Virus record (IMG/VR): IMGVR_UViG_3300033233_000072
Span: 1-42,890 of that record
Length of the DNA: 42,890 nt
Source: a virus
Direction: 5' to 3' (one strand)
Part shown: piece by piece, positions 1-42,890 of the stretch
Layout: the number at the start of each line of letters is the position of its first letter
Numbering within the stretch: the first letter of the stretch is position 1
Program-made: the position numbers and the translations under genes
The notes under the pieces: model-generated
Databases searched by the model: none
Seen by the model: the letters and a program-made list of their open reading frames with translations, nothing else
Told to the model about the DNA's origin: nothing

Positions 1-127
1 ATTGAGGCCGCTGTGCAGGCGGCGGGGTCTGCGCGAAAGCTGTGCAAGCAGTGGGGGGTGTTTGATTCCCACCTCTCCGCCGTGCGCCACGGTCGCATGA
101 ATCCCGACCCGAAGATGCTCGAAGCGA
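1..127. repeat. Terminal direct repeat, left copy
   Basis: These 127 bases are identical to positions 42764-42890. The repeat lies inside one open reading frame that becomes continuous when the two ends are joined. A repeat of exactly 127 bases matches the largest k-mer commonly used by de Bruijn graph assemblers, so it most likely marks a circular assembly graph and not a physical 127-bp terminal repeat. The unique circular length is then 42,763 bp. Confidence 0.95.
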
Positions 128-180
128 TGCAGTTGCGGCGCATCATCCGGTATGAGCCCGTGTATCAGGAGGAGCGATGA
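1..180 (+). CDS. XRE/Cro-like HTH regulator, C-terminal part (N-terminus at 42725)
   Basis: This is the 3' part of a gene broken by the ends of the contig. Joined to 42725-42763 it encodes 72 residues. Seen: a helix-turn-helix pattern running AARK-type helix, KQWGV turn, SHLSAVRHGR recognition helix, then the NPDPKMLEAMQLRR tail. That tail closely follows the pattern of small phage Cro/XRE repressors, which bind operators as dimers. Inferred: it is the first gene of the early operon and a candidate regulator of its own promoter at 42691 and of the minus-strand promoter at 9454. The stop overlaps the next start (ATGA at 177). Confidence 0.8.
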   Translation: MEAAVQAAGSARKLCKQWGVFDSHLSAVRHGRMNPDPKMLEAMQLRRIIRYEPVYQEER

Positions 181-371
181 CGAGGTATCGGATCATGAGG
201 AAGGGTGTGTCGGAGTTCCTCTCGTGGGAGGGCACGCCCACGAAAGACGCGCAGGATGCGGTGACCTTCGACTCGTACACGGAAGCGGTGATCTTCCTGC
301 TCGAGATGCTGGATGAATCCTCGCTGTGGACGGTGGTGCCGGTGTTCCGGTGTCACGAGGTGGCCGCATGA
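177..371 (+). CDS. Small hypothetical protein, 64 aa
   Basis: The ATG overlaps the stop of the HTH regulator gene (ATGA), and a GGAGG-type ribosome binding site lies 5 bases upstream, so the start is well supported. The protein is short, mixed in character, and has a central acidic/aromatic stretch (SYTEAVIFLLEMLDE). I recognise no family. It is translationally coupled to the regulator upstream and the 30-residue membrane peptide downstream, so it belongs to the first early transcript. No function is assigned. Confidence 0.75.
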   Translation: MTRYRIMRKGVSEFLSWEGTPTKDAQDAVTFDSYTEAVIFLLEMLDESSLWTVVPVFRCHEVAA

Positions 372-460
372 GCGCTGCAACCTTTCAGTGGCTCATGTCG
401 GCCATCGTGCTACTCGAGGTGATCGGTGTACTCTGGCACGATGTACGGAGGAATCCATGA
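368..460 (+). CDS. Tiny membrane peptide, 30 aa
   Basis: The frame opens with ATG inside the stop of the preceding gene (ATGA at 368) and closes with TGA inside the ATG of the following one (457). GAGG lies about 8 bases upstream. The product has one hydrophobic segment, roughly residues 6-23 (QWLMSAIVLLEVIGVLW), followed by a short basic tail. Coupling at both ends argues that it is translated. It resembles the single-span miniproteins common in phage early operons, some of which act on the host envelope; no specific role can be claimed. Confidence 0.6.
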   Translation: MSAATFQWLMSAIVLLEVIGVLWHDVRRNP

Positions 461-591
461 GCGTTCTCGTCTGGATCGGCTGGGCCGTCTTGATGGCGTG
501 GATCTTCCGCGCCTGCTGGAAGGACGCCGATGCCGCTGATCGGCGCGAGTTCGAAGATGAAGCACTCCGGCGCTTCGGTCCGATGGACTGA
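457..591 (+). CDS. Small membrane protein, 44 aa
   Basis: The start is the ATG at 457 within an ATGA overlap, preceded by CGGAGG 5 bases upstream. Residues 3-18 form a hydrophobic, tryptophan-rich span (VLVWIGWAVLMAWIF). A charged, acidic/basic tail follows (residues 23-44). It is the second single-span miniprotein in a row. No homology is recognised. The topology suggests an N-terminal anchor with a cytoplasmic charged tail, but orientation cannot be fixed from sequence alone. Confidence 0.7.
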   Translation: MSVLVWIGWAVLMAWIFRACWKDADAADRREFEDEALRRFGPMD

Positions 592-637
592 GCGCCGGCG
601 TAGGTGCAGGATCCCTTTCCCTTTCCCCGAGGTAGTG

Positions 638-979
638 ATGATCACGCAAGAAGCGCAGGACGCGGCCATTGCGGCCGTGGTGATCGCCGGCGAGAAGTAC
701 GCCGAGGCGACGCAGCATGAGATGGCGCTCGAGGACCAGCGCCCGCTGGTGAAGTCCGAGGCCATCAGCCGGATCATGGCGATGCCGGATCCGCAGAAGG
801 ACGGGAAGCTCTACTCGGCGACGGCGGCTGATGCGCTCGTCATGACCGACAAGGCCTACGCCCTGCATCGGCAGGACCAGGGGCAGGCGGCAGCCGACAC
901 GATCCGTGCGCGCGCGGCCTATGAGGCGGCCTGCTCCCGTGCGCGGTGCCTCACCTTCCGCGTCATCGAGGTCGGGTGA
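638..979 (+). CDS. Hypothetical early protein, 113 aa, helical
   Basis: The chosen start is the ATG at 638, with GAGG at 629-632; a longer upstream reading has no ribosome binding site. The protein is alanine-rich and largely helical, with a conserved-looking core (VKSEAISRIM) and YSATAADALV. I do not recognise the family. Its position before a zinc-ribbon/SSB-like protein and an exonuclease suggests a DNA-metabolism or recombination accessory role, which is inference from neighbours only. The stop overlaps the next start by one base (TGATG). Confidence 0.7.
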   Translation: MITQEAQDAAIAAVVIAGEKYAEATQHEMALEDQRPLVKSEAISRIMAMPDPQKDGKLYSATAADALVMTDKAYALHRQDQGQAAADTIRARAAYEAACSRARCLTFRVIEVG

Positions 980-1173
980 TGCTCGAGGTCATGCTGGTGC
1001 GACAGGGCGCCGTCACTGTCATGATCGTAGCGCGCATCGATGGTGTGCAGTTGTCGCACGACGAGGCGGTGCGTGCGGCTCGGGCACTGGATCTGCCGGT
1101 GCCTTCCACTCCCAGGCCGGCCTCCGTGCCGGCTCCCAGCGAGGTGTACGATGGCACTTCCCCAAGACTTTGA
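979..1173 (+). CDS. Hypothetical protein, 64 aa
   Basis: It starts with the ATG of a TGATG overlap, so translation is coupled to the preceding gene. The N-terminal 45 residues look like a small folded unit (two beta-like strands, then a helix with DEAVRAARALDL). A proline-rich tail follows. The 3' end overlaps the start of the next gene (1151). No family is recognised. Confidence 0.6.
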   Translation: MLEVMLVRQGAVTVMIVARIDGVQLSHDEAVRAARALDLPVPSTPRPASVPAPSEVYDGTSPRL

Positions 1174-1708
1174 TGTCGAGAACCCCGTCTGCCCGAAGTG
1201 TGGCGGCGAGATGTGGGACAACCGGACGAAGAAGGCGCGCGGTGAGTACAAATCGTCGCGCTCGGATTTCAGTTGCAAAGATAAGGAGGCCTGCGGGTAC
1301 GGGATCTGGATCGGCGGGAAGGGTGCCAAGCCTGCGCAGCAGGCGCCTGGCGTGGCCTCCAGCAAGACGGCCAAGCCCTCCCTGTCTCCCGCAGACCGCA
1401 AGGCTGGGCGCGACAAGGTGTTCGCTGACTACCTCGGGTTGATGACGCTCGTGGCCGAGCGGATGGCGGGGATCGCCAAGCAGCACGGGGCGCCGCTCGA
1501 CATGGGGAACGTGCAGGCCGCGACCTACTCGATCTACGGTGAGATGCGCGCGCGCGGGTTCCTTTCGCCGCCTCCGAAGGCCGCCGCTGCGGCGCCTGCG
1601 CCCCGTGCGGCAGCGCCGAGCCCAGCGCAGCGGCCGGCGGCGGCGCCCGTGCCGGAAGTGTTCGAGGAGGACCCCTATCTCGAGGCGGAAGACGATCTGC
1701 CGTTCTAG
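1151..1708 (+). CDS. Zinc-ribbon protein with SSB-like acidic C-terminal tip, 185 aa
   Basis: The start at 1151 has GAGG 6 bases upstream. Seen: Cys14-x2-Cys17 and Cys42-x5-Cys48, a plausible zinc ribbon. A helical middle spans residues 80-136, a Pro/Ala-rich linker residues 139-168, and an acidic tail ends in EDDLPF. Bacterial SSB proteins have the same order of DNA-binding part, disordered linker and acidic tip ending in DDIPF, and the tip docks repair and replication partners. Inferred: a divergent single-strand DNA-binding or SSB-mimicking protein that recruits host SSB-interacting enzymes. No OB-fold signature can be recognised by eye. The exonuclease and RusA genes nearby fit this role. 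Confidence 0.6.
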   Translation: MALPQDFDVENPVCPKCGGEMWDNRTKKARGEYKSSRSDFSCKDKEACGYGIWIGGKGAKPAQQAPGVASSKTAKPSLSPADRKAGRDKVFADYLGLMTLVAERMAGIAKQHGAPLDMGNVQAATYSIYGEMRARGFLSPPPKAAAAAPAPRAAAPSPAQRPAAAPVPEVFEEDPYLEAEDDLPF

Positions 1709-1712
1709 GGTG

Positions 1713-1763
1713 GGGACGCAGCGAGGGGGAGGCAGGCCGGTTCGACTCCGGCCTCTGCGTTTC
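1713..1763 (+). other. tRNA-like minihelix (acceptor stem plus T-arm only)
   Basis: In the gap between two genes, a T-arm-like hairpin has stem GGCCGG/CCGGCC (1735-1740, 1748-1753) and loop TTCGACT, which fits the T-loop consensus. It is enclosed by a second stem ACGCAG/CTGCGT (1716-1721, 1755-1760), extendable by G-U pairs. Only 13 bases join the stems on the 5' side; D-arm and anticodon arm are absent. It may be a tRNA remnant or a tRNA-mimicking leader in the mRNA. The next gene's ribosome binding site (GGAGG) begins directly after the outer stem. Confidence 0.5.
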
Positions 1764-1773
1764 GGAGGACACA

Positions 1774-2016
1774 ATGGACGAACGAGTCACGAAGTTTGCG
1801 CTGCAGCATCGCACCACGAAGCGGTATCTCACGGCATCGACGATTCATCTGCCGTGTGAATGCGTACTCGGCGAGCATCCCGACGAGGCAAAGGCGTACA
1901 CCTATGGCTCGATGGTGGAGGCAGAGATCGCCCACATGGCGCTCGACTCGTTTGCCAGCGCGTGGCAGGTGGTGCCGGTCACTCGACTCGTGCCGCGGCA
2001 GTTGCCGGATGTCTAA
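1774..2016 (+). CDS. Hypothetical protein, 80 aa
   Basis: The ATG at 1774 is preceded by CGGAGG. The product has no recognisable domain. It contains HLPCEC and a helical stretch around SMVEAEIAHMALDSFA. Its 3' end overlaps the next gene by 8 bases. The start lies 11 bases after a tRNA-like hairpin, so translation could be sensitive to that structure; this is inference. Confidence 0.65.
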   Translation: MDERVTKFALQHRTTKRYLTASTIHLPCECVLGEHPDEAKAYTYGSMVEAEIAHMALDSFASAWQVVPVTRLVPRQLPDV

Positions 2017-2296
2017 TCCCTTCCCGATCGAGTTTCCTGGTGCGTGGGACCACTGGCCGGCGCCGCTCAAGCGCTACCTCGCCTATCGGGTCACCATGCG
2101 AATGCTCGAGATCCACGGGCCGGCGGATCTCGTGAAGTGGTCGTATGCGGGATCCCTTCGTCCCAATGGCGAGCGCGTGCCGTTCATCGGCGAGGGGCGT
2201 GACTTCTGGCCGCTGCTGCTCGAGGATGCCCGTGCCTGGCTGCAGGCCGAGGCCGACCGGCGGCGCCCACCTTCTCCTTCTCCCGAGGATACCTAA
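2009..2296 (+). CDS. Hypothetical protein, 95 aa
   Basis: The ATG at 2009 gives a natural N-terminus (MSNPFPIEFPGAWDHW); longer readings in this frame are shadows of the preceding gene. The protein is tryptophan-rich and includes helices around LKRYLAYRVTMRMLEI and LLLEDARAWLQAEADR. No family is recognised. It ends immediately before the exonuclease gene, so the two are probably co-translated. Confidence 0.65.
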   Translation: MSNPFPIEFPGAWDHWPAPLKRYLAYRVTMRMLEIHGPADLVKWSYAGSLRPNGERVPFIGEGRDFWPLLLEDARAWLQAEADRRRPPSPSPEDT

Positions 2297-2881
2297 GTGA
2301 GACGCTGTATCGTGTACGACATCGAGATCGTCAAGGCGATCCCTGACCGCAAGGTCGCCCCGATTCCAGGCATCGAGTATTGTGCCGGGTGGCAGGACTT
2401 TCAGGGCATGGGCATCGCGGTGCTCTGCGCCACGGATGTGCAGGAGCGCGTGCCGCGGGTGTTCCTCGAGGATAACCTGGCGGACTTCGCGGTGTGGTCG
2501 AAGGACGCGGTACTGTGCGGTCATTCGAATCACGGGTTCGATGATGAGATCGTGCGGGCGCTCGGCCTCTGGACGGCCGCTGGATCCTACGACATTCTCC
2601 GCCATCTGCGCGCGGCGGTTGGGGAACCGATGGACTTCACGCCTGGCGTGACAAAGGGTGGGCGGAAGGTGAATGATCTCGCGCGCCTCAATCTCGGGAT
2701 CGAGAAGTCGATGGACGGCGCACAGGCGCCCGTGCGCTGGCAGCAGGGGCATCGCGGCGAGGTGATTGACTACTGCCTCCGTGATGTCTCGATCGAATTG
2801 GCCCTGTTCGACCTGCGCTCCCGAATGGTCGATCCCGTGACGCGGCGCCTCTGTATCCTCTCCGAGGTGGCGGATGGCTAG
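2297..2881 (+). CDS. DEDDy-type 3'-5' exonuclease (DnaQ-like)
   Basis: It starts with GTG directly after the previous stop. All three exonuclease motifs are visible: Asp8-x-Glu10 in VYDIEI (Exo I), GHSNHGFDDEIV with Asp82 (Exo II), and Tyr159-x3-Asp163 in YCLRDV (Exo III, the Y form). A conserved-looking block DLARLNLGIEKS lies between II and III. The family removes nucleotides from 3' ends of DNA or RNA with two metal ions. At 194 residues it is a free-standing exonuclease domain with no polymerase. Inferred role: end trimming in phage recombination or host DNA turnover. Its 3' end overlaps the next gene by 8 bases. Confidence 0.8.
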   Translation: MRRCIVYDIEIVKAIPDRKVAPIPGIEYCAGWQDFQGMGIAVLCATDVQERVPRVFLEDNLADFAVWSKDAVLCGHSNHGFDDEIVRALGLWTAAGSYDILRHLRAAVGEPMDFTPGVTKGGRKVNDLARLNLGIEKSMDGAQAPVRWQQGHRGEVIDYCLRDVSIELALFDLRSRMVDPVTRRLCILSEVADG

Positions 2882-3152
2882 CATCAAGTGGTTCACGGTG
2901 CCGGCGGGGACGCAGGTGATGCGCTGCTCGTCGCCGAAGTGTCAGAAACCGATCTACTGGATCCTCCATCCACGCACCAAGAGGCCGCATCCGGTGGACT
3001 GCGAGGTCGAGGGCGGCTCGCTGCCCAGCATCAATCCGGACAAGGATCAGATCGGCCTCTTCGACGGCGGTAAGCCTGGGCACGACGGGCGCGGGGTTTC
3101 CCACTTCGAGACCTGCCCTGATGCCGCATCCTTCCGGAGGGGTCATGTCTGA
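2874..3152 (+). CDS. Small zinc-binding protein, 92 aa
   Basis: The start overlaps the end of the exonuclease gene and has GAGG upstream. Cys18 and Cys23 (CSSPKC), Cys43 and a C-terminal HFETC form a plausible zinc site. The block PIYWILHPRTKRPHPVDCE is beta-rich and resembles small phage zinc-ribbon proteins of unknown function. DNA or RNA binding is likely but not shown. It ends just after the start of the winged-helix gene. Confidence 0.65.
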   Translation: MASIKWFTVPAGTQVMRCSSPKCQKPIYWILHPRTKRPHPVDCEVEGGSLPSINPDKDQIGLFDGGKPGHDGRGVSHFETCPDAASFRRGHV

Positions 3153-3597
3153 TGCGCTGGCCGTAGACGGTCTCATCCCTGCGCCTGAGCGGCGCGCGCC
3201 GCGGCATCCTCGTGGGGTGCGGCGGTCGGAGGCTCAGATGGATCTCGAGTTCGTGGCGCCCGTCCTGGCCGTTCCCACGCGGGAAATCCGCGGCATGGTG
3301 CGCGAGGAGGGCTCGATCGAGTCCCAGCGGGCCGCCGTGGACGTCAAGCAGGGCTGTGCGTGGATCCGATGGCGGATCATGTGCATCCTCGCGGCCGAGG
3401 GGCCGCAGAATGCGCGCGAGCTCGAATCGCGCAACGAATTCCGGCGCTTCGGCGTGTGCACCGTGCGGAAGCGGATCACGGAGCTTAAGCAGGCAGGGCA
3501 GGTAGTGCAGGTCGGCCGGCGGGATAAGATGGCCGTGTGGGGCATCGCCAATTCACAAGATACCCACAAGTTATCCACTATGCGGAACGTGCTGTAA
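3145..3597 (+). CDS. Winged-helix DNA-binding protein, 150 aa
   Basis: The start at 3145 follows GGAGGGG, a strong ribosome binding site. Residues 1-60 are basic and probably disordered. Residues 70-140 look like a winged helix: a helix in IRWRIMCILAAEG, then NARELESRNEFRRFGVCTVRKRITELKQAG as helix-turn-helix, and a wing VVQVGRRDKMAVWGI. Its gene sits directly upstream of a cluster of DnaA-box-like sequences, two of which lie within its last codons. Inferred: an origin-binding or replication-control protein, or a regulator of the downstream promoter. Confidence 0.65.
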   Translation: MSDALAVDGLIPAPERRAPRHPRGVRRSEAQMDLEFVAPVLAVPTREIRGMVREEGSIESQRAAVDVKQGCAWIRWRIMCILAAEGPQNARELESRNEFRRFGVCTVRKRITELKQAGQVVQVGRRDKMAVWGIANSQDTHKLSTMRNVL

Positions 3598-3725
3598 CTT
3601 CTTGCTGGTGTGTGCATTACGGACTTCTCCACTTTTCCACACTTCCCTACTACTACAACGTCTTTAAGAATGAGAGAAGCAGGTAATGGTACCAGGTACC
3701 TGGTGGCGTGTGGAAATGTGGATAT
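3560..3725. other. Candidate replication origin with DnaA-box-like cluster
   Basis: This stretch, mostly intergenic (3598-3725) and visibly less GC-rich than its surroundings, holds several matches to the DnaA box TTWTNCACA. TTTTCCACA at 3633-3641 is perfect. TTATCCACT at 3571-3579 and, on the minus strand, ATATCCACA at 3717-3725 and ATTTCCACA at 3709-3717 have one mismatch each; ATACCCACA at 3560-3568 has two. A perfect palindrome CCAGGTACCTGG lies at 3692-3703. Together with the adjacent winged-helix gene and absence of a phage replisome, this suggests a host-DnaA-dependent origin. It is inference without skew analysis. Confidence 0.5.
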
Positions 3726-3740
3726 GTGCCACGTGAAACA
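3725..3740. promoter_or_regulatory. parS-like palindrome, site 1
   Basis: TGTGCCACGTGAAACA differs at two of sixteen positions from the chromosomal parS consensus TGTTTCACGTGAAACA. It overlaps the last DnaA-box-like sequence by one base and lies 21 bases upstream of the -35 of the promoter at 3746. Related sites occur at 3749-3764 and 9412-9427. It may be an operator for a phage repressor or a binding site for host ParB. Confidence 0.55.
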
Positions 3741-3745
3741 TCCTC

Positions 3746-3774
3746 TTGCGTTTCTCGTGGAACTAGCGTAAAGT
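3746..3774 (+). promoter_or_regulatory. Promoter with embedded operator (site 2), probable leaderless start
   Basis: A -35-like TTGCGT (3746-3751), a 17-base spacer and a -10-like TAAAGT (3769-3774) form a sigma-70-type promoter. The expected transcription start, about 7 bases after the -10, coincides with the ATG at 3782, and no ribosome binding site precedes that ATG. A second copy of the parS-like palindrome, CGTTTCTCGTGGAACT (3749-3764), fills the spacer. A protein bound there would block RNA polymerase. Confidence 0.55.
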
Positions 3775-3781
3775 GTGGACC

Positions 3782-3955
3782 ATGAAACCGCAGCCGGTGT
3801 GCTCGAGATGCAGGACGCGCCCTCGACGGAGGAAGGACCAGCGGTATTGCACGGTCTGCCATGCGGCGGCGAACAAGGCCTCGAGGGAGCGGCTGAAGCA
3901 GCAGGTGAAGGAGTTGTGCGAGTTGGTCGCGGTGCTTTCCCGTCCCCAGCAGTAG
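3782..3955 (+). CDS. Zinc-ribbon miniprotein, 57 aa
   Basis: I chose the ATG at 3782 over the in-frame GTG at 3773 because the GTG lies inside or next to the -10 element. Seen: CSRC and CTVC (Cys7, Cys10, Cys23, Cys26), a compact zinc ribbon with a basic stretch RTRPRRRKDQR between the pairs. A coiled-coil-like helix follows (residues 30-52). It is the first gene after the candidate origin and probably translated from a leaderless mRNA. Zinc-ribbon miniproteins of this size often bind nucleic acid or RNA polymerase; no target can be named. Confidence 0.65.
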   Translation: MKPQPVCSRCRTRPRRRKDQRYCTVCHAAANKASRERLKQQVKELCELVAVLSRPQQ

Positions 3956-3963
3956 GAGGGTTC

Positions 3964-4176
3964 ATGCGGCGGTTGTCTGTTCACGAAGCACAGGCGGCGC
4001 GCGCGCTGCAGAGTCTCGGCGCGACGCTCACGCCCGCAGTCGCTCGAGTGCTTGGGCCCATGCCCCGCTCGGTTTGTCCGGATTGCCAGCGCGACCTGCA
4101 GGGGCAGGCCGGCGAGGTGGTGATCTGCCCACGCTGCCGTGAGCCAGTGACGGCGGCGCTGCCGGCGGTCGAATGA
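3964..4176 (+). CDS. Zinc-ribbon miniprotein, 70 aa
   Basis: The start follows a strong AGGAGGG site. The N-terminal helix (residues 4-25) is alanine-rich, and residues 38-60 contain CPDC and CPRC, a classic two-knuckle zinc ribbon. It follows another zinc-ribbon gene by 8 bases, so two similar small proteins are made in tandem. Function unknown; nucleic-acid binding is likely from the fold. Its stop overlaps the next start (ATGA). Confidence 0.65.
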   Translation: MRRLSVHEAQAARALQSLGATLTPAVARVLGPMPRSVCPDCQRDLQGQAGEVVICPRCREPVTAALPAVE

Positions 4177-4601
4177 CTGGCCCATCGGGTGTTGATGCCC
4201 AGGGGCGCAAGCTGGCGCCTCCGGCTGGCTCTGCGCTCCGTGCGCGCCGGCCTGGTGATCCCGTGCCGGACGGCGAGGGCACGATCTTCGAACGGGCGGC
4301 TGCGTGGACGGCGGTCGAACAGGCGCAGGAATTGCTCAATCTCGCCTGTCGCGAGGTAGCTGAGCTGGATCTGACAATCCGCAACGCCATAACCGGATTT
4401 GAGGAAGCGGTGGAGGAGTACCATCGCCTCGGTGCCGGCCATTGGTGGGTGGTGCGAGATGCGCAGCGCAATATCAACGGGTTGGCGGAGCAGTACGCGG
4501 ACCTTGAGGAGCCTCTTCGGTTGCTACGTGCCGCGTTGGCGGAGTACGTGCGCATTGGGGGAGCGGCGGACCGCGCGCCTGGGGTCGGGGGGCTCTCGTG
4601 A
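4173..4601 (+). CDS. Hypothetical protein, 142 aa, coiled coil
   Basis: Coupled to the previous gene by ATGA. Residues 1-35 are polar and probably disordered. Residues 40-130 read as two long helices with heptad-like spacing (AVEQAQELLNLACREVAELDLTI and LEEPLRLLRAALAEY). No enzymatic motif is visible. It overlaps the start of the RusA-like gene by GTGA, so it may be an accessory protein of the resolvase, though nothing in the sequence proves this. Confidence 0.6.
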   Translation: MTGPSGVDAQGRKLAPPAGSALRARRPGDPVPDGEGTIFERAAAWTAVEQAQELLNLACREVAELDLTIRNAITGFEEAVEEYHRLGAGHWWVVRDAQRNINGLAEQYADLEEPLRLLRAALAEYVRIGGAADRAPGVGGLS

Positions 4602-5170
4602 AGAGCGGTACGATTTCTATGTCGGCCTCGGAGCTCGCAGCCGAGGCGCGGCGCCGGCAGGAACGGCGCGCGCAGGGGCTGCCGTTGCATGACGATGCCT
4701 CGATCCCCGATGATGGATCCACGAGCGTTCGCGCCTCGGTGGCTTTCGTTCCCTACCAGGATCCGGCGGACCCGTGGGTCATGGGCACGGCCACCGTGCG
4801 GCGCGTGAGCATCCCGTGGTCGCTGCTGGTCTCGGATAACGATCGGATGCAGCCGGTGGTGCGCGAGGGAATGCCGCGGCTCGTGCTCTCGAAGCGCTAC
4901 AAGGAGGCTAAGCAGGCGGTGCGCGTGTTGCTGATTGCGCAGACGAACAGCCAGGCGCCCCTCATGGGGCGCGTGCGGGTGACGGCCACGTTCATCGAGC
5001 CCAATGCACACCGTGTGCGGGATCTGTCGAATTTCGCGAAGTTCGTGCACGACGCTCTTTCCTCGATCGCCTACGTGGACGATGGCCAGATCGACGTCCT
5101 CACCTGGCGGCGCTCCGCGCCATGCATCGATCGACCGCGGCTTGAGATCGCAGTGGAGGTGATCGAATGA
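4598..5170 (+). CDS. rusA: RusA-type Holliday junction resolvase
   Basis: The RusA signature is clear: RDLSNFAKFVHDAL followed by AYVDDGQI and WRR, placing Asp142, Asp152 and Asp161/162 as the likely metal-binding acids and Lys148 as a conserved base. RusA is a dimeric, Mg-dependent nuclease that cuts four-way junctions symmetrically; phages use it to resolve recombination intermediates and trim branched concatemers before packaging. At 190 residues it is longer than the usual ~120 because of a polar N-terminal extension of about 65 residues. I chose GTG at 4598, which overlaps the preceding stop; ATG at 4619 is the alternative. Confidence 0.85.
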   Translation: MKSGTISMSASELAAEARRRQERRAQGLPLHDDASIPDDGSTSVRASVAFVPYQDPADPWVMGTATVRRVSIPWSLLVSDNDRMQPVVREGMPRLVLSKRYKEAKQAVRVLLIAQTNSQAPLMGRVRVTATFIEPNAHRVRDLSNFAKFVHDALSSIAYVDDGQIDVLTWRRSAPCIDRPRLEIAVEVIE

Positions 5171-5379
5171 GGGCGAATCTCCGCGGGCTCGAACAGCAGG
5201 CAGAGTATCATGCGGCGCAGTATCGCTTGCGTTGCGCAGAACAGGAGCGCGCGCGCCTAGCGCTCGAGGAGAAGTGGCGCCGGCTGCGGAAACCAGCCGG
5301 CCTGTCGGGGTTCGAGGTGGCGTTCTTCGCACTGCTGGGGGTTGCTCTCGGCGCATATCTCGCGTTCGTGATCAACTGA
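5167..5379 (+). CDS. Small membrane protein with N-terminal coiled coil, 70 aa
   Basis: ATGA coupling to rusA fixes the start. Residues 5-42 form a charged helix rich in Glu, Arg and Gln, probably a coiled coil. Residues 48-69 form one membrane span (VAFFALLGVALGAYLAFVI) reaching the C-terminus. This is a tail-anchored layout. It sits in the early region, far from the lysis genes, so a lysis role is unlikely. Function unknown. Confidence 0.65.
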   Translation: MRANLRGLEQQAEYHAAQYRLRCAEQERARLALEEKWRRLRKPAGLSGFEVAFFALLGVALGAYLAFVIN

Positions 5380-5383
5380 GCGT

Positions 5384-5542
5384 ATGAGTCGAGAAGCGAA
5401 GTTCCTCATTGCATTTCTCTGCCTGATCGTGGCGGCCTTCGTGGGCGAGCACATCTGGTTCTTTCTGACGATTGACCAGCACTCGCCGACGCTCATTGCG
5501 CCCGTGTGCGTTGATGCGCCCACCAAGAGGGCGCCCAAATGA
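5384..5542 (+). CDS. Small membrane protein, 52 aa
   Basis: This short frame begins four bases after the preceding stop. Residues 6-29 form one hydrophobic span (KFLIAFLCLIVAAFVGEHIWFFL), and a polar tail with a cysteine follows. The ribosome binding site is weak (TGAGC), so translation may depend on the gene upstream. Two tail-anchored or single-span proteins in tandem suggest an inner-membrane function. No family is recognised. Confidence 0.55.
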   Translation: MSREAKFLIAFLCLIVAAFVGEHIWFFLTIDQHSPTLIAPVCVDAPTKRAPK

Positions 5543-5595
5543 GCCAGCCCTTCACGAAGTCCCCCACCACGAGCGAGGGAACGCACGATGCCTAA
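5539..5595 (+). CDS. Possible minicistron, 18 codons
   Basis: An ATG overlapping the previous stop (ATGA at 5539) opens an 18-codon frame that ends with TAA at 5593-5595, just past the next start at 5588. The peptide is polar and unremarkable. It could carry ribosomes across the 45-base gap to the next gene. Evidence is only positional. Confidence 0.3.
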   Translation: MSQPFTKSPTTSEGTHDA

Positions 5596-5926
5596 CCTCC
5601 AGCCGTCCACCGGACGGGCACCACTGAACGCACGGCATGAGCCGAGCATGGACGCGGTTAAGTTGCTCACGCTCGCGCACTGGTTCGACGAGTATGATGA
5701 CGCCCGTAAGTACGAAGGCAAGCGGGAAGTGCAGGACGATCTTCGCCGCATTGCTGCTTACCTCGCATCCGCTCCCGACCCCGTAGCCGTCGAAGCGGCG
5801 ATCGACGAGCTGTCGCTGGCCTCTTTCCACTGCGGCAAGACAAACTGCGCCCCAGAGGAACACCACCGCGACCAAGCGGCGCGCGCTGCCCTCCTCTCCC
5901 TCATCCGAGGCACCAACAATGACTGA
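5588..5926 (+). CDS. Hypothetical protein, 112 aa
   Basis: GAGGG lies about 10 bases before the ATG. The N-terminal 20 residues look disordered. Residues 21-108 appear helical, with DAVKLLTLAHWFDEYDDARKY and a His/Cys cluster around FHCGKTNCAPEEHHRD that might bind a metal. No family is recognised. It overlaps the next gene by 8 bases. From here to 7701 the genes are small, of unknown function and tightly coupled, typical of a phage accessory region. Confidence 0.6.
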   Translation: MPNLQPSTGRAPLNARHEPSMDAVKLLTLAHWFDEYDDARKYEGKREVQDDLRRIAAYLASAPDPVAVEAAIDELSLASFHCGKTNCAPEEHHRDQAARAALLSLIRGTNND

Positions 5927-6236
5927 CAGCGAGTTGATTGACGCCATCGCCAAACTTGGGGGCGAGATCGCAGGGCTGAAGGCGAAGGTTGAGGCGTTGG
6001 AGTCCGACAAGCGCCGCCTGACATACGAGCGGGACGAACTTCAGGGCGTCGTGGAGACGTTCGGGCGTGCGGTCTACTGGAAAGAGTTGGACACCAACAC
6101 CGTGAAGTTTTCGCTGACCGTGGACGAATGGACGCTCCGCGCAGGCGGGAGAGACGTGTTCATGGCGTCCATCAAGAAACTGTTTGACGAGGTAGACCAC
6201 CGCACCGACATACTGAGAGGAAAGAAATATGCCTAA
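5919..6236 (+). CDS. Coiled-coil hypothetical protein, 105 aa
   Basis: Residues 3-50 form a clear coiled coil (LIDAIAKLGGEIAGLKAKVEALESDKR). The C-terminal half is mixed alpha/beta with a strand-like segment VKFSLTVDEWTL. The start overlaps the previous gene. No family or active site is recognised, and the role is unknown. Confidence 0.6.
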   Translation: MTDSELIDAIAKLGGEIAGLKAKVEALESDKRRLTYERDELQGVVETFGRAVYWKELDTNTVKFSLTVDEWTLRAGGRDVFMASIKKLFDEVDHRTDILRGKKYA

Positions 6237-6855
6237 CTCCCCGCAGGCGCAGGGCGTCACGGAGGCGTGGAGCGAAGGGTATGGCGTCGGCTACCGCGAA
6301 GCGTTGTCGGACCTCTTGGCAGATGCCTCACGGCTGACGTGGAAGCCCTATGACGTGCTAGGCTTGCTAGACTTCATTGTGCGCTTTCGTGATGCCGCTT
6401 ACTCCGTTCCTCCCGAGCGGAGTGCAGGAGCGCAGGGCGAGGGGGGCAGGGACGATCCGAAGCTTCTGCGCGATGCGGTGATTGCCTGTCTGCCAAAAGA
6501 AGCAGCGTCGCTCATTGACGATCCGTTCGCGCCGAGTCTCCGGGCGATGCTTCTGCACTACGTCGCTGAGCTTGAAGCCGCCGCCCTCTCCGTTCCCCCC
6601 GAGCGGGAGCGCATCGGGGAGCCGTGGGCGATATACTCGCCGTCCGTTCATCACATCCAGCGCACCTATGCTGAACGTGAGGAGGCTGACAAGTATTGCG
6701 CGAGCCTCAACCGCGCTTCGACGGTGCCCGATTGGGTCGTGGTGAACCTGTACGTATGCCGCGATGAAACGCCCGCTGCATTGCTGGCCCCCGAGCGGGA
6801 GCGGACGGACTTCGACACCACGCGGCCTGCCACGCCAACGGAGGAAGCGCCATGA
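6229..6855 (+). CDS. Hypothetical protein with repeated PERE-type motif, 208 aa
   Basis: The start overlaps the previous gene by 8 bases. Three copies of a short motif, SVPPERS, SVPPERERIG and LAPERERTD, are spread along the protein, and the corresponding DNA is also similar (cccgagcgg core). They separate three segments, which suggests a modular protein with repeated linkers. Residues 128-180 (IGEPWAIYSP to VVNLYVC) look like a small alpha/beta domain. No function is recognised. Confidence 0.55.
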   Translation: MPNSPQAQGVTEAWSEGYGVGYREALSDLLADASRLTWKPYDVLGLLDFIVRFRDAAYSVPPERSAGAQGEGGRDDPKLLRDAVIACLPKEAASLIDDPFAPSLRAMLLHYVAELEAAALSVPPERERIGEPWAIYSPSVHHIQRTYAEREEADKYCASLNRASTVPDWVVVNLYVCRDETPAALLAPERERTDFDTTRPATPTEEAP

Positions 6856-7007
6856 AGCTGTCATCCAAGTGTGCGTGCGGGGCGACGTTCGAGGGCGAGG
6901 CGGAGAAGGGCTCGCTATCAACGCCCGATCTGATGGCCATCTACCGCGACTGGCTGAACGTGCACGCAGGTCATGGCGCGGCCCCGAGCGACAGGGAGGA
7001 GGCGTGA
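6852..7007 (+). CDS. Hypothetical miniprotein, 51 aa
   Basis: Both ends are coupled: ATGA with the previous gene and GTGA with the next. GGAGG lies 7 bases upstream. Cys7 and Cys9 (CACG) lie near the N-terminus, and an amphipathic helix (LMAIYRDWLNVHAGH) ends with two histidines, so a small zinc site is possible. This pattern occurs in phage miniproteins with an N-terminal C-x-C-G and a C-terminal W-x3-H. Function unknown. Confidence 0.6.
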   Translation: MKLSSKCACGATFEGEAEKGSLSTPDLMAIYRDWLNVHAGHGAAPSDREEA

Positions 7008-7471
7008 GCGAGCGACTGTTCTGGAAGTTCCGCCTCTACCCCGAACCGGGGAAGTCGCGCCTGTTCGTGCGCGCCATCGTTTTCCGTCGCCGCAAGGATC
7101 AACTAGCGTTCTGGAAACTGATGGGCGACCGCATCGGACGGAGCGCAGGCGCGGCCCACTCCGAGATTGAGCGATACCTGCCGAGTGGCCGCAAAGATGG
7201 CCTGATTGGCATCGCGGTGTTCCGTCACTCAACGCTCGGCGCAGGGCTGGTCACGCACGAACTCATGCACGCCGTCAGCGCATGGGCACGTCGCAAGCGC
7301 ATCCCAACCGCCTCGCTCGGCGAACGTGGTGGTGACGGCATCATTCCACCGAACGCCCCCGAGGAACGCATGGCGCAGGCCATCGGCCAAATGACCGCAC
7401 AGTTCTGGCGCAAAGCCATCGCCGCAGGGCTCGCCGAACCCATCCTACCCCTCGTTCCGAGGACACCGTGA
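7004..7471 (+). CDS. HExxH metalloprotease-like protein, 155 aa
   Basis: GTG at 7004 overlaps the previous stop and follows GGAGGAGG. His85-Glu86-x2-His89 in LVTHELMHAV is a zincin active-site motif at the end of a predicted helix, preceded by a strand-like segment IGIAVFR. A third zinc ligand cannot be assigned by eye; Glu in the APEERMAQAIGQM helix is a candidate. A second, smaller HExxH protein is encoded at 15283. Known zincins with this motif cut proteins; the substrate here is unknown. It could equally be an inactive fold relative. Confidence 0.55.
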   Translation: MSERLFWKFRLYPEPGKSRLFVRAIVFRRRKDQLAFWKLMGDRIGRSAGAAHSEIERYLPSGRKDGLIGIAVFRHSTLGAGLVTHELMHAVSAWARRKRIPTASLGERGGDGIIPPNAPEERMAQAIGQMTAQFWRKAIAAGLAEPILPLVPRTP

Positions 7472-7701
7472 GCCGCCTGCCCTACACAGGCCGAGGGCGC
7501 CGGGGGATAGGCAAGCGCCTAAAGGGGCAATGCGCCCTCTGTCACAGGCCGAACCCTGGCGGGGCGCCGCAATCGTTCCCAGCCGAGAAAGGTGTGCTCC
7601 TGATCGCCGGCTATCCGATCTGCCGGACGCACGCACTCCGCATCGAGGCCATTGCGCACGACGCTGGCCGCCCCGTTGACTTTCCGTCGCTGCATTCTTA
7701 G
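7468..7701 (+). CDS. Small zinc-finger protein, 77 aa
   Basis: It starts with GTG inside the previous stop. Residues 20-27 read GQCALCHR and residues 50-55 CRTHAL, giving a C-x2-C ... C-x2-H zinc site around a small beta sheet. The layout resembles single zinc-knuckle phage proteins found near methylases and nucleases. The N-terminus is basic (YTGRGRRGIGKRLKG), consistent with nucleic-acid binding. Function unknown. Confidence 0.6.
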   Translation: MSRLPYTGRGRRGIGKRLKGQCALCHRPNPGGAPQSFPAEKGVLLIAGYPICRTHALRIEAIAHDAGRPVDFPSLHS

Positions 7702-7737
7702 TGTGGCGCTACTCCTTCACCCTATACGCTGAGTAGG

Positions 7738-9069
7738 ATGGCTAAACATCCGGCAGTCTCAGGCGAGATCCCTGCGGCGCCTCCCACGCACATCGACGGC
7801 TTCGTGGTCGAGATGTGGCCGCTCGAGCGCATCAAGCGCTACTCGAACAATCCCCGCGTGAACGATGCCGCGGTGCCGAAGGTCGCCAATTCCATACGCG
7901 AGTTCGGCTGGCGACAGGTCATCGTGGTGGACGAGCAGGGGGTCATTGTCGCCGGCGACACGCGCTACTTGGCTGCCAAGCTGCTCCAGCGCAAGGAGGC
8001 GCCGGTCCATGTCGCCCGTGGGCTCACGCCCGACCAGGTGCGCGCCTACCGGCTGGCCGACAACCGCGTCGCGCAGGAGGCCGAGTGGGATGACTCGCGC
8101 CTCATGGCCGAAATCCGCGCGCTGCAGGACGCCTCCTTCCCCGTCGCCCTCACGGGGTTCGATGTGGGGGATCTCGAGGCGCTGTTCGGTGCCGCCCCCG
8201 TGGGCATCCAGCCTCATGCGGATCCCGAGGATCTGCCGGCGGTGCCGAAGGTGCCAACCTCGCGCTTCGGCGACCTGTACGCCCTCGGGCCGCATCGCCT
8301 GCTGTGCGCCGATGCCCAGCGCTCGGATAGCTGGACGCGCCTCATGGCTGGCGAGGTAGCCGATCTTCTCTGGACCGATCCTCCCTACGATGTCGATTAC
8401 CAGGGTGGCACGAAGGAAGGCCTCAAGATCTCGAACGACAACCTCGGGCACGAGGGCACGGTGCGCCTGCTGCGCGCTATCCTAGCGAATGCTCTCATTC
8501 ACCTGAAGGAAGGCGGCGGGGTCTATGTCTGCGCGCCCCACGGGCCGCAATTCTACGCCTTCGCGGTGGTCGGGACCGAGCTCGGGTTCTGGCGGCAGAC
8601 GCTGCTCTGGATCAAGGACTCGTTTGCCTTCGGTCGCTCCGACTACCACTACCGGCACGAGGCGATCCTCACGACCGAGGGCCCAATCACCCAGATGGAG
8701 GTGTCCTCGATCGGCTATGGATGGCGCCCTGGGAAGGCCCACGCATGGTTCGGCGGCCGGAAACATGACACGGGATGGGAGGTAGACCGGCCGCGGGCCA
8801 ACGGGGATCATCCGACCGCGAAGCCGGTGGAGCTCGTCACGCGCGCCATCTTGTCCTCGACGGAGGCAAACCAGCTACTCGTGGATCCCTGCGCTGGAGG
8901 CGGCTCGGCGCTCATCGCAGCCCATCTTTCCGGCCGGCGCGCAAAGGTCATGGAGCTCGATCCTCGGTACGTGGACGCCATCATTGCCCGCTGGCAGGGC
9001 GTCACAGGCCAGCCAGCACAGTTGCTCGAGCGCCTCGAGGCGCCCACAACGAGCGAGGGCGCCCCGTGA
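7738..9069 (+). CDS. ParB-N domain fused to DNA adenine/cytosine-N4 methyltransferase
   Basis: Residues 22-115 form a ParB/Srx-like N-terminal domain with the phosphate-binding box GDTRYLAA at 73-80. The C-terminal part is an amino-methyltransferase: catalytic motif IV DPPY at 214-217 and the SAM-binding motif DPCAGGGSAL at 382-391, the order of the beta class. It transfers methyl groups to adenine N6 or cytosine N4. No restriction gene is adjacent, so it is an orphan enzyme, probably protecting phage DNA from host nucleases. The ParB domain lacks the HTH half needed to bind parS. The gene ends in a hairpin. Confidence 0.88.
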   Translation: MAKHPAVSGEIPAAPPTHIDGFVVEMWPLERIKRYSNNPRVNDAAVPKVANSIREFGWRQVIVVDEQGVIVAGDTRYLAAKLLQRKEAPVHVARGLTPDQVRAYRLADNRVAQEAEWDDSRLMAEIRALQDASFPVALTGFDVGDLEALFGAAPVGIQPHADPEDLPAVPKVPTSRFGDLYALGPHRLLCADAQRSDSWTRLMAGEVADLLWTDPPYDVDYQGGTKEGLKISNDNLGHEGTVRLLRAILANALIHLKEGGGVYVCAPHGPQFYAFAVVGTELGFWRQTLLWIKDSFAFGRSDYHYRHEAILTTEGPITQMEVSSIGYGWRPGKAHAWFGGRKHDTGWEVDRPRANGDHPTAKPVELVTRAILSSTEANQLLVDPCAGGGSALIAAHLSGRRAKVMELDPRYVDAIIARWQGVTGQPAQLLERLEAPTTSEGAP

Positions 9070-9079
9070 GAGGCGCCCT
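9056..9079. terminator. GC-rich hairpin between convergent genes
   Basis: AGGGCGCC (9056-9063) and GGCGCCCT (9072-9079) form a perfect 8-bp stem around an 8-base loop containing the methyltransferase stop codon. There is no U-tract on either strand. Its place between the methyltransferase (+) and the minus-strand gene suggests a bidirectional terminator. Confidence 0.5.
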
Positions 9080-9119
9080 ATCTCCGGCAGGCTTGCGCTC
9101 AGGCCAGGCGGGGCATGGG

Positions 9120-9389
9120 TCAGTCCTGGGCGGCTTTCGCACGCTTGATGTTGTAGCGCATCAATTGCAGCGTCGCCGCGCTCTCCACCAGCGCCTGTGC
9201 TGCCAGCAGCGCCCTGCGCACGATGCGCGCGTTGGCCTTGTTGTTCGGGATTCGCTGCAGCGCGCGCAGATCCTCGTGAAAGAAAGCGGTCACCAGATGC
9301 AGGTCCGTGGGGGCTTTGGGGGGGCGCGCGAATCCGTACTTCGGGATCTTGGCGTACTCGCGCCGTGCCTTCTCGAGTCGGTCCTTCAT
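9120..9389 (-). CDS. Only convincing minus-strand gene: hypothetical basic protein, 89 aa
   Basis: I chose the ATG whose complement is 9387-9389: on the minus strand GAGG lies 7 bases upstream, whereas the ATG six bases earlier has no room for a ribosome binding site. The protein is helical and basic, with KARREYAKIPKYGFARPPKAP then a helical core (residues 50-89, ARIVRRALLAAQALVESAATLQL). No family is recognised. It has its own promoter (9454 to 9427) with a parS-like operator over the start. Being transcribed against all other genes and at the early/late boundary, it may be a regulator; that is inference. Confidence 0.7.
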   Translation of the reverse strand: MKDRLEKARREYAKIPKYGFARPPKAPTDLHLVTAFFHEDLRALQRIPNNKANARIVRRALLAAQALVESAATLQLMRYNIKRAKAAQD

Positions 9390-9411
9390 GGTCATTCCTC
9401 GGGTTGGGGAT

Positions 9412-9427
9412 TGTGCCTCGTGGAACA
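9412..9427. promoter_or_regulatory. parS-like palindrome, site 3
   Basis: TGTGCCTCGTGGAACA shares 14 of 16 positions with site 1 at 3725-3740 and is nearly self-complementary (TGTGCC/GGAACA arms). It covers the predicted start site (near 9420) of the minus-strand promoter and touches its -10 element, the classic position for a repressor operator. Confidence 0.55.
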
Positions 9428-9454
9428 CATTACACCTTCTAATAACTTTGTCAA
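9427..9454 (-). promoter_or_regulatory. Promoter of the minus-strand gene
   Basis: On the minus strand TTGACA (complement of 9449-9454), a 16-base spacer and TAATGT (complement of 9427-9432) form a sigma-70-like promoter. The expected start near 9420 leaves a leader of about 30 bases before the ATG at 9389. The block AAGGTGTAA just before and within the -10 also occurs at the same place in the promoter at 42691. Confidence 0.6.
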
Positions 9455-9478
9455 GCCCCACAACCGCAAGGGGTTGCG

Positions 9479-9910
9479 ATGACGCGCCGGAAGATGGGCC
9501 GGCCGCCGTTCGTGTTCCCTCCTGGGGCCGAGGCCAATGTCTCGGCCGCTGCCTATAACGGGGCTAGTGACCGCGTGCTTGCCGGACTCTTCGGCTGCTC
9601 CATCGACACGGTGATGCGGCACTTTGGCCAGACGATCCGTAAACAACGCGCCTTGCGGCAGCTGGCCATCTCGGCTGCCCAGCAGAAATACGCCCTGAAG
9701 GGGAATCCTGCCCTGCTCATCTGGCTCGGGAAGCAGCCGGCCGAGAAAGGCGGGCTCGGGCAGCGGGACGAGGTGACGCTCGGCGGTAACATTGACATGG
9801 CTAAGCTGACGGACGAGGAGCTCGAAGCGATCGCGGCTGGGAAGGCGCGGCCGAAGCTGAAGCTCGAGGACGGGGGCAAGGCGAAGGCGGCGGAGGTCAA
9901 GGCCGGATGA
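9479..9910 (+). CDS. terS: Probable small terminase subunit
   Basis: The N-terminus GRPPFVFPPGAEANV leads into an HTH-like segment (residues 25-50, ASDRVLAGLFGCSIDTVMRHF). The block KGNPALLIWLGKQ with a following GLGQRDE is a pattern I know from phage DNA-packaging small subunits. The C-terminus is acidic then lysine-rich. The small subunit recognises the packaging site and feeds DNA to the large ATPase. The large subunit is four genes downstream, farther than usual, so the call is by pattern and region. A weak hairpin (CAACC/GGTTG, 9461-9476) encloses its ribosome binding site AAGGGG. Confidence 0.6.
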   Translation: MTRRKMGRPPFVFPPGAEANVSAAAYNGASDRVLAGLFGCSIDTVMRHFGQTIRKQRALRQLAISAAQQKYALKGNPALLIWLGKQPAEKGGLGQRDEVTLGGNIDMAKLTDEELEAIAAGKARPKLKLEDGGKAKAAEVKAG

Positions 9911-10158
9911 TTCGGGCCTTCCAGATCCCGATGGCGCTGCGCGCGAAGGCTGAGCTCGAATTGCGGCGCCGGCGCGCAGAGCGCGAGGAGGCGGAGGTGC
10001 AGGGCTCCGTGGTGGTCATGCCGGCGGTCGATCCCTTGCCGGTGCCGCCGGACGAGGAGCAGGTGGCGGAAGGCACGCGCCGACTGCGGGTGGCGCGCGA
10101 GAACCAGCTGGGCGACCTACTGGCCGCTTGGCGCAAACGACAGGAAGGTGCCGCGTGA
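9907..10158 (+). CDS. Hypothetical charged protein, 83 aa
   Basis: ATGA coupling to the probable small terminase gene. The first half is a highly charged helix (AKAELELRRRRAEREEAEV), the middle is proline-rich, and the end is another charged helix. No family is recognised. Its place between the terminase genes suggests a packaging accessory, by position only. Confidence 0.55.
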   Translation: MIRAFQIPMALRAKAELELRRRRAEREEAEVQGSVVVMPAVDPLPVPPDEEQVAEGTRRLRVARENQLGDLLAAWRKRQEGAA

Positions 10159-10472
10159 AAAACCATGAGGTGCTCTCGGCCTGCGCGACGGCGAACGCCA
10201 TGCAGAAGGGCACGGGGTTCGTCGTGGTGCCGCTCGGCCGGTTCGCGGCCGGCGGGGATGGCCAGTACAACCGCGTCCGGATCCGGCACCATGACTCCGA
10301 CCTGCTGCATTGGAAGGAGGTGGCAACGCTCGAATTAACAGCGGCTGATACGGTGAGCTCGCTGCTCGATCGCGTGCGCCTCGAGGTGGACCGCGTCCGG
10401 GCACGCTGGCGCTGGGACCGCATCAAGGCCGAGCATCGGCTGCTCCGGCAAGGCCGGACGGTGGACCTATGA
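10155..10472 (+). CDS. Hypothetical protein, 105 aa
   Basis: I chose GTG at 10155 within a GTGA overlap, with GGAAGG upstream; the ATG at 10128 in this frame lies inside the previous gene and has no site. The product has an N-terminal alpha/beta part (GTGFVVVPLGRF) and a C-terminal basic helix (VRARWRWDRIKAEHRLLRQGR). No function is recognised. Confidence 0.55.
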   Translation: MKNHEVLSACATANAMQKGTGFVVVPLGRFAAGGDGQYNRVRIRHHDSDLLHWKEVATLELTAADTVSSLLDRVRLEVDRVRARWRWDRIKAEHRLLRQGRTVDL

Positions 10473-10858
10473 AGCGCTACCGCAATCGCAGGCTGGCCTT
10501 CCAGCGCGCGCGGCGCACTCTCAAGAACTGGCGCTGGTGCAGGCGGTATGTGCTGGATGCGGCCTCGCTCGGGCTGGCGGAGGCACGTCGGCGCGCGGTG
10601 CGGCAGATCCTCAAGGAGATCTACTCCGTGCCGCTGGGCACCTCTGGCCCGTCTGATGCCGAGGTGCTCGAGGCGTTCCGTGCCACCGAGGGCAGCAAGG
10701 TGCAGGCCAGACGCTACCTCGATGTAGCGCTCTACTTCGATGGGACTTCCCGGCACGGGATGGCCTGCGAGTCCTTGGGGCAGTTTCCTCGGGAAGCACC
10801 AGCCGAGTTTGCCAATCCGAAGGTCCACTTGCGGCGCGTCTGGGAGAACTTCGAGTGA
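10469..10858 (+). CDS. Hypothetical basic protein, 129 aa
   Basis: Coupled by ATGA upstream and GTGA downstream. The N-terminal 30 residues are strongly basic and aromatic (KRYRNRRLAFQRARR, LKNWRWCRRY). The central region includes SDAEVLEAFRATEGSKVQARRYL, which could be a helix-turn-helix. It is immediately upstream of the large terminase gene, where a small subunit often sits, so it is an alternative candidate for the DNA-recognition subunit. No clear family match by eye. Confidence 0.5.
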   Translation: MKRYRNRRLAFQRARRTLKNWRWCRRYVLDAASLGLAEARRRAVRQILKEIYSVPLGTSGPSDAEVLEAFRATEGSKVQARRYLDVALYFDGTSRHGMACESLGQFPREAPAEFANPKVHLRRVWENFE

Positions 10859-12369
10859 CGGATGCTGCTCCGATCCCTGTCGAAGAGGCGCCCGAAGGGG
10901 CGGAGGTGATCTTCAGGCCGTTCCCTGGCTTCCAGGAACGGGCGTTGTCGGCCAACGCCGACGAGGTGCTCCTCGGCGGGGCAAAGGGCCCGGGTAAGAC
11001 GTTCCTGCTGCTCGCCCATCCCCTGCGCTGGGCCCATAAGGAGATGTTCGCGGGCGCATTCGTGCGTGAGTCCTTCAAGGAGTTGCAGCGCCCGCTGGAC
11101 GAGGCGCATCGGTTCTATGCCAAGCTGCCCACGCGCAGGCGGCCGGCGTGGAATGGGGAGAAGCATCGCTTCACCTTTCCGTCCCGCGGGTTCCTGCAGT
11201 TCGGCTACGCCTCGAGCCTGAAGGACATCACCTGGACCCAGGGTGGTAACTGGTCGCACATCTACTACGACGAGGTTGGGAACCAGAAGGACGAGCGGGT
11301 GGTGGACACGCTGATCTCGGAGATCCGGTGCAAGGATCCCACCATCCGGCGACAATTCATGGGTTCAGCAAACCCAGGGTTCGCCGGCCATGCGTGGAAT
11401 AAGCGGCGCTACGTGGTACCCTGCGGCAAGCACGGCGAGCGCATCGCTTGGCAGCGCGTCGTGCTCCCGTCCGGCGATGTCGTCTGGAAGTCGAGGCAGT
11501 TCGTGCCTGGGAAGGTCACGGACAACCCTATCTTGGCGAACGACTCCACGTACATGGCAACGCTTGCCCTCCTGCCCGAGCGGATGCGGCGCTGCCTCAT
11601 GGACGGCGATTGGGACGCGGCCTCGGGCATGGCGATCGACGAGCTCGAGCCCTCCGTGCACTTGGTGGCGCCGTTCCAATGCCCTGAGCATTGGCCCTAT
11701 ATCGCTGGCTTCGATTGGGGGTTTGCGCATCCGTTCGTGTTCGTCTGGGGACGGGTCTCCGATGATGGGCGCGTCTACATCTGCGATACGATCAAGGGGC
11801 GCCTGCTTCGTGATTGGGACATCGCCGGGAAACTGCTTGAGCGCGTGCCGGCTGAGGCGTTGCGCAATGTGCAGGCCGGGCACGACTGCTGGAACGAGGA
11901 GAAGGCGCACGGGGAGAATGCGCCGCAGGTCGCTGAGTACTTCGCTCGGCAGGGCATCCAGCTGGTGCAGGCGAACATCGCGCGGGTGCAGGGCTTCAAT
12001 AACGTGCTGCAGTATTTCGCCTGGCGTGAGACGGAATTCCTGCCGGCGCGTCAGCCGATGGTGCAGTTTCTGGATACGCCTGGGAATCGCTGGCTCGTTG
12101 AAGAGCACTTGCCCACGCTGGTTATGGATCCTGACGATCCGCGCGATGTGCTCAAGGTGGACGCGGATCCGGAAACGGGGCAAGGCGGCGATGACGGCTA
12201 TGATGCGATCCGGTACCTGCTGGCCAGCCGGCCGATCAAGGCCTCGTCTATGGCGCACCTGCTCGAGAAGCGGTTGTGGGATCCCGATGTGCTCCGGCGC
12301 GAAGCGGAGAAGTTCGGGCGCGTGGACACCACGAAGGTTCATAAACCAGTCATCTTCCGCGGGAGGTAG
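10855..12369 (+). CDS. terL: Terminase large subunit (packaging ATPase and nuclease)
   Basis: ATPase part: Walker A GGAKGPGKT at 41-49, Walker B IYYDE with Asp139-Glu140, and coupling motif SANPG at 171-175. Nuclease part, RNase H/RuvC-like: Asp287 in GFDWG, Asp344 in GHDCWN, and the acidic GGDDGYDAIRYLL (Asp447 to Asp450). This is the motor that pumps DNA into the prohead through the portal and cuts the concatemer. At 504 residues it is of normal size. The start is GTG overlapping the previous stop. I cannot tell from sequence whether packaging is headful or site-specific. Confidence 0.95.
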   Translation: MTDAAPIPVEEAPEGAEVIFRPFPGFQERALSANADEVLLGGAKGPGKTFLLLAHPLRWAHKEMFAGAFVRESFKELQRPLDEAHRFYAKLPTRRRPAWNGEKHRFTFPSRGFLQFGYASSLKDITWTQGGNWSHIYYDEVGNQKDERVVDTLISEIRCKDPTIRRQFMGSANPGFAGHAWNKRRYVVPCGKHGERIAWQRVVLPSGDVVWKSRQFVPGKVTDNPILANDSTYMATLALLPERMRRCLMDGDWDAASGMAIDELEPSVHLVAPFQCPEHWPYIAGFDWGFAHPFVFVWGRVSDDGRVYICDTIKGRLLRDWDIAGKLLERVPAEALRNVQAGHDCWNEEKAHGENAPQVAEYFARQGIQLVQANIARVQGFNNVLQYFAWRETEFLPARQPMVQFLDTPGNRWLVEEHLPTLVMDPDDPRDVLKVDADPETGQGGDDGYDAIRYLLASRPIKASSMAHLLEKRLWDPDVLRREAEKFGRVDTTKVHKPVIFRGR

Positions 12370-12370
12370 G

Positions 12371-12814
12371 GTGAGCAACTTCAAAGATCGGCGGTCCGTG
12401 CAGGGGGTGAAAACCACCACGGCGCCATCGCAGGGCACCGCCTCGATCGGGCACCAGGCGCGGCGCCTGTCGACCGGCGCTCGGTCCTTCAGTGAGTTCT
12501 TCGCGCCAGAGTACCAGCGCAGGGAAATCATGCGGGGGGAATTCCTGAACCTGATCGGGATGATCGAGTACCAGCGGTCCGAGTCGCGCTGGTGGCGGCG
12601 CATCTGGCGCTTCCTGATGGGGGATCCGCAGGTCTCGAACCTTATTGCGGCGCTCGTGGACGCGCACCGTAAAACACTCGAGGAGGCGGCCGAGCGGTTG
12701 CGGCAGATGCGCGAGGAGGCAAAGGCCGCCTCGGCCGCATCTCCCATCGTGGCGCCCTCGGCGGCCGATGCTGAGAAGCTGGCGCGCGAGCAGGAGGGGT
12801 CCAGCCATGCGTGA
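12371..12814 (+). CDS. Hypothetical virion-region protein, 147 aa
   Basis: GTG at 12371 follows GGGAGG. A much longer reading in this frame runs back to 11390 but only as a shadow of terL. Residues 45-75 are amphipathic and tryptophan-rich (EYQRSESRWWRRIWRFLMG), and a coiled coil follows (HRKTLEEAAERLRQMREEAKAA). The C-terminus overlaps the next gene. A membrane-surface or capsid-associated role is possible. Nothing specific is recognised. Confidence 0.55.
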   Translation: MSNFKDRRSVQGVKTTTAPSQGTASIGHQARRLSTGARSFSEFFAPEYQRREIMRGEFLNLIGMIEYQRSESRWWRRIWRFLMGDPQVSNLIAALVDAHRKTLEEAAERLRQMREEAKAASAASPIVAPSAADAEKLAREQEGSSHA

Positions 12815-13142
12815 AGCCCTCGTGATGGTCGGGGTGGTGCTGCTGGCGGTCATCCTGGGGGCCGTGATTGCCTTCACGGCCTTCCATCGCGCACTCAGGT
12901 GGATGGTGCGCATCGGGCAAGGCGCCCTTCCTGAGGCTCCGCCGGCGCAGGACCGGCTGCCGGTCTCGGCAAGTCCGGAGGCGATGGCGCAGGCGAACCT
13001 GATGAGGGAAGCAATCGAAACGGGGGCGCGTCAGCTGTACCAGGACGCGAGGGAGTCAGGAGCGCCCATCTCTATGAAGCAGGCCCGCGCTGATGCTGAG
13101 CGAATGCTTGGGCACGCGCCGGACCTGGGAGGCGCACGGTGA
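12807..13142 (+). CDS. Single-span membrane protein, 111 aa
   Basis: The start follows AGGAGGGG at a spacing of about 7. Residues 4-27 are a strong membrane span (LVMVGVVLLAVILGAVIAFTAF). The rest is soluble, with ARADAERMLG near the end. No holin or spanin features are evident, and it lies far from the lysis genes. It ends in a GTGA overlap with the LuxR-type gene. Confidence 0.6.
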   Translation: MREALVMVGVVLLAVILGAVIAFTAFHRALRWMVRIGQGALPEAPPAQDRLPVSASPEAMAQANLMREAIETGARQLYQDARESGAPISMKQARADAERMLGHAPDLGGAR

Positions 13143-13429
13143 GTGCTCGCACGCCAGTCATGCCGCCGCTAACATCGCGGCAGGTGGAAGTGGCGCAGCT
13201 ACTCTCGGACGGTCACTCGCCCGAGGAGGTCGCCGTCGTGCTGGGGATCAAGGCCATCACGGTGCGCTATCACATCACGGAGGCGACGCGGAATATCCCA
13301 GGCGACCTGCCGCCGCGTCAGCGGCTGGTGGCGTGGGTCCGCGGCGCTGGCCTCGAGGTGCTCGACCGACCGGCTGGCGCGGCGCTCCGGTGCGCGATGC
13401 GCCTTGCGAAGAAGCGCCGGAAAAACTGA
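13139..13429 (+). CDS. LuxR-type HTH protein, 96 aa
   Basis: Residues 11-53 match the LuxR/GerE DNA-binding domain: LTSRQVEVAQLLSDGHS, then EEVAVVLGIKAITVRYHI as the helix-turn-helix. The C-terminal 40 residues are basic. There is no receiver or ligand domain, so it is a bare DNA-binding protein. It lies directly upstream of a non-coding gap with a hairpin and a promoter-like sequence before the first structural genes. Inferred: a late-gene activator, with that gap as a possible target. An alternative is a packaging-related HTH protein. Confidence 0.7.
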   Translation: MSARTPVMPPLTSRQVEVAQLLSDGHSPEEVAVVLGIKAITVRYHITEATRNIPGDLPPRQRLVAWVRGAGLEVLDRPAGAALRCAMRLAKKRRKN

Positions 13430-13430
13430 C

Positions 13431-13495
13431 TATAAAAAGAACAGGGCGGAGCGCGGGCGCCGGTAGTAGGTTGTGAGCGTTGAGCGGGCTCACAA
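13431..13495 (+). promoter_or_regulatory. Possible late control region with operator-like inverted repeat
   Basis: The sequence between the LuxR-type gene and the first structural gene holds TATAAA at 13431-13436, a possible -10 element without a well-spaced -35 (TTGCGA at 13404 is 21 bases away). It also holds a perfect 8-bp inverted repeat TTGTGAGC (13471-13478) and GCTCACAA (13488-13495) around a 9-base spacer. It could act as an operator in DNA or a hairpin in the leader. Activator-dependent promoters often lack a good -35. Confidence 0.4.
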
Positions 13496-13510
13496 TCGCG
13501 GAGGTGGCGC

Positions 13511-13945
13511 ATGTCACAGCTCAAGGATGCCGGCACACCTGATCCTCTGGACTTCCGCCGGGCGCGTCCGATCCGTGGGGAGGCGGGGGAATTCGCCGTA
13601 GGCAGTGCGATCTCCAGCACGGTTCCTACTGTTGCCCTCGTGCCGATTGCCGGCGCGCTGGTGATCCGCATCCGTGGCAAGTTCACCACGACCGAAGCCG
13701 CACCTCCATCGCCGATGGGGGTGTTGTCGTTTACGTACCGGCGCTCGCCTCCGGACCACGACACGGCATACTCCACCTCGCTCGCGCCGCCCCACGCCGA
13801 TGTCCCGGTGGTGAAGGACACGGAGTTCCTGATCGACATCGAGCCGATTGGCGAGTCGCTGTTGGCGATCACATTCACGCCCGATGGCGGCGTGGATCCG
13901 GCGAAGGTGATCTCGCCGACGTTCTTTGACCAGATGCAACAGTAG
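13511..13945 (+). CDS. Probable structural protein, 144 aa
   Basis: GCGGAGG precedes the ATG. The product is beta-rich, low in charge, with alternating hydrophobic strands (TVPTVALVPIAGALVIRIRGKF and EPIGESLLAITFT). This composition and its place at the start of the structural block suggest a capsid decoration or appendage protein. No family is recognised. Confidence 0.5.
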   Translation: MSQLKDAGTPDPLDFRRARPIRGEAGEFAVGSAISSTVPTVALVPIAGALVIRIRGKFTTTEAAPPSPMGVLSFTYRRSPPDHDTAYSTSLAPPHADVPVVKDTEFLIDIEPIGESLLAITFTPDGGVDPAKVISPTFFDQMQQ

Positions 13946-13947
13946 CC

Positions 13948-14118
13948 ATGAGACAGTTCCGTCCTGGAGATGGCACCCGGCCGTGGTTGGCGTGGCTCAA
14001 GCATCGCCGGGGATGGATGGGCGGCGGCTTGCCGACGCAGTCGGTGCAGCGCGTGACGCAGACGGACGAGGATCGCATGACCGAGGATGGAGAATTGCGA
14101 TTCACCGAGGGCACCTAA
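13948..14118 (+). CDS. Small hypothetical protein, 56 aa
   Basis: The frame starts two bases after the previous stop and ends directly before the next ATG (TAA then ATG). It is basic and tryptophan-rich at the N-terminus (RPWLAWLKHRRGWMGGG) and acidic at the C-terminus (TEDGELRFTEGT). The C-terminal repeat-like TEDG/TEGT is the only notable feature. The ribosome binding site is not obvious, so coupling is likely. Confidence 0.55.
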   Translation: MRQFRPGDGTRPWLAWLKHRRGWMGGGLPTQSVQRVTQTDEDRMTEDGELRFTEGT

Positions 14119-15195
14119 ATGTCGAAGAGGATCTCGGAGCTCACAGCCGCTGATGTAGCGGATCTCGGCGCGCTCACCTCGGAGTTCGAGGTCAGCATCG
14201 ACGTCACCACGGTGCCGCTCTCGCGCCGCATCGGCTTGGGTAAGATCGCCACATGGCTGGCGACCATCGGCCTTGCGGCCTCGAACGTCCTGGCGCAGGG
14301 CGTCACGGTCACGCAGGGAACGATCATTGATCCGGCGGCCGGCTACGCGCAGACGGTGACGTGGAACGATGCAGCCGACACGTTCATCGCGCAGACGCTC
14401 GAGGTGACCGACACGGCATCGGCGGCTGGCTCCCTGCTGGCCCGGTGGCGGGTGGGGGGCATCACACAGTTCTCGGTGTCGAAGTCCGGTATCCTGTCGC
14501 TCGGGACGGCGGCGACCCCCAGCGCCCTCGCGGCAACGGCGTTCAATGCCTTTGCTAGTACGGTGAGCGGTGCCGTCCTGATGGGCTACGGGACCACGGC
14601 AGATGTCACGCTCAAGAACCGCGCCGGTACGGATGTCCTCAAGATCGGGCCGAATACGACGGCGGCAGTCTTTGCAGGTTCCGTCACCGGTGGTGCCGCC
14701 TCGTTCACGACGGGGACGTTCTCGGGCACGCTTCGGGCCATGGGAACGGCTGGTATTGGTGGTGCAGCGGTGGCAGATACCGGTTTGTATATCGCGTCTA
14801 ATGCACTCACGGGAACCACGCAGTACGGGATCATCAGTAATGCAACGTTCAGCAGTGCAGCCACGGCCGCAGGTATTGGTCTTGCCGCCTTCGTGACGAC
14901 TGCTGCTGCCTCATACACGATGACCGACGCCAAGGGCATCTGGATTCTGAACGCGGGCAAGGGGGCCGGGTCCACTATCACGAACCTATATGGTCTCTAT
15001 ATCGACGACCAGACGGCGGGCGGCACGAACTACGCCATCTACACGAACGCGGGGCTTGTCCGCTTCGGCGGTGCCGCCACCTTCGCGTCCACGGTGACGA
15101 TCCAGAGCATCGGCGCATTCGCGGCGGGCGACAAGTATCTCGTAGTCGATGCCTCGGGCAACATCCACAAGTCGGCGTTGGGGCCAGCGTCCTAA
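14119..15195 (+). CDS. Appendage/tail-fiber-like protein, 358 aa
   Basis: Residues 1-45 follow a pattern common at the N-terminus of phage appendage proteins: KRISELTAAD, then a short strand with EFEVS, then SRRIGLGKIA. The rest is Ala/Gly/Thr-rich with regular short beta repeats (GSVTGGAASFTTGTFSGTL) and ends in GLYIDDQTAGG, NYAIYT and VRFGG blocks, typical of trimeric fiber shafts and phage surface proteins. Two other proteins in this genome, encoded at 16565 and 26704, share the N-terminal pattern. Receptor binding or surface decoration is the likely role. Confidence 0.6.
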   Translation: MSKRISELTAADVADLGALTSEFEVSIDVTTVPLSRRIGLGKIATWLATIGLAASNVLAQGVTVTQGTIIDPAAGYAQTVTWNDAADTFIAQTLEVTDTASAAGSLLARWRVGGITQFSVSKSGILSLGTAATPSALAATAFNAFASTVSGAVLMGYGTTADVTLKNRAGTDVLKIGPNTTAAVFAGSVTGGAASFTTGTFSGTLRAMGTAGIGGAAVADTGLYIASNALTGTTQYGIISNATFSSAATAAGIGLAAFVTTAAASYTMTDAKGIWILNAGKGAGSTITNLYGLYIDDQTAGGTNYAIYTNAGLVRFGGAATFASTVTIQSIGAFAAGDKYLVVDASGNIHKSALGPAS

Positions 15196-15254
15196 TGCGT
15201 GCAATCCTGTCGGAACTCATCTGGTGTATGCGGTATCCGTGGTGGCTGTTCTAA
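15195..15254 (+). CDS. Minicistron, 19 codons, hydrophobic
   Basis: ATG overlaps the stop of the fiber-like gene (TAATG), and the frame ends in another TAATG at 15252-15256. The peptide is aromatic and hydrophobic (LSELIWCMRYPWWLF). It may be a real micropeptide or a ribosome bridge to the next gene. Confidence 0.4.
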   Translation: MRAILSELIWCMRYPWWLF

Positions 15255-15286
15255 TGCCCCGCCCCACCGCCGAGGACGCCCGATGA
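15254..15286 (+). CDS. Minicistron, 10 codons
   Basis: ATG overlaps the stop of the 19-codon frame, and its own stop overlaps the ATG of the HExxH gene at 15283 (ATGA). The peptide is proline-rich and too short to fold. The chain TAATG, TAATG, ATGA suggests stepwise termination-reinitiation. Confidence 0.3.
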   Translation: MPRPTAEDAR

Positions 15287-15690
15287 CGCGCTGGCTCCGT
15301 CGCGTCCTCTATGGTATCCGCCGCTTCCTCGGCATCCTGCCGCCGATGCGGTGGGAGGATGGCGTGATTGACCGTGACCCGCGCTACGCCGCGCTGTACG
15401 CCGACGTGGTGCGGCGCATCCGGTCGGTGCGTCCCGACGCCATCCAGTCGCCTGACTTCAAGCTGACGGTGCGTCTCTACGACCGCTGGCCACAGGGGTC
15501 GGAGTTCAACTGGGGCAAGGTCTTAGCCCCGAACACGATTTCCGGCGATACGGGCGGCACGCTCTGCTTGGCCGACTTCAAGCGGCACGATCTCGACGTG
15601 ATCAATCACGAGTACTTCCACGCCATTACGGGGATCGGAGACCATCCCGCATGGGCGTTCAAGGCTGATGGATTCACTCTCAACGTCTAG
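15283..15690 (+). CDS. HExxH protein in the structural region, 135 aa
   Basis: The chosen start (MTRWLRRVLYG) has GAGG upstream and lies in an ATGA overlap. Residues 1-20 form a basic amphipathic helix. His109-Glu110-x2-His113 in VINHEYFHAI is a zincin-like motif, preceded by a strand, as in the protein encoded at 7004, which suggests two related folds. The protein ends only about 22 residues after the motif, so the third zinc ligand would have to be in the last turn (His121 or Asp129). It could be a virion-associated peptidase or an inactive relative. Confidence 0.5.
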   Translation: MTRWLRRVLYGIRRFLGILPPMRWEDGVIDRDPRYAALYADVVRRIRSVRPDAIQSPDFKLTVRLYDRWPQGSEFNWGKVLAPNTISGDTGGTLCLADFKRHDLDVINHEYFHAITGIGDHPAWAFKADGFTLNV

Positions 15691-15694
15691 GACT

Positions 15695-16195
15695 ATGATA
15701 CGTTGCACATCGGAACAGGCCGCGGCGTTCTGCGCCGGCTATACGAAGCTCGAGGATGTAGTCTTGGACAACGAGCGAGGCATGGCAGCCGCCGAGTTGT
15801 ACGGCATCGTGCTCCAGCGCGCCCAGGCGTACCAGCTCCGGGCCAAGGCGCTGCAGAAGGAGCGGCAAAAGCTGGTCGAAGACCACGCCAAGAAGGATGG
15901 GAAGGGGAACATGCAGTACGCGAACCCGGACGAGCCGGATCCCAATAAGCGCATCCTGATCTGGAATAACCCGGAGAGGTGGCAGGCCGCATACGAGGCG
16001 TGGCTGGCGAAGTTCGAGGCCATCGGGAAACAGCGGCTGGAGGTCGATGCCACGCCGCTACCCGATACCTTCTTCAGCAAGCCGGACGAGCTCAAGGTTG
16101 TCAACGCGATTCGCACGGCATTCCTTCCGTTCATGGCGAAGGCGCAGGCCGCGCAGGATGAGAAGGCCCACCCGCAGGGCAAGCGTAAGAGGTAG
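15695..16195 (+). CDS. Hypothetical protein, 166 aa
   Basis: TAGGA precedes the ATG. The protein is helical and polar: ELYGIVLQRAQAYQLRAKALQKERQKLVEDHAKKD in separate helices, then WNNPERWQAAYEAWLAKFEAIGKQ, and a lysine-rich tail. It ends two bases before the staple-like gene. Head-assembly accessory is plausible by location; I do not recognise the family. Confidence 0.55.
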   Translation: MIRCTSEQAAAFCAGYTKLEDVVLDNERGMAAAELYGIVLQRAQAYQLRAKALQKERQKLVEDHAKKDGKGNMQYANPDEPDPNKRILIWNNPERWQAAYEAWLAKFEAIGKQRLEVDATPLPDTFFSKPDELKVVNAIRTAFLPFMAKAQAAQDEKAHPQGKRKR

Positions 16196-16197
16196 CT

Positions 16198-16563
16198 ATG
16201 GCATCGGTTAAGGAGAAGGCCCGGGCGTTAGTGGCTGCCAAGATGCAGCCGATGGCCCTCACCAAGGCCGAGCGCAAGGCGCAGGATGCTCCGATGGCGG
16301 GGATCGGTCCTTCAAGGGGCGAGGTGTTTCCCTGGGGCCTGACCCTCACCCTCGAGGATGTCGTGATGAAGAAGTTGAAGTTGCGCACCGATCTAAAGGC
16401 CGGTCAGCAGGTGGTGCTCGCGGGCGTGGCGAAGGTGAAGCGGTGCGAAGAGACGGAGGACGAGTCCGGCGCGCGGTGCTCGTGCACGATCCAGATCACG
16501 AAGCTGGCCCTGACGCCCTCGGGTTCGGCGAAGGCCTCAAAGGGCAAGGACGCGGACGATTAA
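16198..16563 (+). CDS. Capsid staple-like protein, 121 aa
   Basis: The pattern FPWGLTLTLEDVVMKKLKL, then AGVAKVKRCEETED, a polar loop, and CTIQITKLAL follows small phage proteins annotated as capsid staple proteins: a YPWGL-type motif, a KLGL-like turn and an LQIT strand. The family sits on the outside of HK97-fold shells and links neighbouring capsomers. The lysine-rich C-terminal tail is ordinary. The call rests on pattern recognition without a search. Location between appendage genes and portal is compatible. Confidence 0.5.
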   Translation: MASVKEKARALVAAKMQPMALTKAERKAQDAPMAGIGPSRGEVFPWGLTLTLEDVVMKKLKLRTDLKAGQQVVLAGVAKVKRCEETEDESGARCSCTIQITKLALTPSGSAKASKGKDADD

Positions 16564-16564
16564 C

Positions 16565-17311
16565 ATGGCTGATAAAACCATTGACCAGCTGGACACGATC
16601 ACCCTCGCGGATATCCTCGAGGCAGCAGAGTTCGAGATCCAGAACGTGGGCGGTACCTCGCCGGAATCGCGTAAGGCGACCATCCCGCAGGTGCGCCTCG
16701 TGGTGCACGATGTCGCGGCGCTCTCGGCTGCGACCGCCGCGCAGCTGTCGGCCACGACCTACTTCACGGCGCAGGACGCGACACTCGCCGACCCCACCAC
16801 GCGGAATGTGCGCAAGGTGGTCCTCGCCGAGATGCGTAAGCTGATTCTGCAGTCCAAGACCTTCCTTCTGCAGACGGCGGCAAAGGTCGGCGCCACGGCC
16901 GGCTGGGTGGTCGGGGCTGCGAACAACCTCGGGAAGCTGGCCACCATTCCGGCGGGGCAGACGAATGCCACGCTCGTGGTACCGGTCTCTGGCGTGAAGA
17001 TCGGCGACATCATCACGGGGTTCTTCCTCACGGGCTCGATCCAGTCGGCCGGCAACACGGGCACGATCACGGCGGATCTCCGGTGCCTGACCGCGGCTGC
17101 GGCTGGCGCCACAGATGCCAGTGTGGGCGCGATGGCGGCGCCCCTCTCAGTCACGGCTAATACGGTGATCTCGAGCGCGAACGCAGCCAAGACGGGGCTC
17201 ACGCACACGGTGGCGGAGGGCGAGTCGTTCTACGTGCTCATCACGGCCACCACAGGCGCGTCGGTGACTGAAGAGTTGCAGGCGATCGGTCTCACGGTCA
17301 CGCAGGTCTGA
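16565..17311 (+). CDS. Virion surface/appendage protein, 248 aa
   Basis: The N-terminus (KTIDQLDTITLADIL, then EFEIQNVGGTSPESRKATI) has the same layout as the proteins encoded at 14119 and 26704. The rest is a beta-rich, low-charge domain (residues 115-248) with strands such as AGQTNATLVVPVSG and GESFYVLITATTG, like a jelly-roll decoration or fiber head. The start is one base after the previous stop. A head-fiber or decoration role is inferred. Confidence 0.5.
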   Translation: MADKTIDQLDTITLADILEAAEFEIQNVGGTSPESRKATIPQVRLVVHDVAALSAATAAQLSATTYFTAQDATLADPTTRNVRKVVLAEMRKLILQSKTFLLQTAAKVGATAGWVVGAANNLGKLATIPAGQTNATLVVPVSGVKIGDIITGFFLTGSIQSAGNTGTITADLRCLTAAAAGATDASVGAMAAPLSVTANTVISSANAAKTGLTHTVAEGESFYVLITATTGASVTEELQAIGLTVTQV

Positions 17312-17313
17312 CG

Positions 17314-19731
17314 ATGGCCACGGTCGTGCAGCCTGGGAGGGCCGAGCGCTGGGGGGCCACGAGCATGGCGGTGCCGCAGGGCGGCTACAATCCGCTGCTG
17401 CAGATGGTGCCACTGCGCCGCTCGCCGACCGAGGCGGATCCGCGCGTGGATGGCGCGATCATCGAGCGCTTCTCGAGGGAGCGCAATGCCCAGGACGCCA
17501 TGCTCTTGGTGCGCGATCGGCAGATCGAGTACAACGTGCGGATGCTGCTCGGGCAGCAGTGGAATCAATGGCATCCGGTCACGGGGCGCTACTACGACAC
17601 CTCCGAGTGGCTGAAGGACAGCGAGAAGGCCTGGCGGAAGATGCCGGTCATCAACAAGCTGCTCCGGTACTTCATGGTCACGCACTCGCGCCTCACGGAA
17701 GGGACGCCCATCCTGACCATGCTGCCTGGGCCGGACCGCGTCGATGCCGAGTTGGCGTCGGTCATGGATACGTTGTTCAAGAAGGACTGGCGCGATGCGG
17801 GGATGGAGGATGTGCACGACCAGCTGATGATGTGGCTCATCCTCGCCGGCCGCGCCTATGCGATCTCGCGCATCGACCTGAACGCAGGCGACTGGCAGCC
17901 GTGGATTGCCTCGGCGCACCTGCCCATTCACGGGCCGGATGGTCAGCCGGTGATCGATCCGGTGACGCAGCAGCCGGCGATGACGCCAGAGCCCGTGGAC
18001 AACGTGCCGCTCATGCCCGATGGCACGCCCAACGCCTACATGGATCTCAACGGTCAGGTGCAGCATGTGGGTCCGCCGCACATGGAGCGCATCGGCGGCA
18101 TTGGCGTGGACGTCTACTCGCCGTTGCAGGTCCGTGGCCAGTGGGGGCCGCAGCCTTGGCACAAGAAGCGGTGGCACGAGGTGATCCGGTTCCTCACGCC
18201 CGAGGAAGTCTACCAGGCGTGGCAGGTGGTGGTGGAGCCCGATATCACGCCCGTGCAAGCGGCCAACGTCGCGACGCTCGAGCGCGTCCTGTATGGCTCT
18301 GGGTTCTTCACCGAGGAGCTTGGCCTGACGTCCTCGGGGTGGTCGGATCCGAGGGCGAAGGGGGCCTTGTGCACGGTAGTCGAGCGCTGGGAGGCGCCGA
18401 TCCCGTTTGACGAGCGCTTGATCGGCACATGGGCCGAGCCTCTGATTGAGACGCCGAATAACCCAGGCGGCCGGCACACGGTCTGGACGCCCAAGACCGT
18501 GATCACCGATGGTCCGCGCGAGGAGGCCTGGCGCTACACCTCGCCGATACGGTGCTGGGACTTCGTGCGCGTCGCCGGCCGCCCGTCCGGTTTCACGCCC
18601 TTCGAGGCGATGCTGGCGCCGCAGCGCGCGTACAACCGCACGCGCGGACAGCTGGAAGAGCAGGCGGCGCTGTTGGGAAATCCGCAGATCACCGTGGATT
18701 CCGGCTTTGGGGTCGCAGCCTCCGAGCTCGACAACGCCCCAGGGCACATCTATGTCGGCGCCAAGCGGCCGGGAGTCAAGGCCGTAGAATTCATCGAGGC
18801 GCCTCCGGTCTCGCCGGACGTCATCAAGTCCATACAGTACTCCGCGCAGGAGATCGAGGAAATCGGCGGACTCCGCGGCCTCGAGGGCGCGGCGCCCACG
18901 GGGAATGCCTCGGGCGACCTGGTCGAAGAACTCCGGTTCAATGCGGACCGCATCTTGGGCTCGACCGCGCGCCGGCTGCCGGCAGAGTACGCCCGCATGG
19001 CCGATGACTGGCGTCTCCTCTACAAGCGCATCTACACGGCCGAGATGATCATCGCGATCAACGGCGAGGATAACCTCGCGGAAACGCTGACGGTCCTGCC
19101 GGAGGTGTTCAAGGAAGGCCATGTCAACATCACGCCCGATGCCGAGTCCATGCTGCCGGAAGGCCGCGGGGAGCGGCAGCAGCGGGCGGAGCGGATGTTT
19201 AGCCTCGGCCTATTCGGGGATCCCAAGAGCATCGAGGCGCGCGAGTCGTTCCTCGAGATCTCGCGGTTCCCGAATTACGCGCGCATGGCCAGGCCTGGCG
19301 GGCCGGACCGTGCGATGGCCGAGCGGGAGAACGGGAACATTCTGATGGGCCAGTTCGAGCAGCCGGTGCTCGAGTGGTACGATGACATGGTCCACCTGTC
19401 GGTGCACGAGCGCTACATGAAGTCGCCGCAATTCCTCAAGCAGCCGAAGATCGTGCAGCAGGCCTTCGCGATCCATCGGATGCTGCACCTGCAGAAGCTG
19501 CAGCGGATGTTTGCCGCTCAGGGGCCGATGGGCCCACCGGGGCCTGGCGGGCCGGTGATGCCACTAGGGGCCGGCGGGCCGCCTGGGGGCGGCACACGGC
19601 CGCCGGTGAGCACGAAGCGTCCGGATGGGTCAGAACCACAATCGATCGTTCCTGGGGCGCCGAGGGCGCCTCGGTCCGTGCGGCAGCAGGGGGGGCGTGC
19701 GCCCACGGCCATTTCAAGCCCCGAGGGTTAA
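17314..19731 (+). CDS. Portal protein
   Basis: At 805 residues it is within the range of large podovirus portals (P22-like about 725). Features consistent with portal: a helical N-terminus (RDRQIEYNVRMLLGQQW), an alpha/beta wing, a long stem-like region, and late sections EFIEAPPVSPDVIKSIQYSAQEIEEIGGL and RRLPAEYARMADDWRLLYKRIY. The dodecameric ring is the DNA gate and docking site for terminase and tail. The final 70 residues are odd: a short collagen-like stretch GPMGPPGPGGPVMP and a proline-rich disordered tail. Gene order terL, portal, scaffold, capsid supports the call. Confidence 0.8.
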   Translation: MATVVQPGRAERWGATSMAVPQGGYNPLLQMVPLRRSPTEADPRVDGAIIERFSRERNAQDAMLLVRDRQIEYNVRMLLGQQWNQWHPVTGRYYDTSEWLKDSEKAWRKMPVINKLLRYFMVTHSRLTEGTPILTMLPGPDRVDAELASVMDTLFKKDWRDAGMEDVHDQLMMWLILAGRAYAISRIDLNAGDWQPWIASAHLPIHGPDGQPVIDPVTQQPAMTPEPVDNVPLMPDGTPNAYMDLNGQVQHVGPPHMERIGGIGVDVYSPLQVRGQWGPQPWHKKRWHEVIRFLTPEEVYQAWQVVVEPDITPVQAANVATLERVLYGSGFFTEELGLTSSGWSDPRAKGALCTVVERWEAPIPFDERLIGTWAEPLIETPNNPGGRHTVWTPKTVITDGPREEAWRYTSPIRCWDFVRVAGRPSGFTPFEAMLAPQRAYNRTRGQLEEQAALLGNPQITVDSGFGVAASELDNAPGHIYVGAKRPGVKAVEFIEAPPVSPDVIKSIQYSAQEIEEIGGLRGLEGAAPTGNASGDLVEELRFNADRILGSTARRLPAEYARMADDWRLLYKRIYTAEMIIAINGEDNLAETLTVLPEVFKEGHVNITPDAESMLPEGRGERQQRAERMFSLGLFGDPKSIEARESFLEISRFPNYARMARPGGPDRAMAERENGNILMGQFEQPVLEWYDDMVHLSVHERYMKSPQFLKQPKIVQQAFAIHRMLHLQKLQRMFAAQGPMGPPGPGGPVMPLGAGGPPGGGTRPPVSTKRPDGSEPQSIVPGAPRAPRSVRQQGGRAPTAISSPEG

Positions 19732-19734
19732 GTC

Positions 19735-20985
19735 ATGGCAGCCAGCGTCAGGCCGGTATCCGAGGGATCCGGCGCAGCACCAGCGGCTCCGGCCGCTGCA
19801 GGTGGGTCTCCGGCGGCTCCGGCCGCGCCGGCAGTTCCTCCGCTCAAGGCGGCCGTCGCGGCTGCGCGTGAGTTGGTCGAACGCCAACGCGCCGCAGGCG
19901 CCGATGTTGCCGATGAGCTCGAGGTGCCGGCGGAATCGGCGACTCCGAGCGGTGAAGCGGAAGGCGAAACCGAGGAAGAGCGCGCGGCACGAGAATCAGC
20001 CGCGGCGGCGGGCGAGGGGGGGGAACCGGCCGCCGGCGAGGAAGGTGGCGAGACGCCTGACGATGAGCTCACGGTGGTGCTCGACGGCGCGCATGAAGGC
20101 GAAGAGCTCCCGATCACGGCCTCCGACAAGGAGACCGCCGATCGGCTGCGCCAGCTGAAACGCGCGGCCATGCGGGGCGACCAGGCGCGTGCCATCCGTG
20201 AGGAGGCGCAGAAGGACCGCGAGGCGGCCGAGGAAATCAACTACACGATCGAGTTGGATCCGGCGGGTGTGGTGGCTGAGCGCATCACGAATCCGGCCGA
20301 CCAGGTGCACCTCGCGCAGTACCTGCTCACGCGGCCTGGCGTGCTGCAGCATCTGGAGAATTGGCTGAACGACATGCTCGCCGATCCTGAGACGCAGATC
20401 CCGTTGCAGGCGGTGCAGGTCGATGCCATGCGCATCAAGCGGCGCGATGCCGTGCAGGGGCAGGTGCAGCACAAGCGGCTGATTAACCAGAATGCGCGGG
20501 CGATCATTCAAGCGGCCGAGCGTTCGATCGACTCGCTCGTACCGGCGGACTGGCCGGACGAGGCGAAGGCGCAGATGTACAACGACGTCATTGCAGACGT
20601 TAGTGCAGAGAATCGTCGGGCGGTGCTCGCTGCGGAACAGCAGGGGCTGTCGCACGATGGTCGGTATGACCCGCGGAAGGTCGCGGGGTTGGTGCAGCGC
20701 CGGCTCAAGTTGCTCGGGGTGGCTCCCCGTGCCGCTGCGCCGGTCGGTGGGAAGAAGCCCACGACAGGGACGCCCCCTGCCGGTCGGCAGGCGCCCACGC
20801 CTGAGACCCTGAAGCAGCAGCGCAGGAATCGGTTTGTCGCCGCGTCAGCACCTGTAGGGGCTGGCTCGCCGGCGCCGGTCATCCAGCGCGCGCCTGCTTA
20901 CGATCCGAAGTTGCCAGGCACGCCAATTCAGCAAGCGGCGGCCTGGGTGCGGCGGACCGTGTCCGGACTGCGGAAGCCACAGTAA
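19735..20985 (+). CDS. Scaffold-like assembly protein, 416 aa
   Basis: GAGGG precedes the ATG. Composition is typical of scaffolds: an Ala/Pro-rich disordered start, a strongly acidic section (residues 60-115), a long helical middle with many charged residues (residues 125-340), and a basic proline-rich C-terminus. It lies between portal and major capsid, the usual scaffold position. It would guide prohead assembly and then leave. No protease motif is visible, so removal may not need cleavage. Confidence 0.7.
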   Translation: MAASVRPVSEGSGAAPAAPAAAGGSPAAPAAPAVPPLKAAVAAARELVERQRAAGADVADELEVPAESATPSGEAEGETEEERAARESAAAAGEGGEPAAGEEGGETPDDELTVVLDGAHEGEELPITASDKETADRLRQLKRAAMRGDQARAIREEAQKDREAAEEINYTIELDPAGVVAERITNPADQVHLAQYLLTRPGVLQHLENWLNDMLADPETQIPLQAVQVDAMRIKRRDAVQGQVQHKRLINQNARAIIQAAERSIDSLVPADWPDEAKAQMYNDVIADVSAENRRAVLAAEQQGLSHDGRYDPRKVAGLVQRRLKLLGVAPRAAAPVGGKKPTTGTPPAGRQAPTPETLKQQRRNRFVAASAPVGAGSPAPVIQRAPAYDPKLPGTPIQQAAAWVRRTVSGLRKPQ

Positions 20986-21025
20986 CCCGTGAAGGATCAC
21001 TGAGACTTTCGACGCAGGAGTAACC

Positions 21026-22483
21026 ATGCGGTACATGAATCGATGGACGGGGATGGGGGCGCTGCTCGCCGTGCTCTGCGCGGTGATGGGGGTCGTGCCC
21101 ATCCAGGCGCAGGACGTTGGGCTGATGGGCATCGGCCTGGCGGGCATCACGGCGACCGGCACTGATGACTCGCAGGAAATCCTGAAGATCATCTTTGACG
21201 AACCTCTCGTGACGCAGGTCGTGACGGACTCGGAACTCATGAGCGTGTTCGACACGGACACGAACGTCAAGGAAGAGGAAACCACGGGCGGGCGCTACAT
21301 CGAGGCCGCGCACTACTTCGCCCTCTCGGGCGGCGCTGGTGCGGTCACGGAACGTGGCACCTTCCCGCAGGCCGATCCGCCGGTGTTCAAGAACAGCCGC
21401 GTCTACCTGAAGAAGATGGGCGGCTCGGTGGAGTTGACCGGCGACGAGATGCGCAAGGTGAAGGGCGATGTCGGGGCCTATGTGAACTACATGGAGCGCG
21501 CGCTGCCGGACCTGGTCACGCGCCTCGTGAACTCGCTGGACCGCCAGTACATCGGCTACGGCTATGGCGTCAAGGCGCGCGTGACTTCGGTCAGCGCGTA
21601 CAACACGCCGGCCGCCGGCCAGTTTAATGTCGTGGTGGAGGACACCCTCGGCATCGACGGGTGGGAGGATCCGTGGCTGCAGTTCCTCGAGGGGGAACGT
21701 AATGTGTTCACGGCCTCGCTCGCGAATCCGGTCACCGTGCGCAATGCGGGCACGGACCAGTCGGCGCTCCTGGTAAACATCGATCCCGATACGAATACGC
21801 TGACCTTCGAAGGGGTCCAGGCGCTCCGTGATCTCATCGGCGTCGGCGACTACATCGCCGATGGTGACCGCGGGCGGTATTCGTTCCCGCACGCGGGCGA
21901 CACGATCGAGATCACGGGCCTCCTGGCGGCCGTGGACAATGGCGACATCGTGTCCAGCTACATGAACATCGACCGCAACGACAACCGGCTGTGGCAGGGT
22001 CAGGTGATCGACGCACTGGCGGCGCCGTTCGATGGCACGCTCAGCGAGGCGCTCCTGCTCTATGCCGATCGGCGCTCGCGCAAGCGCGGCGGCGGCAATG
22101 CAGACCTGATCGTGACGTCCGATGCGGGGTACGACTCGTACTGGGCGTCGCTCAAGGGCGACCGGCAGTTCATTGGGTCGCAGTCCTACGAGGGCGGACG
22201 CAAGCTCGGCCTCCCGATCATCATGGGCGACCGCACGGTCAACCTGAAGATTGCTCGCAAGCTGCCGGCGCAGGTCACGTTTGGTCTGCAGACGGACACG
22301 TTCAAGCGCTTCACCCTCGGCTCCTGGCAGTGGATCGACATCACGGGTTCGATTTGGGACCGCGTGGTCGATTCCGCGGGCTTCTACGACATGTACGCGG
22401 CGTTCGGCGTGCTGTACGAGGAGTTGTTCTGCAAGCAGCCGGTGAAGAACTGGCGCATCGACAACACGATCGGTTCTCCGTAG
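21026..22483 (+). CDS. Major capsid protein with signal-peptide-like N-terminus
   Basis: The body (residues 45-485) reads as a major capsid protein: TGGRYIEAAHYFAL, GTFPQADPP, KKMGGSVELTGDEMRKVKG, a long helix with ERALPDLVTRLVNSLD, and RKLGLPIIMGDRTVN late. It follows the scaffold gene, as expected. The start at 21026 has a strong AGGAG site. The first 30 residues are unusual: MRYMNR, then a hydrophobic run at 11-26 (GALLAVLCAVMGVVPI) and an IQAQD junction, like a secretory signal. An alternative start at Met34 has no ribosome binding site. Confidence 0.8.
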   Translation: MRYMNRWTGMGALLAVLCAVMGVVPIQAQDVGLMGIGLAGITATGTDDSQEILKIIFDEPLVTQVVTDSELMSVFDTDTNVKEEETTGGRYIEAAHYFALSGGAGAVTERGTFPQADPPVFKNSRVYLKKMGGSVELTGDEMRKVKGDVGAYVNYMERALPDLVTRLVNSLDRQYIGYGYGVKARVTSVSAYNTPAAGQFNVVVEDTLGIDGWEDPWLQFLEGERNVFTASLANPVTVRNAGTDQSALLVNIDPDTNTLTFEGVQALRDLIGVGDYIADGDRGRYSFPHAGDTIEITGLLAAVDNGDIVSSYMNIDRNDNRLWQGQVIDALAAPFDGTLSEALLLYADRRSRKRGGGNADLIVTSDAGYDSYWASLKGDRQFIGSQSYEGGRKLGLPIIMGDRTVNLKIARKLPAQVTFGLQTDTFKRFTLGSWQWIDITGSIWDRVVDSAGFYDMYAAFGVLYEELFCKQPVKNWRIDNTIGSP

Positions 22484-22495
22484 TTCTCGCGTGAG

Positions 22496-22523
22496 GGGGC
22501 GCCGGCACATCGGCCGGCGCCCC
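22496..22523 (+). terminator. GC-rich hairpin after the capsid gene
   Basis: GGGGCGCCGG (22496-22505) and CCGGCGCCCC (22514-22523) form a perfect 10-bp stem with an 8-base loop, 13 bases after the capsid stop. No U-tract follows. It may terminate, pause, or protect the abundant capsid mRNA from 3' exonucleases. Confidence 0.55.
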
Positions 22524-22533
22524 GCACGCAGTC

Positions 22534-22578
22534 ATGAATGGCCCGCGACTACACAGCGGGAGAGGGCTTGATCCATGA
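22534..22578 (+). CDS. Possible minicistron, 14 codons
   Basis: This short frame starts after the hairpin and its stop overlaps the ATG of the next gene (ATGA at 22575). It could deliver ribosomes to that start. Part of the overlap is automatic because the next gene begins ATGA. Low support. Confidence 0.25.
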   Translation: MNGPRLHSGRGLDP

Positions 22579-24287
22579 GCATCACGGACAACAAGATGGC
22601 CAAGAATGCGCTGTCTGCACGGATGGCGCTCCGGCTCGGACCGCCGATCGATGGCGTGCTCTCGAGGCCGACGATCTCGGTCAATGCCGGCGATCACACG
22701 AAGTTCGATGTGTCGGCCTTCAGCTATCGCATGGGCGGGCACATCTACGCGAAGGCCGCGCAGACGGCCATTGCGTTCAGTGCGGTGCACGCCACGGGCA
22801 TCGGTGCGTGGCTCGGCATCGGCATCTACATCGACCAGCGCGGCACCATCACCACGGCGGCCTCGCCGAACACGGGCGATCAGGACTACGGCACCGAAGC
22901 GCTGGCGCTGGCGTCCATCCCTGCGAGCACGAACGGGGCGCTGCTGATTGGCACGATCACCCTGCGCACGGGCTCGGCGGATTGGGACGCGAACACGGAC
23001 GCGCTCGACGCGGCCGACCTGGTGTCGGCCAACCTGCTGGGCCTGAACAAGGATCGGCGCTGGAACCAGTTTCCCGTCCGCTCGCGCGTGCAGCTGGACA
23101 GCTTCGAGACCTTCTGCCGTGGCTACACGGCGACGGTCAATGCGCAGGTGCTCGTCACGCATGATGGCTTCAACGGGCCGGTGACGAACCCTGGGCTCGA
23201 GGTGGACCGGCGCACGGTCGCCAACGCCTCGGTCACCAAGCTGCGCTATGGTGCCTTCGACTACATGATCGATGGCGTGCTCTACCACAAGAATGCCGGC
23301 TATGCGCTGGCGTTCTCGGCGGCGCATCCGGTGACGGCGGACAAGTGGGGCGCCATCCTCGTGCAGATTGACGCGGCGGGAACGATCTCCACGCGCATTT
23401 CGGGCGCGACGCAGACCACCGCACAGGCGTACACGAGCAGCGCAGCGGCGCGCGCGGCATTGCCGGCGCCCACGGCGGGCAACGTGGTCATCGGGTGCGT
23501 CGTGGTCGAAGCAAAGAATGCCACCTGGACGGCGAACACGGACGATCTCGTGGCCGCGTCGGATCTCGAAAGCGTGGACATCATCAACGCGATCACCGAT
23601 CGGCTGCTCGACAACGTCACGCTCGCCATCGACGCGGTGCCGGAGAAGTTCAAACTGTCGGCGGCGGTTCACTATTCGATCGCCGGCGTGAAGTACACGA
23701 AGGCGGCGGCCACGGCCATCGCGTTCTCGGCCGCCCACGCGTGCACGGCCTCGAAGTACCTGGCCATTCTCGTGCAGGTGGACGAGGCGGGCGCGGTTTC
23801 GTCGCTCGTCCCGTATCGTGACGGGCGGTCGCAGACGGCGGCGCAGGGCTACGACAACTACGACGCGGCACTCGCGGCGTTGCCGCAGACGGAAGCGGGC
23901 AAGGTGGCGCTCGGGGCGATCGTGGTGCTCGCCGATTCCGGCGGCTGGACGGCGCAGACGGATGACATGACGGCGGGCAGCGATCTCACCAGTGTGTGGT
24001 TCGTCGGGTTCAAGACGAACCAGCGCAATGGGCTGGCGGGCGTGGAGCCCACGAATCAGAATGCGCTGTGGCCGGTCAACGGTGCACTTTTCGTGGCAGA
24101 CGCGAACACCAGCGCGGCGTTCGAGGGGGATCCTGATGTGCGACCGGCGCGTGGGTTCAGCAACGGCACGATCGGGGTCTATTTCGGGGCGACCACGGTC
24201 GGTGTCGCGGTGGCGCCGGAGGCGGTGATGGTCGTTCGTCCCTTCCCGCTCGACGGGGAAGGGATGCAAGTGGCGAAGGCGTCCTGA
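22575..24287 (+). CDS. Virion protein with three tandem repeats, 570 aa
   Basis: Three copies of a roughly 120-130-residue unit are visible: residues 34-154, 210-337 and 347-475. Each has a strand pair near Y-K-A, the hallmark AxAFSAxH (67-72, 245-251, 383-388), an ILVQID-type strand, a variable loop, AALP or ASIP, a GTI/GCV strand, WTANTDD or WDANTDA, and a DLxSV end. The 95 residues after the third copy are a distinct C-terminal domain. Located right after the capsid gene, it may be a head fiber, decoration or tail appendage. The repeat suggests elongation by duplication or a pseudo-trimeric structure. Confidence 0.65.
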   Translation: MSITDNKMAKNALSARMALRLGPPIDGVLSRPTISVNAGDHTKFDVSAFSYRMGGHIYAKAAQTAIAFSAVHATGIGAWLGIGIYIDQRGTITTAASPNTGDQDYGTEALALASIPASTNGALLIGTITLRTGSADWDANTDALDAADLVSANLLGLNKDRRWNQFPVRSRVQLDSFETFCRGYTATVNAQVLVTHDGFNGPVTNPGLEVDRRTVANASVTKLRYGAFDYMIDGVLYHKNAGYALAFSAAHPVTADKWGAILVQIDAAGTISTRISGATQTTAQAYTSSAAARAALPAPTAGNVVIGCVVVEAKNATWTANTDDLVAASDLESVDIINAITDRLLDNVTLAIDAVPEKFKLSAAVHYSIAGVKYTKAAATAIAFSAAHACTASKYLAILVQVDEAGAVSSLVPYRDGRSQTAAQGYDNYDAALAALPQTEAGKVALGAIVVLADSGGWTAQTDDMTAGSDLTSVWFVGFKTNQRNGLAGVEPTNQNALWPVNGALFVADANTSAAFEGDPDVRPARGFSNGTIGVYFGATTVGVAVAPEAVMVVRPFPLDGEGMQVAKAS

Positions 24288-24835
24288 TGCAGATCATCCA
24301 GGCGGTGCGGGAGCGATTCTCCCGTGGTGAACGCAGGCGATGCGGTGGACATCGCGTGCGGACGCGAGTGGCGCTCCCGGCCGTCTTGGATTTCCCGCAG
24401 GATGTGCTGCGGGCGCTCCGGCTGCTGGAGCCCGGGCTTGACGGCTACATCTTGCCGGATGGGCGGGTGTGGATTCTGCAGCTGGTGCCGAACCGCGCCC
24501 GCATTGAGGAGGGGCGCCGGCAGATGGCGACGCTCCGGCTGGAGGATTTGGGAATGCCGGACCGGCAGACGCTACTCATGGCCGAGGGGTTCTGGCTGGT
24601 GGCGGAGCTCCCGTACCTTGAGGGGACGTCTGCGGGTGCGGCGGTGACGGCTGCCCAGCGGGCGCTGTACGCGACGGACGCGCAGGTGGAGGCGACCTAT
24701 CGCGCGAATCGGGCAGAGGCAGACCATACGAACGCCAGGCGTCGGATGGTCGATACGCTGCGGGACCGCATCCGGTCCTCAGCGAGAAGTGACTGGGCGC
24801 GCACATGGCGCGGCCGGCGGACATTCTCCAACTAG
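24287..24835 (+). CDS. Hypothetical protein, 182 aa
   Basis: TGATG coupling to the triplicated virion gene. The N-terminus is very basic (RERFSRGERRRCGGHRVRTR), the middle has an alpha/beta look (LDGYILPDGRVWILQLVPNR), and the C-terminus is a charged helix. No family is recognised. Position suggests a virion or connector component. Confidence 0.5.
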   Translation: MQIIQAVRERFSRGERRRCGGHRVRTRVALPAVLDFPQDVLRALRLLEPGLDGYILPDGRVWILQLVPNRARIEEGRRQMATLRLEDLGMPDRQTLLMAEGFWLVAELPYLEGTSAGAAVTAAQRALYATDAQVEATYRANRAEADHTNARRRMVDTLRDRIRSSARSDWARTWRGRRTFSN

Positions 24836-24844
24836 GGGATTGCG

Positions 24845-25309
24845 ATGCTGCTAGGGAAGCGAGTACTTGGCGTCGAGGGCGCTAAGGCGGAGAAGGAGAA
24901 GTATGGCGGCACGATCGTGCCGGTGCGCCTCGGACCGCGCGTGCTCAGGCCAATGGCCGCAGCGGCGGCGCCGGCGGTGAGCACGCCCGTGCGGCCCGCG
25001 CGCGCGAGTGGCAACCGCCTCGTGAAGGAGCCCAAAGCCACGAAGACCACGAAGAAGGGCGCTGCGGCTCCGGCCGTCGAGGTGCCAGCGCAGGTGTCGT
25101 ACTCGGAGGAGGAAATCGAGGCGATGCTGGCCGAAGATGCGAACGTGTGGGATGTGATCGTGGATGCCGAGTCGGCGCGGCCGGAAGGCCCGCGCGCGGC
25201 CGTGGCGTCTATGATCCTGGCAGCAGCGGATCGGGCGACGGTCAAACCGATTCCGGCCGAGATCCTCGAGGTGCTCGAGGGAATGGCAACCCCGCAGGTC
25301 ACGAAGTAA
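24845..25309 (+). CDS. Hypothetical protein, 154 aa
   Basis: GGGG lies upstream of the ATG. Residues 35-85 are Ala/Pro/Lys-rich and probably disordered. Residues 88-150 are acidic and helical (YSEEEIEAMLAEDANVWDVI, AAVASMILAAADRA). It might bridge the head and connector, but nothing specific is visible. Confidence 0.5.
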   Translation: MLLGKRVLGVEGAKAEKEKYGGTIVPVRLGPRVLRPMAAAAAPAVSTPVRPARASGNRLVKEPKATKTTKKGAAAPAVEVPAQVSYSEEEIEAMLAEDANVWDVIVDAESARPEGPRAAVASMILAAADRATVKPIPAEILEVLEGMATPQVTK

Positions 25310-25318
25310 GGGGGCGAC

Positions 25319-26002
25319 ATGGCCACGTTGACGGCAGGCGAGGTGATCAACCACGCGCGGGATACGCATCCGCTGCTGTCCGAGGCGAATGCGCCCTCGG
25401 CGCTCGCCTACCGCGCGCTCTCGCGGTTCCAGCAGGCTCTCGTGCAGGGCATCTACATGCGACAGCCGGCAATGCTGGCGCAGTTCTACCTCATCACGTT
25501 CCCGCTGGACAGTTTCACCGACGGTGTGGATCTCAGGACGCTCATTCCGACTGGCTGGCTCGATATCCTCGAGGGGTTCGTGCAGTGGGCGGGCGGCAAT
25601 CAAAACGAATGGACGAAGCGCGCACAGCAGGTGCCGTGGGAGCAGCGCGACATGCCCCAGCCCTGGCCAGCCTACACGGTGTTCGCCGAGACGCTCTATC
25701 CGCTTGGCCCCGAGTCAGCCTGGACGCGCGTGGCGTCCCTTCGGCTCTCGGTCACCCGGCAGCCGGACGATGTGGTGGACGATGACACGGCGCTCATCGT
25801 GCCGGTGGATGCGCGCGAGGCGCTGGCGACGCAGCTGCAGGCCTTCTACCTCAAGCGGTTGGTCGGCAATCCGCAGTTCAACGTGAACACGGACATGGTC
25901 TCGCTGGCGATGCAGGATGCCAAGATGCGGACCGATGAGTTCCTCGATCGCATTGCGCGCGTCGGACAGCGGCAGTCGTATCGCGTGCGCGACGTCACTT
26001 AA
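25319..26002 (+). CDS. Probable head-tail adaptor, 227 aa
   Basis: GGGGG precedes the ATG. The protein is mainly helical with an inserted alpha/beta part. It begins TAGEVINHARDTHPLL and ALAYRALSRFQQALVQGIYMR, a helix pair often seen in podovirus adaptor proteins that ring the portal. It sits downstream of the capsid and before another connector-like gene. The adaptor call is by layout and position. Confidence 0.45.
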   Translation: MATLTAGEVINHARDTHPLLSEANAPSALAYRALSRFQQALVQGIYMRQPAMLAQFYLITFPLDSFTDGVDLRTLIPTGWLDILEGFVQWAGGNQNEWTKRAQQVPWEQRDMPQPWPAYTVFAETLYPLGPESAWTRVASLRLSVTRQPDDVVDDDTALIVPVDAREALATQLQAFYLKRLVGNPQFNVNTDMVSLAMQDAKMRTDEFLDRIARVGQRQSYRVRDVT

Positions 26003-26011
26003 GGGGGCACC

Positions 26012-26707
26012 GTGAGCACCGTACAGGAGATCATGGATGGCGGCCTGGCCAAGTGCGCCGCGGCTCGTCCTGGCACCTTCGCGCCGGCGGAGTTGATCGC
26101 CGAGGTGGGCATGGCGCTGCGCGCCGTCTTTCAGGTGATGGCGCGCGAGAATCCCTATATCATCGGGGAGCGCGTGCAGGTGACTTGGAACGGCACGGGC
26201 TGGTCGCGGCCATCGAATGCCTTGCGCGTGATCAAGGTGCTGGCTGATGCGGGCACGCTCGCGACGCCGGCGCTGGCGGTGGGCGCCGAGATCGGGGTGG
26301 TGCCGTATGATGACCAGCGCGTCGCGGCGGGTCGCGCGTGCATCACGGAGCTCGGACAGGCCTTCTATCCGACCGGCCAGTCAATGGATCCGTCGGGGGG
26401 CACGATCACGGTGGTGTGCGCCACGGCGCCCACGCCGCCCACGCTGGCCACGGATCCGATTGATCCGCGGTTCCCCGAGGATTTCGATGATTTCCTCAAG
26501 TACGACATCGCGGCCTACCTCGCGCAGAAGGACCAGCGGACCGATGACCAGGCGACCATGCGCGCCAACCAGAATGCCATGCTGCAGCAAATCATCGAGT
26601 GGACGCGGCAGCAGACGTACTCGCTTATCCAGCGGTTCCCGCAGGTCAATCCGCCCCTCACCAGCGCGAATGCCGGTCGTGCGCAGCCTCTCAAGGGGCA
26701 GGCATGA
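26012..26707 (+). CDS. Connector/neck-like protein, 231 aa
   Basis: It starts with GTG after AAGGGGGC. The sequence is alpha-beta: two helices (residues 20-48), strands in RVQVTWNGTGWSRP and TITVVCAT, then FPEDFDDFLKYDIAAYLAQKD and a C-terminal helix. The late FDDFLKYDIAAYL segment resembles closure helices of phage neck proteins. The paired gene upstream supports a neck complex. No firm family. Confidence 0.45.
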   Translation: MSTVQEIMDGGLAKCAAARPGTFAPAELIAEVGMALRAVFQVMARENPYIIGERVQVTWNGTGWSRPSNALRVIKVLADAGTLATPALAVGAEIGVVPYDDQRVAAGRACITELGQAFYPTGQSMDPSGGTITVVCATAPTPPTLATDPIDPRFPEDFDDFLKYDIAAYLAQKDQRTDDQATMRANQNAMLQQIIEWTRQQTYSLIQRFPQVNPPLTSANAGRAQPLKGQA

Positions 26708-27447
26708 CCATGCGCCGCGGGGTCCGTCGCATCTCCGAGTTGCCTCAGGCAGTCTCGCTGGGCGGAGCCATCCAGGAAGTGGAGGGGGTCGATGGGGTCG
26801 GGTATCAGACGCCCCTGGGCAGCGCGGTCTCGATCCTCGCGGTCACGGAAGAGCGGCCGGTCACGCCCTCGCCCTATGACGATGAGTTCGATACGGGCAT
26901 CAATGCCCTCTGGACCTACCGCACGGGCAGCTCGGCGAATTGGACGCAGTCGTTCTCGCGGCTGCTCGGGCTGGGATCGTTCGAGCTCAAGCAGCAGCCG
27001 GCGCTGGCCAGCCCCATGCGCCTCCGGTTGGGCATCGCCGGCAGTCCGAGCGTGGCGTATGCGGGGTGCAGCCTCACGCTGCAGGGGCTCACGAAGGGCA
27101 CCTACATCGCTCTCGATGGGGGGACAGGTGGCACGGACCGCCGCATCAACGTGGGGCGCCTGAGTGCCGCTGGCGCGTGGGAAGCGGATCTCTCCACGAA
27201 TTCCTCCGGCTACCAGTCGAACCAGGCGCCGAACAACCTTGAGTTGCAGATGCTCATCGACGCCACGAATGTCAACTTTTATGTCGGGGAGCTCGGCTCA
27301 CCTAAGTATTTCTACCAGTACGCGCGGTCAAATCTCGGCACGTTGAGTTACTTCACCGTGTCCTGCAGCCTCGGCATGAGCCTGCGGTACTTCCGATTTG
27401 ATCGGGCCACCACGGCGGCGGCCTTCCCGCTCGCCTGGGCGGGCTGA
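26704..27447 (+). CDS. Appendage protein with lectin-like domain, 247 aa
   Basis: The start ATG lies in an ATGA overlap; the longer reading is a shadow. Residues 5-40 (RRISELPQAVSLGG, then QEVEGVDGVGYQTPLGSAV) match the N-terminal anchor pattern of the proteins encoded at 14119 and 16565. Residues 60-247 look like a jelly-roll or concanavalin-like domain: YDDEFDTGINALWTYRTGS at the start, then strands MRLRLGIAG, CSLTLQGL and FTVSCSLGMSLRYFRFD. This is consistent with carbohydrate binding or virion decoration. Confidence 0.5.
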   Translation: MTMRRGVRRISELPQAVSLGGAIQEVEGVDGVGYQTPLGSAVSILAVTEERPVTPSPYDDEFDTGINALWTYRTGSSANWTQSFSRLLGLGSFELKQQPALASPMRLRLGIAGSPSVAYAGCSLTLQGLTKGTYIALDGGTGGTDRRINVGRLSAAGAWEADLSTNSSGYQSNQAPNNLELQMLIDATNVNFYVGELGSPKYFYQYARSNLGTLSYFTVSCSLGMSLRYFRFDRATTAAAFPLAWAG

Positions 27448-28658
27448 TGGCACGGGCCAAGATGCCGCTGGCGGTGGGGCGCGGTCTCGATCGCGCGACC
27501 GGCCTGGTGGCCGTCAGCCCGAGTGCGGCGAAGGATGCGCGCAATGTGTACGGCCGCGATGCCAAGATGAGCATTCGGCCTGGCATGATTGGCTCGGGCT
27601 TCGCTCCCCTGAATTGGGGGACCGATATCCTCGAGGTGGTGGGGATGCGCGCCACGCCCGATGTGCTGTTCGTGGTGTTCGATCGCGACAGCCTGCAGAT
27701 CCGCATCTATCGGCTGGATCCCACCACGGGCCTCATACAGACGCTCGCCTCGAATGGTCTGTGGGGCACGCTGAACGCGAACGCGGACTTCCCCGTCATC
27801 TCCTACGACGAGGCGGACGGCCGCGTGATGTTCGCCCATGCCGAGGATGACCTGTCGCTCCGACTGCCCACGGTGTACTACACGCCGGACTTCTCGACGC
27901 CATCCTCGCCAGGAACCCTCACGCAGTTGATGGCGGATCTCGACGGGTCGGGGGTCGCGCAGCCGGTCTACTTCCGTGCCGTGCAGCGCCACCTGGAGTA
28001 CATGACGGGCGCGGGGTTTGGCTCGAATTCCGATCCGGATCGTGGCGATGTGCTGCGGTTCGCGAAGCCGGCAGATCCCACGACCTGGATCCCCTCGAGC
28101 TACGTACTCTTTGGCGTAAAGCGCGAGGCGATTGTGGCCATGAAGCCGGTTGGCTCGCTGCTGGCCGTCGCGAAGGAAGATGAGACCTGGATCATGGATG
28201 GCCGCTCGGGAGCCACCTTCACGCCACGGCGTATCGATGCCAACTATGGCGTCGTGTCGCCGCGTGGGCTGCTGACGGTCGGTTCGCGGCTGTTCATGCG
28301 CGCGAAGGATGGGCCGCGCGAGGTGACGGCCACGACTACGACGCCCATCGGGCAGGCGATGGAGCTCATCTCGCCGGCGCCGGCGGACCTGCCGGCGCGG
28401 GGTCCGTCGCGCCTCTGCTTCTCGTCCTACGACATCTACCGCTATACGGCCGAGTGGGTCTGGCCGGACATCGAGGCGGTGCAGGCGCCGGTCACCTGCG
28501 AGGTGCTCTCGCTGTGGAATCCCGAGGATCCGCGTTGGACGTTCTACACGCGCGAGCAGCCGGTCACTTGTGCCGGCATCCTGTACGGCACCGACTTGGG
28601 CGGTACGCCGGCGCCTCCGGTGGGCTTTCCCTATGATCTCCTGGCGGTGGACGCATGA
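27447..28658 (+). CDS. Tail hub/nozzle-like beta protein, 403 aa
   Basis: The protein is almost all beta with propeller-like blades: SLQIRIYRLDPTTGLIQTL, VMFAHAEDDLSLRL, LLAVAKEDETWIMDG, and ANYGVVSPRGLLTVGSRLFM. Segments such as ETWIMDGRSG with a later SPRGLLTVGSRLF are reminiscent of podovirus tail-needle-hub or nozzle proteins (P22 gp10-like, T7 gp12-like), which are built of beta-propeller blades. Gene order after adaptor-like genes fits. Function by analogy. Confidence 0.5.
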   Translation: MARAKMPLAVGRGLDRATGLVAVSPSAAKDARNVYGRDAKMSIRPGMIGSGFAPLNWGTDILEVVGMRATPDVLFVVFDRDSLQIRIYRLDPTTGLIQTLASNGLWGTLNANADFPVISYDEADGRVMFAHAEDDLSLRLPTVYYTPDFSTPSSPGTLTQLMADLDGSGVAQPVYFRAVQRHLEYMTGAGFGSNSDPDRGDVLRFAKPADPTTWIPSSYVLFGVKREAIVAMKPVGSLLAVAKEDETWIMDGRSGATFTPRRIDANYGVVSPRGLLTVGSRLFMRAKDGPREVTATTTTPIGQAMELISPAPADLPARGPSRLCFSSYDIYRYTAEWVWPDIEAVQAPVTCEVLSLWNPEDPRWTFYTREQPVTCAGILYGTDLGGTPAPPVGFPYDLLAVDA

Positions 28659-29800
28659 GTCTTGCGGCGGATCCTCGCTATCGCTCGGTGCGTGTGACGT
28701 GGAAGAACTACGACGCGCAGGGCGGCGAGTACGTGCAGATCTTTGCGAAGGCGGCTGGCGGCTCATGGGCGGTCGTTCAGACCGTGCCGGTGGCTGACCT
28801 TGACCAGGGTGCGGATTGGGCCACGGCGCTGCCGCTCACCGCCTATGATCTCGCGATGCGATTCGTCAACGGCACAGTGCCGACCGAAGGGTATGAGGGC
28901 GATCCGGATTCTTGGACGGCTGCCACGGCGGCACAGTCAAAGTCCACAATCACTACCACCTCGGCAAATATCACGAGCTTTGCGGGCACGTTCGTGTCGG
29001 CGGGACAGCCGGTGAACCTCGTGTGGGCCTCGGCGCAGCAGAATGTGCCGTACCTCTTGGAGAAGAATGCCGGCGCCGGCTGGGTGACGGTGATCTCAGG
29101 GCTCGTGGCGAATTCCTACGCGTACACGATTCCTGCGGGCGAGCTCAACACCACGGTGCAGTTCCGCGTGACGGCGCAGCGGGGCGCGGTCAGCGGTCCG
29201 ACGCTCTCGTGCAACGTGACGATGGCGATCACGGTGGGCACTCCCACGTGGGCGAGCGCGAGTTTCGCGGGCGCGACGGGTACGGTATCGCTCGCTTGGA
29301 ACGCGGCTGCGAACGCGACGCAGTACCTCGTGGAGAAGAGCGTAAATGGCGGCGCCAGCTGGACTACGCTCGTGGTGCAGGCGGGGCTCTCGTATTCCTA
29401 CGTCATCTCGTCGGGGGAAGCCAACCTCACGATGAAGTATCGGGTGACGGGGCAGCAGGGTTCCTACTCGAGCGCGGCCTCGGCGGTGCAGGATGTGGCC
29501 ACGACGATCGCGATCACCAAGCCGGTGATCTCGGCGGCCAGTGTGCATTTCAACGCCAGCTTTGGCACCACAGAGCTCAGTGCCACCTTCTCTGGTGGTG
29601 GTGATGTGTATTCCTACTGGGGCATCATCAGGAGTTCAGTCCTGCTTGGGTCGGTGCTTGCGCCCGCCACGGTGGTGGGAGGAAGTCGCGATGGCCAGTG
29701 GGCCGCGCCTGGGGACACGGTAAATGTCGAAGTGTGGGCTCAGTCGGTTGGCCAACTGGTCACGGTCAAATCGGACCCCTTCCCCGTGGTGGTCACATGA
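28655..29800 (+). CDS. Protein with tandem fibronectin-like domains, 381 aa
   Basis: At least two tandem Ig/FN3-like domains are visible with parallel motifs: VNLVWASAQQN, YLLEKNAGAGW, AYTIPAGELNTTVQFRVTAQRG, and then VSLAWNAAANATQ, YLVEKSVNGGASW, SYVISSGEANLTMKYRVTGQQG. The first 90 residues form a different alpha/beta part, and the last 90 a third beta domain. Such domains are common on phage surfaces where they bind glycans or space appendages. The start overlaps the previous stop. Confidence 0.65.
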   Translation: MSLAADPRYRSVRVTWKNYDAQGGEYVQIFAKAAGGSWAVVQTVPVADLDQGADWATALPLTAYDLAMRFVNGTVPTEGYEGDPDSWTAATAAQSKSTITTTSANITSFAGTFVSAGQPVNLVWASAQQNVPYLLEKNAGAGWVTVISGLVANSYAYTIPAGELNTTVQFRVTAQRGAVSGPTLSCNVTMAITVGTPTWASASFAGATGTVSLAWNAAANATQYLVEKSVNGGASWTTLVVQAGLSYSYVISSGEANLTMKYRVTGQQGSYSSAASAVQDVATTIAITKPVISAASVHFNASFGTTELSATFSGGGDVYSYWGIIRSSVLLGSVLAPATVVGGSRDGQWAAPGDTVNVEVWAQSVGQLVTVKSDPFPVVVT

Positions 29801-30498
29801 CGCAGACCGTGCTGTGGGGCAGCAGTCTGGTTGGTGGCGTCGTGCGGCGCCGGCGCGTGACGTCCGACTACCATCGGCGCGTGACGAGCGACGGCAGTGG
29901 GCGTGCGGCCGAAGTGACGGCGCAGGATGTGCTGTTCTATCGCAAGACGTCAGCGTCCAACCGGCGCGTGACCACGCTCGGCGATCGCCGGATGCTCGAG
30001 ACCGGCCAGATCGGGCCGCCGTACTACGCCACGGGTAATGCGACCACGGATGGCGGTGAGCCCTTTGGCTTCCTGTTCGAGACGGATCCTTGGCAGCCGG
30101 ACGATCAAGCGGCCGAGTACATCTTTGCGATGGCGTACATCACGCTCTCCTGGTCGATGGCGGCCACGGTGCGCATCCGGCCTTCGGTCGATGGGTCCGA
30201 GGATGATATCTCGCTGTGGGAGGGCGCGACGGCTGAAATCGTGGCGCCCACCTTCCAGTTGGAACAGCAGGCGGGGGCAATGGAGCGCGTGAGTCGCGTC
30301 TTTCCCGTGCCGCTCGTGCGATCGGTGCAGCGCAACGGGGAGGAGATTGCGCGCCTCAATCTCAGCGGCGAACGGCTGCAGGTGACTATAGAAAGCACGG
30401 GGCCGCTCGGTGTCGGGGAGCTTATGCTAGAGGGAGTCGAAGTGGAATTCACGCCGGTGCGTCGTTCAACCTATCCGACCGTGAGCACCACGACATGA
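29797..30498 (+). CDS. Probable virion protein, 233 aa
   Basis: ATGA overlap supports this start. The N-terminus carries a repeat RRRVTSDYHRRVTSDG and later NRRVTTLGDRR. The remainder is beta-rich (ATVRIRPSVDGSEDDISLW, GELMLEGVEVEF), low in cysteine, and looks like a small tail-surface protein. No family is recognised. Confidence 0.5.
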   Translation: MTQTVLWGSSLVGGVVRRRRVTSDYHRRVTSDGSGRAAEVTAQDVLFYRKTSASNRRVTTLGDRRMLETGQIGPPYYATGNATTDGGEPFGFLFETDPWQPDDQAAEYIFAMAYITLSWSMAATVRIRPSVDGSEDDISLWEGATAEIVAPTFQLEQQAGAMERVSRVFPVPLVRSVQRNGEEIARLNLSGERLQVTIESTGPLGVGELMLEGVEVEFTPVRRSTYPTVSTTT

Positions 30499-30713
30499 AG
30501 GCGCAGCAACTACGCACGCTCATCATTTCGAAGCCGGCGCTCGCCGATGTGCAGACGGCGCTCGACCTGTTGCGGAGTGGGGCCGGCCTCACGGCGGGCC
30601 AGTCGGGAACGATCGCGTATGGTGCGATCGATAATCTGGAGTTGGTCGGTACGCCGGTGGTGGTGTGGGATGGCCTGAACTACAACGTGTTCCTCTACGT
30701 CAGCGCGGGGTGA
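30495..30713 (+). CDS. Small hypothetical protein, 72 aa
   Basis: Coupled by ATGA. An N-terminal helix (LRTLIISKPALADVQTALDLLRSG) leads into a beta hairpin (TPVVVWDGLNYNVFLYV). It lies between a virion protein and the internal-virion-like genes. Function unknown. Confidence 0.5.
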   Translation: MKAQQLRTLIISKPALADVQTALDLLRSGAGLTAGQSGTIAYGAIDNLELVGTPVVVWDGLNYNVFLYVSAG

Positions 30714-30716
30714 GTC

Positions 30717-31940
30717 ATGGCAACAAAGACAGCATGGAGCGGTCCCCCTATTCCGCGGCCAGCGCCGACAACCTACGGCCAGCAGGAAGAGCAGAACGCC
30801 GAGGACCAGTGGAACCAGGCCGGCGCGTGGGCGGCGGGGGATCGCACGGCAGCCGCCGGCAGGCGTGACGCCACGGGCGCCGCGGCGAGTGCTGCGCTCT
30901 CTGCGTATGGCTCCCGTGCGCCGGCGCCGAACGTATCCGGTTGGTCTCCGAGGGCCACGGGTGGCTATTCGGCCGAGCAGATGCAGCAGTGGATGCGGTC
31001 TGCCGCGGGGCTTGATCCGAATCGCGCGCTGGAGGCATTTGATCAGGGCGGTGGGGTGGGGTGGACCGGTGGTACGGGTGGCGGTGCCGCGAACACAAAC
31101 CTCAAGGCTTTTGATCCGAAGGCGTTGTTGGAATTCGACCCCACGGCGGCTGGCACTACCTTTGCGAAGGGTGCGTATGGCGATTTCAAGAACCAGCTAG
31201 ACGATTCGCTGCGCGCCTACCAGGACGAGGCCATCGGCGCTGGTCGGCTCCGCACGGGGCAGTACGATGTCGACAAGGGCCAGATCGTCACGCGCCTCGG
31301 GTCAGATTTCAGCAACAAGATCGCGCAGTCGGCACTCGACTTCTCGGGTCAGCGGTTGCAGGCGCTGCAGGCTGGCACGGGCATGAACCTCACGCGCGCC
31401 TCGGACATGGATGCCAATGCGCGCGCGTTGCAGGAATTGAACGCCAACCTCGGGTTGCAGCGCGCCAGCACGCGCGGGCAGCTCGCGCAGGGCGCGTACA
31501 CGGCCGCCACGGATCGGCAGAGGATGCTGATGGCTGGCGCGCAGTCGATGGACGATCTCGCTTTCCAGAAGGCGCGCGCTCTCGACACAGGCAATTGGGA
31601 CAAGGCGACGTACCTCGACACGGCGGCGAGTCGGCAGGCGGAGACGGGGCTTGATGCGGCGCTCGCGCGTGAAGGGCGCTACCTGACGGACTATCAGACC
31701 ACAGCCGATCGCTCGGCTGATTGGGCGGGCGCCAATCGCGACTGGGCGTCGCGGGATCGTGAGATGGAGGATCTCCGCGCCGAGCTCGAACGCCTACGCA
31801 GGGGTTCCTCAGGCCCGGCCACCACGGGCGGCTGGGGCACAGGCGGGGCGCGTGGCGGATCGACAGCTGATGACTTGGTCAGCCAGACGAACACGAAGGT
31901 CGCAAACAGGTTTGGCGTACCCTTCGTCAACTACGGGTAG
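30717..31940 (+). CDS. Internal virion-like protein, 407 aa
   Basis: The N-terminal 120 residues are Gly/Ala/Pro-rich and disordered (RAPAPNVSGWSPRATGGY, GGTGGGAANTN). Residues 130-350 are one long Ala/Gln/Arg-rich helical region (FKNQLDDSLRAYQDEAIGAGRLRTG, DREMEDLRAELERLR). No cysteines are evident. This is typical of podovirus ejection proteins that leave the head before DNA and extend the tail across the cell wall. It is the first of three consecutive large helical genes. Confidence 0.5.
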   Translation: MATKTAWSGPPIPRPAPTTYGQQEEQNAEDQWNQAGAWAAGDRTAAAGRRDATGAAASAALSAYGSRAPAPNVSGWSPRATGGYSAEQMQQWMRSAAGLDPNRALEAFDQGGGVGWTGGTGGGAANTNLKAFDPKALLEFDPTAAGTTFAKGAYGDFKNQLDDSLRAYQDEAIGAGRLRTGQYDVDKGQIVTRLGSDFSNKIAQSALDFSGQRLQALQAGTGMNLTRASDMDANARALQELNANLGLQRASTRGQLAQGAYTAATDRQRMLMAGAQSMDDLAFQKARALDTGNWDKATYLDTAASRQAETGLDAALAREGRYLTDYQTTADRSADWAGANRDWASRDREMEDLRAELERLRRGSSGPATTGGWGTGGARGGSTADDLVSQTNTKVANRFGVPFVNYG

Positions 31941-31949
31941 GAGGCGGAG

Positions 31950-33113
31950 ATGGGGTTCCGTGGACCGAGTCGGGGGATCGACACATCGGCACTGCTCATG
32001 CCGTTCAACCTCCGGCGGCAGCAGGAGCAGGATGCGCTGGATCTTGCCTTGCAGCAGTCGAACGCGGCGATTCGGGCCTCGAGCGTCATGGGCGAGAGCA
32101 TCGATCGCGACCAGCGGCAACAGGACGCGATCGCGGCGGGGCGTGAGCGCCTCGCGATGGATCCTAGCATCCGGACGGGGGGCCGGCCGTCCGGTCTCAC
32201 GGTCTCGGACTCGCCGGCGCTGCAGCCGAGGACGTTCTCGCGGTATGGCCAGTCGTACACCTTCGATCCGGCGATGGGGGCTGCGGCCGAGGGGGAAGCG
32301 ATGGCGCTCAAGGATACCACGGCGCAGTCGGCGCGCATCGACGCGCTGAAGCGGATCCCTGGCATCACGCCGGCGATGGCGTCGCGCATGGTGTTCGGGC
32401 GCACGGGGCTCGAGGACATCGATGGCGAACAGACCGCGTTGCGCACGGCGCTGGCCGACTACGTGAAGACACCAGGGCGCGACACGGCCGCGCGGGCGGT
32501 GCAGGCAGGGGCGTCGCTCAACCAGTTTCCCGATCGCTTCCTGTCCGGCGAGGCCTCGGTGCCGGTGCGTGGCACGCCCGAGTACATGGCCATGCGGCAG
32601 GCGGAGCTCGATCAGGAAGCCGAGGCGCAGATGCGCCTCCTCGAGTGGACGCTGCCGATGCGCACCGAGGCCAGCGTCATGTCGCGCGCGCCCCAGCGGG
32701 ACCGCCTGAGCAGGGTGGTCGGTCCGAATGGCGAGATCGGGGTCATGAACCTCGACACGCAAGAAGTGGATTGGACGGGCCAGATGGGGGCCAAGCCTCG
32801 CGGATCCTCCATGCTCGACCAGTTGATCGCCCAGCGGGGCACTCCGGTGGCTGGTGCTCCGGTGGGGGTTCCGGTTGGCCAGCCGGTTGCTCCGCCTGCT
32901 GCAGCGCCGGCTGGACGGCCTGCGCCGGCGGCGCCTGTGGCGCCTGTGGCGCCTGCAGGCCGATCGGCAGGGGCGCCGGACACGGACGGCGGAGCCGAGC
33001 GTCAGGCCTTCAGCGAGGCCTACAGGCGATTGCGCGGTCGGGGGATCCGGAATCCGACCCTCGAGCAGGTCAAGGCGGAGATGATGGGAGGAGCGCCGCG
33101 TGGCGACCGCTAG
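31950..33113 (+). CDS. Internal virion-like protein, 387 aa
   Basis: A strong TAGGAGG precedes the ATG. The protein begins with a helical NLRRQQEQDALDLALQQSNAAI section, continues with mixed polar segments and a long helix at 150-260, and has a Pro/Ala/Val-rich linker (residues 295-335, GAPVGVPVGQPVAPP). The C-terminal 45 residues are a folded basic helix (YRRLRGRGIRNPTLEQVKAEMM). It overlaps the giant gene by 14 bases. Second candidate ejection protein. Confidence 0.5.
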   Translation: MGFRGPSRGIDTSALLMPFNLRRQQEQDALDLALQQSNAAIRASSVMGESIDRDQRQQDAIAAGRERLAMDPSIRTGGRPSGLTVSDSPALQPRTFSRYGQSYTFDPAMGAAAEGEAMALKDTTAQSARIDALKRIPGITPAMASRMVFGRTGLEDIDGEQTALRTALADYVKTPGRDTAARAVQAGASLNQFPDRFLSGEASVPVRGTPEYMAMRQAELDQEAEAQMRLLEWTLPMRTEASVMSRAPQRDRLSRVVGPNGEIGVMNLDTQEVDWTGQMGAKPRGSSMLDQLIAQRGTPVAGAPVGVPVGQPVAPPAAAPAGRPAPAAPVAPVAPAGRSAGAPDTDGGAERQAFSEAYRRLRGRGIRNPTLEQVKAEMMGGAPRGDR

Positions 33114-36100
33114 TGATCGGTATGCTGCGTGGCTCGAGGAAGAGCGGCAGCAGGCGGATGCGGACGAGCGCCGTGCACGGAGCGAGAGTCTCCGGCGCCG
33201 GCGCTCGGGGCTGCCGCTGCCGCCGGTCGAACGCGACATGGCGATCGAGGATCCGGATGCCGAGGCGAAGGCCGCGGCGGTCTCGCAGTCGGTAGGCCGG
33301 CCGGCGGTCAGTCGGGCGCCGGTCGCGTTGCCTCCAAGTCGGCGGTGGCCGGCGCCTCCGCCAATGGCGCCGCGCGACGTCACGGTCACCGAGGCGGATC
33401 GGACGGTGCCTGGGCTCAGCCAGTCGTTGCGCAACCAGAACCCCACTGCCGGCGACATGGCCGCCAAGATGACGCTCGGGATGATCACCGAGCATCCCCT
33501 CGAGACGGCTGCTTGGACGGCGGCCACGGCGGTGGCTCCTGAATTCACCATCCCGTTGCGCGCCCTCGAGGTCGGCTATGCCGGCCGCGGGGCGGCAAAG
33601 GTGGGCATGTATGGCGCCAAGAAAGCCAATGAGGCGCTCGGTACCGATGTGCGTCCGTCTCCGTCCTTCGATGTCTCTGGGCCAGAAGCGGCGATGGAGG
33701 GTACCTTCGGCCTGCTCATGGGATCCGGCGCGGCGGAAGGGGTGCTAGCCAGCGAGCGGACGGCAGCCGAAAGTTCGGCGCAGTTCGAGGACGCCCTGCG
33801 AAATGCGCAGGCGCGCTCGGTTCCTTATCGCTGGGCGAAGGCGCAGAATGTGGCCGAGGTCCGTCCGGAGCGGTTGCTCCCCTCGAGCTCTGTGACGAAT
33901 CCAGTACCGACCGAGGGACCGGATGTAGTCGGACCGGCGATCCCCACAGGACCGGAGACCGTGTCCACACGCGACAATCCGTGGGCGCCTCCTGAGCGGA
34001 TGCTGCCGGCGCGGTCGGTCACCACGCCAACACCCACGGCGGGTGAGGATGTGGTAGGTCCTGCCATCCCATCAGGTGCGGTGCCTCCGGATCTCGAGGC
34101 GATGTTCCCTGGCGTGGTGCCGCCGGAGCGTCGGCTTGGTCGCGGGCCGCTGGTCACGCCCTCGCCGGATGAGCCCATGCGGCAGGCGATGCAGTGGGCG
34201 GTCGGGCAGCGGGCCGCGCGTGCGGCGCGCGGAGAGTCCGATTTCGACATGGCCGACTTCGTGGCTCGCCGGCGCGGGGAGCCCACGGCCGCCGAGGTGG
34301 AACGCCAGGCGATGCAGGAGGCGCCGGAAGAGGTGCCGCAGCCGGATGCGCGTCCGGTGCGCAACGCCGAGGGCTACTTCGAGGACGTCAAGACGGGGAG
34401 CGGAGTCTACCGCAAGGTGGACAAGGTCTCGAATGACGGGCTCCTGCGCTACATCGCCGAGCAGGTCGATGACAAACTCGGCACGCACATGAATGCGCGC
34501 TATGGGAACAAGGCGATCACGGACGCGATCACGCGGAAGGTCAACGAGGCAGAGGCCGAGCTTGAGCGCCGCGGCCTGACCACGGATCAGATCTGGGGAC
34601 CGGAGATGGATCGGGTTCGCGCCGAGCGGCAGGCCGCGAAGGCGGCCGATCAGGCGGCCACGGACCAGGGCGTGCTCGGCGAGGATACCTCGTTCGACTT
34701 CGGGCCGCGCGCGGGGGCGACGCGCACGCCGGTCGTGGCGACGTTGGCGGGGGGTGCGGCAGGTGCCGCTGGTGGCGGGGCGATCGGGGATACGCCGGAG
34801 GAACGCCGGCGTAATGCGGCCATTGGGTTTATGGTCGGGGCGGCGGGCGGGGCTGGCGCGAGTGTGCTTTCGGCGCGGCTGGCCGCTCGAGCGCGCATCG
34901 CGGCGCGCGCCAAGTTCCTGCGCGATGGGAGAGAGGGGGCGCGCGCTGCCGGTCTCACTCCGGATTATGGCGAGTCCGTCATCGAGGACGCAATTGCAGG
35001 TCAGCCACGGCGCACAGGGGCGATAGGAGACGTGGAGAAGGTCGGGGGCTCAGGCTCTCCGCTTGGGCAGAACCGAGTGCCAGCCAAGCGGCCTGCGATC
35101 GAGCACGCGGCACCAGAGCTCGGCAACCTCTCCCTCGATCAGCGCGCGCAGAAGTTGTACGAGGATGCGAGCGGGAGCCCGTGGAAGGACGCGTCGGACA
35201 ATGATCGCGCGGCGTTCCTGAAGGAGGCGCAGACGCAGCATGGCGCGGCCACTTTCGGTGGGCGCCTCTACTCGCGCGCGGCGCGTGCGATCAACGATGC
35301 ACCGTTCGCCAAAGGCACGGGCCAGCAGTGGGCAGCAGCGCTGTCAAAGGGCGTGAGCAAGATCGAGCGCGGGGAGGGGCTTGATGCGTTCCTCGCCGAG
35401 AACAAGGACAAGGTGCTCACGCGTGACCAGGTGGCCGAGGTATTCAACCAGCATCGGATCAAGATTGGGGAGGAGGTCTACACGAATCTCTCGGGGGATT
35501 ACGCCGGCAATGATGGTACGCGGTACTACACCTACACCTTGCCTGGTGGCGACAACTACAAGGAGACCATCCTCACGCTCCAGCGTCCGAGGCCAGCGCC
35601 TGGCGCGTCGGAAGAGGCACCGTACCATTCCTCGCACTGGCCGAGCGTCAAGAATCCGTTGGTGCATATCCGGACGAAGGACCGGATCGGTCCGGACGGC
35701 AAGAAGACGCTCTTTGTCGAAGAGCTCCAGTCCGATTGGCACCAGGAGGGTCGCGATAAAGGGTATCGCGTGCCGGCTCCGCCGATCACTCCTGCTGAAC
35801 AAAAGGCCGGCAATGATGCGCTCGGTTCCGTTATAGAGCAGATGAAGGCCGAGGTGCGGATCCGTCATCCGGAATGGAACGCCACGCATCTCGATCAGTT
35901 CGCGCGAGGGGTGCGGCTGACGCTGCCTGACTATGTCGCGGAGGCTGGTCCTGAGGGCGTGCGCCGGTGGGCCACCGCAGGCGATCTTCTTAATATCCAG
36001 GTCAGCGATGCCCAGGCGCAGGCAATCGCGCGCATCTTCCCTAGAGAAAATTGGACCCTCGCTGTTCCGGACGCGCCGTTCAAGAAGACGGACCAGTGGG

Positions 36101-39100
36101 TGGAACTGGGGCTGAAGAAGATTCTTGATGATGCGGTGCGGGGCGGCTACGATCGCGTGGCTTTTGTCACGGGAAAGCAGTCAGCCGACCGTTACAACCT
36201 CGCGCAGTACGTGGACGACCTGCAGTACGATCCGCTGACTGAGCGCTTGGTAGCGTCCAAGAATGGGAACGTCCTTCATGAGGGGAAGTACGACGCGAAG
36301 GCGCTGCCGGATGTCATCGGGAAGGACGCCGCGAAGAGGCTGCTCGAGACGCCGGTGGCTGAGGGGATGGACGTCCATCAGCTGAAGGGCGAGCAGTTGC
36401 AGGTGGGTGGGCAGGGCATGGCCGAGTTCTACGACAAGATAGTGCCGAAGGTGTTGCGCGACTACGCCAAGACGCTCGGGGTCGAGGTCGAGATGAAGCC
36501 CGGCGCGGTCGGTCGGGGTGGACTGGATGCCAAGCGGATCGATGAGATCGGACTTCGCCATTTCGAGACGGATGAAGAGGCGGCGAATGTGCTGTCTGCA
36601 GTCGCGCGCACGATGGAGAGTGGGGACGCGTCAGACTGGCGACATGTGATCACGGCCATGCGGCAGGATATCGCTGCAGGGCATGGCGCTCCTCACGTGT
36701 TCGAGGGTGCGACACTGGAGGGGGTGGCGAAGGCAGAGAAGCTCCTCGAGCAGGCGGACGCAGCAGGCAACGTCACGGACGCGGACCTGCTCCGGCTGGC
36801 GCAGGCGCGGGCACGGGCGGCGGGGGATAAGCAGGCGGCAGAGATCCTAAGCGAAATCCGCGATTACCACACCTCCACGGGAGACGATGCGCGCACGTCC
36901 CTCGAGGCGTGGTTGGATGGGCCGGGCAAGATGGACCCGGAGTTCCAGGACATCGACCATGAGGCGATGCGCTCATACCTCGGCGGGGTCGCGGACCGGC
37001 GCGGGGCGGTGTTTAACCCGGCGTTGAACCATCAGGAGTCCATCACGGAGTTCGCGCGCACCATCTCCGATCCCACTGAGCGGGCAGCGGCGGAGGCGGT
37101 CGGAGCGGCGTTCTACGGGGCGCCACCGGGCTTGACGTGGAATAAGGCGATTGATGTGGCGCGTCATATGGATTTTGACGGCAGGCGCATGGCGGATGAC
37201 GACGTGCTGTGGAACAGCGTAGCGCGGCGCTTTGAGCGTGAGGAGAAGGCACGGCGCGCAGTGGCTGGCGCAGTGGAACGGGCACGCCAGGGGCCGATCA
37301 GCGAGCTCGGGTTGCTAGACGATTTCGTCAAGGCGCTAGGCACCAGACCGGAAGCGTCGATCCTTCGTAGTGGCGCCGCGAGTGCGCGGCGTCGTGGCGG
37401 CGGTATTCTCGATGCGATTGACTTCATCTCCAAGCACGTCCCGCGGGAGGATGCTCAAATGTTCGGCGGCGGTTCGCAGCGCGCCGTACATAGCAATGCG
37501 ATCCGCTGGCTCGAGGATCTCTACTTTGCCAAGAACAGCCAGGTCGAGCCCTGGCTCGAGGGGCCGTCGTTCGATATCATGCCGGAGCTCGCTGCGAAGG
37601 TGAAGGCGGGCCAGCGCCTCGGGTTCGCGACGCCTGATGCGGTCTCGATGGTGGCCGGTGCTGGGGTCGGCGCCGTAGCCGGATCCACGCAGGGCCGGAC
37701 GCCCGAGGAAAGGGAGCGCAACGCCATGCTCGGTGCGGTGGCGGGGGCTGCCGGCGGGGCTGGTGCGGCACGCGTAGTGGGCCGCATGGCTGGCCGTGCC
37801 GCGGTTGCCTCCACGCCGGCGCTCGCAAAGGCCGCCGAGATGGTGGCGTCCGGCGAACGCTCGGCCAAGCGAGGCGTCTCATTCCTCACGAATCCTGAGA
37901 GAGCCTACGTCGATATCGTGGACGAGGCGTATCCGCTGTCGAAGTTCGGGCGGATGTTCGATAAGCAGCACCCTGAGCGGATGGCGGAGACGATCGCGCA
38001 GGGGCAGGGCTGGCGCGGCCAGGCGCTACAGTACTTGGATGATTTCCTCAAGCCCTTACTGCGCAATGTGAAGGGGCGCGAGGCGGATCTTCAAGGGTAC
38101 GCGGTGGCCAAGCGCGAGCAGCAGCTGCGTGCGCAGGGCGCGGCGCCGAAGACTACGATGACCGACGCGGAGATCGCAGCGGCCGTGAAAGACGGCGACG
38201 CGGATCCGGTGTTGCGTGCGGCGCAGGCGAAGCTAACGGATCTCTATCGGGATCTCCTGAAGAAGCGCCTTGATGTGGGCCTGCTCTCGCAGGACCGTTA
38301 CGACGCTATCCTCAAGTCCGAGGACTTCTACACGCCTTTCACGCGCGAGTGGGATGGCGCGATGGCGCCTAGTGGCGGGAACAGCGGCGGCAAGTTCGTT
38401 AACCGCGGCGCGGGGGTGCGCGCGATGGACCGCGAGCAGATGGCGCGCGCCAAGATCACGGATCCGCTCGAGCGCTTCGTGCTCGATGCGACCGACACCT
38501 TCCGGCAGGTGGCCAAGCAGAAGGTCACGAATGTCGTGGGCGATATCGTCGCACAGAATCCCCAGGGAGTGCAGGGGTTGATTCGTGAGGTGCCGACCGG
38601 CACGACGCCGTCGCCCACGGCGCGCGTCGTGGAGCCGATGGTAGGTGGCGTCCGGAAGAAGTACGAGGTGACGTCGCCGGAGCTCTACGATGCCTGGGCG
38701 TCGTTCGATCCGCGCACGATGGGGATTTTCGAGCAGATCGGCAGCTTCTTTAAGCGGGGGCTGCAGGCTGGTGTGACGCTCATGCCGGACTTCGCAGTCG
38801 CGAATCTCACGCGCGACACGGGGCAGGCGGCGATCCAGCAGCCGGCGACGAAGTTGCTCACACGCGCGGCGAAGGGGGCGGCTGCCGGTGCGGCGACGAA
38901 CGTCGCCTTCGGAGACAAGGACCAGTCCGTCGCGCTGCGCGCGCTGATCGGCGCCGGCCTAGGCTCGGGGGCCGCGGCCATCGCGCCGCAGGTCATCAAG
39001 GCGCTCACGGCGGTGAAGTCGATTATCACGAACGACGCGACCTACCAGGACTTCATGCGCTCGGGCGCGGCGACCGATGGCTTCTATCCGCGCAATTCGA

Positions 39101-40395
39101 CGGACGCGCGCAAGGTGCTGGCGAATCTCCGGCGCGATGGCGTGCAGGCGACCGACATTATCAATCCCGCGCGCTGGGTCGATGCGATGCACTACATCGG
39201 CCGCGTCACCGAGCAGGCGACGCGCGTGGCCAAGTTTGCCGAACAGCGGCGCATGGGAATGACCACGGGCAAGGCGGCGCTCGAGGCGCAGGATGTCTCG
39301 CTCCGGTTCGCCAACATCGGCAAGCGCACCAAGAGCATTGCCTCGGTCACGGCCTTCTGGAACGCGAAAGTCCAGGGCTGGGATAAGCTGACGCGGCTAC
39401 TCAAGGATCCCAAGACCGCGGCGGCCGGCATGGCGACGATCACGGCGCCGACGCTGGCGCTGTGGGCGATCAACAAGGAGAACCCCGAGTACTGGGATCG
39501 GCCGCAGTGGGAACGCAACATGTTTTGGCTCATCCCGAAGGCGAGCGGGGGGTTCTATCGCATCGCCAAGCCGTTCGAGATCGGGTTCCTGTTCGCGTCG
39601 CTGCCCGAGCGCCTCGCCGATTTTGCCTACCAGAAATCGAAGGGCGAGGACGCGAACCCTGGCGAGACCTTCCGGTCGGCCGCACTCGACATGGCGAACA
39701 CGACCTTCGAGGGGACGCTCCCGTTGCCCACGGTCGTGGGGCTCGGCATGGAGCAGGCCGCCAACTACGACACCTTCCGTGGACGGCCGATTGTCGGCCG
39801 GCCGGAATTGCCGGCGGAGATGCAGCAGGACGATCGCACATCCTACTTGGCGAAGGCGCTCGGCGAGAAGCTTCATCTGTCTCCCCAGCGCATCGACCAT
39901 GTCGTGCGATCGCTCGGCGGCTCGACGGCGCAGCTGCTCTCCGGCACGATCGACAACGTGGCGCGGCGCGTGGGCGCAGACACGCGCGCCGAGCCGGCGG
40001 ATGCGGTGCCACTGCTCATGCGGCGCTTCGTGACGCAGGATGCGGGCACGACCGATCAGGAACAGGCGGTGCGCCGGCGCTTCGCGACGGCTGATCGGGT
40101 ATACCAGGGCGCGCGGCAACTCGAGCGCGAGGTGCAGGATGCCGGCGCGGATCCGGCGACGCTGCAGGCCTACGTGGATAAGAACATCGAGGTGCTGCGC
40201 GAGCGGGAGCATCTGCAAAAGGTCATGCAAGGGCTGAACGAGATCACAGCGCGACGCAAGGCGCTCCGCAATGATCGACGGCTGGACAAGGAGGCACGGA
40301 GAGAAGAGGCGCGGATCCTGCGGCTTCTCGGTCAGGAACTTGCGCGCGCCGGCATGGGTCCGGCACCACAGGCTACCACGAGGGCTGTGCCATGA
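33100..40395 (+). CDS. Giant polyvalent protein, 2,431 aa
   Basis: GTG start after GGGAGGAG. Order of parts: a basic helical N-terminus; a three-copy repeat beginning at residues 255, 297 and 341 (PERLLP, PERMLP, PERRLG); Gly/Ala-rich zipper 1 (546-600); a conserved domain (about 770-1140) with QSDWHQEGRDKGY, PDAPFKK and GMAEFYDKIVPK blocks, which recur in phage polyvalent proteins; zipper 2 (1516-1567); zipper 3 (1923-1967); and a C-terminal LPD38-type region (about 1887-2303) with PDFAVANLTRD, AMHYIGRVTEQATRV and FWNAKVQGWDK. Such proteins are thought to be injected with the DNA. The zippers could insert into the host membrane during ejection. Confidence 0.75.
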   Translation: MATASDRYAAWLEEERQQADADERRARSESLRRRRSGLPLPPVERDMAIEDPDAEAKAAAVSQSVGRPAVSRAPVALPPSRRWPAPPPMAPRDVTVTEADRTVPGLSQSLRNQNPTAGDMAAKMTLGMITEHPLETAAWTAATAVAPEFTIPLRALEVGYAGRGAAKVGMYGAKKANEALGTDVRPSPSFDVSGPEAAMEGTFGLLMGSGAAEGVLASERTAAESSAQFEDALRNAQARSVPYRWAKAQNVAEVRPERLLPSSSVTNPVPTEGPDVVGPAIPTGPETVSTRDNPWAPPERMLPARSVTTPTPTAGEDVVGPAIPSGAVPPDLEAMFPGVVPPERRLGRGPLVTPSPDEPMRQAMQWAVGQRAARAARGESDFDMADFVARRRGEPTAAEVERQAMQEAPEEVPQPDARPVRNAEGYFEDVKTGSGVYRKVDKVSNDGLLRYIAEQVDDKLGTHMNARYGNKAITDAITRKVNEAEAELERRGLTTDQIWGPEMDRVRAERQAAKAADQAATDQGVLGEDTSFDFGPRAGATRTPVVATLAGGAAGAAGGGAIGDTPEERRRNAAIGFMVGAAGGAGASVLSARLAARARIAARAKFLRDGREGARAAGLTPDYGESVIEDAIAGQPRRTGAIGDVEKVGGSGSPLGQNRVPAKRPAIEHAAPELGNLSLDQRAQKLYEDASGSPWKDASDNDRAAFLKEAQTQHGAATFGGRLYSRAARAINDAPFAKGTGQQWAAALSKGVSKIERGEGLDAFLAENKDKVLTRDQVAEVFNQHRIKIGEEVYTNLSGDYAGNDGTRYYTYTLPGGDNYKETILTLQRPRPAPGASEEAPYHSSHWPSVKNPLVHIRTKDRIGPDGKKTLFVEELQSDWHQEGRDKGYRVPAPPITPAEQKAGNDALGSVIEQMKAEVRIRHPEWNATHLDQFARGVRLTLPDYVAEAGPEGVRRWATAGDLLNIQVSDAQAQAIARIFPRENWTLAVPDAPFKKTDQWVELGLKKILDDAVRGGYDRVAFVTGKQSADRYNLAQYVDDLQYDPLTERLVASKNGNVLHEGKYDAKALPDVIGKDAAKRLLETPVAEGMDVHQLKGEQLQVGGQGMAEFYDKIVPKVLRDYAKTLGVEVEMKPGAVGRGGLDAKRIDEIGLRHFETDEEAANVLSAVARTMESGDASDWRHVITAMRQDIAAGHGAPHVFEGATLEGVAKAEKLLEQADAAGNVTDADLLRLAQARARAAGDKQAAEILSEIRDYHTSTGDDARTSLEAWLDGPGKMDPEFQDIDHEAMRSYLGGVADRRGAVFNPALNHQESITEFARTISDPTERAAAEAVGAAFYGAPPGLTWNKAIDVARHMDFDGRRMADDDVLWNSVARRFEREEKARRAVAGAVERARQGPISELGLLDDFVKALGTRPEASILRSGAASARRRGGGILDAIDFISKHVPREDAQMFGGGSQRAVHSNAIRWLEDLYFAKNSQVEPWLEGPSFDIMPELAAKVKAGQRLGFATPDAVSMVAGAGVGAVAGSTQGRTPEERERNAMLGAVAGAAGGAGAARVVGRMAGRAAVASTPALAKAAEMVASGERSAKRGVSFLTNPERAYVDIVDEAYPLSKFGRMFDKQHPERMAETIAQGQGWRGQALQYLDDFLKPLLRNVKGREADLQGYAVAKREQQLRAQGAAPKTTMTDAEIAAAVKDGDADPVLRAAQAKLTDLYRDLLKKRLDVGLLSQDRYDAILKSEDFYTPFTREWDGAMAPSGGNSGGKFVNRGAGVRAMDREQMARAKITDPLERFVLDATDTFRQVAKQKVTNVVGDIVAQNPQGVQGLIREVPTGTTPSPTARVVEPMVGGVRKKYEVTSPELYDAWASFDPRTMGIFEQIGSFFKRGLQAGVTLMPDFAVANLTRDTGQAAIQQPATKLLTRAAKGAAAGAATNVAFGDKDQSVALRALIGAGLGSGAAAIAPQVIKALTAVKSIITNDATYQDFMRSGAATDGFYPRNSTDARKVLANLRRDGVQATDIINPARWVDAMHYIGRVTEQATRVAKFAEQRRMGMTTGKAALEAQDVSLRFANIGKRTKSIASVTAFWNAKVQGWDKLTRLLKDPKTAAAGMATITAPTLALWAINKENPEYWDRPQWERNMFWLIPKASGGFYRIAKPFEIGFLFASLPERLADFAYQKSKGEDANPGETFRSAALDMANTTFEGTLPLPTVVGLGMEQAANYDTFRGRPIVGRPELPAEMQQDDRTSYLAKALGEKLHLSPQRIDHVVRSLGGSTAQLLSGTIDNVARRVGADTRAEPADAVPLLMRRFVTQDAGTTDQEQAVRRRFATADRVYQGARQLEREVQDAGADPATLQAYVDKNIEVLREREHLQKVMQGLNEITARRKALRNDRRLDKEARREEARILRLLGQELARAGMGPAPQATTRAVP

Positions 40396-40763
40396 GTCCA
40401 CAACGATTGCTGGAATCGGGCGGGCAGGTCGCTGCATCGGTTGGGAAGGTTCTTAGTCTCGTCGGCGGCCTGGCTGCCTTCGGCTATGGGACGGCGATGG
40501 CGCTAGGCTTTGGGCCGCCGATCACGCCCTCGGCGCGCGTCGTGCGCCTTGAGGCGAAGATCGAGACATTGCACACAGAGATCCTTGCACGCTCCGACAG
40601 CCTGCACCGCACCGATGGCGAGATGCAGCGGGAGCAGGCGCTGATTCTGCGCGAGCTGCATGGCATCCGGCGCATCAGTTGCATGAAACTCACGAGTACC
40701 GAGCGCTCACTGGTCGATGTCTGTGCTGATGATCAGGGCCTTGTTCCACCGAGGCATCCGTGA
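40392..40763 (+). CDS. Membrane-anchored coiled-coil protein, 123 aa
   Basis: ATGA coupling to the giant gene. Residues 17-42 are a hydrophobic span (VLSLVGGLAAFGYGTAMALGF), followed by a coiled coil (residues 50-95, RVVRLEAKIETLHTEIL and EQALILRELHGIRR) and a Cys near 96. The layout, N-in and coil outside, is like an i-spanin or a holin partner. Another spanin-like protein is encoded at 41719, so its role within the cassette is open. Confidence 0.5.
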   Translation: MSPQRLLESGGQVAASVGKVLSLVGGLAAFGYGTAMALGFGPPITPSARVVRLEAKIETLHTEILARSDSLHRTDGEMQREQALILRELHGIRRISCMKLTSTERSLVDVCADDQGLVPPRHP

Positions 40764-40801
40764 TCGCCCATGAGCATCGCGGCGGGTGGACAACGGAATG
40801 A
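40760..40801 (+). CDS. Minicistron, 13 codons
   Basis: GTG overlaps the stop of the preceding gene (GTGA at 40760), and its TGA overlaps the ATG of the holin candidate at 40798. The peptide is short and polar. It spans the 34-base gap and would return ribosomes to that start, which has no good site of its own. Confidence 0.4.
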   Translation: MIAHEHRGGWTTE

Positions 40802-41166
40802 CGCCCCGTGAGATGGCGGGCTTCCGGCGCGCGAGCGACCTCGCGTGGTACTGGCAGTTGATCCATTTCCTCGGCGCCCCGCTCGTCGATCACTGGCGGG
40901 GGCTGAGCCTCACGCGGGCGATTGCCGTCTTTTGCGCCGTCTGCGTCGGGCATGAAGTGTTCGTGCGCAAGCTGGCGCTGACGTGGATCGACTTCTCGAT
41001 CCTTGTCTTGGCCGTCGGCACGGCGTTCGGGAAGATGACGTATGAGGCGTTCCTCAAGCGCCTCACGCTCGGCGTGGCGGGCGCGCAGACGCAAACAACG
41101 GTGGACGCGACGGTCCGCGAGATACAGGAGCGGCGCGGGAACGGTACGTTTGAGGCGACGCCGTGA
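40798..41166 (+). CDS. Holin candidate, 122 aa
   Basis: I chose the ATG at 40798 because it overlaps the minicistron stop; GTG at 40786 is the alternative. Two membrane spans are likely, AIAVFCAVCVGHEVFV (about 45-60) and IDFSILVLAVGTAFGKMTYEAF (about 68-90), with a possible weak first span at LAWYWQLIHFLGAPLV. The C-terminus is charged. It is coupled to the endolysin gene by GTGA, the usual holin-endolysin order. Holins open the inner membrane at a set time. Confidence 0.6.
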   Translation: MTPREMAGFRRASDLAWYWQLIHFLGAPLVDHWRGLSLTRAIAVFCAVCVGHEVFVRKLALTWIDFSILVLAVGTAFGKMTYEAFLKRLTLGVAGAQTQTTVDATVREIQERRGNGTFEATP

Positions 41167-41660
41167 ATCTGAGTGCGCTCGATCTGGTGATCCGCGTCAG
41201 TCGTGCGACGGCCGGCGCCTGCGAAGTCCCAGCGGGCTCCAATGCGGGGCCTTATGTCGAGCGCATCCAGCGGTTGACGGGCCTGAAGAAGGGCGATCCC
41301 TGGTGCGCCTGCGAGGTGCGGAATGTCGGCTACTCGGCGCTCGGTCCGTTGTGGCCGGTGCCGGCGATCGGTGGGTGCCAGTACCTCTCGGAATGGGCGG
41401 CCGAACATGGGATTCTCGAAACGCTGCCGGCGATCGGCGACATCTTCCTGCTGTGGGAGAAGGTCGGCGGCACCTATCGCTTCGCGCACACGGGGTTCAT
41501 CATCGGACAGGTGACGGCCGCCGGCTGGCCGACGCATGAGGGCAATACCTCCGGCGGGGGATCGCGAGAGGGCTGGCTCGTGGCCGAGCGCACGCGGCTG
41601 TTCAAGGCAGAGGATCGATTTGTGCGGTGGGTAAACCTCTTGAAAAATGGAGATCACTGA
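41163..41660 (+). CDS. Endolysin, CHAP-like peptidoglycan hydrolase
   Basis: GTG start in GTGA overlap. The pattern fits CHAP-type hydrolases: Cys48 in DPWCACEV at the start of a helix, PAIGDIFLLW as the strand before the catalytic site, His109 in FAHTGFIIG, and EGNTS (Glu126, Asn128) as the third part. Such enzymes cut peptidoglycan as amidase or endopeptidase. At 165 residues it is a single domain with no cell-wall-binding module, which is normal for phages of Gram-negative hosts. There is no signal peptide, so export by the holin is needed. Confidence 0.75.
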   Translation: MNLSALDLVIRVSRATAGACEVPAGSNAGPYVERIQRLTGLKKGDPWCACEVRNVGYSALGPLWPVPAIGGCQYLSEWAAEHGILETLPAIGDIFLLWEKVGGTYRFAHTGFIIGQVTAAGWPTHEGNTSGGGSREGWLVAERTRLFKAEDRFVRWVNLLKNGDH

Positions 41661-41722
41661 TGCTGCTCATCTTCGGGTACATCGTGCTGGCGCTCCAGGT
41701 GGCTGGTGAGGCATGGCGATGA
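41660..41722 (+). CDS. Hydrophobic minicistron, 20 codons
   Basis: It begins in TGATG with the endolysin stop and ends in ATGA with the spanin-like gene at 41719. The peptide LLIFGYIVLALQVAGEAW could span or lie on a membrane. It may be a true micropeptide of the lysis cassette or a ribosome bridge. Confidence 0.4.
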   Translation: MLLIFGYIVLALQVAGEAWR

Positions 41723-42384
41723 CCAGACTTCTCGCGTTGCTTCGCCGACTGCCGCTCGTAGTCTATCTCGTGGCCGGTGCGGTGGTGCTCGCCGGCGGCT
41801 GGCTGGCGTTGAATAATGCGCACCAGCGGGAATTGGGGGCGCTCGAGGCGACGCAGAAGGTCAAGCAGGCCGCGGCCGATAGCGCCGTGCAGGCTCTCGC
41901 GCGCCGGAACCAGCGCCTAGACTCAATGGTCAGGGATGCCGCGGCGGTGGCCGCGCGCGCGCAGGCAGCGAAGCACGCCTCCGACGTCCAGTCGGCGAAG
42001 TTGCAGACTGCCCGCGATTCGCTGGCGCAGGCCATTGCGGATTCCCTCGCGACGATTGAGCAGTTGCGCGCGCGCGCCGAGCGGATGATCGCGGCCAGCG
42101 ACTCGGCCGAGCAGGCGCACGCCCTGGAGCGGGTCAGGGCGGACTCGAGCCTCAAGGCGACCAAGCGGGCGCTAACCTTCGCGGTGGACTCGGTGCGCGC
42201 CGCCGGCCAACACGCCCTTGACCGGATGCGGGAGCGCGCGGAAGCGGCGGAGAAGCTGCAGGCGGTGGCGCGCGCGGGCTGGCTGAGTCGCTGTGGCGTG
42301 ATCGGCGGGTACGGGGGGGTGTTGGCAGGGGGAGCGGTCAAGACCGGTCCCACGGTCAGCCTGGGGTGCCGGCTGTTCCCTTGA
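41719..42384 (+). CDS. Spanin-like membrane coiled-coil protein, 221 aa
   Basis: I chose the ATG at 41719, 7 bases after GAGG and overlapping the previous stop; the ATG at 41713 adds two residues. Residues 10-31 form a membrane span (PLVVYLVAGAVVLAGGWLAL). Residues 35-190 are a long Ala/Arg-rich coiled coil (QLRARAERMIAASDSAEQA). The last 30 residues are glycine-rich and beta-like, with cysteines in SRCGV and LGCRLFP. This fits the inner-membrane part of a spanin (Rz-like), which disrupts the outer membrane. No separate lipoprotein partner is seen. Confidence 0.6.
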   Translation: MTRLLALLRRLPLVVYLVAGAVVLAGGWLALNNAHQRELGALEATQKVKQAAADSAVQALARRNQRLDSMVRDAAAVAARAQAAKHASDVQSAKLQTARDSLAQAIADSLATIEQLRARAERMIAASDSAEQAHALERVRADSSLKATKRALTFAVDSVRAAGQHALDRMRERAEAAEKLQAVARAGWLSRCGVIGGYGGVLAGGAVKTGPTVSLGCRLFP

Positions 42385-42422
42385 CGAAAAGCGCCGACAC
42401 ACATAGGATAGGGATGCATGAT

Positions 42423-42438
42423 CGGCTTGGGGAAGCCG
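42423..42438. other. Short hairpin in the gap after the lysis genes
   Basis: CGGCTT and AAGCCG form a perfect 6-bp stem with a GGGG loop, followed by a purine-rich run on the + strand. No U-tract. The stretch 42385-42511 holds no convincing gene: two overlapping frames of 27 codons (42414) and 38 codons (42418) exist, but the latter runs into the tRNA. Confidence 0.35.
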
Positions 42439-42511
42439 AAAGGGAAAGGAGGGCGCCATCAGTTATCGGCATGGCTGGTGGCGTCGCCTCCCCCTAAATT
42501 TCCGATAGTGA

Positions 42512-42585
42512 CGCGGGATGGCGCAGTCTGGTAGCGCGGTCGGCTCATAACCGACAGGTCGCGGGTTCGAATCCCGCTCCCGCAA
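42512..42585 (+). tRNA. tRNA-Met(CAU), initiator-like
   Basis: A full cloverleaf can be drawn. The acceptor stem CGCGGGA/TCCCGCA has a C1-A72 mismatch. The D-arm is GCGC/GCGC with loop AGTCTGGTA, the anticodon stem GTCGG/CCGAC with loop CTCATAA (anticodon 42546-42548), the variable loop AGGTC, and the T-arm GCGGG/CCCGC with loop TTCGAAT. A73 follows; CCA is not encoded. C1-A72 and G-C-rich pairs 29-31/39-41 are marks of bacterial initiator tRNA. The D-stem C11-G24 and the C29-G41 pair are not the E. coli initiator form. So it is initiator-like but mosaic. Confidence 0.92.
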
Positions 42586-42598
42586 TGCACACACGACC

Positions 42599-42645
42599 GC
42601 TCGGGTGCGGTGATGTCGGTGCACCGACTCGGTGCCCACTCGAGC
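42599..42645 (+). other. Two-part stem-loop downstream of the tRNA
   Basis: GCTCGGGTG (42599-42607) pairs with CACTCGAGC (42637-42645) over 9 bp with one G-T. Enclosed within, GCACCG (42621-42626) and CGGTGC (42630-42635) form a perfect hairpin with a 3-base loop. This branched element follows the tRNA by 13 bases and precedes the terminator hairpin, so it may be a small RNA or a processing signal for the tRNA transcript. Confidence 0.45.
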
Positions 42646-42647
42646 CG

Positions 42648-42686
42648 ATCCCTCAGTCCTTCGGGGCTGGGGGATTCGTGCTTTCT
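42648..42686 (+). terminator. UUCG-capped intrinsic terminator-like hairpin
   Basis: Stem 42648-42659 (ATCCCTCAGTCC) pairs fully, with two G-T pairs, with 42664-42675 (GGGCTGGGGGAT). The loop is TTCG closed by C-G, a very stable tetraloop. A moderately T-rich tract (TTCGTGCTTTCT) follows. It would end late transcription just before the early promoter at 42691. Confidence 0.7.
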
Positions 42687-42690
42687 GGAC

Positions 42691-42718
42691 TTGACATTTT
42701 TCTGGAAAGGTGTAACAT
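42691..42718 (+). promoter_or_regulatory. Early promoter of the HTH regulator, probable leaderless start
   Basis: TTGACA (42691-42696), a 16-base spacer and TAACAT (42713-42718). The expected start falls at or next to the ATG at 42725, and no proper ribosome binding site precedes that ATG, so the regulator mRNA is probably leaderless. The AAGGTGTAA block ending in the -10 recurs at the same place in the minus-strand promoter at 9454-9427. It is the best promoter in the window. Confidence 0.7.
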
Positions 42719-42724
42719 GGGGTC

Positions 42725-42890
42725 ATGCCGAAGCTCCTTTCCCCTGAAGACGTACTAGTCCGCATTGAGGCCGCTGTGCAGGCGGCGGGGTCTGCGCGAA
42801 AGCTGTGCAAGCAGTGGGGGGTGTTTGATTCCCACCTCTCCGCCGTGCGCCACGGTCGCATGAATCCCGACCCGAAGATGCTCGAAGCGA
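42725..42890 (+). CDS. XRE/Cro-like HTH regulator, N-terminal part (continues at 1)
   Basis: The gene starts with ATG (MPKLLSPEDVLVRIEAAVQAAG) and runs off the end; positions 42764-42890 repeat 1-127, so the rest is read from position 128 to 180. The whole product is 72 residues. N-terminal helix 1, then ARKLCKQWGV and SHLSAVRHGR as the helix-turn-helix. It is transcribed from the promoter at 42691. Confidence 0.8.
   Translation, partial: MPKLLSPEDVLVRIEAAVQAAGSARKLCKQWGVFDSHLSAVRHGRMNPDPKMLEA
42764..42890. repeat. Terminal direct repeat, right copy
   Basis: Identical to positions 1-127; it should be removed once when closing the circle. Confidence 0.95.

Follow-up and report, generated by a model that had tools for sequence, protein, structure and literature searches.

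A phage-encoded initiator-type tRNA-CAU with an open 1-72 position and a flipped 29-41 pair recurring across phages

The unpaired 1-72 position is the formylation mark of initiator tRNA, and the 1-72 mismatch serves formylation together with pairs 2-71, 3-70 and 11-24 (PMC11231383). On the ribosome, the 16S rRNA residues A1339 and G1338 contact the initiator tRNA pairs 30-40 and 29-41, respectively, and swapping 30-40 weakens start-codon discrimination, including that against CUG starts (PMC11497404). In E. coli, pairs 11-24 and 29-41 are each reported to contribute to formylation or initiation (PMC11231383, PMC11497404). Initiator tRNA is also attacked by nucleases of the VapC type, which cut tRNAfMet between the anticodon stem and the loop (PMC8522696). 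The carriage of tRNAs by phages is a long-standing puzzle, and codon compensation hardly explains an initiator tRNA.

Phages at large commonly carry initiator-type tRNAs. Those of the isolated phages R6L, ZS04, CcrColossus, CcrSC, DoCa5 and RHph_TM30 carry the CAU anticodon and lie inside the phage genomes, where such copies are either left unannotated or labelled tRNA-Met, in one case tRNA-fMet. In Synechococcus phage S-PM2 (AJ630128.1), a short CDS named "putative ATPase" at 164777-164920 overlaps an initiator-type tRNA and may be spurious; a second S-PM2 record has a tRNA-Met annotated at that place.

In this study, we analysed a phage sequence of 42,890 nt (the window), which contains a single tRNA gene. 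ARAGORN and Rfam RF00005 agreed on a tRNA with a CAU anticodon and on its limits at exactly 42512-42585 (+), with an RF00005 score of 66.9 bits (E 1.5e-12), a match far beyond chance. The results showed that the cloverleaf is fully paired apart from 1-72. The acceptor stem has C1xA72 as its sole unpaired position and A73 as discriminator, the D-stem pair 11-24 is C11-G24, and the anticodon stem consists of G27-C43, U28-A42, C29-G41, G30-C40 and G31-C39 around the loop CUCAUAA. CCA is not encoded, and UGC directly follows A73. These results confirmed the features named by the sequence-only reading of this DNA, namely a tRNA(CAU) with the C1-A72 mismatch, C11-G24 and an inverted 29-41 pair, all of which were present according to ARAGORN, Rfam and the parsed base pairs. 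Measured against the features expected of an initiator, the tRNA has the CAU anticodon, an intact tRNA fold and no strong Watson-Crick pair at 1-72; it departs from the triple G29-C41, G30-C40 and G31-C39 at 29-41, and from A11-U24 (purine 11, pyrimidine 24) at 11-24.

We then compared the window tRNA with E. coli tRNAs. It was identical to the initiator metZ at 63/74 positions, to the elongator Met tRNA metT at 51/74 and to the Ile2 tRNA ileX at 47/74. The likeness to metZ covers C1xA72, A73, acceptor pairs 2-71 to 6-67, G30-C40, G31-C39 and the loop, whereas metZ has A11-U24 and G29-C41 in place of C11-G24 and C29-G41, and the window tRNA is phage-borne and lacks an encoded CCA. With metT it shares the CAU anticodon, C11-G24 and a pyrimidine 29 with a purine 41 (Y29-R41; U29-A41 in metT), but metT has a paired 1-72, C30-G40 and A31-U39. 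The sequence-only reading had named elongator Met or Ile2 identity as the outcome that would speak against an initiator. Such a tRNA should combine a paired 1-72 with close similarity to its class, and neither identity was supported, given the lower similarities and the open 1-72. Read with the cited work on formylation and 16S contacts, the window tRNA therefore carries the mark for formylation and an unchanged P-site pair 30-40, whereas its secondary formylation and G1338 contacts are altered. Cellular alphaproteobacterial initiators have A29-U41, that is, they are also without G29-C41; the G-C triple is therefore not universal, and it is the inverted orientation of 29-41 that distinguishes the window tRNA.

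The two ends of the window carry an exact 127-bp repeat, indicating a phage genome of 42.9 kb that was assembled as a circle. Its recognisable genes are those for terminase, portal, capsid, methyltransferase and endolysin, and the terminases of known phages were at most 35% identical to its own among the matches listed. The tRNA is bordered by the lysis region on one side and a small regulator-like ORF on the other (Table 1). The coiled-coil ORF upstream had no match in PHROG or Pfam. Shine-Dalgarno-like 4-mers precede 16/37 longest-start window ORFs, compared with 17% of random windows. These figures, like the start-codon statistics of the window, are uninformative on the roles that the sequence-only reading had put forward, namely boosted initiation, support for GTG or leaderless starts, or substitution for a host tRNA lost to defence. 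The largest ORF (2431 aa, window 33100-40395) probably encodes a multidomain virion protein, and window 7738-9069 encodes a DNA methyltransferase fused to a ParB-like nuclease domain.

Table 1. Features at and around the tRNA gene, in window coordinates
Feature	Position	Strand	Evidence or remark
Endolysin gene (lysis region), upstream of tRNA	41163..41660	+	phrog_9589
Coiled-coil ORF, family unassigned, possible spanin or tail component	41713..42384	+	ends at promoter-like site
Promoter-like TTGACG-17-TAGGAT, which overlaps the upstream gene's stop codon	42381..42409	+	consensus scan
Structured 5' leader, two hairpins	42411..42511	+	folding, pair comparison with G001
Initiator-type tRNA-CAU	42512..42585	+	ARAGORN, Rfam RF00005, parsed base pairs
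Structured 3' trailer with two long hairpins, of which the second resembles a terminator	42586..42690	+	folding
Strong terminator-like hairpin	42647-42676	+	consensus scan
Promoter-like site of regulator-like ORF, TTGACA-16-TAACAT	42691-42718	+	promoter consensus scan
Start of small regulator-like ORF, downstream of tRNA, crossing the circular join	42725..42890	+	sequence, end repeat

One relative, IMGVR_UViG_3300034080_000021 (G001), was found, with a terminase 76% and a capsid 81-85% identical to those of the window phage. The two phages have the 127-bp end repeat in common, and G001 has its own tRNA-CAU in the corresponding position, with C1xC72, A-U at 11-24 and the anticodon stem C27-G43, U28-A42, A29-U41, G30-C40 and A31-U39. 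The open 1-72 is thus retained between the two phages despite changed bases and a changed anticodon stem. Because the rest of the window cloverleaf is paired and the syntenic tRNA is also open at 1-72 with other bases, there is little sign that the mismatch reflects decay. Of the three anticodon-stem G-C pairs, the G001 tRNA has only one; an efficient initiator would rarely be built in this way, which counts against a working initiator at this locus. Searches of IMG/VR with the terminase or the major capsid protein gave no relatives besides G001, and the endolysin relatives of the window phage had no matching tRNA.

The promoter consensus scan of the window stretch returned 2 sites of such type, with 0.0 expected; the promoter and terminator assigned to the tRNA are consensus matches. 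At the position equivalent by alignment to the window's TTGACG, G001 has TTGACA. The fold z of the leader was -3.4 in the window and -1.9 in G001, and each of its two hairpins showed one compensatory pair change between the two genomes. For the trailer, fold z was -3.8 and -3.7, and a similar shape was found in G001. These results from two genomes only give modest support to a conserved transcript around the tRNA, in which the leader and trailer may signal processing or may constitute a small RNA of their own. In Rfam, the tRNA alone scored above gathering score in this region, the weak plastid and lncRNA matches being antisense or chance; a known structured RNA around the tRNA was ruled out on this ground. 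The structured leader and trailer shape is shared with the related phage (L009:1386-1484, 1565-1710), and no Rfam family fits it.

We searched for further tRNAs of this kind with a pattern that required C1, C11-G24 and CAU and left 29-41 and 30-40 free. It matched 13 contigs in IMG/VR and only 4 loci in a set of 84,980 genomes of bacteria and archaea. Two of the genomic loci (L149 and L151) lie in prophages with terminase and portal genes, and one (L148) lies among phage-like replication genes. The fourth (L150) looks cellular, adjoins a histidine kinase gene and has the three canonical G-C pairs, indicating that C11-G24 by itself is not strictly phage-only. This C11-G24 initiator with canonical G29-C41 (CAMAXZ010000023.1) comes from a MAG titled Klebsiella pneumoniae; the title looks wrong because the genomes of its phylum have D-loop CCAGG initiators and large fragmented assemblies. 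Y29-R41 was present in 8/14 distinct tRNAs of the two C11-G24 scans, compared with 3/118 A11-U24 controls (p 2e-7, a guide only because the sequences are related). The cellular control matches listed begin GAGC, which gives A11, except the G010 copy. The tRNAs of Erythrobacter phages R6L and ZS04, which are unannotated there, share C1xA72, C11-G24 and C29-G41 with the window tRNA at 89-90% identity, and the initiator-type tRNA-CAU of Rhizobium phage RHph_TM30 has C11-G24 but A29-U41.

The flipped 29-41 pair was examined with a second pattern, in which an initiator-type D-arm and loop were combined with a pyrimidine at 29 and a purine at 41. The results showed such tRNAs, with U-A or C-G at 29-41, in at least 119 IMG/VR stretches; D-loop length was fixed in the patterns, so the phage and cellular counts are lower bounds. 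Cellular sampling covered two groups with 573 genomes, in which Y29-R41 occurred in 1/289 (class of G009; a prophage copy) and 0/284 (phylum of G010), compared with 171/289 and 45/58 for the R29-Y41 control pattern. Phyllobacterium endophyticum has both forms in the same genome, with three host-type initiators (A11-U24, A29-U41) and one prophage copy (C11-G24, U29-A41). Among the matches listed, 18/116 parsed Y29-R41 copies lay within 1 kb of a contig end, as did 4/81 when only contigs of 15 kb or longer were counted. U29-A41 also occurs together with A11-U24 in reference phages of Caulobacter, Xanthomonas and Streptococcus, and the initiator-type tRNAs of Caulobacter phages CcrColossus and CcrSC and Xanthomonas phage DoCa5 have 29-41 flipped like the window tRNA. 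Unlike the window tRNA, some isolated-phage copies have U1-A72 with A11-U24, and some lie within large tRNA sets. Several large phages retain R29-Y41, and the flip is not universal among phage initiators. The inverted pair had been noted before at this locus, and its recurrence as a phage trait is added here; the literature considered comprised open-licence PMC papers, and an earlier description of the flipped class is possible.

Position 1-72 was paired in 29/92 distinct Y29-R41 phage tRNAs among the matches listed, 22 of them with a weak U-A, and the unpaired combinations included GA, CA, AC, AA, UC and UU. Pairs 3-70 to 7-66 were standard in 86-92 of the 92 and 2-71 in 73/92. U-A was the preferred flipped form (89/92 within the Y-R pattern), and the outer pairs 27-43 and 28-42 varied freely; pairs 30-40, 31-39 and most of the D-arm were set by the search pattern and are uninformative within the 92. 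The letters at 1-72 drift while a strong pair is avoided, as would be expected under selection for formylation and initiator identity.

Taken together, the window gene is probably a working phage initiator (formylmethionine) tRNA in its own short transcription unit with a structured leader and trailer, and it is best read as a member of a recurrent phage variant with an altered P-site contact pair. The sequence-only reading had suggested a phage-encoded initiator; phage encoding and initiator type were borne out by the circular phage genome, the syntenic copy, metZ as the closest tRNA and the retained open 1-72, and function as an initiator is the part that stays probable. The sequence, structure, synteny, phage location, recurrence and rarity in the sampled cells are direct results; expression, charging, formylation and P-site use are inferred and would proceed as follows. 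The host would mature the tRNA and add CCA, and would charge it with Met by virtue of the CAU anticodon and A73; the tRNA would be formylated because 1-72 is unpaired and, in the infected cell, would act as an initiator by entering the ribosomal P site. The variant retains G30-C40 and G31-C39 with the G1338-contacted pair 29-41 flipped to pyrimidine-purine, and a subset that includes the window tRNA has C-G instead of A-U at 11-24. The elongator state of 11-24 and 29-41 and the CCA that is not encoded count against a working initiator.

An elongator state at two positions would fit a hybrid or elongator tRNA serving internal Met codons, or starts and internal codons alike, since both pairs are in the state of E. 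coli metT and 22/92 related phage tRNAs among the matches listed have the weak U1-A72. We consider this quite improbable: C1xA72, A73, G30-C40 and G31-C39 are retained, the similarity to elongator Met and Ile2 is low, and Y29-R41 phage tRNAs avoid a strong 1-72 pair. The sequence-only reading had also raised the relic of a host tRNA, serving for attachment, which a temperate phage would have acquired. Prophages often integrate at host initiator genes, and 90/118 host-type copies in IMG/VR lay within 1 kb of a contig end, as expected if host tRNAs flank prophages (this control set consists of the first broad pattern's matches, mostly host initiators at prophage ends). An attachment-site tRNA should come with a phage integrase and be identical, in full or as a fragment, to a host gene at the prophage end. 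No match to tyrosine integrase (PF00589) or serine resolvase (PF00239) was detected in the window phage or G001, the cloverleaf is intact with promoter- and terminator-like sites of its own, the syntenic unit has conserved structure in G001, and C1 + C11-G24, a combination seen rarely if ever in cellular initiators, gave four loci in the 84,980 genomes, three of which are prophage or phage-like. These results leave a relic very improbable.

For the working initiator, the flip may serve either to tune P-site or start-codon checking or to escape a host nuclease that recognises the initiator anticodon stem, each a special case of that explanation. Under tuning, the altered G1338 pair would relax or shift start-site checking and favour phage messages, re-initiation or non-AUG starts. 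The 16S contacts to 30-40 and 29-41 and the lower discrimination against CUG starts after the 30-40 swap (PMC11497404) are consistent with this, as are a directional flip confined to 29-41 while the outer stem pairs vary freely and its occurrence in phages of unrelated hosts, but the known effect concerns 30-40 and not 29-41; we regard tuning as possible though rather unlikely. Under escape, the host initiator would be destroyed, for example by a VapC-type nuclease, and the altered stem would leave the phage copy uncut. VapC toxins of several bacteria, including the alphaproteobacterium Bosea, cut the initiator tRNA anticodon stem-loop (PMC8522696), and phage tRNAs have been proposed to be nuclease-resistant through anticodon-loop mutations (PMC10264068). 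The window tRNA resembles those in having an anticodon arm unlike that of the host form, with the stem pair 29-41 changed rather than the loop. Phages generally avoid tRNA-fMet where VapC targets it, a case described for Shigella (PMC10264068), which argues against escape. We weigh tuning slightly above VapC escape, which we consider unlikely, because neither the loop nor the cut-adjacent pairs 30-40 and 31-39 are changed and because the flip favours a single form where escape would suggest a variety of changes.

A tentative generalisation, falling somewhat short of probable, is that many phage lineages carry a distinct phage-specific initiator class with 1-72 open or weak and 29-41 (sometimes 11-24) flipped, altering start-site checking or evading initiator-destroying defences. 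If true, translation initiation would be a testable target of takeover or counter-defence, through a single base pair that G1338 of 16S rRNA is known to contact. The assays for this are established, and isolated phages of Erythrobacter, Caulobacter and Xanthomonas suit testing of the phage-initiator idea.

In a Phyllobacterium calauticae prophage (L151, L293), a C11-G24/U29-A41 initiator-type tRNA was found near terminase and portal genes. It is flanked by an AbiJ-domain gene (AbiJ_NTD4 + DUF7014) on one side and by a gene for an AAA ATPase, putatively of the AbiEii/OLD type, on the other.
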